Source of the DNA: Intrasporangiaceae bacterium URHB0013
Lineage (GTDB): Bacteria; Actinomycetota; Actinomycetes; Actinomycetales; Dermatophilaceae
DNA length: 64,000 nt
Direction: 5' to 3'
Assembly (NCBI GenBank): GCA_000620545.1
Contig: KK211150.1
Span: 186,001 to 250,000, forward strand
Part shown: positions 1 through 64,000 of the stretch, one piece after another
How the letters are laid out: every line of letters starts with the position of its first letter
How positions within the stretch are numbered: the stretch's first letter is position 1
Position numbers and translations under genes: made by a program
The notes under the pieces: model-generated
Told to the model about the DNA's origin: nothing
Database searches by the model: none
Seen by the model: only the letters and a program-made list of their open reading frames with translations

Positions 1-826
1 CGGGCAGGGGTGCCGACACCACACCGGCGGCCTCCGCGACGGTGCGGGCGTCGGCCGGGCGGTCGGAGGCCGACTTGGCCAGGCACGCGTCGACGACCTC
101 ACGCAGGTCGACGGGCACGGTCGAGGGCAGCTCGGGCGGCGGGTCGTTGACCTGCGCGATGGCCGTTGCGACGGGCGTGCCCATGTCGAACGGCTTGCGG
201 CCGGTGATCATCTCGTGGGCCACGACGCCGAGCGAGTAGATGTCGCTCGCCGCGGTCGCCGGCTCGCCGAGGGCCTGTTCCGGACTGATGTAGTCGGGGG
301 TCCCGAGCACCTCACCCGTGAGCGTGTGCCCGGACCCGTCGCCGACGCGGGCGATGCCGAAGTCGGTGAGCTTCGCCTGACCCTCTGGCGTCACGATGAT
401 GTTGGCCGGCTTCACGTCGCGGTGCACGACACCCGCGTCGTGGGCCGCAGACAGGGCCAATGCCGCCTGACCGAGCATCGAGCGTACGTCCTCGGCCGGC
501 ATACCGCCGTCGCTGTCGCTGATGATCTCGCCGAGCGTGCGGCCGGGGACGAGCTCCATGACGAGGTAGGCCGTGCCGCCGTCCTCGCCGTAGTCGAAGA
601 CCGAGGCGATGTTGGGATGGTGCAGCGAGGCGCTGCCGCGGGCCTCGTCCCGGAAGCGCTCGAGGAAGGCGTCGTCCTCGGGACCGTGAGGGCGCATGAC
701 CTTGACGGCCACGGGACGGCGGAGCACCTCGTCGGTGCCCTCCCAGACGTCGCCCATCCCGCCGGACGCGATGCGGGCGCCGAGCGTGTAGCGGCTGCCG
801 AGCGTGGCTCCTGTCGCGAGCGTCAC
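1..826 (-). CDS. pknA: Ser/Thr protein kinase, PknA-type, N-terminal part (gene runs off the left edge)
   Basis: Serine/threonine kinase of the cell-wall and division control operon; known PknA/PknB kinases phosphorylate division and peptidoglycan proteins and are opposed by PstP. About 275 residues are visible. They carry the glycine loop (ASGGMGDVW), the VAVKV lysine, the HRDVKPAN catalytic loop, DFG (TDFGIAR) and GTPDYISPEQ, so the catalytic domain is intact. The C-terminus, where a membrane segment would be expected, lies outside the window. The GTG start at 826 overlaps the pbpA stop as GTGA, and the glycine loop begins soon after it. The position after pbpA matches mycobacterial pknA; a pknB would be expected further left. 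It is clearly paralogous to the kinase at 10765-11766. Confidence 0.9.
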   Translation of the reverse strand, partial: MTLATGATLGSRYTLGARIASGGMGDVWEGTDEVLRRPVAVKVMRPHGPEDDAFLERFRDEARGSASLHHPNIASVFDYGEDGGTAYLVMELVPGRTLGEIISDSDGGMPAEDVRSMLGQAALALSAAHDAGVVHRDVKPANIIVTPEGQAKLTDFGIARVGDGSGHTLTGEVLGTPDYISPEQALGEPATAASDIYSLGVVAHEMITGRKPFDMGTPVATAIAQVNDPPPELPSTVPVDLREVVDACLAKSASDRPADARTVAEAAGVVSAPLP

Positions 827-2283
827 CGGTCCAGCACCGCCTCCATGACCTCGCGCGCGATGGGCGCGGCGACACGGCCGCCACCCACCTCGCTGCCGCT
901 CACGCCGCCGTCCTCCACGACGACCGCCACGGCGATCTTGGGGTCGGTGGCCGGGGCGAACGAGATGAACCACGCGTGTGGCGGCTTGTCCGGGTCGTGC
1001 TGGGCCGTTCCTGTCTTGCCGGCCACCTCGACGCCGTCGATCTGCGCCCGGGCACCGCTGCCGTTGTCGACGACCGAGACCATCATCTTGGTCAGCGTGG
1101 AGGCGGTCTCGGGCGAGACGGCCTGGGAGAGCTCGACCGGGTCGGGCGTCGACTCGATGATGTCGAGGTTGGCGCTGCGCACCGACTGGATCAGGTAGGG
1201 CGTCATGACCCTGCCCTGGTTGGCGATGCCGGCGGCGACCATCGCCATCTGCAGCGGTGTCGCGCGCACGTCGTACTGCCCGATGGCGGACTGGGCGGCC
1301 TGCGGGGCGTTGAGGTCGGCCGGCACCGAGCTCGTCGAGACGCGCATCGGGATCTGCAGCGAGTCACCGAACCCGAACTTGGCGGCCTGCGCGCGGATCT
1401 TCTCGCCGCCCAGCTCGAGGCCGAGCGAGCCGAAAGCGGTGTTGCACGAGATCTCCAGCGCGTGGATGAGCGTCGTCTTGTTGCCGGGCCCGCAGGCGCG
1501 GCCGTCCTCGTTGGGCAGGTCGGTGGGAGTCAACGGCAGGTCCAGCGTGGGCGGCCCGGGCACCGTGGAGTTCTCGTCCGTGGCGACGCCGTTCTCGAGG
1601 GCGGCCGCCGCGGTGACCACCTTGAACGTCGAGCCGGGCGGGTAGACGCCGTTGATCGTGCGGTTGAGGTAGGCCTTGTCCTTGTCGTTGGACAGCGTCC
1701 GCCACGCCTTGGCCGCCTTGTCGAGGTCGTGGCTCGAGAGCGGGTTGGGGTCGTACGACGGGTGGCTCACCATCGCGAGGATCGCGCCGGTGCTCGGGTC
1801 GAGGGCCACGACGGCGCCCTTGTTGTCACCGAGGGCCTTGTCGGCCGCGGCCTGCGCCTTGGGGTCGATCGTCAGCTCGATCGTCGCACCGGAGGTCTTG
1901 CGGCCGGTGATGAGGTCGGTCATGCGCCGCACGAACAGCGTGTCGGCATCACCCGAGAGCAGGTCGTCGGAGGCGTGCTCCAGCCCGTAGGGGGCGCCGA
2001 CCGCATAGGAGTAGAAGCCGGTCAGCTGGGCGTACAGCTCGTCCTGGGGATAGGTGCGCAGCAAGCGGTACTGGTCCTCGACGGGCACCGACTTGGCCAC
2101 GGCCTGGCCGCCGACGATGATCGCGCCGCGCTCGCGCGAGTAGTTGTCGAGCAGGGTGCGCTTGTTGGACGCCATCGCACCCAGCGACTTGGACTGGGTG
2201 AACTGCACGACCGTCGCCGCGACGAGCAGGGCGGTGAAGAGCGCGGCGATGAGGACCGACAGGCGGCGGATGGGGGTGTTCAC
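823..2283 (-). CDS. pbpA: Penicillin-binding protein, class B transpeptidase PbpA
   Basis: Peptidoglycan D,D-transpeptidase that crosslinks stem peptides outside the membrane, working with the RodA-type glycosyltransferase encoded just before it. The 486 residues begin with a short cytoplasmic tail and one membrane anchor (about residues 8-28). The transpeptidase domain has all three active-site motifs: STFK at 218-221 (nucleophile Ser), SCN at 279-281 and KTG at 423-425. Length suits the actinobacterial PbpA family. The GTG start at 2283 forms a GTGA overlap with the rodA stop, and its own stop overlaps the kinase start the same way, so the operon looks translationally coupled. No PASTA domain is present. 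Confidence 0.95.
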   Translation of the reverse strand: MNTPIRRLSVLIAALFTALLVAATVVQFTQSKSLGAMASNKRTLLDNYSRERGAIIVGGQAVAKSVPVEDQYRLLRTYPQDELYAQLTGFYSYAVGAPYGLEHASDDLLSGDADTLFVRRMTDLITGRKTSGATIELTIDPKAQAAADKALGDNKGAVVALDPSTGAILAMVSHPSYDPNPLSSHDLDKAAKAWRTLSNDKDKAYLNRTINGVYPPGSTFKVVTAAAALENGVATDENSTVPGPPTLDLPLTPTDLPNEDGRACGPGNKTTLIHALEISCNTAFGSLGLELGGEKIRAQAAKFGFGDSLQIPMRVSTSSVPADLNAPQAAQSAIGQYDVRATPLQMAMVAAGIANQGRVMTPYLIQSVRSANLDIIESTPDPVELSQAVSPETASTLTKMMVSVVDNGSGARAQIDGVEVAGKTGTAQHDPDKPPHAWFISFAPATDPKIAVAVVVEDGGVSGSEVGGGRVAAPIAREVMEAVLDR

Positions 2284-3673
2284 GTGAGCCTCACCACCTG
2301 GGTGACCTCGGCCGGGGCGGGCTCCGCTGCGGCGACACCCACGGGCATCTCGGGCATCGGGCGACGGGCCTGGTCGGAGATGCGCAGCAGCAGCGCCATG
2401 ATGACCCAGTTCGCGAGGAGGGAGGACCCGCCGAGCGACATGAAGGGCGTCGTGAGGCCGGTCAGCGGGATGACCCGGGTGACGCCGCCGATGACGATGA
2501 AGAGCTGGAAGGCGACGGAGAAGGAGATGCCGATCGCGAGCAGCTTGCCGAAGCCGTCGCGGACCCCGAGGGCGGTGCGGATGCCGCGCTCGCAGAAGAT
2601 GAGGTAGAGCACGATGATCGCGACGGACCCGAAGAGGCCGAGCTCCTCACCGAGGCTCGGGAAGATGAAGTCGCTCTCGGCGAACGACGTCAGGTAGGGC
2701 CGGCCCGCACCGAGGCCGGTGCCGGTCAGACCGCCCGAGGCCATCCCCCACAGGCCGTTGGCCAGCTGGTTGGAGCGCTCGAGGTTGTCCTGCGAGAAGG
2801 GGTCGAGCCACAGGTCGACCCGCTTCTGGAAGTGCGTGAACGCCGACAGGGCGAAGGCGACGGCGGCCCCGAAGAGCAGCAGGCCGATCGCGATCCACGA
2901 GACGCGCTCCGTGGCGACGTAGAGCATCGCGACGAAGAGACCGAAGAACAGCAGGGCCGAGCCGAGGTCCTTCTGGAAGACGAGGACGAGCAGGGCGAGC
3001 ACCCACGCGACGAGGATGGGGCCGAGGTCGCGCCCGCGAGGGAAGGTGAACCCCAGGACCTTCTTGCCGGCGAGCGACAGCACGTCGCGCGTCTGCACGA
3101 GGTAGCCGGCGAAGAAGATCGCGAGGGCGATCTTGGCGAGCTCGCCGGGCTGGAAGTTGAGCGGGCCGACGGAGATCCAGATCTGCGAGCCGTTGATGGT
3201 GCGACCGATGCCGGGCACGAGCGGCAGGAGGAGCAGCACGAAGCCGACGACCATGGTCACGTAGGTGTAGCGGCGCAGCAGGCGGTGGTCGCGCAGCACG
3301 AAGAGCACGGCGACGGCGAGGACCACGGCGAGCGTCGTCCAGATGATCTGGCGGTAGGCGTCGCCCTCGCTGCCGAGCTGGCCACGGGCGAGGTCGAGCC
3401 GGTGGATCATGACGAGACCGAGCCCGTTGAGCACGGTCGTGATCGGCAGGAGCACCGGGTCGGCGTAGGCCGCCTTCCACCGCAGCACGAGGTGCACCGA
3501 CAGCACGAGGGCGGTGAAGCCCCCGGCGACCGGGATGATGTTGCCCGGCACCGTGCCGTTGCGGTTGAGATCGGTGGTGACCCACGCGAGCAGCACGATC
3601 GCGATCGCGAGCAGCAGGAGGAGCAGCTCGGCTCCGCGACGGGTCCGTGGGGTGAGGGGCTCGACGGTCGTGG

Positions 3674-3677
<4 letters not shown>
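2280..3677 (-). CDS. rodA: FtsW/RodA/SpoVE-family peptidoglycan glycosyltransferase
   Basis: SEDS-family polymerase that builds glycan strands from lipid II in the membrane, partner of the class B transpeptidase downstream. Some 465 residues with around ten hydrophobic segments. The family signature near the C-terminal third is clear (FIFPSLGEELG, and later TPFMSLGGSSLLANW). An upstream in-frame extension exists, but its composition is out-of-frame pstP tail. The GTG at 3677, in a GTGA overlap with the pstP stop, gives the expected short cytoplasmic N-terminus before the first membrane helix, so I chose it. Confidence 0.95.
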
Positions 3678-5185
<1,508 letters not shown>

Positions 5186-5189
5186 CCGG

Positions 5190-5780
5190 TCAGCCTCGCA
5201 GTTCGAGGACGGTCTTGCCGATCCGCAGGGCGGTGCCGACCTCGACGGGTCGCGAGCCGGTCAGGCGGTCGCGGCCGATGAAGGTGCCGTTGGTCGAGCC
5301 GAGGTCCTCGACGACCCAGCCGTCGCGACCGGAGGGGTCGGGGGAGATGCGGCAGTGGCGGCCCGAGGCGTAGTCGTCGTCCAGGACGAGCGCGCACTCG
5401 GGGTTGCGGCCGATGAGGATGCCACCGCTGCGCAGCGGCAGCGACGTCCCGGTCAGTGGTCCCTCGGTCACGACGAGCCTCGTCGGGATGCCCTTGCCGC
5501 GGCCCCGACCCTTGCGCGCGGGCGTCTCGGGAGTGGCGGCCGCGGCGCCTGCTGCGCCTGCTGCGCCCGCGGAGCCGGCTCCGGCGGCTGGCGCCGGCGT
5601 GCGCGGGGCACTGCTCCTGCGCTCCTGCTTGTCGGCCTTCTTGAGTGCCTTGCGCTGGCTCCGGCGGCTCACGGCGGTGCCGTAGATGTCGGTGCGGAGC
5701 ACGCCCACGACGCTGAAGATGAAGATCCACAGCAGCGCGAGCAGACCCAGCCGGAGCAGGGTCAGGGTGAGTTCACTCAT
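5190..5780 (-). CDS. fhaB: FHA-domain protein FhaB (FipA-like), membrane-anchored
   Basis: Phosphothreonine-binding protein thought to recruit division or wall proteins phosphorylated by the operon kinases. The 196 residues start with a hydrophobic anchor (about 5-26), continue with a basic/Ala-rich linker and end in an FHA domain (about 105-196). The domain shows the expected phosphopeptide-binding residues: IGRNPEC, SGRHCRI and DLGSTNGTFI. Known homologues in mycobacteria share length and position. ATG at 5780; the gene follows fhaA after about 50 nt. Confidence 0.93.
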   Translation of the reverse strand: MSELTLTLLRLGLLALLWIFIFSVVGVLRTDIYGTAVSRRSQRKALKKADKQERRSSAPRTPAPAAGAGSAGAAGAAGAAAATPETPARKGRGRGKGIPTRLVVTEGPLTGTSLPLRSGGILIGRNPECALVLDDDYASGRHCRISPDPSGRDGWVVEDLGSTNGTFIGRDRLTGSRPVEVGTALRIGKTVLELRG

Positions 5781-5829
5781 GCGTCACCAGATGTCATCAC
5801 CGAGAGGAGGTCCAGGGAGGTCATCGGGC

Positions 5830-6612
5830 TCACCGGCGTCCGGCGCGGAAGGTGGCGGACGTCCGGCCGATCGTGAGGCGGTCGCCGTCCTGGAGCCGTT
5901 GGCTCGAGATGCGCTCGCCGTTGACGAAGGTGCCGTTGGTGGAGTTCAGGTCGCGGATCGAGGTCACGAGGTGAGGCCCGTCGGTGGTGACACGGATCTC
6001 GCTGTGCCGGCGGGAGACCCCCGGGTCGTCGATGACGATGTCCGCCGTCTCGTCACGGCCGAGCGTGGTGAGGCTGCCGAGGAGGGGGTAGCGGTCGCCG
6101 CCGATGTCGAGCCACGGGCGGGCCGACGGGTTGGACCGCGGGACCGGCCGGTGCACGGGGGCCTCGTCGATGGCCGTGCCGTTGTTGGTCTGCGGGCGCG
6201 GTCCGTCGGCTGCCTCGCGGGCGGAGTGCTCGCGTCCCACCTGCTTCGCCGTGGCGGGCCGCACGCGGAAGACACCGGTCTCGAGGCCCTCGCCCTGCAC
6301 GAGCGTCACCTCGAGGGGGCCGCCTGGCTGGTAGCCCTGCGAGTCCGCGTGCTCCTGGGCCGCGGCGACGAGGTCGTCGGAGAGGTCGTCCTCGTAGTCA
6401 CCGAGCCGCTCGTAGTCCGTCTCGCTCAGCTCGATCGTGTAGAGGTTGGGCACCATGGCGCGCCCGTGTCCCAACAGCGCCGCCCGGTCGTCCATGGCGC
6501 GACGGATCGCGGACGCGATCTCGACGGGCTGCACCTCGGACTTGAACGCCTTGGCGAAGGCACCGTGGACAGCCTTGGCGAGACCGTGCTCGACACGGTT
6601 GATGATTCCCAC
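5830..6612 (-). CDS. fhaA: FhaA: DUF3662 domain plus FHA domain
   Basis: First gene of the wall-signalling operon. The N-terminal DUF3662 domain (about residues 1-115, containing PVEIASAIRRAMDD) is characteristic of FhaA. A flexible linker follows, then a C-terminal FHA domain (about 170-260) with LGRDETADI, VSRRHSEI and DLNSTNGTF. In mycobacteria FhaA binds phosphorylated MviN and restrains peptidoglycan synthesis at poles and septa. The GTG start at 6612 is preceded by a strong AAGGAGGAGG Shine-Dalgarno run. The region 6613-6833 holds the divergent promoters of this operon and of the MinD-like gene. Confidence 0.93.
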   Translation of the reverse strand: MGIINRVEHGLAKAVHGAFAKAFKSEVQPVEIASAIRRAMDDRAALLGHGRAMVPNLYTIELSETDYERLGDYEDDLSDDLVAAAQEHADSQGYQPGGPLEVTLVQGEGLETGVFRVRPATAKQVGREHSAREAADGPRPQTNNGTAIDEAPVHRPVPRSNPSARPWLDIGGDRYPLLGSLTTLGRDETADIVIDDPGVSRRHSEIRVTTDGPHLVTSIRDLNSTNGTFVNGERISSQRLQDGDRLTIGRTSATFRAGRR

Positions 6613-6833
6613 GCCGTCTCCTCCTCCTTGTGAGCGCTCGTGTTGGGCGCTTCATCGTAACCGGGTCAGCCCCCCGAGCCTCCCACCGACAGTCGGTGCG
6701 GGGCGCCGCGAAACGCCCCGTCGGGCCCGCCCGACGGTGGTCGGCGGGTTTGATGTATGGCGGAAGCATGGGACGATCTCTCGGGGTCCCGCGGCGGGAT
6801 CCCGCACGTCGCCAGGCCAGCAAGGAGCGCTCG

Positions 6834-8405
6834 ATGAGCAAGGACGAGACCGGTAGCACCGAGAGCCAGGGCATCCCCGGCTTCTCGGCGAACAACTCCA
6901 TCCCGGGTGGTTTCGCCCTTCCCATCCCGTCGGCGACGACCGGCCTCGCCCGGTCCGACGAGGCCCCGGCCGACCCCTGGAGCTCGACGTGGGAGGACGC
7001 CTCCTGGCAGTCCGGCGACACCGCCGAGATCCCGACCGCCGACGGCGCCGGGTCCGCCGCCAACGACTGGACCGACTCCTATGAGTACGGCGGTGAGACC
7101 GCCGCGTACGACAGCCCCGAGGTCAACGGTCACGCCCAGAACGGTTCGGCGACGAGCACCTCGGACCGCCCCGACTCCTCGGACTCCTCGGACGCCTCGG
7201 GCGCGACGACCTCGTGGACCAGCTGGGAGCCCTCCGACCCCGGCACGACCGACTGGTCGGCCAACGGCACCGCCGCGTCCGAGAACACCTACTCCGGGTG
7301 GACGCCAGCCGGCTCCGTCACGGAGGCAGAGCCCACCGCCGCGACTGACCACACCGCTGCAATGCAGGCGTATGCCGCCCGGCCGGCCGTCGACCCCGAC
7401 GTGGCCGCCGCGGCCGCCGAGCTCGGTCACGACGTCCATGACCTCACCCATGACCTGACCCCCGCACCCCGCACGGGCAACTCCGACCGCCCGAGCGCGG
7501 AGGACCTCATCACGGCCCGCTCCAAGGGTGAGCGTCAGAAGGTCAAGGCCAACTCGGGGCTGCGCAAGGCGTTCGGCCTCGGCCCGAGCGTCAAGGAGAT
7601 GCTCGAGCGCGACCGCATCGATCGCATCGCGCGTCCGGTCAACGGCCGCAAGACGATCATGGTCATCAACACCAAGGGTGGTGGCGGCAAGACCCTCGTC
7701 ACCCTCATGCTCGCCAGCTACCTCGGGCGCTACCGCTCGGGCTCGGTCCTCGCCTGGGACAACAACGAGACCGAGGGCACGCTCGGCATGCGCGCCCCGT
7801 CCCAGAGCCACCACCGCACGGTCGTCGACCTGCTGGGTGCACTGCCCACCATCGCCAACGACCCCAACGCCGGGACGTCCGAGCTCGAGCACTGGGTGCG
7901 CGAGCAGCGCGGCCTGTCGTTCGACGTGCTGGCCTCGGCCGACGACGACGAGGCGATGCGCATCATCGGTGAGCAGGAGTTCGAGGACCTCCACACGCAG
8001 CTCTCGCGCTTCTACCGGATGATCGTCGTCGACACCGGCAACAACCGCCTCTCGCCGAACTGGCTAGCGGCCGCCGCTCGGGCCGACATGCTCGTCTTCG
8101 CGACCTCGCTCAAGGACGACACGTCGGTCGTCGCGGCCAAGAACCTCGATGCGCTCGTCGCGATGGGCCGGGGCGACCTCGTCCGCAACGCGGTCTGCGT
8201 CATCTCGCACACGTCGGCCAAGGGCAACGACGTCGGCGCGGGGGTCCACACGCGGGAGCACTTCGAGCAGTGGGTTCGTGCGGTCGTCGACATCCCGTAC
8301 GACCCCATGCTCGCGCCGGGCCTGCACCTCGACCCGCTCAAGGTCAGCCGCAAGACGCACGAGTCGTGCATGGAGATGGCTGCCGTCGTCGTCGACGGCC
8401 TCTGA
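6834..8405 (+). CDS. MinD/ParA-family ATPase with long disordered N-terminus
   Basis: P-loop ATPase of the deviant Walker A class: KGGGGKT at about 281-287, with the extra signature lysine, preceded by MVINTK. The C-terminal 240 residues look like a MinD/ParA/CpaE-type fold (LAWDNNETEGT, then VVDTGNNRLSPNW). The first 260 residues are acidic, low in hydrophobics and repetitive (DSSDSSDASG), so probably disordered. ATG at 6834 was chosen because AAGGAG sits 6 nt upstream; the reading frame stays open further up but with poor coding character. Similar layouts occur in EspI-like and other actinobacterial MinD-like proteins, so partner and cargo are unknown. Transcribed divergently from fhaA. Confidence 0.85.
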   Translation: MSKDETGSTESQGIPGFSANNSIPGGFALPIPSATTGLARSDEAPADPWSSTWEDASWQSGDTAEIPTADGAGSAANDWTDSYEYGGETAAYDSPEVNGHAQNGSATSTSDRPDSSDSSDASGATTSWTSWEPSDPGTTDWSANGTAASENTYSGWTPAGSVTEAEPTAATDHTAAMQAYAARPAVDPDVAAAAAELGHDVHDLTHDLTPAPRTGNSDRPSAEDLITARSKGERQKVKANSGLRKAFGLGPSVKEMLERDRIDRIARPVNGRKTIMVINTKGGGGKTLVTLMLASYLGRYRSGSVLAWDNNETEGTLGMRAPSQSHHRTVVDLLGALPTIANDPNAGTSELEHWVREQRGLSFDVLASADDDEAMRIIGEQEFEDLHTQLSRFYRMIVVDTGNNRLSPNWLAAAARADMLVFATSLKDDTSVVAAKNLDALVAMGRGDLVRNAVCVISHTSAKGNDVGAGVHTREHFEQWVRAVVDIPYDPMLAPGLHLDPLKVSRKTHESCMEMAAVVVDGL

Positions 8406-8435
8406 GCACCCGAGCCGAGTCCCCCGCCCGCTGAC

Positions 8436-9260
8436 GTGGCCCTCATCGCGCTGACCGGCGCCGCCGGTCGCATCGCCACCGCGTTGCGCCCCCGGCTGCG
8501 CGCGGCCGGCCACCGGCTCGTCCTCTGCGACGGCGTCGGGGTGGCCGTGACGGATGTCGACGTGTCGACCGAGCGGGCCGTCGAGTGCGACCTGCGTGAC
8601 GTCGACGGCCAAGCCGAGGCGTTCGCCGGCGCCGACCTCGTCGTGCACCTGGGTGCGTTCTCCGACGAGCGGCCCTGGGGCGACATCCTCGCCGTGAACA
8701 TCGACGGCACGAGGGCCGTCTGCGAGGCAGCACACCGCGCGGGCGTGGGTCGGATGCTCCTGGCGAGCTCCGTGCATGCGGCCGGCTACGTGCCGGTGGA
8801 CTCACCACTCGCCCGCGAGGGCATGCCGCTCCCGGCGCCCGACACGTACTACGGCGTCAGCAAGGCGGCGCTCGAGGCCCTCGGCGGGTTGTATGCCGGC
8901 CGGTTCGGGATGACCGTCGTCAGCGCCCGCATCATGACCTTCGACGACGCTCCGGACGGGCCACGCTCGCTGCGGACGTGGCTCTCCCCCGACGACATGG
9001 CGCGGCTCGTGCTCGCGGCGCTGACGACGGGGGCGGGCGGCCACCACGTCGTGTGGGGCGTCTCACGCAACACGCGCCGGTGCGTCGACCTGGCGCCGGG
9101 GCTCGCGATCGGCTTCGACCCGCAGGACGACGCGGAGGCGTATGCCGCAGACGGCGGACAGGGAGGGCCGAGCCCATCGTCCGGGATGCTCGGCGGCGGG
9201 TTCGCCGCACCGGAGTACCGGCTCGGCGAACCCCATGGCGGTACTGCTCGGCCCTCCTGA
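8436..9260 (+). CDS. NAD-dependent epimerase/dehydratase family protein
   Basis: Extended short-chain dehydrogenase of 274 residues. The N-terminus has the nucleotide-binding motif TGAAGRIA, followed by an acidic DVDGQAEAF stretch and VVHLGAFSDE. The catalytic YxxxK is present (YYGVSKAA) after an SSVHAAGY strand. The TGAAG opening and the overall length are like uronate dehydrogenases, but substrate cannot be assigned. GTG start at 8436, 30 nt after the MinD-like gene and probably co-transcribed with it. Confidence 0.85.
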   Translation: MALIALTGAAGRIATALRPRLRAAGHRLVLCDGVGVAVTDVDVSTERAVECDLRDVDGQAEAFAGADLVVHLGAFSDERPWGDILAVNIDGTRAVCEAAHRAGVGRMLLASSVHAAGYVPVDSPLAREGMPLPAPDTYYGVSKAALEALGGLYAGRFGMTVVSARIMTFDDAPDGPRSLRTWLSPDDMARLVLAALTTGAGGHHVVWGVSRNTRRCVDLAPGLAIGFDPQDDAEAYAADGGQGGPSPSSGMLGGGFAAPEYRLGEPHGGTARPS

Positions 9261-9359
9261 CCGACGCGGGCCGAGGTGGGCTGGGCGGCCGTCTGAGCCC
9301 CGGCGCCGGACCCGGTTTGGCGATAGCAGGCCTCATACAGCACACTGTCTGCTTGTCAC

Positions 9360-9442
9360 GCGCGAGTGGCGGAATGGCAGACGCGCTGGCTTCAGGTGCC
9401 AGTGTCCGAAAGGGCGTGGGGGTTCAAATCCCCCCTCGCGCA
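9360..9442 (+). tRNA. tRNA-Leu (anticodon CAG)
   Basis: A class II tRNA of 83 nt. Acceptor stem GCGCGAG (9360-9366) pairs with CTCGCGC (9435-9441). The anticodon stem CTGGC/GCCAG encloses the loop TTCAGGT with anticodon CAG. There is a long variable arm, and the T arm has GGGGG and CCCCC around TTCAAAT. CCA is not encoded. In M. tuberculosis a tRNA-Leu also lies near the fhaA end of this operon. Confidence 0.97.
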
Positions 9443-9474
9443 CAGAAGGTGGGGACTCTCCCCGAAGTGCTCGG

Positions 9475-9510
9475 AGCGGCGGGCTCGGTCTTCGGACCGG
9501 GCCCGCCGCT
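9475..9510 (+). terminator. Strong hairpin terminator after tRNA-Leu
   Basis: Sixteen-base arms AGCGGCGGGCTCGGTC (9475-9490) and GACCGGGCCCGCCGCT (9495-9510) pair fully apart from one G-U wobble and enclose a TTCG tetraloop. The stem starts 33 nt past the tRNA. No T-tract follows, as is common for actinobacterial terminators. Confidence 0.85.
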
Positions 9511-9578
9511 TCTGTGTCTCCCGGCCCCGGCGCCGCGGGCGAGCAGCCCCGCGCCGGAGCAGCCCCGCGCCGCAGGAG

Positions 9579-9863
9579 TCACGGACGAGGGTTGATGCGG
9601 GTCCATCGACGGTCATCGCGCCGCCGACCCATGCCGGCCGCGCACCGCGGGCATACGGCGCTGACCTCGTCGGCGTCGCGCCCCGTGGCGGGCTGCACGT
9701 CGAGCCAGTCGATGTGTGAGAACCGCAGCAGTCGTGACCGGTGCAGCGAGAGGCCGCACACCGTCTGGTTCGTGCCGGCGTGCCAGGCGTGCACCTCTCC
9801 CGAGGGCGCACGGATGCCGTCGGGGTCGGTCCACGAACCGGTGGCGGCCACTGCTGCTCTCAT
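9579..9863 (-). CDS. Small conserved-looking protein with putative zinc-binding cysteines
   Basis: A 94-residue protein that I do not recognise by name. It has HAWHAGTNQTVCGL, a W/V-rich middle and CPRCAAG near the end; the single Cys in TVCG plus the CPRC pair, with nearby histidines, suggest a small metal-binding fold. The last residues are Arg-rich. ATG at 9863. It converges on the tRNA-Leu terminator. Support is moderate: the motif spacing looks designed and the opposite-strand frame in the same place lacks any recognisable feature. Confidence 0.55.
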   Translation of the reverse strand: MRAAVAATGSWTDPDGIRAPSGEVHAWHAGTNQTVCGLSLHRSRLLRFSHIDWLDVQPATGRDADEVSAVCPRCAAGMGRRRDDRRWTRINPRP

Positions 9864-10093
9864 GGCACCCCGCTACCCAGCTGCTGGAGGGTTCATGCAC
9901 GCTCGCGCAACCGTCCCCGTGCACGGCACCGGCGGACAGGTATCTGGAGGCCTGGTGGTGCGTCTGTTCGTCACCCAGCTCGATCAGCTCCGGTCGCGGC
10001 CCGACGGAATCCCGGAAGGCGTGGCCACCAAGGGACGATCACGGTCATGGCGCGACCGCGCTGGGACGACTCTCCACGCGAAAGGAGCGCCAC

Positions 10094-10489
10094 ATGTCCA
10101 GTCAGTCCTCCACCAGCCGGGGTTCAGCACGTCGCATCGCCGCCACGCTCGGCGCGTCCGCCGCGCTGTCCCTGACCCTCGTCGGCCCCGCCTTCTCGGG
10201 GGAGCCGCGCGACCCCGCGCCGTCGCCGGTCTCGGCGCAGTGCACCCACTACGTGGGCGGCGGCACCGTCGTCTCCTGCACCAACCAGTCCTCGGTGGGC
10301 ACCGGATCAGGCTCGGCGAGCTCGGCCGAGCGGGGCATCCCTGCACCGGCTCCGGTCCAGGCGCCGAAGCTCGTGCTGCCCTCCAGTGAGCCGTCCAACC
10401 TGCCGACGATCGGCATCGGTGTCGTCGCCGCGGTCCTCGTCGCGGGCGGCCTGATGATCGCGTCGACTAACCGTCGGCGCCCCGCCTGA
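10094..10489 (+). CDS. Small exported, C-terminally membrane-anchored protein
   Basis: A 131-residue protein of unknown function. A basic start and hydrophobic core (about residues 14-34) form a signal peptide. A Pro/Ser-rich middle contains two cysteines (QCTHY and SCTNQ) that could form a disulphide. A second hydrophobic helix near residues 103-122 is followed by a short basic tail (NRRRPA), as in sortase-like or tail-anchored surface proteins, but no LPxTG motif is visible. ATG at 10094 is preceded by AAAGGAG at 10081. A strong hairpin ends the unit at 10514-10550. Confidence 0.75.
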   Translation: MSSQSSTSRGSARRIAATLGASAALSLTLVGPAFSGEPRDPAPSPVSAQCTHYVGGGTVVSCTNQSSVGTGSGSASSAERGIPAPAPVQAPKLVLPSSEPSNLPTIGIGVVAAVLVAGGLMIASTNRRRPA

Positions 10490-10513
10490 ACCCCAGGGCG
10501 ACCCAGCCCACCA

Positions 10514-10550
10514 GGCCCGGCGGCATACCTCTCGCGTATGCCGCCGGGCC
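10514..10550 (+). terminator. Perfect 15-bp hairpin, probable terminator
   Basis: Arms GGCCCGGCGGCATAC (10514-10528) and GTATGCCGCCGGGCC (10536-10550) are exact reverse complements with a 7-nt loop. The stem lies 24 nt after the small exported gene. Its loop-proximal part is the window-wide over-represented GTATGCC/GGCATAC motif. Confidence 0.75.
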
Positions 10551-10764
10551 GGCGCGCGTGATGACCGGGAACGTCACCTCGGGGGCTGTTCGAGGCGTCG
10601 GCGGGAGGGGTATGTAGGCGGGAGCCGTGCGCCGGGAACGGTTCAGAAGAGACAACCCGTGAATGTCCAATCATCGCCGGGTCCCGTACCATGACCGCTG
10701 ACGAAGGCCCTTGAGATGTCAACTGACGTGCACCTTCAGACCGAAAGGCCCGGGTGCTACTGAC

Positions 10765-11766
10765 ATGAACCGCCTGCAGGAAGGCTTCGTGCTCGGCGAC
10801 CGCTACGAGCTCGAGCACCGGATCGCGTCGGGTGGGATGGCTGACGTGTGGGCCGGCACGGACTCGGTGCTACGGCGCGAGATCGCGATCAAGATCATGC
10901 GTCCCGACGCCGACCACGAGCGCCTCTTCGCGCTCCGGTTCCGCGACGAGGCCGTGCACTCGGCCGCCCTGCTGCACACGAACATCGCGACGGTCTTCGA
11001 CTACGGCGAGGACCAGGGCCTTGCGTTCCTCGTCATGGAGCTCGTCGCGGGCGAGCCGCTCTCGGCAGTCCTCAACCAGCGCGGCCCCCTCGCCCCGAGC
11101 GGGGTCCGCTCGATCATGGGCCAGGCGGCGCTCGCACTGGGTGTCGCGCACGAGGCCCGCGTCGTGCACCGCGACATCAAGCCGGCCAACATCATGGTGC
11201 GCGACGACGGGCTCGTGAAGCTCACGGACTTCGGCATCGCGCGTGCGCTCGACGCCTCCGGGCACACCCAGCACGGCGAGATGCTCGGCACGCCCAACTA
11301 CATCAGCCCCGAGCAGGCTCTCGGTCACGCGGCCACGGGCGCCAGCGACCTCTACGCCCTCGGTGTGGTGGGGCACGAGATGCTCGTCGGCAGGCGGCCC
11401 TTCGACCGCGGCACGCCGATCGCCACGGCCCTCAGCCACGTCAACGAGCCTCCCCCGCCGCTGCCCGACGACGTGCCCGAGGACCTGCGAGACGTCATCG
11501 CCGAGTGCCTCCAGAAGGATCCCGAGAAGCGACCGGCCAACGCCGCCGCGGTCGCCGTCCGTCTCGGACTCGGCGACCAGGAGCTGCGTGGTCTCGCGCT
11601 CGGCCTGGCGACCGCCATCAACGGCTCCCCGGCGGAGATGCTCGACGAGGTCGAGGAGCTCCACGGCGAGCTTCGCGATCCGGGGCAGGGCACGGGCTCC
11701 GGTCCCGCCGTGACGGCCGACCAGCTCGAGGCCACCCAGGCGATGCCGTCCGGCGTCGGCGACTGA
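10765..11766 (+). CDS. Soluble Ser/Thr protein kinase
   Basis: Kinase of 333 residues with the glycine loop ASGGMADVW, IAIKIM lysine, HRDIKPANIM, TDFGIAR and GTPNYISPEQ. The kinase domain occupies about residues 10-265; the remaining tail is acidic and has no membrane helix or PASTA repeats, so the protein should be cytoplasmic. It matches the partial kinase at 1-826 closely, residue for residue, over the whole shared domain, indicating a duplication. ATG at 10765 gives a natural start (MNRLQEGF) just before the first kinase strand; the frame is open upstream but not kinase-like. Flanked by its own promoter region (10551-10764), so separate from the wall operon. Confidence 0.92.
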   Translation: MNRLQEGFVLGDRYELEHRIASGGMADVWAGTDSVLRREIAIKIMRPDADHERLFALRFRDEAVHSAALLHTNIATVFDYGEDQGLAFLVMELVAGEPLSAVLNQRGPLAPSGVRSIMGQAALALGVAHEARVVHRDIKPANIMVRDDGLVKLTDFGIARALDASGHTQHGEMLGTPNYISPEQALGHAATGASDLYALGVVGHEMLVGRRPFDRGTPIATALSHVNEPPPPLPDDVPEDLRDVIAECLQKDPEKRPANAAAVAVRLGLGDQELRGLALGLATAINGSPAEMLDEVEELHGELRDPGQGTGSGPAVTADQLEATQAMPSGVGD

Positions 11767-11859
11767 ACCGACTCGATCGACCAGGCCGTGCTCGACCAGG
11801 GTTCCCCAGGGTTGGACAGCCGTCCTGCCCGCCGCCGCGGGCCGACCTAGGCTGACGGG

Positions 11860-12510
11860 ATGGCGACCCTGCCGCTGTTCCCGCTCGCCACCGTGCTCAT
11901 GCCGGGTGGCCGGTTGCCGCTGCAGATCTTCGAGCCGCGGTACCTCCAGCTGCTCCGGGACCTGCTCGACGGTCAGGAGGAACGTTCCCCCGTCTTCGGC
12001 GTCGTCGCGATCCGGGAGGGTTTCGAGGTCGGCGAGGGCGGCGTGCGCGCCCTCCACGCGGTCGGCTGCGGCGCTCTGCTCACCCAGGCCGCCGCCCTCG
12101 AGGACGAGCGCTTACTCGTCGTGTCGGAGGGCACCGACCGCTTCAGGCTGGACGCCATCGACGAGCAGGCCGGCACCGCCTACACGACGGCCCGGGTCAC
12201 CTGGCTCACCGAGCCCAAGGGGGACGCCGCGACGGTCATCCAGCTCGCGCGGCTGCTGCGCGCCGAGATCAGCGCCTTCGCCGCGGCCGTCGGCGGCGAA
12301 GCCGAGATCCCCTCCGACGACCGGTCGCTCGCGTATGCCGTGGCGGACGTCGTGAGCCTCGGCGTGGCCGACCGCCAGCGCCTCCTCGCGAGCAGCGACA
12401 CGGAGTCGCGCCTGCGCCTCGGCCTGCAGCTCGTGCGCCGGGAGCGCGAGTTCGCATCGGCCCTGGGCGCGGTCGCCGAGCCCCCGATCCCACCCTTCAG
12501 CCTCAACTGA
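11860..12510 (+). CDS. LON substrate-binding-domain protein
   Basis: A 216-residue stand-alone homologue of the N-terminal domain of Lon protease (ASCH/PUA-like LON_substr_bdg family). It opens with LPLFPLATVLMPGGRLPLQI and FEPRY, the usual signature, and contains GTDRF. There is no AAA or protease domain. Such proteins are common in actinobacteria; their role is not established. ATG at 11860. It converges on the M50 peptidase gene; a short CCGGCC-GC-GGCCGG dyad at 12512-12525 lies between them. Confidence 0.9.
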   Translation: MATLPLFPLATVLMPGGRLPLQIFEPRYLQLLRDLLDGQEERSPVFGVVAIREGFEVGEGGVRALHAVGCGALLTQAAALEDERLLVVSEGTDRFRLDAIDEQAGTAYTTARVTWLTEPKGDAATVIQLARLLRAEISAFAAAVGGEAEIPSDDRSLAYAVADVVSLGVADRQRLLASSDTESRLRLGLQLVRREREFASALGAVAEPPIPPFSLN

Positions 12511-12554
12511 CCCGGCCGCGGCCGGCTCACCACTTCCGTCGGTGCGGTCCGGGA

Positions 12555-13262
12555 TCAACGCAACGTGGCGACGACCTCGGCCGCGACGACCCACGTCGCC
12601 AGAGCGCACACGCCGGCGAACGACAGGTTCCAGGCCGCGCGCGGCAGGTGCGTCAGGGACGCGAGGACCCCGGGGTCGCTGCCGCGGCTCCGGTCCCTGA
12701 GCACCGCGACGAGGTGGCGCCACGCTCCGACGACCAGGACGACACCGAGGCCGACGAGCACCTGGGTCTGCAGGGCGTCGTCGCGCCACCACCACAGGGC
12801 CGCCGAGCCCGCGATGGCGACGCCCATGACGACGGCCGTGAGCGCCGACCGGACCCGGATGAGGGCGAAGACCAGGACGGCGAGCCCGGCCGTGATGACG
12901 GTCGCTGCCCAGCCTCGTTCGGCGGCCCAGACCATCGCGGCGCCGAGAAGCGCCGGCATCGGGTAGCCCGCCCACGTCGATGCGACGCGGCCGGCGCCGC
13001 GCACGGGCCCGCGGGTCACGGCGTGGCCGGACATGTCGCCGCGCAGCACGAAACCGGTGAACTGTCGGCCGGCAAGGACCCCGACCACCGCGTGGCCGAG
13101 CTCGTGGACGAGGGTGACGGCGAGGCGGACGACCCGCCACAGCGGCTCGACCGCGATGATCACCAGGGCGATGCCGAGGACGACGAGCAGGCTGGGCGCA
13201 GCGAGGGCGACGTCCCCGACTGCCGGTACGACCCTGTCGCGCACTGCCTCGAACCACTCCAC
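12555..13262 (-). CDS. M50-family membrane metallopeptidase
   Basis: A 235-residue polytopic protein with the zinc-binding HELGH motif at residues 53-57 (VHELGHAVVG) in a membrane-proximal helix. Hydrophobic segments follow, and a second polar region (RGDMSGHA) comes soon after, as in M50B-like proteins annotated as intramembrane or membrane-associated peptidases in actinobacteria. No PDZ domain is present. ATG at 13262 is only 24 nt from the start of the divergent metalloprotease gene. Confidence 0.88.
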   Translation of the reverse strand: MEWFEAVRDRVVPAVGDVALAAPSLLVVLGIALVIIAVEPLWRVVRLAVTLVHELGHAVVGVLAGRQFTGFVLRGDMSGHAVTRGPVRGAGRVASTWAGYPMPALLGAAMVWAAERGWAATVITAGLAVLVFALIRVRSALTAVVMGVAIAGSAALWWWRDDALQTQVLVGLGVVLVVGAWRHLVAVLRDRSRGSDPGVLASLTHLPRAAWNLSFAGVCALATWVVAAEVVATLR

Positions 13263-13285
13263 GGACGCTGAACCTAGCCGACGCG

Positions 13286-14224
13286 GTGGTGCCTGAGGCG
13301 ATGGCCCGGTGGGTACGGAGACGTCGGTCGCGCGTGGGCGCGGTCCTTCATGCGACAGGGCGGACGGTTCACAGCACCATGCAGGCGATGCGTCAGGGGT
13401 CCTGCGTTCGCGTACCCGGCCGACACCGGGACACCGCGCACCGGGGGCGCCCCTCCGCGTGGGTCAGCGCAGCGGTCGTCGTCGTCCTCACCGTCACCGT
13501 CGCGCTCTGGTTGTGGCAGGCGCGGCCGTTCGACGCGAGGCGCATGCTGGGTGTCGACGCCCCACCAGCGGGGATCGGCGCGGCTCAGGCGCCGCTCGGC
13601 GCCCCGCCCACCCTGCCCGGCGGGCACGGCGGTTACACGTTCATGGCGATGCAGGGCAGCGGCACCGACCCGGTGGCCTACGACCCCTGTCGCCCGATCC
13701 ACTACACGACGAGCGCCGTCGGTCTGCCCGTGGGCGGCGACGCCCTCGTCCGTGAGGCCGTCGCGACGATGTCGGAGGCGAGCGGCCTGCGCTTCGTCGA
13801 CGACGGCCTCACCGACGAGGCCCCGGACCCGGACCGAGACCCGTACCAGCCGGACCGCTACGGCGACCGCTGGGCGCCCCTCTACATCGCCTTCGCGACG
13901 CCCGACCAGATCCCGCGACTCTCCGGCAGCACCGTCGGCCTCGGCGGCAGCACCCCGCGGGCGGCGGGCGACGGTGTCCTCGTCTACGTCACCGGCTCGG
14001 TCTGGCTCGATGCCCAGGCCATGACCGACCTGTTCGCCGCGGGCCGGCGCGACTCCGCCCGTGCAGTGGTCGAGCACGAGATCGGGCACGTCCTCGGCCT
14101 CGGCCACGTGTCCGACGGCACGCAGCTCATGTCCCAGACGGGTGGCGCCGGCGCCGGCCCCGCCGACGGAGACCGACGCGGACTCGCGGTCCTCGGCCGT
14201 GGGGTGTGCCGCCCCGACCTCTGA
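13286..14224 (+). CDS. Membrane-anchored matrixin-like (M10) zinc metalloprotease
   Basis: The C-terminal half shows the metzincin signature HEIGHVLGLGH (about residues 264-274 from this start), followed by GTQLMS with the Met-turn methionine. A single hydrophobic segment (SAAVVVVLTVTVALWLW) near residue 60-78 is a signal anchor, so the protease domain should be outside. The start is uncertain: GTG 13286, ATG 13301 and later starts are possible, and the first 50 or so residues are Arg-rich without clear conservation. It sits divergent from the M50 peptidase with almost no spacer. Confidence 0.82.
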   Translation: MVPEAMARWVRRRRSRVGAVLHATGRTVHSTMQAMRQGSCVRVPGRHRDTAHRGRPSAWVSAAVVVVLTVTVALWLWQARPFDARRMLGVDAPPAGIGAAQAPLGAPPTLPGGHGGYTFMAMQGSGTDPVAYDPCRPIHYTTSAVGLPVGGDALVREAVATMSEASGLRFVDDGLTDEAPDPDRDPYQPDRYGDRWAPLYIAFATPDQIPRLSGSTVGLGGSTPRAAGDGVLVYVTGSVWLDAQAMTDLFAAGRRDSARAVVEHEIGHVLGLGHVSDGTQLMSQTGGAGAGPADGDRRGLAVLGRGVCRPDL

Positions 14225-14252
14225 CGGTCACGCCGGCGCGCACGCCGCCGAG

Positions 14253-14275
14253 GGCGTACGCCATGGCCGTACGCC
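14253..14275. terminator. Candidate bidirectional hairpin between convergent genes
   Basis: GGCGTACG (14253-14260) pairs exactly with CGTACGCC (14268-14275) around a 7-nt CCATGGC loop. It lies between the metalloprotease stop and the panE-like stop. Confidence 0.5.
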
Positions 14276-14295
14276 GTGAGCGCGCGGTTGCGGAG

Positions 14296-15231
14296 TCAGC
14301 CCAGCAGCGCGCCCGGGTGTCGCGAGGTGAGGACCTCGAGGAGCAGGCGGTGCAGCGGCGCATCGACGCCCGACTCGCTCGCCAGACGCACGACGGCGCC
14401 CGTCCACGCGTCGAGCTCGGACGGCTTCCCCTCGAGCAGGTCGCGTTGGAGCGACGTCGTCGCTCCGGCCGGCTGGTCGTCGACGAAGGCCATGGTCCCC
14501 GCGACGACCCGGTCGGGCAGGCGTATGCCGCGTGCCCGGGCGAGGGTCTCCACCTCCCGCATCGCGTCCTCCAGGAGCGCGCGGCGCGAGGGAGTCGAGC
14601 GCAGCTCGCCGATGGTGGAGTCCAGGGCGGCACCAAGGCCTCCGAAGGGCACGACGAAGAGCATCTTCGACCACAGCTCGGCCCAGATGTCGTCGGGTGC
14701 GGGCGAGACGGCGCCCGAGGTGGTCACGGCCTGGCGGAGCCGGGTGACCCGGTCGGAGGACGCCCCCGGAGCGGCTGCCCACTCGTCGAAGACGAGTGAA
14801 GCCGGGCCGCCCGCGTGGGTGATGCGACCGGGTCCGTCGATGAACGCGAAGATCTTGGCGATGCCGGGCAGCACGGCGTCTCGGCCGACGACGTCAGCCA
14901 CCTGGCCGGGCGCCTCGACCCCGTTCTGCGTCGTGATGACGGCCGTGTCCGGGCCCAGAAGCGCAGGTAGCGTCTCGAGCACGGGGCGGAGCTGCCACGT
15001 CTTGACGGCCAGCAGGACCGCGTCGACGGCGCCGATGGCGCCCGCGTCGTCGGTGACGCGCGCGGGCTCGACCTTGAAGTCGCCGGCGGCGCTCGTGACC
15101 ACGAGACCGTGCTCGCGGATCGCCTCGAGGTGAGCGCCTCGCGCCACGAACGTGACCTCGTGCCCCGACGCCGCCAGCCGCCCGCCGAAGTAGCCGCCGA
15201 TCCCGCCCGCGCCCAGCACCGCGATGCGCAT
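14296..15231 (-). CDS. panE: 2-dehydropantoate 2-reductase (ketopantoate reductase family)
   Basis: NADPH-dependent reduction of ketopantoate to pantoate, a step of pantothenate synthesis, or a paralogous reductase. The 311 residues start with the Rossmann motif AVLGAGGIGGYFGG, and VKTWQ and TTQNGVE follow as expected. The C-terminal helical domain holds the family KMLFV segment (ELWSKMLFVVPFGG) and a GKPSELD motif like the usual GRPTEID. ATG at 15231 has GAGGAGG just upstream. The frame stays open far upstream on this strand, but that is antisense to the Fe-S/Mo gene. panE families contain many paralogues, so the pathway is an inference. Confidence 0.85.
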   Translation of the reverse strand: MRIAVLGAGGIGGYFGGRLAASGHEVTFVARGAHLEAIREHGLVVTSAAGDFKVEPARVTDDAGAIGAVDAVLLAVKTWQLRPVLETLPALLGPDTAVITTQNGVEAPGQVADVVGRDAVLPGIAKIFAFIDGPGRITHAGGPASLVFDEWAAAPGASSDRVTRLRQAVTTSGAVSPAPDDIWAELWSKMLFVVPFGGLGAALDSTIGELRSTPSRRALLEDAMREVETLARARGIRLPDRVVAGTMAFVDDQPAGATTSLQRDLLEGKPSELDAWTGAVVRLASESGVDAPLHRLLLEVLTSRHPGALLG

Positions 15232-15384
15232 GTCCGTGTCCTCCTCGTCACCCGGTGCGTTGATCGGCAGGCCGTCGGTCGACCGCGACCAGGAACCGTC
15301 CACACCATCATCGCGCCGCGGCCGATCCGGAGGTAGCGTCGGTTCGCACCGTCTCGTCGAGACGCAGTCGCGGGAGGCAGCCCC

Positions 15385-17982
15385 ATGGAGCTCACCACCA
15401 CGGTCAACGACGAGACCCGGGTCGTCGAGGTCGACGGCACGGAGTCCGCGGTGGAGGTCGTCCGCGACGGCCTCGGGCTCACGGGCACCAAGCTGGTCTG
15501 TGGCAGTGGCGTCTGCGGCGCGTGCACCATGCTCGTCGACGGCGAGCCGGTGCTCGGCTGCCTCACCCCCGCGACCCGGCTTCGCGGCGCGAGCGTCACG
15601 ACCGTGGAGGGGATCGCCGACGGTGAGGACCTGCATCCCGTGCAGCGTGCCTTCGCCCACCACGACGGGCTCCAGTGCGGCTACTGCACGCCGGGATTCG
15701 TCGTCGACGCCGTCGCCTTCCACGACCGCTGGCGCGCCGACCACCACGCGGGCGAGCCCGGGGGTCCCGACCGCGAGACCATCGCGGCCGCACTCGCCGG
15801 ACACCTGTGCCGCTGCGGGTCCTACGAGGGCATCTATCGCGCCGTCGCCGCCGCGTGCCGGGGGGAGCTCGACGGCGGGGTGGGCGGCGTCGAACGCGTC
15901 GACGCCCCCGCCAAGGTGACGGGGGCCGCGCTCTACACGACCGACGTCGTCCTGCCCGGCATGATGCACGCCGCGATCAGGCGGTCCGACGTCCCGGCAG
16001 GGGTGGTCGGTCCGATCATCTTCCCGGACGGCGTCGTCGGACTGGACCTCCTCGGCGACGACCGACGCGTGCGCTGGGCCGGCCAGCCGATCGCCGTCGT
16101 TGCAGCCGACTCGCTCGCGCAGGCGCGCCGGATAGCGCGCGAGCTCGTCGTGCCGGTGACGGCGCAGGGCTTCGTGCTCGACCCCGAGGCGGCTGCGCGC
16201 CCGGGCGCCCCACTCGTCTACCCCTCGCGGGCGGAGCAGAAGGCCGCGCCGTCTGCGGGCGAGGGCGGCTCCATGCCGGCACGGTGGGACGGCAACCGCC
16301 ACGGGCCCACGCGCACCCCGTTCCTCGGGACCGTCGCCAAGCGCCGGATCGGGTCGGCGCGGGCCGGCGGGCGCCGCGGCCTCGTCGAGCTCGAGTTCCA
16401 CACCGCCGCCCAGCTGCACACGGCCTTCGAGCCACACGCCTGCCTCGCCGACTGGACCGACCCGCAGCACCTGAGGGTCTGGCTCAGCACCCAGGGCGTG
16501 GACCTCATGCGGCATGCGATCGCCGACCGCTTCGACCTCGACCCGACGCAGGTCGAGGTCGTCGCCGAACACGTCGGCGGCGGGTTCGGGGCCAAGCTGA
16601 GCCTGACCACCGAGGCCGTCGGCGCCATCTCGCTCAGCCGCCTCGCACGCCGCCCGGTGCGCCTTGTCCTCGACCGGCACGAGGAGCTGACCGGCACCGG
16701 CAACCGGCCGGGGAGCCGGTCGCACGTCTCCCTGCTCGTCGACGACGACACGCAGGCCATTCAGGCGCTCATCGTCGACACGGACAGCCATGCGGGTGTC
16801 GCCATCGGCAACAGCGTGGCCGCCCTGTCGATGCTGCTCTACGACCGCACGCCCCGGCTGGCCCGCGACGTCGACGTCGTGACGAACGCGCCGCCGGGCG
16901 CACCCTTCCGCGGTCCGGGTGGTCCGACGAGCGCGTGGGCCCTCGAGCAGACCGTCGACGAGGTCGCCCACCGCTTCGGCCGCGACCCGATCGACCTGCG
17001 TGCGCAGTGGGACGGCAACCAGAAGCGCCAGGCCCTCTACCGCTGGGCCGCGGCGCTTGAGACCTGGCGGCAGCGCCCGACGACCGGGAGCCAGTCGGGG
17101 CGCTTCAAGCGGGGCGTCGGTGTGGCGGCGGGCAACTGGATCTATCTCGTGGACCCCGACTGCGAGGTCGTCGTGTCCGTCGAGTCCGGTCGCCTCGTGG
17201 CGTCGACGGCGGCGCAGGACATGGGCACCGGGAGCCGCACCGTCGTCGCGCGGGCGGTCGCGGGCGTCTTCGCAGTGGACCCCGGCCAGGTCGACGTCCG
17301 GCTCGGTCGCTCCCACGGCGGCACGTCGCACGGTCCGGCGTCCGGGGGCAGCCGCACGACGGTGTCACTGTGGTCGACTGCGGTCGAGGCGGCGACGAGC
17401 CTGCGCGACCGCGTCGGCACCGACCTCGGCCGTGCCCCTGACGGCGCGTCGGCGACGGCCCGGCGCGGGGGCGACCGCGGTCTGCGGGCGGTCCCGATGA
17501 CGATGAACGGCATCCAGATCGGCCGTGGCTTCTCGGCGGCGCTGCACGTCACCGAGGTCGAGGTCGACAGCCGCACGGGGAAGACTCGCGTCCTCCGCGT
17601 CCACGGTGGGATCGCCGTCGGTCGCATCCACGCCCCCGTCCTGGCTCGCAGCCAGTGCGAGGGCTCGATCATCCAGGGCGTCGGGCTCGCGCTCTACGAG
17701 AACCAGGTCCTCGACCCGCACACCGGGCTGACCCTCACCGCCAACCTCGAGGACTACCGCATCCCGCAGCTCGGCGACACCCCGGAGATCGACATCCACT
17801 TCCACGAGGATGGCTGGGACCGCGTTCCCGGTGGCGGCGTCGGCCTGGGAGAGGTCGCCACGGTCAGCCCCGCGGCCTCCGTGGGCAACGCGATCTTAAA
17901 CGCGACCGGCTGGCGTCCCCTGTCGCTGCCGGTGCGACCCGACCGCTTGCTCGAGGGCCTGCGGACGAAGGTGTCCCGATGA
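15385..17982 (+). CDS. Molybdenum hydroxylase, fused [2Fe-2S] and Mo-binding subunits (PaoA-PaoC-like)
   Basis: Xanthine oxidase-family aldehyde or purine oxidoreductase. The 865 residues join two usually separate subunits. The first 165 carry both [2Fe-2S] clusters: plant-type CGSGVCGAC with Cys 39, 44, 47 and 59, then Cys 98, 101, 142 and 144. The remainder is the molybdopterin-binding subunit with GGGFGAK, FRGPGG, QDMGTG and a C-terminal GVGLGE carrying the catalytic glutamate. The start ATG at 15385 follows GGGAGG. The FAD subunit overlaps by ATGA. No XdhC/PaoD-like maturation gene is seen nearby. No twin-arginine signal is visible, so a cytoplasmic enzyme is likely. Confidence 0.92.
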   Translation: MELTTTVNDETRVVEVDGTESAVEVVRDGLGLTGTKLVCGSGVCGACTMLVDGEPVLGCLTPATRLRGASVTTVEGIADGEDLHPVQRAFAHHDGLQCGYCTPGFVVDAVAFHDRWRADHHAGEPGGPDRETIAAALAGHLCRCGSYEGIYRAVAAACRGELDGGVGGVERVDAPAKVTGAALYTTDVVLPGMMHAAIRRSDVPAGVVGPIIFPDGVVGLDLLGDDRRVRWAGQPIAVVAADSLAQARRIARELVVPVTAQGFVLDPEAAARPGAPLVYPSRAEQKAAPSAGEGGSMPARWDGNRHGPTRTPFLGTVAKRRIGSARAGGRRGLVELEFHTAAQLHTAFEPHACLADWTDPQHLRVWLSTQGVDLMRHAIADRFDLDPTQVEVVAEHVGGGFGAKLSLTTEAVGAISLSRLARRPVRLVLDRHEELTGTGNRPGSRSHVSLLVDDDTQAIQALIVDTDSHAGVAIGNSVAALSMLLYDRTPRLARDVDVVTNAPPGAPFRGPGGPTSAWALEQTVDEVAHRFGRDPIDLRAQWDGNQKRQALYRWAAALETWRQRPTTGSQSGRFKRGVGVAAGNWIYLVDPDCEVVVSVESGRLVASTAAQDMGTGSRTVVARAVAGVFAVDPGQVDVRLGRSHGGTSHGPASGGSRTTVSLWSTAVEAATSLRDRVGTDLGRAPDGASATARRGGDRGLRAVPMTMNGIQIGRGFSAALHVTEVEVDSRTGKTRVLRVHGGIAVGRIHAPVLARSQCEGSIIQGVGLALYENQVLDPHTGLTLTANLEDYRIPQLGDTPEIDIHFHEDGWDRVPGGGVGLGEVATVSPAASVGNAILNATGWRPLSLPVRPDRLLEGLRTKVSR

Positions 17983-18920
17983 GCGGCATCACGATCCTCA
18001 CGGCCTACGACGAGCGACCCGACGTCAGTGGCGAGCTCGTCTACCGCGCGGGTGGGACCGACCTGCAGGAGCGCCTGCGCACGACGGGTGGCACTCCCCA
18101 CATCCTCGACCTGACCGGGGTCCCCGGCTTCGCCGCGATCGCGCACACCGACGCGGGCACGACGCTCGGGGCGGGCACCACCGTCGCGACGGTGGCGCAC
18201 GACCTCGCCGCCGACTACCCCGCGCTCGCGCTGACGGCCGCCGGACTCGCGACGCCGCAGGTGCGCGCCACCGCGACGGTCGGAGGCAACCTGCTCCAGC
18301 GCACCCGCTGCTGGTACTTCCGTCACCCGCACCTGTCCTGCTTCAAGTCCGGCGGCGACAGCTGCCCGGCGCGCGACGGGCGCCACCTCTACGGCGTCGC
18401 GTTCGACACCGCGCCGTGCGCCCATCCTCATCCGTCCTCCCTCGCGATGGCCCTCCTCACGTATGCCGCCACCGTCGACACGACGCACCGTTCCGGTCTC
18501 GGCATCGGTGACGTCCTCGGCGACGGGTCCGACCCGGGGCGCGACCACCTGCTCGCCGACGACGAGGTGCTGACCCGCGTCACGCTGCCACCGCCCGCGC
18601 CAGGCGAGCGGGCGGCATACTTCCGGTCGATCAGCCGGTTCGAGGCCGAGTGGCCGCTCGTCGAGGCGGTCTGCCGGGTCGTCCGCGACGACGCGGGAGT
18701 GGTCAGGGCGTGCGCGGTGGCGGTCGGCGGGGTCGCGCCGACCCCGCTGCGTCTGCCGGCCGTCGAGGACCTGCTGACGGGGTCGACGCTCGACGAGGCC
18801 ACGGTGTCGGCCGCTGCGGCGGCTGCCCGCCGGGGCGCGAACCCGCTCCCCGAGACCGGCTACAAGGTGGAGCTCCTCGAGGCCACCGTGTGCGAGGTGC
18901 TCGACCGGGTGCGGTCCTGA
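17979..18920 (+). CDS. FAD-binding subunit of the molybdenum hydroxylase with extra Fe-S cysteines (PaoB-like)
   Basis: CO-dehydrogenase flavoprotein-type subunit of 313 residues. FAD-binding motifs AGGTDL (24-29) and TVGGNLLQ (about 100-107) are present. It has an insertion with four cysteines (111, 121, 129, 147: RTRCWYF, SCFK, SCPARDG, APCAHP) in the arrangement that holds a [4Fe-4S] cluster in E. coli PaoB. That places the enzyme with periplasmic aldehyde oxidase-like PaoABC rather than with plain xanthine dehydrogenases, although no export signal is seen here. Translation is coupled to the fused subunit (ATGA). Confidence 0.92.
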   Translation: MSGITILTAYDERPDVSGELVYRAGGTDLQERLRTTGGTPHILDLTGVPGFAAIAHTDAGTTLGAGTTVATVAHDLAADYPALALTAAGLATPQVRATATVGGNLLQRTRCWYFRHPHLSCFKSGGDSCPARDGRHLYGVAFDTAPCAHPHPSSLAMALLTYAATVDTTHRSGLGIGDVLGDGSDPGRDHLLADDEVLTRVTLPPPAPGERAAYFRSISRFEAEWPLVEAVCRVVRDDAGVVRACAVAVGGVAPTPLRLPAVEDLLTGSTLDEATVSAAAAAARRGANPLPETGYKVELLEATVCEVLDRVRS

Positions 18921-18932
18921 GGGCGAGGCCGC

Positions 18933-19475
18933 ATGGCAAGGGAGCGGGTGAGGGAGCGGACCGTCGAGCGGTCGCGTCTGGGCGCGTGGCTGCTCAAGTG
19001 CAACCCCGCCCTGTGGGACCTGCGCGGCCTGCTCGACTCCGGTGAAGGCCGGCTCACCTCGTGGGCGGTGCAGCCGGGCTACCGGGCTCGACTCGTGGTG
19101 CCCGGCGACCGCATCGTCTTCTGGGTGTCGGGTGACGGGCGCGACGGCCTGAGCCGCGGGATCTGGGGCCTCGGGCACGCCACGGCAGAGGTCGAGCCGT
19201 GGGTCGAGACGAGCCCGGGTCGCTGGCACGGCTCGGCGCACCACGGGGTCCGCGCCCGGGTCGAGGTCGACATCGCGCTCCTCGACGAGCCGGTGACCGA
19301 CCGTCAGCTGCGAGCCGTCGGCATCGACGGCCTGGAGGTGCAGCGCCAGCCGTTCATGTCCAACCCCTCCTTCGTGTCGAGGACCGAGCTGGCGGCGCTG
19401 CGGCCGGTGCTGCCCCCGTGGCCTGCTGCGCCGCCGGCGGCGCGCACCGACCTGCGTCAGGAGAGCTCACCGTGA
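18933..19475 (+). CDS. EVE-domain protein
   Basis: A 180-residue protein whose main part matches the EVE (PUA-related) fold: WLLKCNPALWD near the N-terminus, a conserved YRARL, then GDRIVFWVSG and GIWGLGHA. EVE domains bind modified bases in DNA or RNA; many bacterial ones are fused to or sit beside nucleases, but no nuclease is adjacent here. The C-terminal 25 residues are Pro/Ala-rich. ATG at 18933, 12 nt after the FAD subunit; GTGA overlap with the phosphoesterase gene. Confidence 0.82.
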   Translation: MARERVRERTVERSRLGAWLLKCNPALWDLRGLLDSGEGRLTSWAVQPGYRARLVVPGDRIVFWVSGDGRDGLSRGIWGLGHATAEVEPWVETSPGRWHGSAHHGVRARVEVDIALLDEPVTDRQLRAVGIDGLEVQRQPFMSNPSFVSRTELAALRPVLPPWPAAPPAARTDLRQESSP

Positions 19476-19966
19476 GGGTGCTCGTGCTCTCCGACACCCA
19501 CAGCCCGCGCCGGTGGAAGGCCTGCCCACCGGCGCTGCTGCCGCGGCTCGAGGACGCCGACGTCATCCTGCACGCCGGCGACGTCTGCACCCCCGACGTC
19601 CTCGACCTGTTGGCGACGTTCGCACCCGTGCACGTCGTCCTGGGCAACAACGACGTGCCCGAGGTCGCCGAGTGGGGTGCTCCCGAGACGGTCGAGATCG
19701 AGCTGGAGGGCGTGCGCATCGGGATGATCCACGACAGTGGCCAGCGCCAGGGTCGCACCGCCCGCCTGCGGCGCCGCTTCCCGACCGCTGACCTCGTCGT
19801 CTTCGGGCACTCGCACATCCCGCTCGACGAGACGGGCGACGGCCTGCGCATCCTCAACCCCGGGTCGCCGACCGACCGGCGGCGGCAGCCGGCCGGTACC
19901 TTCGCGCTCCTCGACGTGCGCGACGCGACTCTCGTCGAGGCCCGGATCGAGCAGCTGCCGCACTGA
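19472..19966 (+). CDS. YfcE/MJ0936-family metallophosphoesterase
   Basis: Calcineurin-like phosphodiesterase of 164 residues with the full metal-ligand set: LSDTH, LHAGDV, LGNNDV, MIHDSG (usual GDVCxH slot) and FGHSH. Homologues hydrolyse phosphodiesters such as bis-pNPP; natural substrates are mostly unknown. The GTG start at 19472 overlaps the EVE stop. It converges on the DUF1269 gene with 20 nt between stops. Confidence 0.9.
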   Translation: MRVLVLSDTHSPRRWKACPPALLPRLEDADVILHAGDVCTPDVLDLLATFAPVHVVLGNNDVPEVAEWGAPETVEIELEGVRIGMIHDSGQRQGRTARLRRRFPTADLVVFGHSHIPLDETGDGLRILNPGSPTDRRRQPAGTFALLDVRDATLVEARIEQLPH

Positions 19967-19986
19967 CGCCCGCGTCGAGAACCGGC

Positions 19987-20475
19987 TCAGCGCCCGCCGA
20001 AGGTCTCCATCATGATCTCGCGCTCGCCCGCGGAGAGGTTGGTGGCGATGAGCTTGCTGTGCACGCCGTGGAAGCGCTCGCCCACCCGGTCCAGGTCGCC
20101 CTCCTCGGTGACGAGGAAGAGCGCCGAACTGCCCGGCGTCACCTCCTTGCGGATGGTCTCCAGCTGGTCCTTGCTGATCCCGGCGTCCTCGGTCACCTTG
20201 CTGATGGCGCCGATGGCCGCCCCGACCACCCCACCCACGATCGGGACGAAGAAGAGCGCGCCGGCGAGCACGCCCCACAGGGCGCCCCACCCCGTGCCGC
20301 GCCACTTCTCCTCGTTGCCGTGGCTCGTCGTCGGATGCGACTCGCCCTCGGGCCAGGTGACGACCGCGTGGTCGACGATCTTGAGGAACCCCTCCGCCTG
20401 GCAGTCCTCGAGGACGGACTCGGCCTGCGCGGCGCCGCTCGGGCTGTCGAACTTCCAAACCGTGAAAGCAGCCAT
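19987..20475 (-). CDS. DUF1269 family protein
   Basis: A 162-residue protein with the DUF1269 layout. An N-terminal alpha/beta part (VWKFDSPSGAAQAESVLED) is followed by a Gly/Ala-rich hydrophobic hairpin (GALWGVLAGALFF, then GGVVGAAIGAISK) and then KEVTPGSSALFLVTE. Many members are linked to stress responses; function is not established. ATG at 20475 follows AAGGAGCACGAC. The 164 nt upstream (20476-20639) hold no gene; I see no clear promoter there. Confidence 0.88.
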   Translation of the reverse strand: MAAFTVWKFDSPSGAAQAESVLEDCQAEGFLKIVDHAVVTWPEGESHPTTSHGNEEKWRGTGWGALWGVLAGALFFVPIVGGVVGAAIGAISKVTEDAGISKDQLETIRKEVTPGSSALFLVTEEGDLDRVGERFHGVHSKLIATNLSAGEREIMMETFGGR

Positions 20476-20639
20476 GTCGTGCTCCTTGCCTGGCGCCGCT
20501 GGCCCGGTCGGCCATCCGGCGATGGTTGCGAGTGGTGGCGTCGGAGGCGCGCGCGTCTCCGGGCGCGCCTGTCCACGAGACCAACCCTGCCGCTCGCAGC
20601 CGCTGCGATCCTCCCTCTCACAGGGTGAGGTGTAGCGGT

Positions 20640-21137
20640 TCACCAGCCCCAGGTGCCGGGGCCGCCCTTGAAGGGGCCGACGACGCGGTCGGTGATCCAG
20701 CCTCCGTAGAAGCCGCCGTCCTGCGCCACCACCTGCTCCCCGTCGACGAAGCAGCCGTCCACGAGGGCCGGCATGACGGCGACGTGACCGGCCAGCACGG
20801 CATACGCCGGTACGGGGCTGGGGTAGGTCCACGCGGCCCGGGCCGCGCGCCGCCCGCCACCGACGACGTCGAAGTACGCCGCGCGCCCCTTCCACTCGCA
20901 CACCGTGCTGCCCTCGACGCTCACGAGGACGCCGTCGACGAAGGCGTCGAGCGGCAGGTAGTACGTCGGTGGGTGGCTGGTCTCGAGGACGCGGAGCGCC
21001 GTGCGCGTGCGGGCCACGACGTGGCCGCCGAGGTGCACCTCGACGAGCTCGTCGCTCGGGTCGACCGCAGGCGGGCGCGGGTAGTCCCACACGGACTCCT
21101 GCCCCGGACCGGCCGGTAGCGGCACCGGGCGGCTCAC
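20640..21137 (-). CDS. DUF427 domain protein
   Basis: A 165-residue protein with the DUF427 signature: TYYLPLDAF and STVCEWKGRAAYF, which is the family's WKG motif, with AWTYPSP after it. These small beta-rich proteins are widespread; function unknown. The GTG start at 21137 overlaps the aminotransferase stop (GTGA), so it is co-translated with that gene. A much longer open frame upstream is out-of-frame aminotransferase sequence. Confidence 0.85.
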   Translation of the reverse strand: MSRPVPLPAGPGQESVWDYPRPPAVDPSDELVEVHLGGHVVARTRTALRVLETSHPPTYYLPLDAFVDGVLVSVEGSTVCEWKGRAAYFDVVGGGRRAARAAWTYPSPVPAYAVLAGHVAVMPALVDGCFVDGEQVVAQDGGFYGGWITDRVVGPFKGGPGTWGW

Positions 21138-22366
21138 CGGGCCCCGCCGCAGATCTCCTCGAGCCCGGTCGCGAGCCGGTCGACGTCGTCGGCGTTCGTG
21201 TAGGGCGCGAGGCCCATCCGCAGCCCGCCGGTCGCGCCGAGCCCGAGGTGGTGGCTGCACTCCCACGCGTAGAAGTGCCCGGCCGGGGCGTTCACACCGC
21301 GCTCGGCGAGGGCAGTGCGCAGGTCCTGCGGGTCGTGGCCCGGCGCGGTGACGAGCAACGTCGGGGTGCGGCGCTGCGCGTTGCTGTGTGCCGTCAGGCC
21401 CGGGATGGCGCGCAGTCGCGCCTCGAGCGTGGCGAGGAGGGAGTCCTCGTGCTCCTCGAGGGCCGCGAAGGAGGCGACGAGGCGCTCGCGGCGGGGATGC
21501 GACGGGTCCGTGAGCGCCAGGTCGGCGAGGAAGTCGACGGCTGCGGTCGTGCCGGCGAGCAGCTCGTAGGGCAGGGTGCCGAGCTCGAACCGCTCGGGCA
21601 CGGCGTCGGACGAGGGCAGGAGCTTGGCGGGGTGCAGCGTCTCGAGCAGCGCGGGTGAGGCCGCGAGGACGCCGAGGTGCGGACCGAGGAACTTGTACGG
21701 CGAGCACACCCAGAAGTCGGCGCCGCTCGCCGGCAGGTCGGTGAGCACGTGCGCCGTGGCGTGGACGCCGTCGACCCAGAGCAGTGCGTCGGCGGCGTGG
21801 GCGATCTCGGCGATCGCCGCCACGTCGGGCCGGGTGCCGATGAGGTTCGACGCGGCCGTCACCGCGACGAGACGCGTGCGGTCGGTGACGACCGACCGCA
21901 CTGCCTCGGGTGGCAGCTCACCGGTGACCGGGTCGAAGTCGGCCCAGCGGACGGTGGCGGCCGAGGCCTCGGCGGCGAGCACCCAGGGCCGCACGTTGGC
22001 GTCGTGGTCGAGGCGGCTCACGACGACCTCGTCGCCGGGACCCCAGTCCTTCGAGAGCGTGCGCGCGAGCTGGAAGGTCAGCTCGGTGGCCGAGCGCCCG
22101 AACACGATGCCGTTGGGGTCCGCGGCCAGCAGGTCTCCCATCGCGGTGCGGGCCTCGACGACGACACGGTCGGCCCGGCGCTCGGCCGCCGTCACGCCAC
22201 CGCGGTTCGAGATGGCCGAGGTCAGGGTCTCGACGACCGCCGTCGCCACCGCGTCGGGCACCTGCGACCCGCCGGGGCCGTCGAAGTGCGCCGCGCCCTC
22301 GCGCAGGGCGGGGAAGTGCCAGCGGATCCGGTCGACGTCGTAGGCGGTGGGAGTCAAGGGGGCCAT
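21134..22366 (-). CDS. Class V aminotransferase, cysteine desulfurase-like
   Basis: PLP-dependent enzyme of about 410 residues. The lysine motif is SPYKFLGPHLG; upstream motifs include DGPGGSQVP at the N-terminus, FGRSATELTF, RLDHDANVRPW and WVDGVHATAH. These match the VC1184-like subfamily of cysteine-desulfurase-related proteins, whose substrates are not settled. ATG at 22366 or 22375 could start the protein. It is divergent from the receiver-reductase gene. Confidence 0.85.
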   Translation of the reverse strand: MAPLTPTAYDVDRIRWHFPALREGAAHFDGPGGSQVPDAVATAVVETLTSAISNRGGVTAAERRADRVVVEARTAMGDLLAADPNGIVFGRSATELTFQLARTLSKDWGPGDEVVVSRLDHDANVRPWVLAAEASAATVRWADFDPVTGELPPEAVRSVVTDRTRLVAVTAASNLIGTRPDVAAIAEIAHAADALLWVDGVHATAHVLTDLPASGADFWVCSPYKFLGPHLGVLAASPALLETLHPAKLLPSSDAVPERFELGTLPYELLAGTTAAVDFLADLALTDPSHPRRERLVASFAALEEHEDSLLATLEARLRAIPGLTAHSNAQRRTPTLLVTAPGHDPQDLRTALAERGVNAPAGHFYAWECSHHLGLGATGGLRMGLAPYTNADDVDRLATGLEEICGGAR

Positions 22367-22493
22367 GCACCCCATCCTTGCCCAGCAGCAACGGGAACAG
22401 TCGATCCGGACACGGAGGCCGCTCGTTCGTCCTACCGTCGGACGTGGGGTGGTCGCATCCAGTCCTGCTGCCCGAGCGCGTGAGGGGTGACCC

Positions 22494-24230
22494 GTGACCC
22501 GTCCTCTCCTCCTTGTCGTCGACCCCGACCTCGACGCGCTCTCACGGACCGAGGGCGAGCTGGCCCGCCGCTTCGGCGCGGACTTCCGCGTGCGGGGCGA
22601 GTCCGACAGCACCCTCGCGCTCCAGCAGCTCGAGCTCGCCGCCGACCGTGGCGACCCCGTCGCGCTGGTCCTCGCCGACCCCTGGCTGCCCGGGACCGGC
22701 GGTGCCGAGCTGCTCCGCGCGGTCCGCACGCTGCACCCGGATGCCGCCCGGGCGCTCCTCGTGCCCTGGGGCGCGTGGGCCGACCGTCGCACGGCCGACG
22801 AGATCCTGCGCGGGATGGCGCACGGCGACATCAACTACTACGTCCTCGCACCGTGGACCTCGCCGGACGAGCTCTTCTGCCGCACCGTCTCCGAGTTCGT
22901 CCAGGTCTGGTCCCGGACCGTCGAGAACCGTCTCCGCGAGGTGGTCGTGGTCGGGGCGACCCGGGACCCTCGCGGCCACGCCGTGCGGAGCCTGCTGTCA
23001 CGCAACGGGATCCCGCACGCCTACCTCGACCGGGGCACCCCGGAGGCCGTGGTCGTGCTGCGGTCGATCGCGGCGCCGCATCCGGACGACGCGGAGGGTC
23101 CCCTCGTGATCTGGCTCGCCGCACTCGGCGGGCGGGTGCTGCTCGACCCGACCGATGTCGAGATCTGCGAGGCCTGGGGCATCGGCACCGACCTGCGCAC
23201 CCCGGACGGCGGCGAGCAGGTGGACGACGTCGACCTGCTCATCGTCGGCGCCGGACCGGCCGGCCTCGCGGCCGCCGTCTACGCCTCGTCCGAGGGGCTG
23301 TCGGTGGTCTGCGTCGAGGAGCAGGCGCTCGGCGGCCAGGCCGGCACGAGCTCGCTGATCCGCAACTACCTCGGGTTCTCGCGGGGGCTCTCCGGCGCCG
23401 AGCTCGCCCAACGGGGGTTCCAGCAGGCGTGGGTCTTCGGCGCGAGGTTCGTCCTGACCCGGCGGGTCACCGCGATCGCGCCGGACACCGACGAGTCCGG
23501 GACCGCGCGGTTCCGAGCCACCGTGTCCGGCGTCGGCGAGGTCCGCGCCAGGGCGGTGCTCCTCGCGACCGGCGTCGCGTACCGCCGCCTCGCGATCCCG
23601 GCGCTGGAGGCGCTGACCGGGTCCGGCGTCTACTACGGGGCCAACGTCTCCGAGGCCCACGGCCTGAGGGGCGCACACACCGTCATCGTCGGCGGGGGCA
23701 ACTCGGCGGGCCAGGCCGCGCTCCACCTCCAGCGGTATGCCGCAGACGTGACCCTGGTCGTCCGGACCCCGGACCTGTCCACCACGATGTCGCGCTACCT
23801 CATGGACGAGATCGATGCCTCTCCGACGATCACCGTCGTCCCGGACGCAGAGGTCGTGGACGCGAGCGGCGAGGGGTGGCTGTCCGAGGTCGTCGTCGCC
23901 GACCGCAGCACCGGCGAGCGGCGCGCCATCGCGGCCGACGGCCTCTTCGTCATGATCGGTGCGCTTCCGCACACGTCGTGGCTGCCCGAGGCCGTCGTGC
24001 GCGACCGGTGGGGCTACCTGCTCACCGGGGCGGACGTCCGTGAGGCCGGCGCCTGGCCCCTCGAGCGACCGGCCTGCGCCCACGAGACGTCCGTGCCGGG
24101 GCTCTTCGCGGTGGGTGACGTGCGGGCCGGATCGGTCAAGCGGGTCGCGTCGGCGGTCGGCGAGGGCTCCGTCGTCGTGTCCGAGGTGCACCAGTACCTC
24201 GCCCTCGCCAAGGCTGACCGGCGTGGCTGA
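22494..24230 (+). CDS. Receiver - thioredoxin-like - thioredoxin-reductase-like fusion
   Basis: A 578-residue fusion. Residues 1-125 form a response-regulator receiver: acidic DPD at 10-12 and the phosphoacceptor-position Asp62 (LADPWLPG), but Ala119 replaces the conserved lysine (YVLAPW for the usual KPW). Residues 145-235 resemble a thioredoxin/glutaredoxin fold (VVVGATRDPRG, GIPHAYLDRG). Residues 245-578 are a thioredoxin reductase-type flavoprotein with GAGPAG (252-257), GGQAGTSS, a second GGGNSAG (about 400) and a C-terminal VPGLFAVGD. The redox CxxC normally before the second Rossmann motif is replaced by YYGANVSEA (380-388). The GTG start at 22494 has GAGGGG upstream. Electron acceptor unknown. 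Confidence 0.9.
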   Translation: MTRPLLLVVDPDLDALSRTEGELARRFGADFRVRGESDSTLALQQLELAADRGDPVALVLADPWLPGTGGAELLRAVRTLHPDAARALLVPWGAWADRRTADEILRGMAHGDINYYVLAPWTSPDELFCRTVSEFVQVWSRTVENRLREVVVVGATRDPRGHAVRSLLSRNGIPHAYLDRGTPEAVVVLRSIAAPHPDDAEGPLVIWLAALGGRVLLDPTDVEICEAWGIGTDLRTPDGGEQVDDVDLLIVGAGPAGLAAAVYASSEGLSVVCVEEQALGGQAGTSSLIRNYLGFSRGLSGAELAQRGFQQAWVFGARFVLTRRVTAIAPDTDESGTARFRATVSGVGEVRARAVLLATGVAYRRLAIPALEALTGSGVYYGANVSEAHGLRGAHTVIVGGGNSAGQAALHLQRYAADVTLVVRTPDLSTTMSRYLMDEIDASPTITVVPDAEVVDASGEGWLSEVVVADRSTGERRAIAADGLFVMIGALPHTSWLPEAVVRDRWGYLLTGADVREAGAWPLERPACAHETSVPGLFAVGDVRAGSVKRVASAVGEGSVVVSEVHQYLALAKADRRG

Positions 24231-25656
24231 TCACGCTGCCTCGAGGCCCCGGACGCCTGCGCCGCCCGGGACGGGGGACGTACGCGTGCAGGCGCGGCGC
24301 CGCTTCCTCGTCGGCGCCGCCGCGCTCGCCATACCTCTGGCCGGCCTCGTCGTGCTTCGGCTCTCGGACCAGCTGGACCGGAAGTGGCAGCACGAGTCGA
24401 CACACTTCTGGATCGTGCTCGGCGCAGCCCTGCTCAGCGCGCTCACGGCATACGGCACGGGGGCCGCCGCGGTGCGCCGCGGCGACGTGCGGGTCATGTA
24501 CGTCTCCCTTGCCTTCCTCTCTGCAGCAGGCTTCCTCGGGCTGCATGCCCTTGCGACACCGCACATGCTCGTCGACAGCCCCTCGGCCGGCTTCAACGTC
24601 TCCACGCCGGTCGGCATCGCGATCGGCTCCCTCTTCGCCGTCGCCTCCGTGCGCGAGGTGGCGGCCGACCGCGCGGTCGCCGAGATGCGTCGGGCGAAGG
24701 CGCTGCGGGTCGCCCTCCTCGTGCTCATGGCGGTCTGGGCCGTCGTGTCGCTCCTGCGGCTGCCGCCCTTCGACGTCGGCCCGGGCCCGGCGCCGCTGTC
24801 ACCGCCCATGGTGGTGACCGGGGTGCTCTCCGTCGTCCTCTACAGCGCGACCGCCATCACCTACACCCGCATCTGGTGGCAGCGCGGCGGGTTGCTCCCG
24901 GCGGCCATGGCGGCCTCCATGGTGCTGCTCGCGGAGGCGATGGTCGCCATCGTCTTCGCCCCGAACTGGTACTACACGTGGTGGGAGTGGCACCTGCTCA
25001 TGCTCGCGGCGTTCGCCCTCGTCGCGTGGGGCGCGCAGCAGTCCTGGCACGAGGAGCGGTACGCCGACCTCTACACGGCCGACACCCTCGCCGGGCGTCG
25101 GGAGATGACGATCCTCTTCGCCGACCTCAAGGGGTTCACGACGTTCTCCGAGACGCACGACCCGGCCGAGGTGACCACGATGCTCAACGCGTACTTCACG
25201 GTCGCGATCCCGGCCGTCGTCAAGCGGCACGGCGGCACCATCGACCGCCTCATCGGCGACGCGATCATGGCGACCTTCAACCGGCTCGGCGACCAGTCCG
25301 ACCACGCCCGGCGGGCGGCGCAGGCCGGCCTCGACCTCCAGCTGGAGACGGCCCAGATCGCCGACGAGCACCCCGGCTGGCCACGCTTCCGCGTCGGCGT
25401 CAACAGCGGCGAGGTGCTCGTCAGCGTGCTCGGCAGCGAAGGTGGCCGCACCCACACCGTCATCGGGGACGCCGTCAACGTGGCGTCGCGGATCGAGGGG
25501 CAGGCCCCGGTCGGCCGGGTCGCCGTCACCGCGGACACCCTCGCGATGCTCCCCGGCGCGACGACCGAGCCGCTCGGCGCCCTGGACCTTAAGGGCAAGG
25601 GCGAGCCCATCGAGGCCTTCGTCCTCGTCGCCCTGCCCAACCCCGGTTCGAGGTGA
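24223..25656 (+). CDS. Membrane class III adenylate/guanylate cyclase
   Basis: A 477-residue protein with an N-terminal membrane region of around six hydrophobic segments and a cytoplasmic cyclase domain from about residue 295. Metal-binding aspartates are D301 (FADLKGFTTF) and D346 (GDAIMATF); the nucleotide/transition-state segment is VIGDAVNVASRIEG. The lysine commonly found two or three residues before GDA is Arg here (DRLIGDA). The GTG start at 24223 overlaps the preceding gene by 8 nt, so the cyclase is co-translated with the receiver-reductase fusion, suggesting redox or phosphate signalling into cyclic nucleotide. Its stop codon lies inside a palindrome (25647-25691). Confidence 0.9.
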   Translation: MADHAASRPRTPAPPGTGDVRVQARRRFLVGAAALAIPLAGLVVLRLSDQLDRKWQHESTHFWIVLGAALLSALTAYGTGAAAVRRGDVRVMYVSLAFLSAAGFLGLHALATPHMLVDSPSAGFNVSTPVGIAIGSLFAVASVREVAADRAVAEMRRAKALRVALLVLMAVWAVVSLLRLPPFDVGPGPAPLSPPMVVTGVLSVVLYSATAITYTRIWWQRGGLLPAAMAASMVLLAEAMVAIVFAPNWYYTWWEWHLLMLAAFALVAWGAQQSWHEERYADLYTADTLAGRREMTILFADLKGFTTFSETHDPAEVTTMLNAYFTVAIPAVVKRHGGTIDRLIGDAIMATFNRLGDQSDHARRAAQAGLDLQLETAQIADEHPGWPRFRVGVNSGEVLVSVLGSEGGRTHTVIGDAVNVASRIEGQAPVGRVAVTADTLAMLPGATTEPLGALDLKGKGEPIEAFVLVALPNPGSR

Positions 25657-25691
25657 TGCCGGCACCGATGTGGCTCCGGGATCACCTCGAA
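25647..25691. terminator. Palindrome between convergent genes, same family as the one at 29902
   Basis: TTCGAGGTGAT (25647-25657) is the exact reverse complement of ATCACCTCGAA (25681-25691); the inner part is imperfectly paired. The cyclase TGA is inside the left arm. The arm sequence recurs in the 29902-29945 terminator. Confidence 0.65.
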
Positions 25692-25710
25692 CGACGGGGT
25701 GGAGGCCGGG

Positions 25711-27099
25711 TCAGTCGGCGGCGGGTGGCACGTTGTGGTTGCGGTGGAAGACATTGCCCGGGTCGTGCGCGCGCTTGATGGCGGCGAGCCGGTCGTAGGT
25801 CGACCCGGGGTAGATGCGGTGCACCTGCTCGGGGTGGTCGGGGAGCGAGAAGCCGACATAGGCACCCGGCGTGCCCTGCGCGATGGCCGCGGCGAGGCCC
25901 TCGACCCAGCCCTGCTGCGCCTCGAGCTGCGCCACCTCGCCGACGATCGCCGCGACGTTGAACATCAGCGGCCACTCGCGGTGCGCGTAGGCCGTCGCGT
26001 CGTCCGGGACACGGCCGATGGCGCCGCCGAGCGGCCGCAGCTGCACCACGGTCATCTGCACGCCCGGATCGGCCAGGTGCGCGCTCAGCACGTCGATGAC
26101 GTGGGCCGCGTCGTCCACGCCGAACTCCCGGGCGTAGCCGGTCGTCGAGGTCGCCACCGGATGGTGGTCACCCTGCTCACCTGCGAAGAGGTCGGCATAC
26201 GGCATCGGGCGGACCAGGTCGGCGATCGGTGTGGCGATGCCCCGCAGCCGGGCGATCACGGGCTCGGCCTCCTCGGGAGCTCCGTTGAAGGCGACGAGCG
26301 CGAAGATGACGAGCCGGCCGTGCAGCGTCTCCGGCACGAACGGCATCGGCGGCGCCGGCATGACGTTGAGGATGGCGCCGAGCTGCTCCGGTGCCTCGCC
26401 GACGATGCGGACGGCCTCGGCGACGGTGTGAGGCGTCGCGGGGAGCACGAGGAGGCCGCCGACGATCTGCCCCACCTCGTGGGCCCGGTAGGTGAATCGG
26501 GTCGCGATCCCGACGTTGCCGCCGCCGCCGCGGATGGCCCAGAAGAGGTCGGCGTCGTGCTCCGCGTCGACGTCGTGGATGCTCCCGTCGGCGGTGACCA
26601 CCTGGGCGGCGAGGACGTTGTCGATGGTGAGGCCGTGCGCGCGGCTGAGGAAACCCACTCCCCCGCCGGTCGTGATGCCGCCCACGCCGACGCTGCCGGT
26701 GTCCCCGAAGCCGACCGCGAGGCCGTGCTCGGCCGCCGCTGCCGTGACCGCCCCGGCCGTGACGCCGGTGCCGACGGTGACGGTGCGGCGCTCGACGTCG
26801 ACGTCGATGTCGGCGAGGCCGCTGAGGTCGATGACGAGGCCGCCCTCGACGGTGCCGTGACCCGCGCCGCTGTGGCCGCCGCTGCGGACCGCGATCTCCA
26901 GGCCCTGCTCGACGGCGAAGGTGACGGCCGCGGCGACGTCCCCGGGCGAGGTCACGGTGACCGCGACGTCGGGGACGGCGTCGAGATGGCGGTAGAAGAT
27001 CGAGTGCGCCGCCTCGAACCCGGCGTCGCCGCGCTCGTGGACCGTGCCGCGGACGGCTCGGTGCAGCGCCTCGGTGGTGGTCGTCGTGTCGGTCGTCAT
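25711..27099 (-). CDS. BBE-type FAD-linked oxidoreductase
   Basis: Vanillyl-alcohol/berberine-bridge fold flavoprotein of 462 residues. The N-terminal FAD domain includes RSGGHSGAGHG, whose His is the expected 8-alpha covalent FAD site, and a GGGVGFLSR segment. The position where bicovalent members have Cys reads GDTGSVG, so attachment should be single. IRGGGGNVG follows, and the C-terminal BBE tail (DPGNVFHRNHNVPP) is present. Typical substrates are sugars, alcohols or secondary metabolites; not assignable here. No signal peptide. ATG at 27099. Confidence 0.88.
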   Translation of the reverse strand: MTTDTTTTTEALHRAVRGTVHERGDAGFEAAHSIFYRHLDAVPDVAVTVTSPGDVAAAVTFAVEQGLEIAVRSGGHSGAGHGTVEGGLVIDLSGLADIDVDVERRTVTVGTGVTAGAVTAAAAEHGLAVGFGDTGSVGVGGITTGGGVGFLSRAHGLTIDNVLAAQVVTADGSIHDVDAEHDADLFWAIRGGGGNVGIATRFTYRAHEVGQIVGGLLVLPATPHTVAEAVRIVGEAPEQLGAILNVMPAPPMPFVPETLHGRLVIFALVAFNGAPEEAEPVIARLRGIATPIADLVRPMPYADLFAGEQGDHHPVATSTTGYAREFGVDDAAHVIDVLSAHLADPGVQMTVVQLRPLGGAIGRVPDDATAYAHREWPLMFNVAAIVGEVAQLEAQQGWVEGLAAAIAQGTPGAYVGFSLPDHPEQVHRIYPGSTYDRLAAIKRAHDPGNVFHRNHNVPPAAD

Positions 27100-27321
27100 G
27101 GAAGCATCCTCCGAGCTGAAGCGGACATGAGGTCAAGGGCCCCGGGAGGTCCTCTCACCACTACGTCGATCGGCAGGGCCCGTTCGTGACAGCGACGGCG
27201 TGAGGCCTGCTGTGGCGGGGCGGGTCCAGGAGGTTCGGCTCGGTGGCCATGGGTGGAACCCGTCCTGGAACTGGGGTTGCGTCACCCACGAAAGGCGCAT
27301 AACGTGCACCGAACACCCGGA

Positions 27322-27335
27322 TGTTAACGCTCACA
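27322..27335. promoter_or_regulatory. LacI-type operator upstream of the GH63-like gene
   Basis: TGTTAACGCTCACA fits the LacI/GalR-family half-site pattern TGTnA-CG-TnACA around a central CG. It ends 18 nt before the ATG at 27354 and directly precedes the AAAGGAC ribosome site, a repressing position. Confidence 0.6.
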
Positions 27336-27353
27336 TCCACCAAAGGACAGACG

Positions 27354-29882
27354 ATGATGTCTCGACCAACTCGCCCCCCGAGGGCTCGCAGCGTGACCGC
27401 CGGAGCGCTCGCCACCCTCGTGGTGGTCGCCGTCGGCGCGGCGGTCACCAGCCCTGCCAGCGCCTCGCCCACCACCCTGCTGGGTCTCTCCCCGAGCTCC
27501 GCCGCAGCGGCCGGCGCCGACCACCCCGAGCTCGCCCCGCTGCGCCGACCGTTCGCGATGCCGGGCTTCAAGGAGCAGGAGTTCAACGGTGCCCTCTTCG
27601 TCGGGGAGGGTGAGACCCGCTTCTCGGTCTCGGTCGACCTGCTGACCAAGGACGGCAAGGTCATCAACGAGAACATGGTGCCGAGCATCCAGAAGCTCGG
27701 GCCCATCGCGACCGACGCCTCCTACTACGAGATCGAGCTGTCCACGGACGACCGCGTCCTCACGCCGGAGCGGCTCGGCGGCCTGAAGGCCACCATCGAC
27801 CACCCGGAGAGCTGGTCTGCCACCGACGTCGCGAACGCGAAGGCGCAGCTGCCGGGCCTGCAGGCGAAGTACGACGCGATGCAGGCAGGCAAGCGCAACG
27901 TCGTGGTGAAGTACGCCCGCGTGGACGACACGGAGCTCGTCGGCTCGGTCACCGCCCTCGATGACGACACGTCCGTGTGGGTCGACGCCAGCGCCCCGTG
28001 GCTCGAGCCGAGCACGTATGCCGTCGACGGACCCGCCTCCCTCACCGGCAGCTCCGCGGGCGTGCGGGATGCCGGCCGGACGGGCCACTTCCGCGTCGAC
28101 GCCGACGCGCCCGCCGATGTGTCGGCCTCCTGGGCCACGCTCAAGGACATGCTCGCCGGCATGGTCGGCAAGACCGCGGCGCCGGGGCAGGGCGCGGCCG
28201 CGCTGCGCTACGAGCTGTCCAAGGGTGAGACGGTGACGTTCACGGCGCACCTCGGTGACACGCCCGTGCCGAAGGCGACGCGCAGCAAGGCCGAGACGCT
28301 CGCCCTCATCGCCGATGCCCGGGCCCACGTGGACGACCGGAGCGTCAGCGGCACCGGTCAGGTCGGCCGCGCCACGACCTTCATGCGCGACGCCATGGCC
28401 CTCAACGCCAACTACGACGAGAAGTACGACCGCTCGTTCGTCATGTGGGGCCTCGGCGGCGGCGGCGACGACATCTTCAAGGGCTGGGACTCGGGCTGGG
28501 ACGGCATCACGGCCAACAGCCTCGACCCGGCGCTCGCCCTCGACCACGTCCGTGACTTCTACGACCAGGGTGGAGGCCCCCGCTACGACCAGCTCAACGC
28601 CGGGCCGATGCACGCCTACCTCGCCTGGCGCACCTACACGCGAACCGGTGACAAGAGCATCCTCGAGCTCGTCTACCCGTACCTCACGAGCTACATCGCG
28701 CGGATGCCCGAGTTCGACACCAACAAGGACGGTCTCCTCGAGAGCCCGTGGGCCGGCCCGCGACTCGGCGGGCGGGGCAACCACCTCGGCCTCGACGACA
28801 GCCCCCAGTACCAGAAGTTCGAGCAGGTCGTCACCGACGGCACCGACAACCGCGACAACACCAACCTGACGGACGTCGCGCTGAACTCCTACTACGGGCT
28901 CTTCTCCGAGAACCTCTCCCAGATGGCGACGGCCCTGGGCAAGCCGGACGACGCAGCGAAGTACGCGGCGCTCAAGCAGCAGCTCAAGACGCGGATGAAC
29001 GAGCACCTGTGGAACGCCGAGCGGGGCCTCTACCTCAACCGCTACCTCGACGGCTCGTGGGAGCCGACCAACACCCCGACGGTCTTCTACCCGCTGTTCG
29101 GCGGGCTCGCGACACCGGAGCGCGCCCGGGTGCTCGTCGACGACCACCTGCTCAACCCGGACGAGTTCTGGGGCGAGTACGCCGTGCCGAGCGTGGCCCG
29201 CAACGACCCGTCGTTCTGCAGCGCCGGCGACCACCACCCCGGGGTCACCGGCTACGAGTTCTTCCAGAAGCACACCGAGGAGGACGCCTGCGAGGAGTGG
29301 AAGGGCGCCGTGTGGCCGCCGATGAACGCCACGGTCTACGACGGCCTGAAGCGCTACGGCTTCGACAAGCCGGCAGCGGACCTCGCCACGAAGAGCACGA
29401 AGCTGTGGCTGACCACGTGGGAGGAGCTGGGCTGGTTCCCGGAGTACTGGGACCCGGAGCCGGGCCAGGTCATCAACAGCGCGGCGACCGACACGGCCTA
29501 CCGCACGTACTCGTGGAGCAACCTCATGCCGCTCATGGGCACGCAGGAGCTCATCGCGGACGAGCCGTGGGGCGACCCGGCGGGCTTCCGTTTCGGCACC
29601 CTCGGGTTGCCGGGCACCAACGCGGTGGACGGCATCCCGCTCCACGGCCACCACTGGGACGTGTCCGCCGGGACGAACACGACGCTGCTCAAGCAGGACG
29701 GCCGGCTCGTCTTCCAGGCCGTCGGAGGCCGGGTCGTCGTGCGCGACTTCGTCTACGACGGGACGTCGGCTCGGTTCACCGTCAAGGCCGAGAAGGCGAC
29801 GCGGCTCTCGCTCCACCCGATTGCCGGCGGCAAGCCCAAGGTCGTCTCCGTGCCTGCCGGCACGACCGCGGTCACCCTCTGA
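27354..29882 (+). CDS. Secreted GH63/MGH1-like glycoside hydrolase
   Basis: An 842-residue protein with an N-terminal signal peptide (basic start, then a hydrophobic stretch ending near SPASAS, about residue 40). The first 300 mature residues look like a beta-rich domain of unknown type. The (alpha/alpha)6 catalytic part resembles GH63 and MGH1-like hydrolases: GWDSGWDGI, GNHLGLDDSPQY, EWKGAVWPPMNA and YDGLKRYG. GH63 members act on alpha-glucosides including mannosylglycerate-like substrates; the natural substrate here is unknown. Start ATG at 27354 or 27357, with AAAGGAC just upstream. A LacI-type operator precedes it, but no lacI gene is adjacent. Confidence 0.82.
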   Translation: MMSRPTRPPRARSVTAGALATLVVVAVGAAVTSPASASPTTLLGLSPSSAAAAGADHPELAPLRRPFAMPGFKEQEFNGALFVGEGETRFSVSVDLLTKDGKVINENMVPSIQKLGPIATDASYYEIELSTDDRVLTPERLGGLKATIDHPESWSATDVANAKAQLPGLQAKYDAMQAGKRNVVVKYARVDDTELVGSVTALDDDTSVWVDASAPWLEPSTYAVDGPASLTGSSAGVRDAGRTGHFRVDADAPADVSASWATLKDMLAGMVGKTAAPGQGAAALRYELSKGETVTFTAHLGDTPVPKATRSKAETLALIADARAHVDDRSVSGTGQVGRATTFMRDAMALNANYDEKYDRSFVMWGLGGGGDDIFKGWDSGWDGITANSLDPALALDHVRDFYDQGGGPRYDQLNAGPMHAYLAWRTYTRTGDKSILELVYPYLTSYIARMPEFDTNKDGLLESPWAGPRLGGRGNHLGLDDSPQYQKFEQVVTDGTDNRDNTNLTDVALNSYYGLFSENLSQMATALGKPDDAAKYAALKQQLKTRMNEHLWNAERGLYLNRYLDGSWEPTNTPTVFYPLFGGLATPERARVLVDDHLLNPDEFWGEYAVPSVARNDPSFCSAGDHHPGVTGYEFFQKHTEEDACEEWKGAVWPPMNATVYDGLKRYGFDKPAADLATKSTKLWLTTWEELGWFPEYWDPEPGQVINSAATDTAYRTYSWSNLMPLMGTQELIADEPWGDPAGFRFGTLGLPGTNAVDGIPLHGHHWDVSAGTNTTLLKQDGRLVFQAVGGRVVVRDFVYDGTSARFTVKAEKATRLSLHPIAGGKPKVVSVPAGTTAVTL

Positions 29883-29901
29883 GGCTGCCGGCCACCCCCG
29901 G

Positions 29902-29945
29902 TCGAGGTGATCCCGACACCCACGACGGTGTCGGGATCACCTCGA
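29902..29945. terminator. Perfect 19-bp bidirectional terminator hairpin
   Basis: TCGAGGTGATCCCGACACC (29902-29920) and GGTGTCGGGATCACCTCGA (29927-29945) are exact reverse complements around a 6-nt loop. It lies between two convergent stops and shares its outer arm with the palindrome at 25647-25691. Confidence 0.85.
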
Positions 29946-29956
29946 ACCCGGGTGGG

Positions 29957-31372
29957 TCACGCCGTGACCGCGCCGTTCTCGAAGAGGCGCGGGACGCGGT
30001 GGTTGGCGAGGAAGCGGTCGTCGGGGTCGTACGCCGACCGGATCCCCTTCAGCTGCAGCCAGGCCGACTCGGTGTAGCCCGTGCGGGCATCGACCTCGTT
30101 CTCGGCGAAGTTGAGATAGCTGCGCCCGGTCGACCACGGTTCGAGCGATCGGGTGAGGCTGTGGGCGTCGAGCTGCCCCTGCATCGCCATCTCGGGCGTC
30201 GCCGCGATCGCGACGCCGAAGACGGCATATGCCGCGTCGATCGTCGCGAGGGCGCCGTGGCCCTCGGGCGCGCGGCCCAGCGCGCCGCCGAGCTGGCGCA
30301 GCTCGGTCGACAGCAGCGACGACGTCGAGCCGGGACCGGCCTGCTCGAGGATCGTGTCGATGGCCGCGTCGCCGAGCTCGCCGATGAGCGTGCTGTCCGA
30401 GACCCCTGGCGTCGGGCCCTCCGGATCCATGTGCAGCCGGGTCAGTGACCGGGCCGGCACGCGGTCGAAGGTGTCGATCTCGGGCCCCAGGCCGCGGAGC
30501 AGGCCGAGGATCGAGCGGGCCTCGGCGTCGCAGCCGAGCACCGCGCCGTCGATGACGACGAGCGACCGGCCGCGCAGCGGCTCGGGGATGGTCGGCAGCG
30601 GCGGCAGGTTGAGGAACCGGAAGGACGTCGTGACGGCGTCGGGTGCCTCGGGCGCCCAGTCGGCCCAGCGGCGCAGCACGCGCTCGGCCTGGTCGCGGTC
30701 CCAGATGAGCATGCCGGCATACGCCGTCTCGATCGGGTAGAGGCGGAACTCGAGCGCCGTGACGACTCCGAAGTTCCCGCCGCCACCGCGCAGCGCCCAG
30801 AAGAGCTCGACGTTCTGCGTCGCGTCGGCGCGTACGTGCTCCCCGTCGGCGGTGACGAGCTCGACGGCCGTGAGGCTGTTGGACGCGAGGCCGAGCTTGC
30901 GGGCGTACCAGCCGATGCCACCGCCGAGGCTGTAGCCGGCGATGCCGACGTCGGGCGAGCTGCCGTGCAGGGCCGCCAGCCGGTGGTCCGCCGCAGGCTC
31001 CGTCGCGTCGATCCAGAGGGCGCCGCCCTCGACGCGGGCGATCCTGCGGGTCGGGTCGATGGTGACGCCACGCATCCGCTCGGTGCGGACGAGGACGACG
31101 TCGTCGAGACCGCGCCCGACGAGCGGACCGGCGTTGTGGCCGGTGCTCTGCGGGGCGACGCGCAGCCCGGCCGCAGCGGCCGCACGGACGACGGCCTGGA
31201 CGTCCGAGACGGTGCGGGGCAGGGCGACGGCCGCGGGCCGCTGGTCGAGAGCCGCGTTCCAGGGCAGGCGTGCTGCGTCGTAGGCGGCGTCGCCGGGGAG
31301 GTGGACCGCACCGTCGCAGAGTCCGGCGAGGCTCGCGGCCCGTCGGGCGGTGGGGGTGAGGCTGATCGTCAT
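29957..31372 (-). CDS. BBE-type FAD-linked oxidoreductase (second copy)
   Basis: Flavoprotein of 471 residues in the same family as the one at 25711-27099. It has PQSTGHNAGPL, with the FAD-linking His, and HGSSPDVGIAGYSLGGGIGW, where Ser stands in the position of the second covalent Cys. LRGGGGNFGVVT follows, and the C-terminus ends YDPDDRFLANHRVP, the BBE tail. ATG at 31372 has AGGAGA 7 nt upstream. It converges on the secreted hydrolase with the 19-bp hairpin between. Substrate unknown. Confidence 0.88.
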   Translation of the reverse strand: MTISLTPTARRAASLAGLCDGAVHLPGDAAYDAARLPWNAALDQRPAAVALPRTVSDVQAVVRAAAAAGLRVAPQSTGHNAGPLVGRGLDDVVLVRTERMRGVTIDPTRRIARVEGGALWIDATEPAADHRLAALHGSSPDVGIAGYSLGGGIGWYARKLGLASNSLTAVELVTADGEHVRADATQNVELFWALRGGGGNFGVVTALEFRLYPIETAYAGMLIWDRDQAERVLRRWADWAPEAPDAVTTSFRFLNLPPLPTIPEPLRGRSLVVIDGAVLGCDAEARSILGLLRGLGPEIDTFDRVPARSLTRLHMDPEGPTPGVSDSTLIGELGDAAIDTILEQAGPGSTSSLLSTELRQLGGALGRAPEGHGALATIDAAYAVFGVAIAATPEMAMQGQLDAHSLTRSLEPWSTGRSYLNFAENEVDARTGYTESAWLQLKGIRSAYDPDDRFLANHRVPRLFENGAVTA

Positions 31373-31450
31373 GCTCGTCTCCTGTGTCGTGGTCGGCCCT
31401 CTTGGTGGGCGCGGCTGTTCAGAGACGAGAGGAGCCGTCCCGATACATGA

Positions 31451-31470
31451 GGTGGCAAAGGGTGGCAAAG
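31451..31470. repeat. Exact tandem decamer in a divergent promoter region
   Basis: GGTGGCAAAG occurs twice in direct succession, 79 nt upstream of the flavoprotein ATG and 167 nt upstream of the DinB-like gene. The rest of 31373-31636 shows no gene. A regulator site is possible. Confidence 0.4.
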
Positions 31471-31636
31471 GTCCGTTTCGTCCGGAGCGGCTCTCCCGCA
31501 ACGCGATCCGCGCGTCGTGGGCCGTCTGGTCGTCGTAGCGCAGCACGTGCCAGGGCGCGGTGGCACGGCACGGTGACACTCCACGGCGGCGGGGCACGGT
31601 GGCAGGGTCCGGGTGCCTGCTGCGAAGGTGGACGAC

Positions 31637-32161
31637 ATGACGACCGACATCGCACGCGACCTGATGCTCGACGCCTTCAGCCGGATCCGGGACGGGCTGC
31701 CGGAGGTCGTCGACGGGCTCTCCGTCGACGAGCTGCTCTGGCGCCCCGACGCCGACGCGAACCACATCGCGTGGCTCGTCTGGCACCTCGCGCGACAGCA
31801 GGACGACCAGGTGGCCCAGCTGGCCGATGCCGACGACTCCGTGTGGCGCGGTGACGGCTGGGTCGAACGGTTCGGGTTGCCCTTCCCGGCGGACGCGCAT
31901 GGCTGGAGCATGACCTCGGCCGACGTGGGCCGGTTCACCGTGGCCGATCCGGACCTGTTCGCGGCCTACCACGCAGCGGTCCACGAGCGGACGGTCGAGC
32001 TCGTCGAGGAGCTCGACGACACGGCATACGCCCGGGTGGTCGACGAGAGCTGGGACCCGCCGGTCACCGTGGGCGTGCGCCTCATCTCGGTCCTCGACGA
32101 CGCGGCCAAGCACCTCGGGCAGGCGGAGTACGTGCGTGGGCTCGTCGAGCGACGGCGGTGA
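31637..32161 (+). CDS. DinB-superfamily protein (DUF664/mycothiol transferase-like)
   Basis: A 174-residue four-helix-bundle protein. It shows the metal-ligand histidines expected in this superfamily: IAWLVWHLARQQD, AAYHAAVHER and AAKHLGQAEYVRG. Actinobacterial members include mycothiol-dependent enzymes such as maleylpyruvate isomerase-like proteins and thiol-S-transferases; the exact reaction is unknown. ATG at 31637 was preferred to an upstream GTG because the family starts close to it (TTDIARDLMLDAF). Confidence 0.82.
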   Translation: MTTDIARDLMLDAFSRIRDGLPEVVDGLSVDELLWRPDADANHIAWLVWHLARQQDDQVAQLADADDSVWRGDGWVERFGLPFPADAHGWSMTSADVGRFTVADPDLFAAYHAAVHERTVELVEELDDTAYARVVDESWDPPVTVGVRLISVLDDAAKHLGQAEYVRGLVERRR

Positions 32162-32288
32162 CGCGGGCGGCGCCGTGAAGCACGTGCCCGACGCGGCTGC
32201 TGAGACCGTTGTGACGGCGGGGATTGACGAGGCGGCCGCACATGCCACGCATGGCTGGCGCACAGGTTGGCGTGGGAAAATGGTCGTA

Positions 32289-33107
32289 ATGAGCAGCCTC
32301 CTCGCGAGCCCCGCCCCCGCCGCCGTCGTGTCCCCGACCGACGGCATCGCCATGAGTTCGCCTGACCGGGTGCGGCACCGTCGCCTGGCCCTCATCGCCC
32401 GCGGCAAGCGAGCTCGCCTGGCCGCCACGGTGGCCGTCGTCTTCGCCCTCGCAGGCGTCAACGTCGCGAACCACCTGCTCGGCTGGGACACGATGTGGCT
32501 CGGGCCGCTCGGCGCCGTCGCCCTCCTCGGGTTCGCCCGCTGGCAGGGCCTGACCTGGAACCAGCTCGGTCTCGCACGGCACACGCACGCCCGCGGCATC
32601 CGCTGGGGTCTCGGCGTCATCGCCGTCGTCGGGCTCGTCTACCTCGTCGGCATCCTGCTCCCGGCGACGCGCACGGCGTTCCTCGACGCCCGGTACCACC
32701 TGCCCCCGGCCGGCGCTCTGCTCACGGCGTTCGTCATGATCCCCGTCGGGACGATCCTGCTCGAGGAGGTCGCCTTCCGCTCCGTGCTCTGGGGCTTCCT
32801 CTCGCGACACGCGCGGATGTGGCAGGTCCTCGTCGCGTCGTCCCTGCTCTTCGGTCTCTGGCACGTCTTCCCCGCGATGGCCTCGGCCACCGGCAACGAG
32901 GCGATCGGCTCGGCCGTCGCGGGGCTGGGGCCGTTCGCCAAGGTCGCCGTCGTCGGCGGCACCGTGCTCTTCACCGCTCTCGGAGGCGTGCTCGCGGGCG
33001 AGCTGCGCCGCCGCAGCGGCAGCCTCTTCGCGAGCGTCGGCATGCACTGGGCGACGAACTCCCTCGGGGTGCTCTTTGGCGTCCTCGCCTGGCGCCTCGC
33101 CGCCTGA
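32289..33107 (+). CDS. CPBP-family intramembrane glutamic protease
   Basis: A polytopic membrane protein with the Rce1/CPBP (Abi) motifs: EEVAFRSVLWG with the paired glutamates and Arg, FGLWHVFPA and a final HWATNSLG. Members cleave prenylated or bacteriocin-related substrates or act in unknown processing. Six to eight hydrophobic segments are visible. Start is uncertain: ATG 32280, 32289 or 32352 are all in frame and none has a clear Shine-Dalgarno sequence. Confidence 0.85.
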   Translation: MSSLLASPAPAAVVSPTDGIAMSSPDRVRHRRLALIARGKRARLAATVAVVFALAGVNVANHLLGWDTMWLGPLGAVALLGFARWQGLTWNQLGLARHTHARGIRWGLGVIAVVGLVYLVGILLPATRTAFLDARYHLPPAGALLTAFVMIPVGTILLEEVAFRSVLWGFLSRHARMWQVLVASSLLFGLWHVFPAMASATGNEAIGSAVAGLGPFAKVAVVGGTVLFTALGGVLAGELRRRSGSLFASVGMHWATNSLGVLFGVLAWRLAA

Positions 33108-33232
33108 CCGATCCTCTCGCGGCAGGCGGGCTGTGAACCGGGCTGGCTGATCTTCGGCCGTCACCGCGGCCCGAGGTCGTCCACGTCGGGGGTGAGCGCC
33201 GGGGCCCTGGCCCCCGCTGCGACACTGGCCCC

Positions 33233-33742
33233 ATGGACGGCTTCACCATCCGTGCCGCGCGCCCGGAGGAGTACGAGCGGCTCGGGGAACTGACCGCCGC
33301 TGCCTACCTCGACGACGGGCTGCTCGACTTCGGGGCGGAGGACCCGTACCTCGAGGTGCTGAGCGACGTGCGTCACCGCGCCGAGCACGCCGAGGTGATC
33401 GTGGCGGTGGACAGCGACGGCGACGTGCTGGGCGGGGTCGCCTTCGTCGGCGGGCCGGGGCCGTTCGCCAACATCGCCAGGGTGGGTGAGGCGGAGTTCC
33501 GCACGCTCGCCGTCGCGCCGAGCGGCCGGGGTCGCGGGGTCGGCGCCGCCCTCGTGACCGAGTGCCTCGACCGTGCCCGCGCGCTCGGTCGCGAGCGTGT
33601 CGTGCTCTCCACCCAAGGGGCGATGCACGCCGCCCACCGCCTCTACGTACGCTTCGGCTTCGTCCGTGTGCCCGAGCGGGACTGGTCCCCGATCGAGGAA
33701 ACGAACCTGCTCGTCTACGCGCTCGAGCTCCCGCGGGACTGA
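33233..33742 (+). CDS. GNAT-family N-acetyltransferase
   Basis: A 169-residue acetyl-CoA-dependent acyltransferase. The acetyl-CoA-binding motif A is clear: FRTLAVAPSGRGRGVGAAL, with the R-G-x-G-V/A pattern, followed by LSTQGAMHAAHRLYVRFGF (motif B, Y-x-x-F-G-F). Substrate unknown. ATG at 33233. Its last 28 nt overlap the 3' end of the opposite-strand nucleotidyltransferase gene. Confidence 0.9.
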   Translation: MDGFTIRAARPEEYERLGELTAAAYLDDGLLDFGAEDPYLEVLSDVRHRAEHAEVIVAVDSDGDVLGGVAFVGGPGPFANIARVGEAEFRTLAVAPSGRGRGVGAALVTECLDRARALGRERVVLSTQGAMHAAHRLYVRFGFVRVPERDWSPIEETNLLVYALELPRD

Positions 33743-34536
33743 GCGTCGCAGTCCGCCCGGGCGATGAGCGAGCGCACCGCGGCGACGATGGTCGGGTCGA
33801 GCTCGACGTGCACCTCGAGCAGCCGGAGCAGGGTCGCCGCCGCGTGCGCGTTGCGGTCGTAGCCGGGCACGAGGTCCGCGAGCGGCAAAACCTCGGGCCC
33901 GAACCGCCGCTCGACGCCACGGTCGACGACGAAGACGTCCTGCTGGGCACCGCGACCGAGCCCCAGGTGCCCGAGCACCGTGACCCAGCGGTCCACGGCA
34001 TACCCCTGGATGAAGCGGGTCGCCGTCAGGCGCTCGCCCCGCAGGTCGCGGTGCAGGCCGACGTAGAGGTTGGTGATCGCCTCACCGACCTCGTGCCCGA
34101 GCGACTGCGGTCGGGGCAACGGTGTTCTCGGTACGTCGAGTCCTGAAGGCGCGTCGTCGCGACTCCAGTGGATGCGGCCCGGTGGGTAGCCGGCGGTCTC
34201 CAGGTCGGCGAGCGAGAAGACAGCGTACTCCGCGAAGAGGTCACCCTCGAGGAGCGCCTTGCGGCCGACGTCGCTGTTCTCGAGCGACCACATGACGGGG
34301 TGCGCCGCCTCGAGCCAGTCGATGTCGGCGAGGTAGCGGTCGCGAGCGGCAGCGTCGTCGACGACCACGAAGAAGTCCGCGTCGGAGTGCTCGTCGAGGC
34401 GGTGCAGGTCGCGCCCCACCGAGCCGAGGCCGAGCAGGGCGACGGCGTCGCCGCGACGGTCGAGCTCGGCGCCGAGGCGGTCGAGGAAGGCGAGCAGGCG
34501 CTCGGGGACGGTGGGCTGGGCGGGGCCTGACGGCAT
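33715..34536 (-). CDS. Nucleotidyltransferase-domain protein
   Basis: A 273-residue protein whose N-terminal half has the pol-beta-type nucleotidyltransferase signature GLGSVGRDLHRLDEHSDADF (GSxxR, then SDxD metal ligands) and a following VVVDD strand. The C-terminal half is helical (EAITNLYVGLHRDL, TRFIQGYAVDRW) and could be a substrate-binding domain like those of aminoglycoside-type nucleotidyltransferases or kinases. ATG at 34536 follows AAGGAG by 7 nt. Its 3' end overlaps the GNAT gene. Confidence 0.8.
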   Translation of the reverse strand: MPSGPAQPTVPERLLAFLDRLGAELDRRGDAVALLGLGSVGRDLHRLDEHSDADFFVVVDDAAARDRYLADIDWLEAAHPVMWSLENSDVGRKALLEGDLFAEYAVFSLADLETAGYPPGRIHWSRDDAPSGLDVPRTPLPRPQSLGHEVGEAITNLYVGLHRDLRGERLTATRFIQGYAVDRWVTVLGHLGLGRGAQQDVFVVDRGVERRFGPEVLPLADLVPGYDRNAHAAATLLRLLEVHVELDPTIVAAVRSLIARADCDAQSRGSSSA

Positions 34537-34750
34537 ACGTCGTCTCCTTGTCGTGTCAGGGAGTCGACGTTTCAGCCCGCCCGGCTCGAGAGCCGTCGAG
34601 GTCGCGACAGGGGCAGGGTATGCCGTCGCGGGCGTTGACGGAAGAGGCTCCACCGGTTCCACGCTGGGCGCGTGCGGGAGCGGTCACTCGCCCTCAGAGG
34701 CATCGGACGGCGTGTCGGGCCGCCCCACGTGGCAGGGTGGAGGCGTGCCC

Positions 34751-35089
34751 GTGACCATCGACGACGTGCGGCGCGTGGCCGAGCAGCTTCCCCGTTCCTA
34801 CGAGGTGCTCGTCCGCGACCGCGTGAAGTTCCGTGTCGGCAAGATCGTCTGGCTTGCGTTCTCCGCCGACGAGACGCAGATGGGGTTCGCCTTCCCCAAG
34901 GAGGAGCGCGACGTGCTCGTCGCGAGCGAGCCCGACGTCTTCCTCATGCCGCGCCGGTCCGACCTGCGCTTCAACTGGGTCGAGGTGCGGCTCGACGCGC
35001 TCGACGTCGGCCGCATGCGCGAGATCGTCATCGACGCGTGGCGTCTCGTCGTGCCGAAGACCGTGGCGCTCGCGGGCGCCGGCGACTGA
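34751..35089 (+). CDS. MmcQ/YjbR-family protein
   Basis: A 112-residue protein with the MmcQ/YjbR (CyaY-like fold) pattern: VTIDDVRRVAEQLP at the start, KFRVGKIVWLAF, LRFNWVEVRL in the middle, and DAWRLVVPKTVA at the end. Probably DNA-binding or of unknown role. GTG at 34751 was chosen because GGAGG lies 7 nt upstream; GTG 34745 is possible. Confidence 0.82.
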   Translation: MTIDDVRRVAEQLPRSYEVLVRDRVKFRVGKIVWLAFSADETQMGFAFPKEERDVLVASEPDVFLMPRRSDLRFNWVEVRLDALDVGRMREIVIDAWRLVVPKTVALAGAGD

Positions 35090-35263
35090 CCGGGCAACGT
35101 CCAGGCCGAGGAGGTCGGCTGCCCTGGGGCGCAGCCGACACGATCGCCTGTGCGGTGACGGTTTTTCGGTGACTCGGTTCGCGAGCGGGGTCGGGCCGCG
35201 GGTGGCAGGCTGGGGCGCGTGTCCGCGCCGCAGTCAGCCTGTGCGAATGTGCTCGATCGAGTG

Positions 35264-35291
35264 TTCAAGCGTGCACTATTGCGCATAGACT
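35264..35291 (+). promoter_or_regulatory. Candidate promoter of the sugar-catabolic operon
   Basis: TTCAAG (35264-35269) and TAGACT (35286-35291) are 16 bp apart in a locally AT-richer patch. Transcription would begin around 35298-35302, at the ROK start codon, implying a leaderless mRNA. No Shine-Dalgarno sequence is visible before that start. Confidence 0.45.
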
Positions 35292-35301
35292 GCGCCTCGT
35301 G

Positions 35302-36207
35302 ATGCGTGAAGCAGTGGTCGGGATCGACGTCGGCGGCACCCGCATCAAGACGGCGCTCCTGACCCCCGAGGGCCAGGTCCTGGCCGAGGCCGCACGCCCC
35401 ACCCCGCAGCGGGTGGGCGAGCAGCTCGGGGAGGTGGCCGCCAAGGCTGTCGTGGAGCTCACGGCTCGCGCAGGTGATGCCGTCGACCTGCTCGCCGTCG
35501 GGGTCGCCGTGCCGGGGCTCGTCGACGACCTGACCGGCATGGGGGTCTGGTCGGCCAACCTCGGCTGGCGCGACCTGGACCTGCGTGGGGCGGTCAGCGC
35601 GCACGTCGAGGTCCCCGTCGCGATCGGTCACGACGTCCGCGCCGGGCTGCTCGCCGAGCACCGCCTCGGCGCCGCCCGCGGGGCCGACAACGTCCTCTTC
35701 CTGCCCTTGGGCACCGGCCTCGCCAGCGCGGTCCTCTGCCGCGGTCAGCTCGTCACCGGCTCGCGCTGGACCGGCGAGATCGGCCACGTCGTCGTCGTGC
35801 CCGACGGTCCGCTCTGTGGGTGCGGCCAGCGCGGATGCCTCGAGGCCCTCTCCAGTGCCGGCGCGATCGGGCGCCGCTGGTCCGAGGCGACCGGACTCGA
35901 GGGCGACGCCGAGGAGGTCGCCCGCCGCGCCGAGGCCGGGGAGCCGGACGCCCGCCGCATCTGGCAGGAGGCCATCGACGCCCTCGCCATCATGGTCGCC
36001 CCGGTCGTCGCGGCTGCCGGCACCGAGCTCGTCCTCATCGGCGGGGGCCTCGTCCGCGCCGGCGACACCCTGCTCGATCCCCTGCGCACCGCGCTCACCG
36101 CCCGGCTCGGCGGCCGCGACGACGTCGCCGTCAGGGCCGCCGCGCTCGGGGACCGCGCCGGCTCGCTCGGTGCCGCGACGATCGCCCTGGACCTCGTCGG
36201 TCGATGA
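35302..36207 (+). CDS. ROK-family sugar kinase
   Basis: ATP-dependent sugar kinase of 301 residues. The phosphate-binding GIDVGGTRIK is at the N-terminus, the catalytic Asp is in GHDVRAG, and the zinc-binding signature CGCGQRGCLEAL is intact, with EIGHVVV before it. In this cluster it probably phosphorylates the imported sugar (an amino sugar or hexose). ATG at 35302 directly follows an in-frame GTG at 35299. Its stop overlaps the PfkB start (ATGA). Confidence 0.9.
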   Translation: MREAVVGIDVGGTRIKTALLTPEGQVLAEAARPTPQRVGEQLGEVAAKAVVELTARAGDAVDLLAVGVAVPGLVDDLTGMGVWSANLGWRDLDLRGAVSAHVEVPVAIGHDVRAGLLAEHRLGAARGADNVLFLPLGTGLASAVLCRGQLVTGSRWTGEIGHVVVVPDGPLCGCGQRGCLEALSSAGAIGRRWSEATGLEGDAEEVARRAEAGEPDARRIWQEAIDALAIMVAPVVAAAGTELVLIGGGLVRAGDTLLDPLRTALTARLGGRDDVAVRAAALGDRAGSLGAATIALDLVGR

Positions 36208-37160
36208 TCCTCACCTTCACGCCGAACCCGGCCCTCGACATCACGTATGCCGTTCCCTTCGTCGCCCTCGGCGACTCTCACCGCGTCGCCTCCGTGAGCG
36301 AACGCGCCGGCGGCAAGGGCCTCAACGTCGCGGCCGTCCTCACCACCATGGGGCGCAGGGCCGTCGCGGTCGCGCCCGTCGGCGAGACGGATGTCGACGT
36401 CTTCGCCTCCGACCTCGGCGCACGTCGGGTGCCGCACCGCGTCGTCCCGTCCCCGTGCCCGACCCGTCGCTCGGTGGCGGTCGTCGAGGCGAGTGGTCGG
36501 GTGACGCTGCTCAACGAGCCCGGCATCGGCCAGTCCCAGCGGGTCTGGGACCGCATCGCCGACGAGATCGCCTCGCTTGCCCCGGAGGCGTCGACGCTGA
36601 CCGTGTCGGGCAGCTTCCCCCCGGGGACCGATCCCGACCTGGTCCGCCGGATCACGCGGCTCGCGCACGAGAATGGTCTGCGGGTCGTCCTCGACGTCAG
36701 CGGCGTCCACCTGTCGCGCGCGCTCGCACTCGCTCCCGACCTGGTCAAGCCCAACCGCGTCGAGGCCGCGCAGACCCTGACCGGGCTGGGCCGCGGCGAG
36801 GTGCCGTCGGTCCCCGGTGCGGCACGGGCGCTGGTCCTGGCGGGCGCCCGCGCCGCCCTCATCAGTGACGGCACGAACGGCCTCGTCCTGGTGCACGACG
36901 ACGTCGCCCTTCGAGCCCACCTGCCGCGCCCGCTCTCGGGCAACCCGACCGGGGCGGGCGATGCCCTGACGGCCTCCCTCGCCGCCGACCTCGACGGCGA
37001 CGGCGACCTACCGCGGGGACGGGAGGCGTGGGCCTCCGTGCTGCGACGGGGGGTCGCCTGGTCGGCCGCCGCCGTCCTCCAACCCGTTGCGGGCGCCGTC
37101 GATCCCGCCGACGTCGACCGACTGCTCCCCACCGTCGAGATCGAGGAGATGCGTCCGTGA
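36204..37160 (+). CDS. PfkB-family hexose-phosphate kinase (1-phosphofructokinase/tagatose-6-phosphate kinase type)
   Basis: Ribokinase-fold kinase of 318 residues. MILTFTPNPALDITY is the standard opening of the FruK/LacC/AgaZ-type subgroup; AGGKGLNVA follows, and the C-terminal anion-hole motif is NPTGAGDAL with the catalytic Asp. With an aldolase immediately downstream (GTGA overlap) it should make the bisphosphate that the aldolase splits: fructose-1,6- or tagatose-1,6-bisphosphate. Members that use 1- or 6-phosphates cannot be told apart by eye. Confidence 0.9.
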   Translation: MILTFTPNPALDITYAVPFVALGDSHRVASVSERAGGKGLNVAAVLTTMGRRAVAVAPVGETDVDVFASDLGARRVPHRVVPSPCPTRRSVAVVEASGRVTLLNEPGIGQSQRVWDRIADEIASLAPEASTLTVSGSFPPGTDPDLVRRITRLAHENGLRVVLDVSGVHLSRALALAPDLVKPNRVEAAQTLTGLGRGEVPSVPGAARALVLAGARAALISDGTNGLVLVHDDVALRAHLPRPLSGNPTGAGDALTASLAADLDGDGDLPRGREAWASVLRRGVAWSAAAVLQPVAGAVDPADVDRLLPTVEIEEMRP

Positions 37161-37990
37161 CCCGCTTCGCCCTGACGCCCGTGCTCGCCGAGGCGTCGGC
37201 CGCCGGCCGTGCCGTCGCGGCCTTCAACGTCATCCAGATCGAGCACGCCGAGGCCTATGCCGCCGCGGCCGAGCGGGTCGGCCTTCCCGTCGTCATGCAG
37301 ATCTCCGAGAACTGCGTGCGCTACCACGGCTCGCTTGCCCCGATCGCGGCGGCGACGCTCGCGATCGCCGACGCGTGCACCATGCCCGTGGTCGTGCACC
37401 TCGACCATGCCGAGGACGTCTCGCTCGTCGAGGAGGCGGTCCGACTCGGCCTCACGTCGGTGATGTTCGACGGCTCGACCCTCGCCGACGACGAGAACCG
37501 CGCCGTGACCCGTCGCGTCGTCGCGCTGTGCGGGTCGGCTGGGATCAGCGTCGAGGCCGAGCTCGGCGAGGTCGGCGGCAAGGACGGCGTCCACGCGCCC
37601 GGCGTGCGCACCGACCCGGACGACGCAGCCCGGTTCGTCGCCGACACGGGCGTCGACGCGCTCGCAGTCGCCGTCGGCAGCAGCCACGCGATGACCGACC
37701 GGACGGCCGAGCTCGACACGGATCTCATTGCGGCGCTTCGGAGCTCGGTTCCGGTGCCACTCGTGCTGCACGGCTCGTCCGGGGTGCCGGACAGTGGACT
37801 CGTCGCAGCCGTGGGGGCCGGCATGACGAAGGTCAACATCGCGACGCACCTCAACCAGGTGTTCACCCGGGCGATGACGGCGCGGCTCGAGGCGTCACCG
37901 ACCGTCGACACGAGGACGTACCTCGGCGCGGCGCGCGACGCCGTCACCGACGAGGCCGCCCGCCTCCTGGCCCTCCTCGCCCTCCACTGA
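37157..37990 (+). CDS. Class II fructose/tagatose-bisphosphate aldolase
   Basis: Zinc-dependent aldolase of 277 residues. Family motifs are AFNVIQIEHAEA, VVHLDHAED with the catalytic Asp and zinc His, EAELGEVGGKDG, and LHGSSGVPD plus KVNIATHLNQ for phosphate binding. It cleaves a ketose bisphosphate to dihydroxyacetone phosphate and glyceraldehyde-3-phosphate. Length and motifs suit the GatY/KbaY/FbaA group. GTG start at 37157 overlaps the kinase stop. The 32-bp repeat array begins 15 nt after the stop. Confidence 0.9.
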   Translation: MTRFALTPVLAEASAAGRAVAAFNVIQIEHAEAYAAAAERVGLPVVMQISENCVRYHGSLAPIAAATLAIADACTMPVVVHLDHAEDVSLVEEAVRLGLTSVMFDGSTLADDENRAVTRRVVALCGSAGISVEAELGEVGGKDGVHAPGVRTDPDDAARFVADTGVDALAVAVGSSHAMTDRTAELDTDLIAALRSSVPVPLVLHGSSGVPDSGLVAAVGAGMTKVNIATHLNQVFTRAMTARLEASPTVDTRTYLGAARDAVTDEAARLLALLALH

Positions 37991-38005
37991 CCCCCTCTCT
38001 CCCCC

Positions 38006-38219
38006 GTCGAAAGGCCAAAGTTCGCGGTGCCTGACCCGTCGAAAGGCCAAAGTGCGCGGTCAGGCACCCGTCGAAAGGCCAAAGTTCGCGGTGCCTAACC
38101 CGTCGAAAGGCCAAAGTTCGCGGTGCCTAACCCGTCGAGAGGCCAAAGTTCGCGGTGCCTAACCCGTCGAGAGGCCATTGTTTGCGGTGCGCGGGGCGTC
38201 GACAGGGCAGCTCATGAAC
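38006..38219 (+). repeat. Direct array of a 32-bp tandem repeat (six copies plus one decayed)
   Basis: A 22-bp core beginning GTCGAAAGGCCAAAG and ending TTCGCGG starts at 38006, 38038, 38070, 38102, 38134 and 38166, each exactly 32 bp apart, with a 10-bp linker mostly TGCCTAACCC or TGCCTGACCC. A seventh, badly decayed unit starts at 38198. Copies 1, 3 and 4 are identical in the core; copy 2 has G for T, copies 5-6 have GAGAGG, and copy 6 has further changes. There is no room for a gene. Linkers are conserved rather than variable. Confidence 0.95.
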
Positions 38220-38240
38220 CGTCGGTCCCGCCCCAGCTGC

Positions 38241-38422
38241 CCGGGGGTCTTGGCCACTCAACGGTGGCGAGGCCGCGAAGTTTGGCCTTTCGACGGTGGC
38301 TAGGCCGCGCAGTTTGGCCTCTCGACGGTGGCTGGGCCGCGAAGTTTGGCCTCTCGACGGTGGCGAGGCCGCGAAGTTTGGCCTTTCGACTGCGGGGAGG
38401 CCGCGAAGTTTGGCCTTTCGAC
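38241..38422 (-). repeat. Inverted array of the same 32-bp repeat (five copies plus one decayed)
   Basis: Reverse-complement cores (CCGCGAAGTTTGGCC then TTTCGAC) start at 38273, 38305, 38337, 38369 and 38401, again every 32 bp, with a decayed unit at 38241. Read on the minus strand the core has AAACTTCG where the direct array has AAAGTTCG, and the linkers are a different type (CCTCGCCACC-like). The last linker contains the stop codon of the SIS gene. The two arrays point toward each other across 38220-38240. Confidence 0.95.
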
Positions 38423-38425
38423 GGG

Positions 38426-39325
38426 TCAGGTGAGGACGATGCTGCGGGTGAGGTTGCGGGGCGCGTCGGGGTCGAGACCGGCGGCATCGGCCTTGCCGAG
38501 GCACAGGCGGTGCAGTCGCACGAGGTCGGCGAGCGGGTCGATGTCTCGGTGCTCGAAGCGGGCGCCGGTCGCGCGCACCTGCTCGGGCAGTCCCTCGGGC
38601 ACCTCGCCGAAGGCCCACACGGCCCGGCCGGGGGCAGCGATGCTGATCGGGCCGTGGCGGTACTCCATGGCCGGGTAGGACTCCGACCAGAACTGCGCCG
38701 ACTCGCGCAGCTTGAGGGCAGCCTCGTTGGCGATGCCGTTGGACCAGCCGCGACCCAGGAAGCTGATCTGCTCCGCCAGCGCGAGGTGGCCGTATGCCGA
38801 CGACGGGTCCTCGGCGAGGATCGCGCGCGCCTGCTCGGCCACCGGGGCCAGGTCGTCGCCGAGCGACGCGCGCAGCAGTGCCAGGGCGGTCGTGGCGAAG
38901 CGGGTCTGCACGACGCTCTGCTCGTCGACGTCGTCCAGCAGCACGGTGGCCGCCGAGCGCTCGGCTACCGGCGTGCCCGCCGTCGCGACGAGCGACACGT
39001 GCGGCGTGCCCGAGGCGCGCAGCTCCTCGACGACTGCCATGACCTCGCTCGTGGTGCCGGAGCGGCTGATGACGACGACACGGTCGTAGCCGCGCGCCAG
39101 CTGGTGCTCGGAGGCGGCATACGCGTCCGTGAGGCCCTGACCCAGCTCCTCGCGCCGGCCGGCATACGCCTGGCCCATGAACCACGACGTGCCGCAGCCG
39201 ATTGTCGCGACCCGCTCTCCGGGGCGCGGGAGGTGCCGCGCCACGTCGCCGAGGCGCGTGACGACACGGTCCCAGTCGTCCGGCTGCGTGGCGATCTCCT
39301 GAGCGAGGTGAGTGGTCTGCGGCAT
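38426..39325 (-). CDS. SIS-domain sugar-phosphate isomerase/deaminase (AgaS-like)
   Basis: A 299-residue protein with two SIS domains. ATIGCGTSWFMGQAY and VVISRSGTTSEV are the phosphosugar-binding signatures, followed later by FLGRGWSNGIANEAALKL and EYRHGPIS, as in AgaS and the isomerase half of GlmS. AgaS deaminates/isomerises galactosamine-6-phosphate to tagatose-6-phosphate, which would feed the PfkB kinase and aldolase on the other strand. There is no glutaminase domain. ATG at 39325. Divergent from the DeoR gene; its stop lies in the last repeat linker. Confidence 0.88.
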   Translation of the reverse strand: MPQTTHLAQEIATQPDDWDRVVTRLGDVARHLPRPGERVATIGCGTSWFMGQAYAGRREELGQGLTDAYAASEHQLARGYDRVVVISRSGTTSEVMAVVEELRASGTPHVSLVATAGTPVAERSAATVLLDDVDEQSVVQTRFATTALALLRASLGDDLAPVAEQARAILAEDPSSAYGHLALAEQISFLGRGWSNGIANEAALKLRESAQFWSESYPAMEYRHGPISIAAPGRAVWAFGEVPEGLPEQVRATGARFEHRDIDPLADLVRLHRLCLGKADAAGLDPDAPRNLTRSIVLT

Positions 39326-39419
39326 GGTGGCTCCCGACGGTTCGACGGTGCCACGGCGGATGCCGTGGCAGAGTTGACTGTGTGTGCGCGAAACACAGCG
39401 TAAACGCGCAGAGATACAC

Positions 39420-40256
39420 ATGTCCATTGCTCGAACTGCGCGGTATCGTCAGCCCGTGACCGAAGAGAGTGATCTCGCCCGCAACCGCGCCAGCCGCTGG
39501 TCGATCATGCTCGACCGTCTCGCGACGACCGGCCGTCTGGGCGTCGGCGAGGCAGCCGAGCTGCTCGCCGTGAGCGAGGCCACCATCCGCCGCGACTTCT
39601 CCGAGCTCGCCAAGCGCCAGCTCGTGGCCCGCAACCATGGCGGCGTCGTCGCCACCTCGGTCGCCTACGAGCTGCCCTACCGCTATCGCAGTGGCATGGC
39701 CGATGACGACCGGGGCCGCGTGGCCGAGGCGGCCGCCGCGCTCGTGCAGCCGGGCCAGGTCATCGGGCTCAACGGTGGCACGACGACGACGGCGACGTCG
39801 CGGGCCATCACGGCGCGCGAGGACCTCGCGATCGACGGTGAGATCACCATCGTCACCAATGCGCTGAACATCGCGACGGAGGCGGTGCTCCGGCCCCACG
39901 TCCAGTGCGTGTCGCTCGGTGGTGTCGCCCGGCCCGAGTCCTACGAGGTCACCGGGCCGCTCGCCACGCTCGTGCTCCAGCAGCTGTGGCTCGACGTCGC
40001 CATCGTCGGCGTCAACGGTCTCTCGGCCCGGGAGGGTGCGACGTGCCGGCACGAGGAGGAGGCCGCCATCATCCGGACGATGATCGATCGCTCGAAGCAG
40101 GTCATCTGCGTGGCCACCGGTGCCAAACTCGGAGTGCGCACCTTCGCCTCGATCTGTCCTGCCGAGCGGATCGACCACCTCGTCACTACCGTGGGCGCAG
40201 ACCGCGACGAGATCGAGGCTCTGCGTGAGGCCGGTGTCCAGATCCACCAGGTCTAG
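39420..40256 (+). CDS. DeoR-family transcriptional regulator (AgaR-like)
   Basis: Repressor with an N-terminal winged helix (LGVGEAAELLAVSEATIRRD, then FSELAKRQLVARNHGG) and the DeoR C-terminal sensor domain that binds a phosphosugar (GLNGGTTTTA, TNALNIA, VGVNGLS, ATGAKLG). Its place between the SIS gene and the ABC importer makes it the likely controller of the cluster. ATG at 39420 is taken as the start; GTG 39456 is an alternative, and the frame is open from 39384. The intergenic 39326-39419 contains GC-flanked repeats (GCGCGAAACACAGCG) that may be its own operator. Confidence 0.88.
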   Translation: MSIARTARYRQPVTEESDLARNRASRWSIMLDRLATTGRLGVGEAAELLAVSEATIRRDFSELAKRQLVARNHGGVVATSVAYELPYRYRSGMADDDRGRVAEAAAALVQPGQVIGLNGGTTTTATSRAITAREDLAIDGEITIVTNALNIATEAVLRPHVQCVSLGGVARPESYEVTGPLATLVLQQLWLDVAIVGVNGLSAREGATCRHEEEAAIIRTMIDRSKQVICVATGAKLGVRTFASICPAERIDHLVTTVGADRDEIEALREAGVQIHQV

Positions 40257-40368
40257 CGACGCGTGCAACTCTGCTTGATTGTGATCGAAATGATGAAGAT
40301 TCAGTCAGAATTGCTCTTGCGGCCGGCAGGGAGCGGCTCTAAGTTGGCTTCACGTTGGCCGGGTCGGC

Positions 40369-40380
40369 GCGTGATCACGC
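40369..40380. promoter_or_regulatory. Perfect 12-bp palindrome upstream of the importer
   Basis: GCGTGATCACGC is self-complementary and lies 34 nt before the lipoprotein ATG. An AT-rich stretch at 40270-40318, unusual for this DNA, precedes it and probably contains the promoter. Candidate operator. Confidence 0.4.
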
Positions 40381-40414
40381 CGCCACCACGTCCGGCACCG
40401 AATCAAGGAGAGAC

Positions 40415-41683
40415 ATGAGGTCGACAAAGAAGTCCGTGGTCGTCGCCGGGCTGGCCATCGCAGGCCTCGCCCTCGGCGCGTGCGGCGGAGGCACCGGGGC
40501 CGGGACGGCGCCGGGGGGCACGGCAGGCAGCACCGGCGAGGAGGTCAAGACGATCAAGCTCGTCGCGGCCGAGTACTCCAAGGACCACACGAAGGCGTTC
40601 TGGGACGCGTTCGCCAAGACGTACAAGGAGAAGACGGGCTACACCCTCGAGGTGCAGGTCGTCAGCTGGGACAACATCGACCAGCAGTCCTCCACGATGA
40701 TCCAGAACAACCAGGCTCCCGACATCCTCAACCTCAACGCGTACGCCAGCTATGCGAAGGACGGCCTGCTCTACGACTCGGATGCGGTGCTGCCGGCGGT
40801 CGTCAAGGACGACATCCTCGACACGTTCGTCAAGTACGGCACGTACCAGGGCAAGTTCTACGGCTTCCCCGACCTGTCGTCGGCGCGTGCCTTCTTCTAC
40901 AACAAGGCGCTCTTCAAGCAGGCCGGCATCAACGAGCCGCCGAAGACGTGGGCCGAGCTCGAGGACGACGCGAAGAAGATCACCGCCCTCGGCGGCGGCA
41001 AGGTGGGCTACGCCCTCCCGCTCGGTCCCGAGGAGGCGCAGGGCGAGTTCTCCATGTGGCTGTTCAACAACGGCGGCGACTGGAAGACCGACGGCAACTG
41101 GGCCATCAACTCCGACAAGAACGTGGAGACCCTGGACTTCCTCAAGAAGCTCGCCGACGAGAAGGTCACGCAGAACAACCCGGCGCGCACCAACCGCGCC
41201 GACGCCTTCGACCTCTTCAAGTCGGGCACGGCCGGGATGGTCGTCGGCTTCAGCCCGCTCGCGGCCGACCTGGACAAGGACAAGAAGGTCGACTACGGCG
41301 TCGCGCCGTTCCCGTCCAACGACGGGTCCGAGAGCAAGACCTTCGGCGTCACCGACTACCTCATGGCCTTCAAGAAGCCGGGCAACGAGAAGGCCGTCAA
41401 GGCCTTCTACGAGCTCTACTACACACCGGACCAGGTCAACACCTTCATCAAGGCCGAGGGCTTCCTGCCGGTCACGAAGTCGGGCGTCAAGGTCTTCTCC
41501 GAGAACGAGAAGGCGCTCGAGGTCTACCTCAACACGCTGCCCAACGCGAAGCTCACGCCGACCGACGACCCGACGTGGGACAAGGTCAAGCTTGCCGTCC
41601 AGCAGAACCTCGGTGGCGCCATGAACGGCTCCCCCAAGGCGACCCTCGACAAGCTGCAGCAGACCGCCGAAAACGGCGGCTGA
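40415..41683 (+). CDS. Sugar ABC transporter substrate-binding lipoprotein
   Basis: Family-1 solute-binding protein of 422 residues. A lipoprotein signal peptide ends in the lipobox LGAC (Cys at about 23). The mature protein starts with a low-complexity GGTGAG spacer and shows the two-lobed sugar-binding pattern (APDILNLNAYASYAKDGLL, GKFYGFPDLSSA, FYNKALFKQAGI, GTAGMVVGF). It captures the sugar outside and docks on the permease pair that follows. AAGGAG is 4 nt before the ATG. Confidence 0.93.
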   Translation: MRSTKKSVVVAGLAIAGLALGACGGGTGAGTAPGGTAGSTGEEVKTIKLVAAEYSKDHTKAFWDAFAKTYKEKTGYTLEVQVVSWDNIDQQSSTMIQNNQAPDILNLNAYASYAKDGLLYDSDAVLPAVVKDDILDTFVKYGTYQGKFYGFPDLSSARAFFYNKALFKQAGINEPPKTWAELEDDAKKITALGGGKVGYALPLGPEEAQGEFSMWLFNNGGDWKTDGNWAINSDKNVETLDFLKKLADEKVTQNNPARTNRADAFDLFKSGTAGMVVGFSPLAADLDKDKKVDYGVAPFPSNDGSESKTFGVTDYLMAFKKPGNEKAVKAFYELYYTPDQVNTFIKAEGFLPVTKSGVKVFSENEKALEVYLNTLPNAKLTPTDDPTWDKVKLAVQQNLGGAMNGSPKATLDKLQQTAENGG

Positions 41684-41698
41684 GGCATACGGCCCCTC

Positions 41699-42694
41699 AT
41701 GACTGACAGCACGACCGTCGCCCCCGGCCCCGCCACCACGGCGGGGCCGGGGGACCGCCGCTCCCGTATGCCGTCCCGCACGGCTCGTCGACACCGGTCG
41801 GGCCGCATCGGTCGCGTCCACCCGCTCATCGCGCTGCTCTGGCTGGCGCCGGCGCTCGCGCTGATCCTCGGCGTCGTGCTCTACCCGGCGATCAAGCTGT
41901 TCGACGCCTCGCGCGGCGAGTACTCCATCACCGGTCTGCGCAAGGGTGACGCCGGCTGGGACAACTACGCCAAGGTGCTCGACCACCCCGATCTCGGCAC
42001 GGTCCTTCGCAACACCGTCGTGTGGGTCGTCGCGGTCGTCGCCATCACGATCGTCCTCAGTCTGGCGCTGGCCCAGTTCCTCGTGAAGAGCTTCCCGGGG
42101 CGGCGGTTCGTGCGCTGGGCCGTCATCATCCCCTGGGCCGCCTCGCTCGTCATCACGAGCCAGCTCTTCGTCCTGCTCTACGACTACAACTACGGGATCA
42201 TCAACCACGTCCTGATGAGCCTGCACGTCATCGGCACGCCGATCGACTTCCTCGGCGACGACAGCTGGACGATGTTCTCGATGGTCGTGGTCGGCGTCTT
42301 CGTGTCGCTGCCGTTCACCATCTTCGTCTTCATCGCCGGCCTCGGCGCGATCCCGGACGACGTCATGGAGGCGGCGACCGTCGACGGTGCCAGCCCGTGG
42401 CAGCGCTACTGGAACATCACGCTCCCGCTCATGCGCCCCGCGCTCATGATCGCGACGGTGCTCAACGTCATCTACGTCTTCAACAGCTTCCCGATCATCT
42501 ACACCCTCAACGACCGCAACCCGGGCTACCTGCACGACACGACGATCACGTTCATGTACAAGCTGGCCTTCAAGAGCCAGGAGAAGGACGTCGGCATGTC
42601 GGCGGCGGCAGGCATCTTCAACGTGCTGCTGATCCTCGTCGTCGTCGGCATCTACCTCAAGATCATCAACTGGCGCGAGGAGACGAGCCGATGA
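41699..42694 (+). CDS. Sugar ABC transporter permease, MalF/UgpA type
   Basis: Inner-membrane permease of 331 residues with a basic N-terminal tail and about six membrane helices. The EAA loop that contacts the ATPase is EAATVDGASPWQRYWNITLP. It forms a heterodimer with the next gene product. ATG at 41699; ATGA overlap with the downstream permease. No ATPase gene follows, so the pair probably uses a shared MsiK-type ATPase from elsewhere. Confidence 0.93.
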   Translation: MTDSTTVAPGPATTAGPGDRRSRMPSRTARRHRSGRIGRVHPLIALLWLAPALALILGVVLYPAIKLFDASRGEYSITGLRKGDAGWDNYAKVLDHPDLGTVLRNTVVWVVAVVAITIVLSLALAQFLVKSFPGRRFVRWAVIIPWAASLVITSQLFVLLYDYNYGIINHVLMSLHVIGTPIDFLGDDSWTMFSMVVVGVFVSLPFTIFVFIAGLGAIPDDVMEAATVDGASPWQRYWNITLPLMRPALMIATVLNVIYVFNSFPIIYTLNDRNPGYLHDTTITFMYKLAFKSQEKDVGMSAAAGIFNVLLILVVVGIYLKIINWREETSR

Positions 42695-43593
42695 CCTCGA
42701 CCACGGTCTCAGCGCGCCCATCGGCGGGGGCGCCCGCCCCGCAGGGCAGCTCGACCTCTGCGCCACGGGATCCCAGGCGCCGCAAGCGGATCCTCATGGC
42801 ATGCGGCGGCGCGCTCGTCGCGTTCGCCTTCGTCGCTCCCTACCTCGTGATGGTGCTCGACTCGCTGCGCACGAGCAGCGACGTCAAGAGCACACCGCCC
42901 TCCATCCTGCCGAAGGCCTGGCAGTGGGACACCTACGCCCAGGTCCTCGGCGACGAGCGCTTCCTCGCGTGGCTCAAGACCTCGCTCATCGTCGCGACCG
43001 GCTCCACGGTCATCGTCATCCTCGTCGCCATCCCGGCCGCCTTCATGACGGCGCGGCACCGCTTCCCGGGGCGCGGCGCGTTCCTGCTGCTCGTGCTCGT
43101 GACCCAGATGTTCGCGCCCACCTCGCTCGTCGTCGGCCTCTACCGGCAGTTCTTCGAGCTGAACATGATCAACACCTACGGCGCGCTCATCTTCACCAAC
43201 GCGGCGTTCAACCTCGCCTTCGCGATCTGGATCCTGCACGGCTTCTTCTCCTCCATCCCGCTCGAGGTCGAGGAGGCGGCCGCCCTCGACGGGGCGAGCC
43301 GCTGGCAGATCCTGCGCCGGGTCATGCTCCCGCTGACCCTGCCGGGCCTCGTGACGGCCACGATCTTCACCTTCATCGCCGCCTGGAACGAGTACGTCGT
43401 GGCGCTCACGCTCATGATCGACGACGACAAGAAGCCGCTGACCGTCGGCATGCGGGCCTACATCACCGGCTACGAACAGCACTGGGACCAGCTCTTCGCG
43501 GCCTCCGTCATCGCCGTCGTCCCCGTCGTCATCCTCTTCGCCGTCATCGAGAAGCACCTCGTCGGTGGCCTGACCGCCGGCAGCGTGAAGTAG
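42691..43593 (+). CDS. Sugar ABC transporter permease, MalG/UgpE type
   Basis: Second permease, 300 residues, with a Pro/Ser-rich head and six membrane helices. Its EAA loop reads EEAAALDGASRWQILRRVML, followed by PGLVTATIFTFIAAWNEY, typical of MalG-type partners. Start ATG at 42691 in the ATGA overlap. It ends the operon; a 7-bp hairpin follows at 43620-43638. Confidence 0.93.
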   Translation: MTSTTVSARPSAGAPAPQGSSTSAPRDPRRRKRILMACGGALVAFAFVAPYLVMVLDSLRTSSDVKSTPPSILPKAWQWDTYAQVLGDERFLAWLKTSLIVATGSTVIVILVAIPAAFMTARHRFPGRGAFLLLVLVTQMFAPTSLVVGLYRQFFELNMINTYGALIFTNAAFNLAFAIWILHGFFSSIPLEVEEAAALDGASRWQILRRVMLPLTLPGLVTATIFTFIAAWNEYVVALTLMIDDDKKPLTVGMRAYITGYEQHWDQLFAASVIAVVPVVILFAVIEKHLVGGLTAGSVK

Positions 43594-43619
43594 CTCCCGC
43601 GAACGGCGCCCCGGTCGCC

Positions 43620-43638
43620 CCGGTCGCCCCGCGACCGG
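43620..43638. terminator. Weak candidate terminator between convergent genes
   Basis: CCGGTCG (43620-43626) and CGACCGG (43632-43638) pair around 5 nt. A preceding CCGGTCGCCC copy makes alternative pairing possible. Confidence 0.4.
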
Positions 43639-43656
43639 TGCACCTGCTCGCAGCGC

Positions 43657-45084
43657 TCAGAGCAGGGCGGGCGGCGGTGGCACGACGATGCCGACGACCG
43701 GGCCGAGGTCGACGACGGACCGGCCCGCCGCCGCGATCCGCGTGCACTCGGCACCGGCGCACCACCGCGGCACGACACCGTCCTGGGCCTCGCGCACCAT
43801 CATCCGCAGCGTGCCCGCCGTGATCGCCCCGCGCGACGTCGAGCGCTGCGCCGGCGGCTGGTAGAGCACCACCGGCGGCCGCGTGCCGTCCGGCCGGGCG
43901 GCCGTGGCCCTCTCGACGAGCGCCGTGAACTGGCGCCGGGTGTCCTGGTGGGCGCCGATGTCGGCACGCCACGCGAGGATGCCGACGACAGCGAGGACCG
44001 CCAGCGCCGCTGCCCCGATCCGCGGCGACCAACCGGTGCCTCGGAGCAGCAGCACGGCGGGCAGCAGCACAGCGAGCCAGGCCCAGAGCTCGCCGCGCAG
44101 GTCGGTCACGACGCCGGTCACCACGGTCTGGGCACCTGCGAGCCCGACGACGACGAGGAGCCCCAGCAGCAGCCGCAGCACGTGGGGCCGCACCCGTTCG
44201 TCGACCAGCGCGGCGACGTAGGCCACGAGGCCGACCACACCCACCAGGGCGAGGTCGCCCCAGAGCCGGCCGAGGTGTCGGAGCTGGCGCAGGACGTTGA
44301 CCCGCAGGTCGTGCAGGGACTGAAGGGGATTGGGGCGGCGCCAGGCGGCGATCTGCACGCCGAAGTGGCCGAAGGCGATGGCGTTGAGCACGTAGACGAT
44401 CCCGACGCCCACGGCATACGACACGAGGAAGCCGATGCTGAGGGCGACGACGTCGCGCCAGGGACGGTCACGCAGCTGGACGACGGCGCAGAGGAAGAGC
44501 ACGACCCCGACGGGGGGATAGGTGAGCACCGACAGCACCGTCCCGACCAGGAGCCAGACGCCCATCCGTGCACGGGAGCGGCTCGCAGCCGGGAGGGTCC
44601 ACACCCCGAGGGCGGCGACGAGGAGCGACGGCGTCAGGGTCGCGGGCCAGTAGAAGAGCCGCACCCACAGCGCCGAGGCGAAGACGGCGAGCCCGAGGAG
44701 CGCGTCGACCACCCAGTGGAGCGGGCGGTCGGTCGGGCGCAGTTGCCGCCACAGTCCCGCCACGAAGACGACGTATGCCGTCACGTACGTCAGCGACGCC
44801 GACAGCGCCGTCCCGTGCTGGCCGACGACGAACCACCAGGCGGAGTTGAGCCACCGCCCCTCGTTGAGGTTCTTGGCGACGACGTCGGTGGCCGTGGGCG
44901 TGCGCGCGGGCAGCAGGTAGGGCCAGTCGTCACGCCGGATCCAGGGAGCCAGCGCCTGGGCGTACACCTCGGTGAGGACGACCGCCGCGGTGAGGACCAG
45001 GACGACCACGGCCCACGTCGGCGGCCGCCACCGCGGAGTGGCGGTCGGTGCGCCGTCCTGTGTCGCAACGGAGGGTGCCGTCAT
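43657..45084 (-). CDS. Polytopic membrane protein, possibly GtrII/GT-C-like
   Basis: A 475-residue protein with around ten membrane helices. I do not recognise a specific family with certainty. After the first helix it has a loop with IRRDDWPYLLPA, resembling the acidic/aromatic first extracytoplasmic loop of GT-C-type or GtrII-like glycosyltransferases, and a long final soluble domain of about 90 residues with two cysteines (WCAGAECTR) that probably lies outside. ATG at 45084. It converges on the importer operon. The divergent intergenic 45085-45310 shows no gene. Confidence 0.7.
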   Translation of the reverse strand: MTAPSVATQDGAPTATPRWRPPTWAVVVLVLTAAVVLTEVYAQALAPWIRRDDWPYLLPARTPTATDVVAKNLNEGRWLNSAWWFVVGQHGTALSASLTYVTAYVVFVAGLWRQLRPTDRPLHWVVDALLGLAVFASALWVRLFYWPATLTPSLLVAALGVWTLPAASRSRARMGVWLLVGTVLSVLTYPPVGVVLFLCAVVQLRDRPWRDVVALSIGFLVSYAVGVGIVYVLNAIAFGHFGVQIAAWRRPNPLQSLHDLRVNVLRQLRHLGRLWGDLALVGVVGLVAYVAALVDERVRPHVLRLLLGLLVVVGLAGAQTVVTGVVTDLRGELWAWLAVLLPAVLLLRGTGWSPRIGAAALAVLAVVGILAWRADIGAHQDTRRQFTALVERATAARPDGTRPPVVLYQPPAQRSTSRGAITAGTLRMMVREAQDGVVPRWCAGAECTRIAAAGRSVVDLGPVVGIVVPPPPALL

Positions 45085-45310
45085 GGGGCCAGCTCACGGG
45101 AGTAGGGGCGTGTCCCACGACGATACGCACTCGAGCGCGGTGGGCCCGGCTACCGCCGTCGACACCCAGCGACTTCGCAGCGGCCGCCCAGTCGCGACAC
45201 ATCCACCCCTCCCGGCCGCCCACTCGGCCTGGGCCGCTTGGACCACGGGGTCGCTGGGCAGATCGCCGACGCGCGCGCTACCGTCACGGTCACCGTCGAG
45301 AGGGATGAAC

Positions 45311-45889
45311 ATGATGACGCTGGAGGACTTCCTCGACCACGTCAACGCCGGACGACTCATCGAGGGTGGCTCGGAGGCACACGACTTCATGCACGGCGCG
45401 GCGCAGGAGGCGATGCGCACGCTCGCCGAGCTGAACGGTGCCTACTGTTCGCCGGACGAGGTGCGGGCGCTGCTGTCCCGGCTGACCGGTCGGGAGGTGG
45501 GCGAGTCGGTGACGGTCTTCCCGCCGTTCCACTGCGAGTTCGGCAAGAACCTCCGTCTCGGGGAGGGCGTCTTCATCAACATGGGCTGCCGCTTCCAGGA
45601 CACCGGCGGCATCAGCATCGGCGACGGGTCACTGATCGGGCACGGCAGCACGCTCACGACGCTGAACCACTCGATGGACCCGGCACGGCGTGCCGACATG
45701 GAGCCGGCCGCGGTGACCATCGGCCGCAACGTCTGGTTGGGAGCGAACGTCACGGTCGTCCCCGGCGTGACCATCGGCGACGGGGCGGTCATCGGGGCCG
45801 GCGCCGTTGTGACCAAGGACGTGCCCGCTGACTCGGTTGCGGCCGGCGTGCCGGCGAGGGTCATCCGTCCCACCGGCTTCAACGCCTGA
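45311..45889 (+). CDS. Maltose/galactoside O-acetyltransferase-like left-handed beta-helix protein
   Basis: Acetyl-CoA-dependent sugar acetyltransferase of 192 residues. An N-terminal helical segment is followed by hexapeptide repeats (ISIGDGSLIGHG, VTIGRNVWLGANV, VTIGDGAVIGAGAVV) and the family FINMGCRFQD and TTLNHSMDPARR loops with the catalytic His. C-terminal VPARVIR is standard. The start is taken at ATG 45311, 7 nt after GAGAGGG; ATG 45305 and 45314 are also in frame. Confidence 0.88.
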   Translation: MMTLEDFLDHVNAGRLIEGGSEAHDFMHGAAQEAMRTLAELNGAYCSPDEVRALLSRLTGREVGESVTVFPPFHCEFGKNLRLGEGVFINMGCRFQDTGGISIGDGSLIGHGSTLTTLNHSMDPARRADMEPAAVTIGRNVWLGANVTVVPGVTIGDGAVIGAGAVVTKDVPADSVAAGVPARVIRPTGFNA

Positions 45890-45924
45890 GCCGCCCCCTG
45901 CCGAGATCTGGCGGTGGGGTGGGG

Positions 45925-46602
45925 TCATCGATGACGAGGGAAGTGCTTCCAGTGCCCCTCCGAGACGAGCTCGACGGCGCCGTCGAGGACCGTGATGGCC
46001 GTCTGGTCGTCCATCGCATACGCCTGGCCCGAGAGCCCCGCGGCCCACTGCTCCGCCTCGGCCATGGAGTTGCCCGGCATGCCGTCAGGAGCGAGGTGCG
46101 GGCAGATCGAGAAGTCCACGACGCCGAGGGTGCTCTCGTCCCCGGTCGGGGGTCGCCACTGCATGAAGTCCTTCCCGACCTCAGGGGTCATCACCATGCT
46201 TCCGGCACTCAGCCCCACCCAGACCGTCCGGCTCAGCGAGGGAAGCAGATCCGCCAGCCCGGACTGTCGCATCCAGTGGGCCAGGTAGAGGACGTCGCCA
46301 CCTGCTGCCAGCAGCACATCGGTCTCCCGGACCAACGGCACCCATCGCTCCTCATCGATGCTGGGCAGGGCCGTGAGCTCCAGCACGCCGACGGACCTCC
46401 AGCCCAGATCGACCATGGGGTTCTCGGAGTGACCACTGATGAACTGCCAGGCCTTGACGCCGGGGCCGACCCAGGGGTGGCCGTACATGGCGGTCGGGAT
46501 GCACAGGGCGCTCGAGTCGGCGATCGGTTTGCCGAGCAGCCGGACCAACGCGTCGCGGATGCTCGGGTTCGTGACGCCGCCGGATGTGAGGAGCAGCCGC
46601 AT
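45925..46602 (-). CDS. Peptidase E-like (S51) protein
   Basis: A 225-residue class I glutamine-amidotransferase-fold protein with the nucleophile elbow GLSAGSMV (Ser), LLAAGGDVLYL before it and a conserved C-terminal DDQTAITV. Peptidase E cleaves Asp-X dipeptides in the cytoplasm. ATG at 46602 has GGAGG 7 nt upstream. Codon use is a little less GC-biased than in the neighbours (AAA, TTG and AGT codons appear), which could reflect recent transfer or low expression. Confidence 0.85.
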   Translation of the reverse strand: MRLLLTSGGVTNPSIRDALVRLLGKPIADSSALCIPTAMYGHPWVGPGVKAWQFISGHSENPMVDLGWRSVGVLELTALPSIDEERWVPLVRETDVLLAAGGDVLYLAHWMRQSGLADLLPSLSRTVWVGLSAGSMVMTPEVGKDFMQWRPPTGDESTLGVVDFSICPHLAPDGMPGNSMAEAEQWAAGLSGQAYAMDDQTAITVLDGAVELVSEGHWKHFPRHR

Positions 46603-46780
46603 CGATTGCCTCCGTTGTCGTTGAGCGGTACCGCCGAGCCGGACGGTCGATGCGAGACGGGACCGGCCGGAAGGAGTTCACACCGTACACACCCCGGCGC
46701 CGATGGAGATGTGGTCGGCTGATGCGCCACGAGGCGCGGCGCAGCTTGTCGCACCTCGGCCGCTCGTCGCGCGTGTGAGC

Positions 46781-49111
46781 TCAGGGCAACAAGGTGTGGT
46801 CTCCGGCTGTCAGCTGGATCGCCAGACCGTCGACGATGACTGTCGTGCCGCCGTCCTCGTCGAGGCCCGGGCGGAAGCGCACCGTGCCGTCCGCGTCGAC
46901 CCCTGCGATCTCGGCCGTGGCCCAGTCGAGGCGTCGTCCGGCCACCTCGAGCCCCACGGGCAGGATGTGGCCCGAGCGCGCCGGCACCAGCAGGGTGGCA
47001 CCCGCCGCGATGGGGGTGCCGTCGAGTGCCACCGTCACCGCGGCCGGTGCGCCCGACGTGTTGATGACGTGCAGGGCACGCTGGCCGTCGTCGGTGCTCG
47101 TCGTCGTCGCGAACACGCCCGGCCACTGCGTCTCGAGGCGCAGCCCCGGGGTGACGCCGAGGCTCGAGAGGGCCCGGTCGAAGAGCAGGGGGTCCGAGGG
47201 CACCTGGGCCGCGAGGACGATCGCCCGTCCCTCACCGAGCGGCACGTCGAGACCGCAGGCGGCGCCGTAGGCGTCCGTGAGGACGACGTCGCCGCGCTCG
47301 TGCTCGAGCTGCTGCACCCAGCCGGCGCGCATCTCGGGCCACGGCTGCGCCCAGCCGTGGGCAACGAGCGAGGGGAAGTAGTGCCCGAGGTCGCGCACGA
47401 CCTCGCCGGGCGTGATCCCCAGGGCGTCCGCGAGCACCGTGCACGGCGAACCGTCGAGATCGCGCTCCGGGACGCGCCCCAGGAGCACGACGTTGCCGCC
47501 CGCGGTGACGTGCGCGACGAGACGCTCCTGGACGGCCCGCGACAGGTAGCGCCCGGTGCCGACGAGGACGGTGCTGCCGGGCTCGGGATCACGGCGCTCG
47601 AGATGCGTTGCGCCGTAACGGAAGCCGCCGAGCAGGAGGGAGCGTGCCAACGCCTTGCGCTCCCCGGCGCCGCGGTGCGCCGTCAGGTCGTCGACGACCT
47701 CCGTCATGAGCTCCGAGCCGGGGTGGTGGTACTCCGTCATGTACGCGTCGAGCACGAGTCCCAGCGACACGTCGTCGTGGTCCTCGTCCATGCGGGCGAG
47801 CCACGGCTCGTTGGCGCGGATCGCGAGCACACCCTGCCGGGTGGCCGCGTAGGTGTAGCCCCGCTGGCCCTCCGGACCGACGGGGGCTGCCGTCCCGTGG
47901 CGCTCGCCGGTGAAGCTGATGCGGTCGTTGCCGTCGTCGACGCGCTCGTCGAGTGGCGGGTTGATGCCGCCGGCGAAGAGGTAGTAGTTGATGAGCCGGT
48001 TGCCCTGGGCGAGGCACAGCCGGGTCTTGAGGTCGGCCGTCGACGGGTCGTACTGCATCTCGGCGCCCGCGCCGTAGTCGCCCGAGCCCGCCTCGAACTC
48101 GAGCGAGGTGAGTGGCTGGTCGTCGTCGTGGACGGCCGCCATGTACGCGTTGAGGACGTAGAGGTCGGTCATCGTGTTGAGCGTGGCCTCGCCGAGGTAG
48201 TGGTCGGACCCGGAGACCATCCCCGGGATGCCGGCATACGTGTCGACGAGCTGGCTGATGCCGATCGGGAAGGGGGCGCCGTTGCCGCCCTCGGTGCCGT
48301 GGATGTTGACGAAGAAGGGCACGCCGGCGACATCGCGCTCCTCGCCCATCCGGCGCAGCGCGGCGACGTAGTCGGCGAACCGGCGGCGCATGAAGAGACC
48401 GAGGTCGAGCCGGAGCACGCCGGCCCACTCCTCCTTGGGCGAGCGGACCGCCTGGGCCCAGCCGTCGTCCTCGGGCGCCACGGGGTAGGGCCATGCGGTG
48501 CCGTGGCGCTCGCGGAGGAAGGCGCCGAGGCTCGTGACGAGGTCGTCGGTGAGGTCGGGCGAGTTGGTCACCCAGGCGAGCATGCCCACCTCGTTGTCGA
48601 GCTGGACGCCGATGATCGGGCCGCCCGCCGGCTGCAGCCTCGGCGCGAGCACCGGCATGATCGCGTCGAACCAGCGACCGCTCTCCGACAGGAAGGCCGG
48701 CGCCAGGTAGTCGACGGTCCTCGAGCTGACCGGCACGCCGTCCCAACCGAGCGGCACGATCTCCGGGTGGTCCTGGTAGACCCGGAACGGGATGCCCTCG
48801 TTCTTCAGCTCGGCCATGATGAACGGCCCGGGACGGGCGATGAACCGCAGCCCCTTCTCGGCCGCGAGGTCGATGAAGGCACCGATGTCGCGCTCGGGGC
48901 GGGACTCGCCGGTGACGTCGATGGTGCCGTCGGGCAGCTCGTGGAAGATCCACGGGATGTAGGAGGCGACGGTGTCGCAGCCGGCCTCGACGAGCAGGTC
49001 GAGGCGCTGGCCCCACTCCGCACGGGCGACGCGGAAGTAGTGCACCTCCCCCGACATGATGATGCGGGGCTCGCCGTCGATGCGGATCTGGCGCCGGATG
49101 GTCTCGATCAT
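46781..49111 (-). CDS. GH35-family glycoside hydrolase (beta-galactosidase or beta-1,2-glucan-active)
   Basis: A 776-residue cytoplasmic enzyme. The N-terminal GH35 barrel has SGEVHYFRV, the acid/base glutamate E174 (GVQLDNEVG) and the probable nucleophile E338 (SLEFEAGS). Beta-rich domains follow, including a glutamine-amidotransferase-like or Rossmann-like segment near GGNVVLLGR. Most GH35 enzymes are beta-galactosidases. A GH35 protein from an endo-beta-1,2-glucanase cluster of Ignavibacterium album has been described as a beta-1,2-glucosyltransferase, which would fit the neighbours better. ATG at 49111 overlaps the GH3 stop (ATGA). No signal peptide. Confidence 0.88.
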   Translation of the reverse strand: MIETIRRQIRIDGEPRIIMSGEVHYFRVARAEWGQRLDLLVEAGCDTVASYIPWIFHELPDGTIDVTGESRPERDIGAFIDLAAEKGLRFIARPGPFIMAELKNEGIPFRVYQDHPEIVPLGWDGVPVSSRTVDYLAPAFLSESGRWFDAIMPVLAPRLQPAGGPIIGVQLDNEVGMLAWVTNSPDLTDDLVTSLGAFLRERHGTAWPYPVAPEDDGWAQAVRSPKEEWAGVLRLDLGLFMRRRFADYVAALRRMGEERDVAGVPFFVNIHGTEGGNGAPFPIGISQLVDTYAGIPGMVSGSDHYLGEATLNTMTDLYVLNAYMAAVHDDDQPLTSLEFEAGSGDYGAGAEMQYDPSTADLKTRLCLAQGNRLINYYLFAGGINPPLDERVDDGNDRISFTGERHGTAAPVGPEGQRGYTYAATRQGVLAIRANEPWLARMDEDHDDVSLGLVLDAYMTEYHHPGSELMTEVVDDLTAHRGAGERKALARSLLLGGFRYGATHLERRDPEPGSTVLVGTGRYLSRAVQERLVAHVTAGGNVVLLGRVPERDLDGSPCTVLADALGITPGEVVRDLGHYFPSLVAHGWAQPWPEMRAGWVQQLEHERGDVVLTDAYGAACGLDVPLGEGRAIVLAAQVPSDPLLFDRALSSLGVTPGLRLETQWPGVFATTTSTDDGQRALHVINTSGAPAAVTVALDGTPIAAGATLLVPARSGHILPVGLEVAGRRLDWATAEIAGVDADGTVRFRPGLDEDGGTTVIVDGLAIQLTAGDHTLLP

Positions 49112-51285
49112 GAGTCCTTCTTCATCGTGATGGTCACGGACTGGAGGCGGGCCGAGTCGGGGCCGGTGAGCAGGATGATGTCGCCCTCGTCGATGCGTGT
49201 CGTGAGGTCACGTCCGGCGTACGCGAACTGCTCGGCCTGCACGTCGAAGGTGACCTCGCGCGCCTGGCCGGGCTCGAGGTCGACGAGCGCCCAGTCGGTC
49301 AGCTCGACGAGCGGCCGCGTCACCTCGGCGACGGGGTCGCGGAAGTAGAGCTGGACGACCTCGCGGCACGGCCGCTTCCCCGTGTTGGTCACGGTCACCG
49401 TGAGGGTGACGGAGCCGTCGGGCGAGAGGACGGACGACGACGCGGTTGGTGCCGCGTAGTCCACCTCCGTGTAGGACAGGCCGAGCCCGAAGGGCAGCCG
49501 CGGGTAGGTGAGGGCGTCGATGTAGCGCCCCTCCTCGTGGTCGACGTCGGCGCGGATGAGCCGTCCCGTCGGCCGCTGGTGGGTGCTCGTCGGGATGTGG
49601 CCCGTCGAGAGCGGGAACGTCATCGGCAGTCGGCCGTGCGGCTCGACGTCGCCGAGCAGGACCGACGCGAGGGCGGTGCCGGCCTCGACCCCCGGGTGCC
49701 ACACGACGAGCACGGCGTCGGCCAGGTCGAGCACCTCGCTGAGGTCGAGCGGGCGGCCCGTGTAGACGACGGCGACGAGTGGCTTGCCCAGACCGGCGAC
49801 CGCCCGCAGCACGTCGAGCTGGCCGTGCGGAAGGCGGATGTCGGTGACCGACTGCGCCTCGCCCGAGCGGGACGGGTGCTCACCGAGCAGGAGCACCGAG
49901 GTGTCGGCGCGACGCGCCTGCTGGAGGGTGACGTCGGAGAATCGTCCGTCCGCGACGGTGAGGCGGTCGCCGAGCCGCTCGCGCAGGGCTGCCCCCGGAC
50001 GCGCGACGTCCTCGCCACGCCCGTCGAGGGTCCACGTGCCCAGCAGAGCCTCGCCCTCGTCGACGAAAGCCCCGCTGAGCAGCACCGATCCGGCCGACGG
50101 GTCGAGGGGCAGGACGCCGTCGTTCTGGACGAGCACGTGCGCGGCCTGGGCTGCGCGCAGGGCGACGGCCCGGCTCTCTGGAGTCGGTGCGTTCGACGCA
50201 CCGGGCCGCGCGGCATACGGACGCTCGAAGAGACCGAGACGAAACTTCAGGCGCAGCACGCGACGCACGGCGTCGTCGACGAGGCCCAGCTCGACCTCGC
50301 CCGAGCGGACGAGCTCCTCGAGGTGCGCGAGGTAGGCGCCGCCGCACATGTCGAGGTCGACGCCGGCACGGATCGCGAGGGCTGCGGCCTCCCGCAGGTC
50401 GGCCGCGACGCCCGCGTTGACGAGCTGGCCGACGCCGTTCCAGTCGGCGACGACCATGCCGTCGAATCCCCACTCACCCTTGAGGACCCCGCGGATGAGG
50501 TGCTCGTGGGCGTGCATGGGCGTGCCGTCGACGTCGTTGAACGCCGCCATGACGGTCATGACCCCGGCGTCGACAGCCGCCTTGAACGGCCGCAGGTGCA
50601 AATTGCGCAGGGTGTTCTCGCCGACGCTCACCGTGTCGTAGTCACGCCCGCCCGCCGCAAGACCGTAGCCGGCGAAGTGCTTGGCGCACGCGGCCAATCG
50701 GTCGGGCTCGCTCGGGTCGTCACCCTGGAAGCCGCGGACCAGCCCCGCGGCGAGACGGCCCGAGAGCACCGGGGTCTCGCCGAGCGACTCGGCGACCCGG
50801 CCCCAGCGCGGCTCCTCGGAGATGTCGACCATCGGCGTGAACGTCCACGCGACCCCGTCGACGACGGCCTCGCGCGCCGCGACCTCACCGATCTGCTCGG
50901 CGATGTAGGGGTCGAAGGAGGCGGCGATGCCGAGCGGGATCGGGCACACGGTGCGGTGGCCGTGGATGACGTCGCGGCCGAAGAGCAGCGGGATGCCGAG
51001 GCGGCTGCGCTCGACGGCGTGGCGCTGGGCGGCGTCGATGTTGCCGACGAGAACGCCCTCGTCGCGCTCGTTGCCACCGGTCGGGCCGGAGGCGTAGAGG
51101 CTCGAGCTGATCCGGCCGGCCGCGATCGCGTCGGCGTCGGCGTCGGGGTCGATGTTGGCGACCTGGTGGGTCTGGCCGACCTTCTCGGCCAGGGTCATCT
51201 CTGCCATGAGGAGGTCGATGCGCTCCTCGACGGGCCGGGTGGCATCGAGCCACGGCCGCACGGGCAGGGCGGGGACGTCAGTCAT
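49108..51285 (-). CDS. GH3-family beta-glucosidase
   Basis: Retaining beta-glucosidase of 725 residues without a signal peptide. It has the GH3 N-terminal barrel with KHFAGYGLAAGG and the nucleophile D281 (MVVADWNGVG), then the alpha/beta sandwich, and a C-terminal fibronectin III-like domain (PCREVVQLYF). In the Listeria beta-1,2-glucan operon a GH3 beta-glucosidase acts on sophorose, a reasonable role here. ATG at 51285, one base after the GH94 stop. Confidence 0.93.
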   Translation of the reverse strand: MTDVPALPVRPWLDATRPVEERIDLLMAEMTLAEKVGQTHQVANIDPDADADAIAAGRISSSLYASGPTGGNERDEGVLVGNIDAAQRHAVERSRLGIPLLFGRDVIHGHRTVCPIPLGIAASFDPYIAEQIGEVAAREAVVDGVAWTFTPMVDISEEPRWGRVAESLGETPVLSGRLAAGLVRGFQGDDPSEPDRLAACAKHFAGYGLAAGGRDYDTVSVGENTLRNLHLRPFKAAVDAGVMTVMAAFNDVDGTPMHAHEHLIRGVLKGEWGFDGMVVADWNGVGQLVNAGVAADLREAAALAIRAGVDLDMCGGAYLAHLEELVRSGEVELGLVDDAVRRVLRLKFRLGLFERPYAARPGASNAPTPESRAVALRAAQAAHVLVQNDGVLPLDPSAGSVLLSGAFVDEGEALLGTWTLDGRGEDVARPGAALRERLGDRLTVADGRFSDVTLQQARRADTSVLLLGEHPSRSGEAQSVTDIRLPHGQLDVLRAVAGLGKPLVAVVYTGRPLDLSEVLDLADAVLVVWHPGVEAGTALASVLLGDVEPHGRLPMTFPLSTGHIPTSTHQRPTGRLIRADVDHEEGRYIDALTYPRLPFGLGLSYTEVDYAAPTASSSVLSPDGSVTLTVTVTNTGKRPCREVVQLYFRDPVAEVTRPLVELTDWALVDLEPGQAREVTFDVQAEQFAYAGRDLTTRIDEGDIILLTGPDSARLQSVTITMKKDS

Positions 51286-51286
51286 G

Positions 51287-54200
51287 TCAGTGGGTCTCCA
51301 CGATGATCTCGGTGGTCGGTCCGGTGGCCTTCAGGGGGGCACGGTCGCCGTTCGGCGCCGCGGCCGTGAGCAGGTCGGCGGCCCGCACGGCCACTCCCGC
51401 CCGGCGGTAGGGGTTGGTCAGCGGCCGCAGTCGGAGCTCGCGCCCGCCCACGGTGATCCGGCGCACGCCGTGGCCCACGGGCCCGACGACGTAGCGGACC
51501 GTGAGGTCGGTCCCGACGAGCGGCAGCCGCGCGACGAGCTCGCCCCCGGTCCCCTCCGCCGTCGGCGGCAGCACCGGGTCGACCTCGACGTCGTCGCCGC
51601 GCTGGCGGATGCCGAGCAGCACCTCGGTGACGAGCCGGAGCACGAGGCCGGGTCCGGAGGAGTAGACCCGCCACCCGCCCTCGAGCGGCACGTCCCCCGC
51701 GAGGAGTGCGGCGTACCGCTCCGAGGCGTCGTAGCGGTCGGCGAAGGCAGCGTCGGACGACGAGTAGTAGCAGGTCGTCTGGCGCGGACGCGCCTGCGGG
51801 ACCAGGGAGTCGAGCCCGACCGGGCTCGCCTTGGCAAGGGCGGTGAGCAGGGCCGCGCCGTCACCGACCCGAGCCAGCGCCTCGGCGTAGCGCAGGTGCG
51901 CATGCATGTACATCAGGCCGATCTCGCGGCCCCAGAAGGTGCTCGCCTCGGCGCGCTGGAAGACCGTCATCGGCCCGCCGACATAGCTGACCGGCCGGTC
52001 GAACAGGCGGGCTCCATCGGGTCCGAGCAGGTGCTCATCGATGAGCTCGAGGTGGTGCCGGGCCTGCTCGGGCGTGAGCAGGTCGGCGCCGATGGCGTGG
52101 ATCCACGGCAGCACCCCGTAGCGCAGGCCGGTGCGCTCGTCGCTCGGGTGCACGAGCGGCTCGACGCGGCCGTCCTCGTGGTGCAGCAGGTAGCCGGGCA
52201 GCACGGGGTCGGCGGCGAGCTGGACCCGCAGCGCGTCGTGCGTGCGCTCGGCGAGCTCGTCCGCGTCGGCGGCCAGGGCCGTCGTGTCCCCGGGTGCCCC
52301 AGCCGCGTGGAGCCCCTCGGCGAGGGTGCGCAACGACTGTGTCTGCAGGACAGCGGTCCACGTGGAGACGAGGTGGGCGGCCAGGTGCGGGTCCGCCGGC
52401 TGGAGCGAGTCGTTCCAGTCGCCGTGGCCGTATGCCGGCAGCGGGCTCCCGGGGACCGTGCTCGCCGCGATGCGGGCGACGGCCCGCCGCAGGTGCTCGG
52501 CCACCGTGGCCGGCTCGCCGAGGGCGTCGTCGCCGACGAAGGCGACCATCTCGTCCAGCAGGCTCGAGTCCCCGGTGGTGCGCAGGTAGTCGCCGGCCGC
52601 GAGCACGGGCCAGAAGACGACGTCGCCGTGCGAGTCCTGCTGGCCGGTCTCCGGCAGCGGCGGCAGGAACTCGAAGGCCTGCGGCCAGTCGCCGCGGGCG
52701 TTCTGGGCGCGGAAGACGCGCAGCAGCACGTCGCGGACGGCGTCCTGCCGGCCCAGGGCCGTGAGGAGGCCGACCGGCCCCTGGCAGACGTCGCGGGTGC
52801 CCCATGCACCGCCGGAGAACTGCTCCAGTCCGCGCGGCGAGAGGTAGTGGACGAAGGCGTTGTGCATGAACCAGGGCAACGCTGCAGAGAGGTTCGCGGC
52901 CTGGAAGCCATGGGCGCCGAGCGATGACCCCTCGAGGGTCACCGCATGCCCGGCCTTGTCCCAGAAGGCTGCCCCGAGGCGCTCGCCCTCGGGAAGGACC
53001 TCACCCGCGGCGGCGTCACCCGCTCCCGGCGCCGAACCGAGGACGACCTCGAGCTGGTCGCTCGGGTCGAAGAGCACCGTGAGCCAGCCGCGGCCGCGTC
53101 CGACGCCGTCGGCCTGGAGTCGTGCGTCACCGACCTCGGGGCTGCCGGGTCCGGTCCACGAGACGCGCCACGGTCTCGGGTCGTTCGCGGTGAGCACGTC
53201 GACGTGGTCGCCCTCGGTCGTGACGGACGGGGCCTCGGACAGGTCGTCGGCCATCTGCATCGCGAGCAGCACGCGCCGGGGGGCTGCGCCTCGCTGGGCG
53301 ACCGACAGCGCGAGGGTGTGCTGGTCGGCGGGGGCGCTCGACGTCACGGTGAGCACGGGGCCCGACGCGGCGGCATACCACCACGTGCAGTGGTCGAGTC
53401 CGGTGAACCAGGCGCTCGGGGACTCGAGGAGGGACCAGCCGCCCTCGGCGTCCTCGACGAACAGGCGCACGCCGTGGGCACGCTGCAGGCCGAGGTAGGT
53501 TCGGCGTCCCGTCGCGACGGGGTTGCGGCCGACGTGACCGCGCGTGATTTGCGAGTGGAAGGTTCCGGCCATCCAGACCGTCGACGCGAGCGACCGCGAG
53601 TCGGGGGTCAGGGCGTCTCCGGTGCGGAGCAGGTGGCCGTGGGGACGCAGCACCGCGAGCTCCTTGGCGGGCGTGACGAGCTGCCCACGGCGGACGGTCC
53701 AGGCGAGCTCGGTGCCGTCGGCGGCCGTCTCGACGTGGGTGCGGCCCTCGAGCAGGCCGGGGTCGTCGAGCTCGGCAGGGTCGAGCGCCCGCGAGGCGAA
53801 GGCGGGGCTGGACGACCACAGCGTGTCGGGGGTGGGCTCGGCTGCGCCGTCCTCCGGTCGGTCGGTGGCGCCCGCGCTGCGAGCGACCCCGGTGCCAGCG
53901 GACGCGGTGCGAGCGGCCGCCTGGTCTGCCGCCAGCGCGACCTCCGCCCAGCGCTCGTCGGCGTCCGACGTCGCCTCGGCGTGGTCCTCGAGGGCGATGC
54001 CCCAGAACCCGGTGCGGTGCGTGTCCGCCGGCGCGATCCCGACCGTGGCGTCCTGCAGGGCGATGAGCGAGTGCTCGTGCTGCAGGCGGGTGCTCGGGAG
54101 GTCGGCAGCATCGAGGCCGCTCCAGCAGACGCCGCGCTCCGTGCGCTCGACGAGCTGGAGGGCGTCGGTCGCCCACCCCGTGCCGGTGCCGGTGGTGCCG

Positions 54201-54754
54201 ACCATGAGCCACGGCACGCGCTCGCCGGGCATGTTCTGGCGCACGGCGACCGCAGTGCCGTGCCCGGCGGTGGCGACGGGAGTGATGTCGAGGTACTGGC
54301 TGACGTAGTACTCGTTGGTGCGGACGTTGCCGAGGGGCGCGAGGGCGGGGTCGTGGGTGAGGACCGCGTCGGCGGTGACCGTCTCGGTCGACGTGTTCGT
54401 CACGTCGAGGTCCCAGTGCCAGGTCGCGTGCGGGGCACCCAGACGGAGGACGAGGCGGTAGTCCAGTCCCTCGTGGTGCCCGGTCACCTCGACCGTGCCG
54501 TCACCCGGGACCACCGTGGAGCCGCTGCCCGGCCCCAGCAGGGCCCGACGGCGTATGCCGTCCGGCCGGTGCACGCGCAGGTGGACGTTGGTCAGTCCCG
54601 CCTCTGCGACGGTCGCGGGGTGCAGCAGCAGGCTGCTGCCGAAGGCCTCGAGGCGGCGAAGCCCACCGTTGTCGAGAACCTCGGCAGAGATCGCGGAACT
54701 GCCCTGCAGGGTATGGATCTTGGGAGCGGTAAGGACGGCGTTGTCGTCGAGCAC
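51287..54754 (-). CDS. GH94-family phosphorylase, probable 1,2-beta-oligoglucan phosphorylase
   Basis: Inverting phosphorylase of 1155 residues. The C-terminal (alpha/alpha)6 domain carries the catalytic-acid motif DWND at about 779-782 (GHGDWNDSLQ) with QDVCQGP-like CQGPVG and ASTFWGREIGLMY. The N-terminal 600 residues are beta-sandwich domains. The total length is far above the 800-residue cellobiose phosphorylases and close to 1,2-beta-oligoglucan phosphorylase of Listeria innocua, which splits beta-1,2-gluco-oligosaccharides with phosphate to glucose-1-phosphate. A low-complexity insertion near residue 270-300 is unusual. GTG start at 54754 follows AGGAAGGA. First gene of the GH94-GH3-GH35 unit. 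Confidence 0.82.
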   Translation of the reverse strand: MLDDNAVLTAPKIHTLQGSSAISAEVLDNGGLRRLEAFGSSLLLHPATVAEAGLTNVHLRVHRPDGIRRRALLGPGSGSTVVPGDGTVEVTGHHEGLDYRLVLRLGAPHATWHWDLDVTNTSTETVTADAVLTHDPALAPLGNVRTNEYYVSQYLDITPVATAGHGTAVAVRQNMPGERVPWLMVGTTGTGTGWATDALQLVERTERGVCWSGLDAADLPSTRLQHEHSLIALQDATVGIAPADTHRTGFWGIALEDHAEATSDADERWAEVALAADQAAARTASAGTGVARSAGATDRPEDGAAEPTPDTLWSSSPAFASRALDPAELDDPGLLEGRTHVETAADGTELAWTVRRGQLVTPAKELAVLRPHGHLLRTGDALTPDSRSLASTVWMAGTFHSQITRGHVGRNPVATGRRTYLGLQRAHGVRLFVEDAEGGWSLLESPSAWFTGLDHCTWWYAAASGPVLTVTSSAPADQHTLALSVAQRGAAPRRVLLAMQMADDLSEAPSVTTEGDHVDVLTANDPRPWRVSWTGPGSPEVGDARLQADGVGRGRGWLTVLFDPSDQLEVVLGSAPGAGDAAAGEVLPEGERLGAAFWDKAGHAVTLEGSSLGAHGFQAANLSAALPWFMHNAFVHYLSPRGLEQFSGGAWGTRDVCQGPVGLLTALGRQDAVRDVLLRVFRAQNARGDWPQAFEFLPPLPETGQQDSHGDVVFWPVLAAGDYLRTTGDSSLLDEMVAFVGDDALGEPATVAEHLRRAVARIAASTVPGSPLPAYGHGDWNDSLQPADPHLAAHLVSTWTAVLQTQSLRTLAEGLHAAGAPGDTTALAADADELAERTHDALRVQLAADPVLPGYLLHHEDGRVEPLVHPSDERTGLRYGVLPWIHAIGADLLTPEQARHHLELIDEHLLGPDGARLFDRPVSYVGGPMTVFQRAEASTFWGREIGLMYMHAHLRYAEALARVGDGAALLTALAKASPVGLDSLVPQARPRQTTCYYSSSDAAFADRYDASERYAALLAGDVPLEGGWRVYSSGPGLVLRLVTEVLLGIRQRGDDVEVDPVLPPTAEGTGGELVARLPLVGTDLTVRYVVGPVGHGVRRITVGGRELRLRPLTNPYRRAGVAVRAADLLTAAAPNGDRAPLKATGPTTEIIVETH

Positions 54755-54780
54755 CGTTCCTTCCTATCAGTGGGTGTGTT

Positions 54781-54796
54781 TTCACTCCAGAGTGAA
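54781..54796. promoter_or_regulatory. Inverted repeat, candidate operator for the GH94-GH3-GH35 unit
   Basis: TTCACT and AGTGAA are exact reverse complements around CCAG, 27 nt upstream of the GH94 start. Two direct ATGAAAGT copies lie at 54812-54819 and 54842-54849, 30 bp apart. The whole patch is AT-rich for this genome. Confidence 0.5.
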
Positions 54797-54869
54797 TCCC
54801 CTTGAAAACAAATGAAAGTCGCAACACGCACGACGGAGGTCATGAAAGTAGTTACATGCCTCCAGAACA

Positions 54870-54898
54870 TTGACAGTGGTCATGATGGCGCCCATAAC
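54870..54898 (+). promoter_or_regulatory. Promoter of the oligosaccharide importer operon
   Basis: TTGACA (54870-54875) and CATAAC (54893-54898) with a 17-bp spacer fit a vegetative sigma-A promoter very well. The start should be near 54905, giving a leader of about 40 nt with GGAGG at 54932 before the ATG at 54943. Confidence 0.75.
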
Positions 54899-54942
54899 CT
54901 GACGGAAATCCCGCCCTGACGAAGGACTGACGGAGGTCTGCA

Positions 54943-56625
54943 ATGACGCTGACTCGAAGCAAGCCCGTGCTTATCGTGACTGGCCTGACCGCCGCACTCG
55001 CTCTCGCAAGCTGTGCCGGCAGTGCGAAACAGAAGGAGAGCGCCGGCGCCGCCGGCACAGGGGGGATGATCGCCCAGCTGACGTTCCCCTCGGAGGCAGA
55101 CGCCTCGGTCGGCAGCCTCGCGAACTACAACCCCTATGCACCGAAGCCGCTGACGTCGACGTGGCTCTACGAGCAGCTCATCGTGCGCAACGCGCTCACC
55201 TGCGAGGAGACTCCCTGGCTGGCCGAGAAGGCCACGTGGGAGGGTGGTGAGAAGCTGACCTTCGACATCCGTCAGGGCATCAAGTGGACCGACGGCCAGC
55301 CGTTCACGGCGAAGGACGTCGCCTTCACCTTCAATCTCATGAAGCAGTACCCGGCGCTCGACAAGCCCGGCGTCTGGACCTCGACGTTCGGCGCGCCGGC
55401 CACCAGTGTGACCGCCGAGGGCAACAAGGTCGTCTTCGCCTTCTCCGGGAACGCCGCCCCCAAGTACGACGGGATCATCGCGTCGAAGATCCTGCCCGAG
55501 CACGTCTACTCGAAGGTCGGCGACCCGACCAAGTACGTCGACAAGACGCCCGTGTCCACCGGCCCCTTCAAGGTGGGCAGCTTCAACGGCCGCCAGCTCG
55601 TTCTCGAGCGCCGACCGGACTACTGGCAGGCTGACAAGATCAAGGTGCAGAAGCTCGTCCTCGAGGGTCAGTACGACGCGGCCCAGGCCGCCCTCAAGCT
55701 GCGGTCGGGTCAGCTCGATGCGTACTTCGGTGAGATCCCCAACCCGGAGAAGACGTTCGTCAGCGCGGACCCGAAGAACAACCACTACTACTACGCGCCC
55801 AACGGGATGACCGTGCTCACGGGCAACAACGAGAAGGCGCCCTTCAACGACGCCAAGTTCCGTGAGGCCATCTCCTACGCCATGAACAAGCAGGAGATGT
55901 CCGTCAAGGCGACCTACGGCGTCATGAAGCCGGCGAGCCAGACCGGCCTCAAGCTGCCCGCCATGGAGGCGCTGCTCCCGGACAAGTACGCCGACCAGGA
56001 GACGGTGCTGCCCTACGACCCCGCCAAGGCAGGCCAGCTCCTCGACGCGGCCGGCTACAAGAAGGGCCCCGACGGCAAGCGCACCAACCCCGACGGCTCG
56101 CCGCTCGCGGTCAACTTCTCCGTCCAGGCCGGTTTCATCGACTACCAGGCGATCGCCGACGTGGCCGTCAAGGGCCTCAACGACCTCGGCGTCACCGCGA
56201 AGGTCACCGCTTCCGCACCGGACTCGGTCGACGGTCAGAAGAAGACCGGCGACTACCAGCTGATGCTCGAGTACCTGCACGGTGGCTGTGAGCTCGCCAA
56301 GAACCTCGGAACCAAGCTCTCGAGCACCCAGATGCCGACGAAGACCGAGGTGCTCCCCAACGTCCAGCGCTTCAAGGACCCGGCTGTCGACGCGGCCGTG
56401 ACCAAGCTCGCCAGCGACACGGACCGCGAGGCCCAGAAGACCGACCTGGCGCCACTGGTCGACACGATGATGACGCAGTACCCGGTCACATCGCTGATCT
56501 ACGCTCCGGCCCGCGTCATCTACCGCACCGACAAGGCCGTTGGTTGGCCGAGCGAGCAGGACCCCTACGCCAACCCTCAGGACGACAAGCTCCTGATGCT
56601 CACCCACCTCACTGCCCCGAAGTGA
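54943..56625 (+). CDS. Family-5 ABC substrate-binding lipoprotein (probable gluco-oligosaccharide binding)
   Basis: A 560-residue lipoprotein. The signal peptide ends in LASC (lipobox Cys near 24). The DppA/OppA-type fold is clear: EGGEKLTFDIRQGIKWTDGQ, AKDVAFTFN, STGPFKVGSF and YWQADKIKVQKLVLEG. Family-5 proteins bind peptides, but several bind beta-gluco-oligosaccharides, for example cellobiose/laminaribiose proteins of Thermotoga. The divergent GH94-GH3-GH35 unit argues for a sugar ligand here. First gene of a five-gene unit that brings its own ATPase. Confidence 0.9.
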   Translation: MTLTRSKPVLIVTGLTAALALASCAGSAKQKESAGAAGTGGMIAQLTFPSEADASVGSLANYNPYAPKPLTSTWLYEQLIVRNALTCEETPWLAEKATWEGGEKLTFDIRQGIKWTDGQPFTAKDVAFTFNLMKQYPALDKPGVWTSTFGAPATSVTAEGNKVVFAFSGNAAPKYDGIIASKILPEHVYSKVGDPTKYVDKTPVSTGPFKVGSFNGRQLVLERRPDYWQADKIKVQKLVLEGQYDAAQAALKLRSGQLDAYFGEIPNPEKTFVSADPKNNHYYYAPNGMTVLTGNNEKAPFNDAKFREAISYAMNKQEMSVKATYGVMKPASQTGLKLPAMEALLPDKYADQETVLPYDPAKAGQLLDAAGYKKGPDGKRTNPDGSPLAVNFSVQAGFIDYQAIADVAVKGLNDLGVTAKVTASAPDSVDGQKKTGDYQLMLEYLHGGCELAKNLGTKLSSTQMPTKTEVLPNVQRFKDPAVDAAVTKLASDTDREAQKTDLAPLVDTMMTQYPVTSLIYAPARVIYRTDKAVGWPSEQDPYANPQDDKLLMLTHLTAPK

Positions 56626-56686
56626 TGAACACCGCCTCCGCCGGGGCGGCTGGCCAAGCCGCCCCGGCCCGACCAGAGAGGCCAGC

Positions 56687-57676
56687 ATGACCTACTTCGC
56701 GCGGAAGCTCGGCTTCTTCCTGGCCACCCTCTGGGCCGTCGTCACCCTGAACTTCCTCATCCCCCGACTGCAGCCCGGTGATCCGGCGGAGATCATGGTG
56801 AAGCGGCTGGCCGGCAAGGACGCCGCCCTGGACCAGGCTCAGGTGGAGGCGATGCGGGCCATGCTGGGCACGCCGACGGATTCGTTGTGGCACCAGTACG
56901 TCTCGTATCTCACCGAACTGGTCCACGGCAACTTCGGCCTCTCCTACACGTACTACCCGTTCCCGGTGACCGAGGTGATCGGTCAGGCGTTCTGGTGGAC
57001 GGTCGTGCTCGTGACGATCGCCCAGGTGCTCTCGTTCGTCGGTGGGGTCGTGCTCGGGGCGTATGCCGCGTGGCGGCGGAACTCGCGCTTGGACTCCGTC
57101 GTGACCCTCGGCTCGACGTTCCTCGGCACGCTGCAGCCCTTCTGGATCGGTCTGCTCCTGCTCTACGTCTTCGGCTACAGCCTCGGCTGGTTCCCGACGT
57201 CAGGCGGCTACGAGGAGGCGACCCCGGGCTGGAACTGGCAGTTCATCCAGGAGGCCGTCTCGCACTCGTTCCTGCCGGCGCTGGCGCTGCTCATCGTCAC
57301 GCCGATCGGCTGGATCCTCGGCATGCGCAACACGATGATCATGAACCTCGGCGAGGACTACATCCGGCTCGCGAAGGCCAAGGGCCTGCCCGACCGGGAC
57401 GTCGCCCTGAAGTATGCCGCGCGAAACGCCTTGCTCCCCAGTGTCACCGGCTTCGCGCTCGCCCTCGGTGGCGTGCTGGGCGGGGCGATTCTCGTCGAGA
57501 CGGTCTTTGACTATCCCGGTCTGGGCCGGTTGATGGGTGAGGCCGTCGAACAGAAGGACTACCCGTTGCTGCAAGCACTCATGCTCCTCACCACCGTCGG
57601 CGTTCTCGTCGCCAACCTCGCCGCGGACCTGCTCTACGGCGTGCTGGACCCGCGTGCCAGGAGGGCTGAAGGATGA
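56687..57676 (+). CDS. Opp/Dpp-type ABC permease, DppB-like
   Basis: Permease of 329 residues with six membrane helices, beginning YFARKLGFFLATLW and carrying the PGDPAEIMV loop near the N-terminus (residues 30-40). The cytoplasmic loop includes DYIRLAKAKGLPDRDVALKY, the DppB-type ATPase-contact motif. ATG at 56687 follows GAGAGG. ATGA overlap with the next permease gene. Confidence 0.93.
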   Translation: MTYFARKLGFFLATLWAVVTLNFLIPRLQPGDPAEIMVKRLAGKDAALDQAQVEAMRAMLGTPTDSLWHQYVSYLTELVHGNFGLSYTYYPFPVTEVIGQAFWWTVVLVTIAQVLSFVGGVVLGAYAAWRRNSRLDSVVTLGSTFLGTLQPFWIGLLLLYVFGYSLGWFPTSGGYEEATPGWNWQFIQEAVSHSFLPALALLIVTPIGWILGMRNTMIMNLGEDYIRLAKAKGLPDRDVALKYAARNALLPSVTGFALALGGVLGGAILVETVFDYPGLGRLMGEAVEQKDYPLLQALMLLTTVGVLVANLAADLLYGVLDPRARRAEG

Positions 57677-58617
57677 CCACGACCCCCGTACCGACACCCG
57701 GCGGAGACTTCATGTCGGCGGGTGAGCCAGGGCAAGAGCTCGCTGTGGAACAGGTCAGCGACGTCGAGACGCCGGACCAGTGGTGGCAGGTGATCTGGAG
57801 CAGCAAGAAGGCCAGAGTGGGCGTCATCGTCCTGGCCGTCTACGTGCTCGTGGCGATCTTCGCCCCGCTCATCGCGCCCCACGACCCGCTCGACGGCTCC
57901 TTCGAGCCGCTCGCAGGCCCGAGCTCGACGAACTGGCTGGGCACGACGACGAGCGGTCAGGACATCGCGTCACAGCTGATCTACGGGTCGCGGATCTCGT
58001 TGCTGGTCGGCCTCTTCGGCGGGCTCTTCGCGACGGTGATCGCGACGGTCATCGGCCTCATCTCGGGCTACGCCGAGGGCACTCTGCTCGACGACGGGCT
58101 CTCCTTCCTGACCAACGTCTTCCTCGTCATCCCGGTCTTCCCGCTCATCATCACCCTCGTCGCCTACTCGGAGGTGCGCGGACTCTGGCTCATCGTCGGG
58201 GTCGTGGCGATCACCTCCTGGGCCGGGGCGGCCCGTGCCAAGCGCTCGCAGATCATCACGTTGCGCAACCGCGACTTCGTCACGGCGGCGAAGTTCTCCG
58301 GCGAGGGCACGTGGCGCATCGTCTTCCGCGAGATCATGCCCAACATGAGCTCGCTGGTGCTCGCGAGCTTCGTCGGTGCCGCGACCGGGGCCATCGCCGC
58401 CGAAGCGGGCCTCGCGGCCCTCGGCCTCGGTGACAGCCGGAACGTCTCATGGGGCACGATGCTCTACCAGTCCAACGCCCAGGGGGCCATCGCCCAGGGC
58501 CTCTGGCTCTGGGTCTTCGCGCCCGGCCTCGTGCTCGCCATCCTCATGACCGCGACGACGTTCATCAACTTCGGCGTCGACCTGCTGAGCAACCCCCACC
58601 TCCGGGAGGACGCATGA
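57673..58617 (+). CDS. Opp/Dpp-type ABC permease, DppC-like
   Basis: Permease of 314 residues with a long cytoplasmic N-terminal tail, six helices and the DppC-type loops APHDPLDG and NWLGTTTSGQDI near the N-terminal third, plus NRDFVTAAKFSGEG as the coupling loop. Works as a heterodimer with the DppB-like protein. ATG at 57673 overlaps the previous stop, and its own stop overlaps the ATPase start. Confidence 0.93.
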   Translation: MTTTPVPTPGGDFMSAGEPGQELAVEQVSDVETPDQWWQVIWSSKKARVGVIVLAVYVLVAIFAPLIAPHDPLDGSFEPLAGPSSTNWLGTTTSGQDIASQLIYGSRISLLVGLFGGLFATVIATVIGLISGYAEGTLLDDGLSFLTNVFLVIPVFPLIITLVAYSEVRGLWLIVGVVAITSWAGAARAKRSQIITLRNRDFVTAAKFSGEGTWRIVFREIMPNMSSLVLASFVGAATGAIAAEAGLAALGLGDSRNVSWGTMLYQSNAQGAIAQGLWLWVFAPGLVLAILMTATTFINFGVDLLSNPHLREDA

Positions 58618-60467
58618 CACTCCTCGACGTCCGCGATCTCAGCGTCCGCTACGAGCCCAAGGCCTCCCGTCCCCTCGACGCCGTCCAAGGGGTCAGCTTC
58701 TCCATCGAACCCGGTGAGTTCGTCGGTCTCATCGGGGAGTCCGGGTCGGGCAAGACGACGCTCGGCACCGCGCTCCTGCGGTTGCTGCAGCGCCCCGGTC
58801 GCATCAGCGGCGGCTCGATCCAGTTCAACGGGACCGACATCACGGACCTTCAGGAGGACGAGCTGCGTGCACTGCGCTGGCGTGACCTCTCCACGGTCTT
58901 CCAGAGCAGCATGAACTCGCTCAATCCCGTCGTCCGGGTGGAGGCGCAGTTCCGTGACGCCATCGAGCAGCACTCGTCCCTTCGCGGTGAGGCGGTGACA
59001 CGACGCATCCGCGAGCTCTTCGACATGGTCATCATCGACCCGAAGTTCATGACCGCCTTCCCCCACGAGCTCTCCGGGGGCATGCGCCAGCGGGTCAACC
59101 TCGCGCTGGCGCTGGCACTCGACCCGAAGTTCATCCTGCTCGACGAGCCCACCACCGGGCTCGATGTCGTGGTGCAGCACTCGATCCTCGAGAACGTCCG
59201 ACGGCTCCAGGCCGAGCAGGGCTTCGCGGTCCTCTTCATCAGCCACGACATCGGCACCGTGCTCGACCTCTCGGACCGCATCCTCGTCATGTATGCCGGT
59301 CGCATCGTCGAGGACCAGAGCGCCGGAGCGCTGCTGCGCGAACCCCTGCACCCGTACACCAAGGGGTTGCTCGGGTCGTACGGTGACCCGCGCGACGAGA
59401 CCGTCAAGATCACCTACGTCCCCGGCCGGCCGCCGGACCTCAGCCGCACCATGGTCGGGTGCAGGTTCGCCCCGCGGTGCCCCGAGCGGATCCAGGTGTG
59501 CCTCGAGCACGACCCGCCGCTCGTACCGCTCAACGGTGGCCGGGTGGCGTGCCACGTCGCCGTGCTGCAGCGGGGAGAGGACGGCGCCGAGAACTTCGGC
59601 GAGCCGAAGCGCGGCTTCGAGGGGCCACAGTTCGTCAAGACCGCGGACGAGTCCCGGAGCGCCCTGGCGGGCGAGGTCGTCCTCTCGGTGGAGAACGTCT
59701 CGAAGGTCTTCGAGCAGCGTCGCGGCTTCACGGTCACACGCACGGAGGCCGTCAGCAACGTCAGCTTCGAGCTGCGCCGGGGCGAGGTGACGGCGCTCGT
59801 GGGTCAGAGCGGCAGCGGCAAGTCGACCCTCGCCAAGATGATCACCGGGGTCGAGACCCCCACCGAGGGCCGCATCGTCTTCCACGGCCCGGACGGCGAC
59901 AAGCTCGTCTCGGGCTTCAAGGGACGCGCGTTGCGGGCCTACCGCAGTGACGTCCAGATGGTCTTCCAGGACCCGTACAGCTCGATCAACCCTGCCAAGC
60001 GACTCGGCTACGTCCTGTCCCGTCCGCTCGTCAACTACCAGGGCCTCAAGGGCGAGGAGCTGCGCGAACGGGTCAAGGAGCTGCTGGAGCGGGTCGCGCT
60101 CACGCCGGCCGAGCGGTTCATCAACCGCTACGGCTACGAGCTGTCAGGTGGCCAGCGCCAGCGCGTCATCATCGCGAAGGCCCTCGCCGTCGAGCCCGAG
60201 ATCATCGTCGCCGACGAGCCGATCTCCAGCCTCGACGTGTCGATCCGCGCGGAGATCCTCGAGCTGCTCAACGATCTGGTGAAGGAGAACGACGTCGGCA
60301 TCCTCTACATCACGCACGACCTCCTGAGCGCCCGGATGCTCTCCGACGAGGTCATCGTGCTCAACGGGGGCAAGGTCGTCGAGAAGGGAGCGACCCTCGG
60401 TGTCATCCGTGACCCCAAGGACGACTACACGCGCAGCCTCCTCGACGCGATTCCCAACCCGTTCTGA
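58614..60467 (+). CDS. Fused OppD-OppF ABC transporter ATPase
   Basis: A 617-residue protein with two complete nucleotide-binding domains. First: Walker A GESGSGKTT, signature LSGGMRQRV, Walker B LLDEPTTGLD; after it the OppD-specific Cys-rich segment (GCRFAPRCPERIQVC), which in this family can hold an Fe-S cluster. Second: Walker A GQSGSGKST, signature LSGGQRQRV, Walker B VADEPISSLD. The second Walker B has Ser-Ser where most have Thr-x-x-Gly. Fusion gives one polypeptide per transporter. ATG at 58614 in ATGA overlap; a strong terminator follows at 60487-60527. Confidence 0.93.
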   Translation: MTLLDVRDLSVRYEPKASRPLDAVQGVSFSIEPGEFVGLIGESGSGKTTLGTALLRLLQRPGRISGGSIQFNGTDITDLQEDELRALRWRDLSTVFQSSMNSLNPVVRVEAQFRDAIEQHSSLRGEAVTRRIRELFDMVIIDPKFMTAFPHELSGGMRQRVNLALALALDPKFILLDEPTTGLDVVVQHSILENVRRLQAEQGFAVLFISHDIGTVLDLSDRILVMYAGRIVEDQSAGALLREPLHPYTKGLLGSYGDPRDETVKITYVPGRPPDLSRTMVGCRFAPRCPERIQVCLEHDPPLVPLNGGRVACHVAVLQRGEDGAENFGEPKRGFEGPQFVKTADESRSALAGEVVLSVENVSKVFEQRRGFTVTRTEAVSNVSFELRRGEVTALVGQSGSGKSTLAKMITGVETPTEGRIVFHGPDGDKLVSGFKGRALRAYRSDVQMVFQDPYSSINPAKRLGYVLSRPLVNYQGLKGEELRERVKELLERVALTPAERFINRYGYELSGGQRQRVIIAKALAVEPEIIVADEPISSLDVSIRAEILELLNDLVKENDVGILYITHDLLSARMLSDEVIVLNGGKVVEKGATLGVIRDPKDDYTRSLLDAIPNPF

Positions 60468-60486
60468 GGTGCCGCTTCAGACGTCG

Positions 60487-60527
60487 CGGCGGGGTGGTCC
60501 GGGAGGGAGCCCCGGACCACCCCGCCG
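60487..60527 (+). terminator. Perfect 17-bp terminator after the importer operon
   Basis: CGGCGGGGTGGTCCGGG (60487-60503) and CCCGGACCACCCCGCCG (60511-60527) are exact reverse complements around a 7-nt loop, 20 nt past the ATPase stop. It separates the importer from the lacI-glycoamylase pair. Another short dyad GATGGC-ATAC-GCCATC follows at 60547-60562. Confidence 0.88.
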
Positions 60528-60651
60528 TGGCTCGCCCAGCCCGCCGGATGGCATACGCCATCGGTGGTGGCGGCGGGCGCGACCGCGCTCGGCCTCGGCT
60601 TGTGGAGCGGGGCGGCGCCGTGCACAGTTGTCCCCGGAAGAGGGAGCCTGG

Positions 60652-61698
60652 GTGTCCACTGAGCACGATGACGCGCGACCGGTCACGATCTACACCGTGG
60701 CCGAGCGGGCCGGCGTGTCCATCGCCACGGTCTCGCGCGTGCTCAGCGGGTCGACCCCGGCGTCGGCGATGACCCGGCAGCGGGTGCTGCGGGCCGTCGA
60801 GGACCTCGAGTACGTCCCGCTGCGAGCCGGTCGACCCGTCGACGTGCCGTCGCACGAGACACACGGGCTCGTCCTGCCGGGCCTGCGCGGGCCCTACTAC
60901 TCCGAGCTGCTGTCGGGCTTCGAGTCGACGGCTGCCCGCGAGGGCCAGTCCGTCGTCGTCGTCGTGTGCGACGCGTCGAAGGACGCCGAGGCCTCGGTGC
61001 GCAAGATCCTCGGCCGGGTCGACGGCATCGTCATCGCCAACGACACCATCAGCGATGCCATGGTGCGCCAGATCGTGCGGACGACCCCGGCGGTGCTCGT
61101 CGCGCGCGACGCCATCGAGGGGTGCGACGCGGTGCAGGTCGAGAACTTCATCAGCTCGGCGGAGCTGACCCGGCACCTGCTCGAGCACGGCCGCACGCGG
61201 CTCCTCTTCGTCGGCGACCCGGACACCTCGCACGACGTCTCCGAGCGCTACCGCGGATTCCAGCACGCCCTCACCCGAACGCGAGGAGCCGAGGCCGCGC
61301 CGCCGATCCGGGTGCAGTACGAGGAGACCTCGGGCCGCCGGGTCATGGAGGCTCTGCGCGAGATCGAGGCTGCCGGGACCGAGATCGACGGGCTCGTCTG
61401 CGCCAACGACGAGCTCGCCGTCGCGACGATGGTGCTGCTCGGTCGCGATGGCCGGCGCGTGCCCGACGACGTCGCCGTGGTCGGCTTCGACGACATCATG
61501 ACCTCGCGCTACCTCGCGCCCGGCCTCACCACGGTGCAGCAGCCGATGCGGGAGCTCGGGCGGTGGGCCGCGATCCGCCTCCACGAGCGCATCTCCGGGC
61601 GGAAGTTCGACGTACACCCCCAGGTGCTGCCCACCCGCATGGTCGTGCGCGGGTCCTGCGGCTGCGACTGGGACCAGACCGCCGTCGTCAGCGACTGA
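60652..61698 (+). CDS. LacI-family transcriptional regulator
   Basis: A 348-residue repressor with an N-terminal helix-turn-helix and hinge (IYTVAERAGVSIATVSRVLS) and the periplasmic-binding-protein-like sensor domain (DGIVIANDTIS, DGLVCANDELA, VVGFDDIMTSRYLAPGLTTV). It most likely senses a gluco-oligosaccharide and controls the divergent importer and hydrolase units. GTG at 60652 follows GAGGGAG; the frame is open upstream, but the protein family starts here. Confidence 0.92.
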   Translation: MSTEHDDARPVTIYTVAERAGVSIATVSRVLSGSTPASAMTRQRVLRAVEDLEYVPLRAGRPVDVPSHETHGLVLPGLRGPYYSELLSGFESTAAREGQSVVVVVCDASKDAEASVRKILGRVDGIVIANDTISDAMVRQIVRTTPAVLVARDAIEGCDAVQVENFISSAELTRHLLEHGRTRLLFVGDPDTSHDVSERYRGFQHALTRTRGAEAAPPIRVQYEETSGRRVMEALREIEAAGTEIDGLVCANDELAVATMVLLGRDGRRVPDDVAVVGFDDIMTSRYLAPGLTTVQQPMRELGRWAAIRLHERISGRKFDVHPQVLPTRMVVRGSCGCDWDQTAVVSD

Positions 61699-61845
61699 CC
61701 CCGTTCGCACCGGGCTCGTCGCTGCGCTCACCGCGCTCACCGCGCTCACCCGCGGGCCGCCCCACGGCTCGCTCCCTCGAACCGCACTCGGTCCGAGCCC
61801 TCGGGCTCGGTCCCCCGACATGTCACCCGACCGAAGGACTTCCGT

Positions 61846-63138
61846 ATGCCTGAACGCACACTCCTGCTCCGCTGGGCCGCCGACACGTGGCGCTCGTTCG
61901 AGGCCATGACCGACCCCGAGACCGGCCTGCCGACCGACAGCATCGCCGCCTCCCTGGATCCCACGACGCGCAGCGGCTACACGTCACCGACGAACATGGG
62001 CGGGCTGCTCTGGTGCACGGTCGCCGCGCGCGACCTCGGTCTCCTCGACGCCGGCGCGGCGCACGACCGGTTGGCCCTGCTGCTCACCACCCTGGCCCGG
62101 ATGGAGGTTCACGACGAGTCCGGGATGTTCTTCAACTGGTACGACGACCGCTCGGGCGCACTGCTGCGGCGGATGCCGGACAGCGGTCACGAGATCCACC
62201 AGTTCCTCTCGAGCGTCGACAACGGCTGGCTCGCGGCAGGCCTCATGGTGACCGCGGCGGCCGAGCCCCGTCTGGAGGCAGAGGCCCGGGCGGTGCTCAG
62301 CCGGATGGACTTCGGGGTCTTCCACGACGCCGCTGCCGGACCTGACGGACCCGGTGGGCGGCTGACCGGCGGCTTCTGGGTCGACGATCCGGGCCAGCCG
62401 ACCCGTCGGGCCGCCTTCGTGCCCGGGCACTCCGAGGTGCTGCACACGACGCACCACTACGACCTGCTCGACTCCGAGCCACGCATCGCGAGCTACGTCG
62501 GGATCGCTCACGGCCAGATCCCGCCGGAGCACTACGCCTCGCTGGACACCCCGCTGCGCCACTACCACGGACGCGACGTCGTGCCGACCTTCGGCGGGTC
62601 CATGTTCGAGGCCCTGATGCCGACGATCTTCGTGCCCGAGGCCGCGTGGGCGCCCGAGACCTGGGGCGTCAACGAGGCGCGCACCGTCGCGCTCCAGCGG
62701 GAGTATGCCCTCGACGAGAAGGGATACGGCTACTGGGGCTTCAGCCCGTCGGCCTGCCCCGGCGAGGGCTACTCGGTCTTCGGCGTCCCGCCCATCGCGT
62801 GGGTGGCCGACGGCTACCCGAGCGAGCGTGACGGCGAGGTCGTCGTCACGCCGCACGCCACGGCGATGGCGCTCATGGTCGAGCCCGACACGGCCGCCGA
62901 CAACCTCGCGCGCATCGAGCGTGACCTCGGCGCCTACGGCCCGGGCGGCTTCATCGACGCCGTCGACACGCGGACCGGCAGGAATGCCGGACGCCACCTC
63001 TCGCTCGACCAGTCGATGGTGCTCGGCGCCCTGGCCAACGTGCTCGCCGACGGCTGCCTCCGCCGCTGGTTCTGCACACCGACGGTGGAGGCGGTGCTGC
63101 GTCCCGTCGTCGCCGCACGGCAGATGCCCCTGACCTGA
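61846..63138 (+). CDS. Glycoamylase-fold protein resembling NdvB/GH144, probably beta-1,2-glucan-active
   Basis: A 430-residue soluble protein with no signal peptide. Its sequence follows the PF10091-type glycoamylase domain found in cyclic beta-1,2-glucan synthases (NdvB) and endo-beta-1,2-glucanases of GH144: TSPTNMGGLLW, FNWYDDRSGALL, SSVDNGWLAAGL, YDLLDSEPRIASY, FGGSMFEALMPTIF, FGVPPIAWVADG and the terminal SLDQSMVLGALANVL. NdvB has matching stretches such as YDLLASEARLTSF and MFEYLMP. It may trim or split imported beta-1,2-glucan chains inside the cell. ATG at 61846 with GGACTTCC context; CGCTCACCG repeats at about 61730-61760 precede it. Confidence 0.85.
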   Translation: MPERTLLLRWAADTWRSFEAMTDPETGLPTDSIAASLDPTTRSGYTSPTNMGGLLWCTVAARDLGLLDAGAAHDRLALLLTTLARMEVHDESGMFFNWYDDRSGALLRRMPDSGHEIHQFLSSVDNGWLAAGLMVTAAAEPRLEAEARAVLSRMDFGVFHDAAAGPDGPGGRLTGGFWVDDPGQPTRRAAFVPGHSEVLHTTHHYDLLDSEPRIASYVGIAHGQIPPEHYASLDTPLRHYHGRDVVPTFGGSMFEALMPTIFVPEAAWAPETWGVNEARTVALQREYALDEKGYGYWGFSPSACPGEGYSVFGVPPIAWVADGYPSERDGEVVVTPHATAMALMVEPDTAADNLARIERDLGAYGPGGFIDAVDTRTGRNAGRHLSLDQSMVLGALANVLADGCLRRWFCTPTVEAVLRPVVAARQMPLT

Positions 63139-63233
63139 CGCCGCACTCCGGAGGTCGAGTGGAGGGCCCACGACGACCGGTCCCGGTGGCCGTACGCTGG
63201 TGGGGTCAGAACGCGCGAGAGGCGGTGTCGAGC

Positions 63234-63710
63234 GTGTCGCAGTGGCGGGAGCAGTGGTCGGAGCAGGAGTGGTCCACGCTCCGGCTCGCCCCCGTCTGGG
63301 TCCTGAGCGCCCTTGCCGGTCGCGTCCGGTTCGACGACGACGAGCGCAGTGCCTTCTGGGACGCCGTCACGGACGCGGCCCTGCGCAGCACGGGTCCGGG
63401 CCGCGAGCTGCTCGGCACCGCGGCGGCCGAGAGGCGTTGGCTCTTCGACGAGTTCGAGCTCGACGGGCGCCCCGTCGTGTCCGGGCTGCTGTCCGTGACC
63501 CGCCTGCTCGAGCGGATGGCCCCCGACACCCGCGACGACGTGCGCGCCAGCATCCTGCGCGTCGGTGCAGCGGTGGCCCGCGCCCGAGGACACTTCGGCC
63601 GGCGCATGACGATCCAGGACGAGCAGATCCTCCTGCTCGTCGAGCAGCTGCTCCAGACCGCTCCCGAGACCTCAAGCGACAACCCGCTCAACTCGCGCGC
63701 CGCCATCTGA
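63234..63710 (+). CDS. Helical protein of unknown function
   Basis: A helical protein of 158 residues if GTG 63234 is used. It begins QWREQWSEQEWSTLRLAPVWVLSALAG and later contains FDDDERSAFWDAV and TIQDEQILLLVEQLL. I do not recognise a named family. The GTG at 63225 is also possible; GAGAGG lies at 63217-63222. It follows the glycoamylase gene closely and may be co-transcribed, but nothing in it suggests a sugar role. Confidence 0.65.
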   Translation: MSQWREQWSEQEWSTLRLAPVWVLSALAGRVRFDDDERSAFWDAVTDAALRSTGPGRELLGTAAAERRWLFDEFELDGRPVVSGLLSVTRLLERMAPDTRDDVRASILRVGAAVARARGHFGRRMTIQDEQILLLVEQLLQTAPETSSDNPLNSRAAI

Positions 63711-63872
63711 GCCCGAAGCCATCGGTCACGCGGTTGCCCGGAGGACGCCGGCATACCGAGGTTCGGGGCAGGCGATCGGAGGGTGGGCGTCGCGACGCTG
63801 CGCGGCATCCATCGAGCCGTCGTCGACGCGTCACCGAGGTCGTATGCCGTGTGGCGCGGCCGGTTGCCCCCG

Positions 63873-64000
63873 TCAGCGCTGGCGGCGGAGGTGGCCGGGG
63901 GCCGGCATCCGTCGCACCTCGACGCTCCAGAACCGGATGACGAGCGGGTAGGCCGGCACGAGGGTGAGCCGGTGCTCGAACCCGCCGTCCGGCGTGGGCA
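63873..64000 (-). CDS. C-terminal end of a minus-strand gene, cut by the window edge
   Basis: A frame of about 42 codons runs from the right edge to a TGA at 63873-63875. It reads FEHRLTLVPAYPLVIRFWSV and ends APGHLRRQR. Codon use is typical for this DNA. Too short to identify. Confidence 0.5.
   Translation of the reverse strand, partial: PTPDGGFEHRLTLVPAYPLVIRFWSVEVRRMPAPGHLRRQR

Follow-up and report, generated by a model that had tools for sequence, protein, structure and literature searches.

Facing 32-bp repeat arrays between convergent genes and a dispersed REP-like element family in Terrabacter and related genera

Introduction

Why should two convergent genes each be followed by a tandem array of the same repeat, the two arrays facing one another across the intergenic space? 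The question is raised by a locus in the stretch of 64,000 nucleotides analysed here (the window), at which an aldolase gene and a SIS-domain gene converge (Table 1). REP-like repeats are well known in Proteobacteria, and their function and spreading are still debated. None of the titles and abstract openings listed in searches of the open-access literature describes the repeat family reported here; the source genome is placed in Terrabacter because its SIS protein matches named Terrabacter at 81-94%.

Table 1. Features of the array locus, in positions of the window
Feature	Position	Strand	Remarks
Class-II fructose-bisphosphate aldolase family gene	37157..37990	+	PF01116, 3.1e-79; gene caller
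SIS-domain gene	38426..39427	-	PF01380, 5.6e-18; start uncertain, 39325 per gene caller
Array of seven 32-bp units	38006..38229	+	sense to aldolase gene; seventh unit degenerate
Array of six 32-bp units	38231..38422	-	sense to SIS gene; innermost unit degenerate
Best-kept module	38006..38026	+	12-bp head GTCGARAGGCCA and 9-bp tail AASTTCGCG
Degenerate centre	38198..38262	none

Results

A 21-bp module, GTCGARAGGCCAAASTTCGCG, and an 11-bp linker after it make up each 32-bp unit. In the + array, units start at 38006, 38038, 38070, 38102, 38134, 38166 and 38198, with 0, 1, 0, 0, 0, 3 and 10 mismatches to the 21-mer, and the - units end at 38422, 38390, 38358, 38326, 38294 and 38262, with 0, 0, 0, 1, 0 and 7. 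A sequence-only reading had described seven and six units in register that decay toward the centre, and both statements hold: all steps are exactly 32 bp, and the mismatches are most numerous in the innermost unit of either arm, which is recognised mainly via its first 12 bp. The arms also differ systematically, as had been stated, with AAAGTTCG against AAACTTCG and arm-specific linkers. Elsewhere in the window the closest match to the 21-mer, out of about 63,500 places on the two strands, differs from it at 5 positions, which excludes a chance origin of the arrays. The + array begins after the aldolase stop at 37990, and the SIS stop codon TGA (38428-38426) is followed by CCC and then by GTCGA, so that it lies 3 nt ahead of the first GTCGA. 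The arms are only 71-79% complementary, since pairing comes from the 21-mer common to both, and most of the linker sequence (11 bp per unit) stays unpaired. A 41-bp palindrome, present at nine other sites of the source genome, is absent from the centre of the window locus. The + linkers 38027-38037 and 38059-38069 are reverse complements of one another (GGTGCCTGACC and GGTCAGGCACC on the + strand), amounting to a short inversion within the array, and the tail variants AAGTT and AACTT are likewise reverse complements.

Across the source genome, the 12-bp head GTCGARAGGCCA had 166 exact matches, compared with 3 for the reversed control; the 23-mer CGTCGARAGGCCAAASTTCGCGG had 180 (79 + 101) with up to 3 mismatches, and its reversed control 0. 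The head copies are dispersed, tied to gene ends, and grouped into about 30 clusters (counted among the matches listed), most of which contain facing pairs; they are neither scattered at random in both orientations nor, as described below, absent from all relatives. Placement and array structure were analysed in the window and 22 further stretches, 23 loci in all. In the fetched loci the tandem step is 32 bp, with a few exceptions of 30, 31 or 33 bp or a doubled step. In two-armed clusters the + units always precede the - units, L015 comprising two such elements; L011, L012 and L022 are one-armed, and a one-sided or split arrangement begins 4 of the 23 loci. One element pair of the source genome (G000, contig C9, 500994-501088; L220, L221) has a different head, GTCGAGTGSSCA, the inner bases of which need no complementarity between the arms.

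The elements are concentrated at the 3' ends of genes, above all between convergent ones. Gaps were classified with a simple home-made codon-usage gene caller, which is rough (the dehydrogenase call at L017 overruns a probable convergent gene), and were compared with other gaps of at least 40 bp. The 27 element-bearing gaps of the 23 loci comprised 16 convergent, 10 tandem and 1 divergent, compared with 23, 91 and 49 among 163 other gaps (convergent 16/27 versus 23/163, Fisher p 1.5e-6). The corresponding numbers for T. tumescens were 13, 9 and 1 versus 10, 29 and 24 (13/23 versus 10/63, p 5.5e-4), and four other genomes pooled gave 17/32 versus 11/122 (p 2e-7). It should be noted that the 23 convergent gaps without an element are the majority of the convergent gaps seen in the loci of the source genome. 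The supposed sense orientation after stop codons was borne out: of the 42 gene 3' ends that adjoin an element in the source genome, 39 have the outermost copy in sense, as do 33 of 35 in T. tumescens, and the same prevails in other genera (G048 11/16, G025 8/10, G049 8/8, G178 12/13). The first head follows the stop by 2-70 nt at 41 of the 42 ends of the source genome and by 244 nt at the remaining one. Within called genes, the home-made caller placed 0 of 203 motifs in the source genome, 0 of 93 in T. tumescens and 7 of 17 in G049.

Exceptions to the gene-end rule include elements between hutH and hutU (L018), between nuoH and nuoI (L027), and between ftsK and an ion-channel gene (L020). At L019 (6346-7709), and also at L168, the arms flank an alpha/beta-hydrolase gene, an arrangement common to the source genome and T. 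tumescens; the neighbours are on the promoter side, and at L019 a divergent ligase gene stands outside the arms. An insertion sequence between split arrays was considered and rejected, the 1.1-kb middle of L019 being the hydrolase gene. In three species about 1.1 kb adjacent to greA separates a + from a - arm (L024 6628-7787, L165 4395-5516, L177 4200-5320), and the open frame between the arms of L024 has no Pfam match. No functional theme of the flanking genes was apparent among the 28 proteins scanned.

Presence in relatives was confirmed by elements at orthologous sites in other Terrabacter. All nine Terrabacter genomes contain exact heads, numbering 166, 36, 14, 103, 52, 64, 8, 98 and 98, with 3, 3, 8, 2, 4, 2, 2, 5 and 2 reversed controls, respectively. 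The 14 heads of G002 and the 8 of G006 (controls 8 and 2) include few beyond chance, and thus Terrabacter can manage with almost none. In T. tumescens, 13 of the 18 fetched element loci are orthologous to element loci of the source genome. The site that corresponds to the window locus bears elements with other tails in T. tumescens, Ter38 and Root181 and another head dialect in Intrasporangium flavum, while in T. aerolatus the two stops are separated by a 5-bp spacer. Eight Terrabacter genomes yielded the nuoH-nuoI locus: four contain an array and G002 a remnant, and nothing recognisable is present in G004, G006 and G008 (L027 6184-6451; L222-L229). Array length varies as well, in agreement with the expansion that had been suggested: one orthologous site has 8 units in the source genome (L030) and 1 in T. 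tumescens (L163).

Beyond Terrabacter, the relaxed palindrome GTCGANNGNNCA...TGNNCNNTCGAC has matches in 33 of 186 genomes of the family, its control never exceeding 3 per genome, and is present in at least 4 copies in 18 genomes of 8 genera, with a maximum of 72. The head has dialects, GTCGARAGGCCA in Terrabacter, GTCGAGTGGYCA in G024-G026, GTCGAGTGCYCA in G048 and GTCGAGTGTGCA in G049; in G026 two, GTCGAGTGGCCA and GTCGARAGGGCA, occur within the one genome. A stricter pattern, which is narrower than the relaxed palindrome and would miss some dialects, matched 1 of 394 class-wide genomes, namely the source genome; the 386 genomes sampled from the rest of the class gave no match, and the seven other family members in this sample are not motif-rich.

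Within Terrabacter, the parts of the unit evolve differently. Head identity is 0.92, whether loci are compared within one genome or across several. Tail identity is 0.82 within the same arm, 0.71 between loci of the source genome and 0.70 between loci of Root181, and falls to 0.51 when orthologous loci are compared across species (0.31 versus Root181, 0.59 versus T. tumescens); the tails of T. tumescens are not coherent, with 0.48 between its own loci. A genome-wide tail dialect is thus clear in the source genome and Root181, but not in T. tumescens. Linker identities are 0.65, 0.45 and 0.40, the first within the same arm and the second between loci. The tail and linker values indicate that arrays homogenise locally and turn over between species, and the linker values agree with the sequence-only reading that each arm was homogenised separately.

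Head spacings cluster near steps of about 10.5 bp, albeit not in every genome and orientation. Direct neighbours are spaced 30-33 bp in 80 of 96 cases; facing neighbours of the same set are spaced 27-32 in 53 and 39-41 in 29 of 93, a set whose loci from other genera were chosen by a facing-pair search that limits their facing spacings to the searched range. Among the matches listed for seven other genomes, facing heads are 29-32 bp apart in 31 of 70 pairs and 39-42 in 35, only 4 lying elsewhere within the searched range of 16-46. Direct and back-to-back pairs among the matches listed have peaks at 22-23, 31-33 and 42-45 (phase strength R 0.50, n 91, and R 0.51, n 72, respectively); for direct neighbours in G024-G026 the main peaks are 22 and 32. 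Also among the matches listed, back-to-back pairs of G024 have no phase (R 0.06, n 12), its direct repeats are broad (28-38), and the facing pairs of G047 are not significant (p 0.09). The offsets in other genera were read by eye and collapsed per cluster, and exclude Terrabacter rows, G051, G052, rows of genomes with one or two matches, and single rows of G025 (contig C28) and G026 (C2 and C89). The spacing suggests that double-stranded DNA is read from one face, but the clusters are looser than strict phasing, and descent from two or a few element sizes could mimic it. In an Intrasporangium MAG (L055 3941-4204), 13 units with a WTCGAGAGTGCA-type head follow one another in tandem at exactly 21 bp, directly after the same SIS gene as at the window locus. 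G047 contains 200 close direct head pairs (116 + 84), the most of any genome in the direct-pair search.

The very long imperfect hairpin that had been proposed for the two arms was reproduced as a fold: the read-through RNA of the window locus reaches -291.5 kcal/mol (z -13.7), which is explained by the module common to both arms. As a function, it found no support. In the outer units of 20 loci of the source genome, linkers of the same locus match at 0.396, compared with 0.431 when permuted, and the outer tails of T. tumescens have a weak same-locus excess (52/2000). Two arms from one locus are thus no better matched than arms drawn from separate loci, so that the long hairpin looks like a by-product, and a selected one is rejected for the outer units in the source genome. 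A single 32-bp unit folds no better than its shuffles (z 0.56 and -0.67); two single units form an outer helix of 3+4 pairs with a 9-nt loop and a 5-pair inner stem with a 9-nt loop. The centres of certain loci behave differently. At nine sites of the source genome, exact heads face each other across a gap within the range searched; two centres of 41 nt were tested and gave folding energies of -34.5 and -36.9 kcal/mol (z about -9.5 and -10). The centres in Terrabacter form almost perfect palindromes, and their variable tails covary between the arms (0.66 versus 0.40, 0/500 permutations, 34 centres). In G048, however, the arms differ more than permuted arms do (5/500 and 17/500 as low); pairs whose arms do not mirror each other argue against a required hairpin there. 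No arm-to-arm excess was found in G025 or G178, and that of G049 is weak (45/500). Between 37900 and 38500 of the window, 0 terminator-like sites were found (shuffles 0.6), and the T-rich tail after a GC-rich hairpin that marks an intrinsic terminator is absent from the window copy.

PF01797 (RAYT / Y1 transposase) was detected in 4 of the 186 family genomes and is absent from all 18 genomes with four or more palindromes. The strict palindrome had 0 matches in viral contigs, and blastn of the array against plasmids gave no match. Five Rfam matches up to E 5 between 37900 and 38500 were rejected, all being far below their gathering scores. In contrast to CRISPR, the 'spacers' between the repeats are near-identical within an arm.

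Discussion

We give an even chance to the reading that tandem expansion of one member of a dispersed REP/BIME-like family produced the window arrays and that their modules are phased sites for a binding protein. The family is a dispersed, extragenic, inverted repeat that occurs in Terrabacter and in some further genera of the Intrasporangiaceae or Dermatophilaceae. Its working unit would be the 21-bp module of about two helical turns, with a near-invariant 12-bp head and a lineage-variable 9-bp tail. Modules are directed away from the stop codon and face each other in pairs across the intergenic space; the lengths of centre and linkers would turn the heads to similar sides of the helix. Each module may be bound as double-stranded DNA by a putative, probably oligomerising protein, the specificity of which would drift with the lineage. 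The bound array might mark the 3' ends of genes or insulate them, chiefly where two genes converge, by blocking readthrough or by buffering supercoiling, as proposed for BIMEs, and arrays might grow longer and become locally uniform through slippage or unequal exchange, 32 bp at a time. In favour of this reading are the excess of heads over controls, their bias to convergent gaps and closeness to stop codons, their absence from called genes of the source genome and T. tumescens, the clustered spacings, the tails common to unlinked loci, and the unmatched arms of G048. Against it stand the looseness of the spacing, the incoherent tails of T. tumescens, the covarying Terrabacter centres, the few heads of G002 and G006, the convergent gaps without an element, and the motifs within called genes of G049. 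Among the roles that the sequence-only reading had listed, protein binding fits best, with a putative binder, and the long hairpin as a function found no support.

The main rival, which we think possible though unlikely, holds that facing modules fold once transcribed and act as a bidirectional terminator or a 3' mRNA stabiliser, like some REPs. It is supported by the nine sites with facing exact heads, the stable fold of the two tested centres, the covariation of arms in Terrabacter centres, which favours a hairpin there, and the sense position just past stop codons; it fits the window locus poorly, which has neither a palindromic centre nor a terminator-like site, and it is opposed by the outer units (no same-locus excess in the source genome, a weak one in T. 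tumescens tails), by the lack of arm covariation in G048 and G178, and by the elements between nuoH and nuoI and between hutH and hutU. An element inside the nuo operon argues against a strict terminator, and the termination role envisaged for the arrays gains no support from this or from the window copy, which lacks a terminator-like site. Less probable still is a selfish or relic REP-like element, spread by a putative transposase acting in trans and tolerated where it is least harmful, with arrays arising by passive slippage. The patchy occupancy of nuoH-nuoI and the 5-bp spacer of T. aerolatus speak for such an element, any insert is safest in a convergent gap, and REPs of the CGTC type likewise have no dedicated transposase in the account of PMC3733652. 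On the other side, RAYT is missing from every motif-rich genome, modules are shared between loci and linkers are not, which simple copying of whole elements would not produce, and the spacings are clustered.

Two further explanations have very little in their favour. An isolated slippage event that expanded some local sequence and has no wider meaning would agree with the internal homogenisation of the arms and with copy numbers that vary between species, but is highly improbable given about 30 clusters in the source genome with a common head, period and placement and the elements of relatives; it is refuted for the family, and slippage is a likely way for single arrays to lengthen. The faintest prospect is given to a tag for natural transformation akin to DNA uptake sequences. 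Inverted pairs at gene ends are known for these sequences too. A short 12-bp core with dialects between genera recalls those of Neisseriaceae (PMC3630211), but the 166 exact copies in the source genome are clustered and lie outside called genes, and uptake sequences are described as numbering hundreds to thousands (PMC2346458).

Returning to phased protein-binding sites, a bolder version would extend them to the whole family, with one co-evolving binder and a protein roadblock or topological buffer, not an RNA hairpin, at convergent 3' ends; we regard this as doubtful. The occupied and empty nuoH-nuoI alleles provide a natural contrast within a respiratory operon, and as these are culturable, non-pathogenic soil bacteria, reading at the DNA versus the RNA level and the effect on neighbouring genes become testable. 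The interest of the family lies in its being REP-like in an actinobacterial group, without RAYT, with clustered spacings across dialects, and with occupancy and length that vary between close relatives.

REP/BIME elements are described as extragenic, present in tens to hundreds of copies, arranged in inverted pairs and clusters, located just 3' of genes, often between convergent genes, and having lineage-specific variants (PMC3733652, PMC2817692). The Terrabacter family is also extragenic, has many copies in inverted pairs and clusters at gene ends, and is lineage-specific. As to the palindromic unit of 20-40 bp usual for REPs, palindromes of 41 bp occur at the centre of several sites of the source genome, and the single 32-bp unit folds like its shuffles. 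The family differs in that its arms are direct tandem repeats at a fixed 32 bp, its 21-bp module by itself appears to form no stable stem, RAYT is lacking, its heads cluster near helical steps, and it was found here in one actinobacterial family. RAYT-mobilised REPs carry GTAG, whereas Terrabacter units begin with CGTCGA. In 320 of 372 Terrabacter units the GTC is preceded by C, so that CGTC stands at one end, as in the second REP superfamily, and the family thus has the tag of that superfamily without its stem, and neither GTAG nor RAYT. CGTC-tagged REPs (Di Nocera et al. 2013) also share the facing dimers, the lack of a dedicated transposase, a position less than 20 bp away from the 3' end in the examples given, and the occurrence of identical-arm and mixed-arm dimers. 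Their stem is 8-9 bp long, its first two pairs being AT, and closes on a loop of 4-5 nt, a structure that Terrabacter units do not form, and the main text of that paper names five phyla without using the word Actinobacteria (PMC3733652).

The uptake sequences of Neisseriaceae also have a short core with lineage dialects (PMC3630211), but occur within genes as well (PMC2346458), whereas Terrabacter copies are far fewer, arrayed, and outside called genes in the source genome. An intrinsic bidirectional terminator would likewise lie between convergent stops, and some Terrabacter sites have a strong central hairpin; the differences are the window copy without a T-rich tail, the copy in the nuo operon, and the conservation of sequence and not just of a stem. 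The proposed roadblock arrays would have their counterpart in kind in the protein-bound terminator arrays of eukaryotic rDNA.
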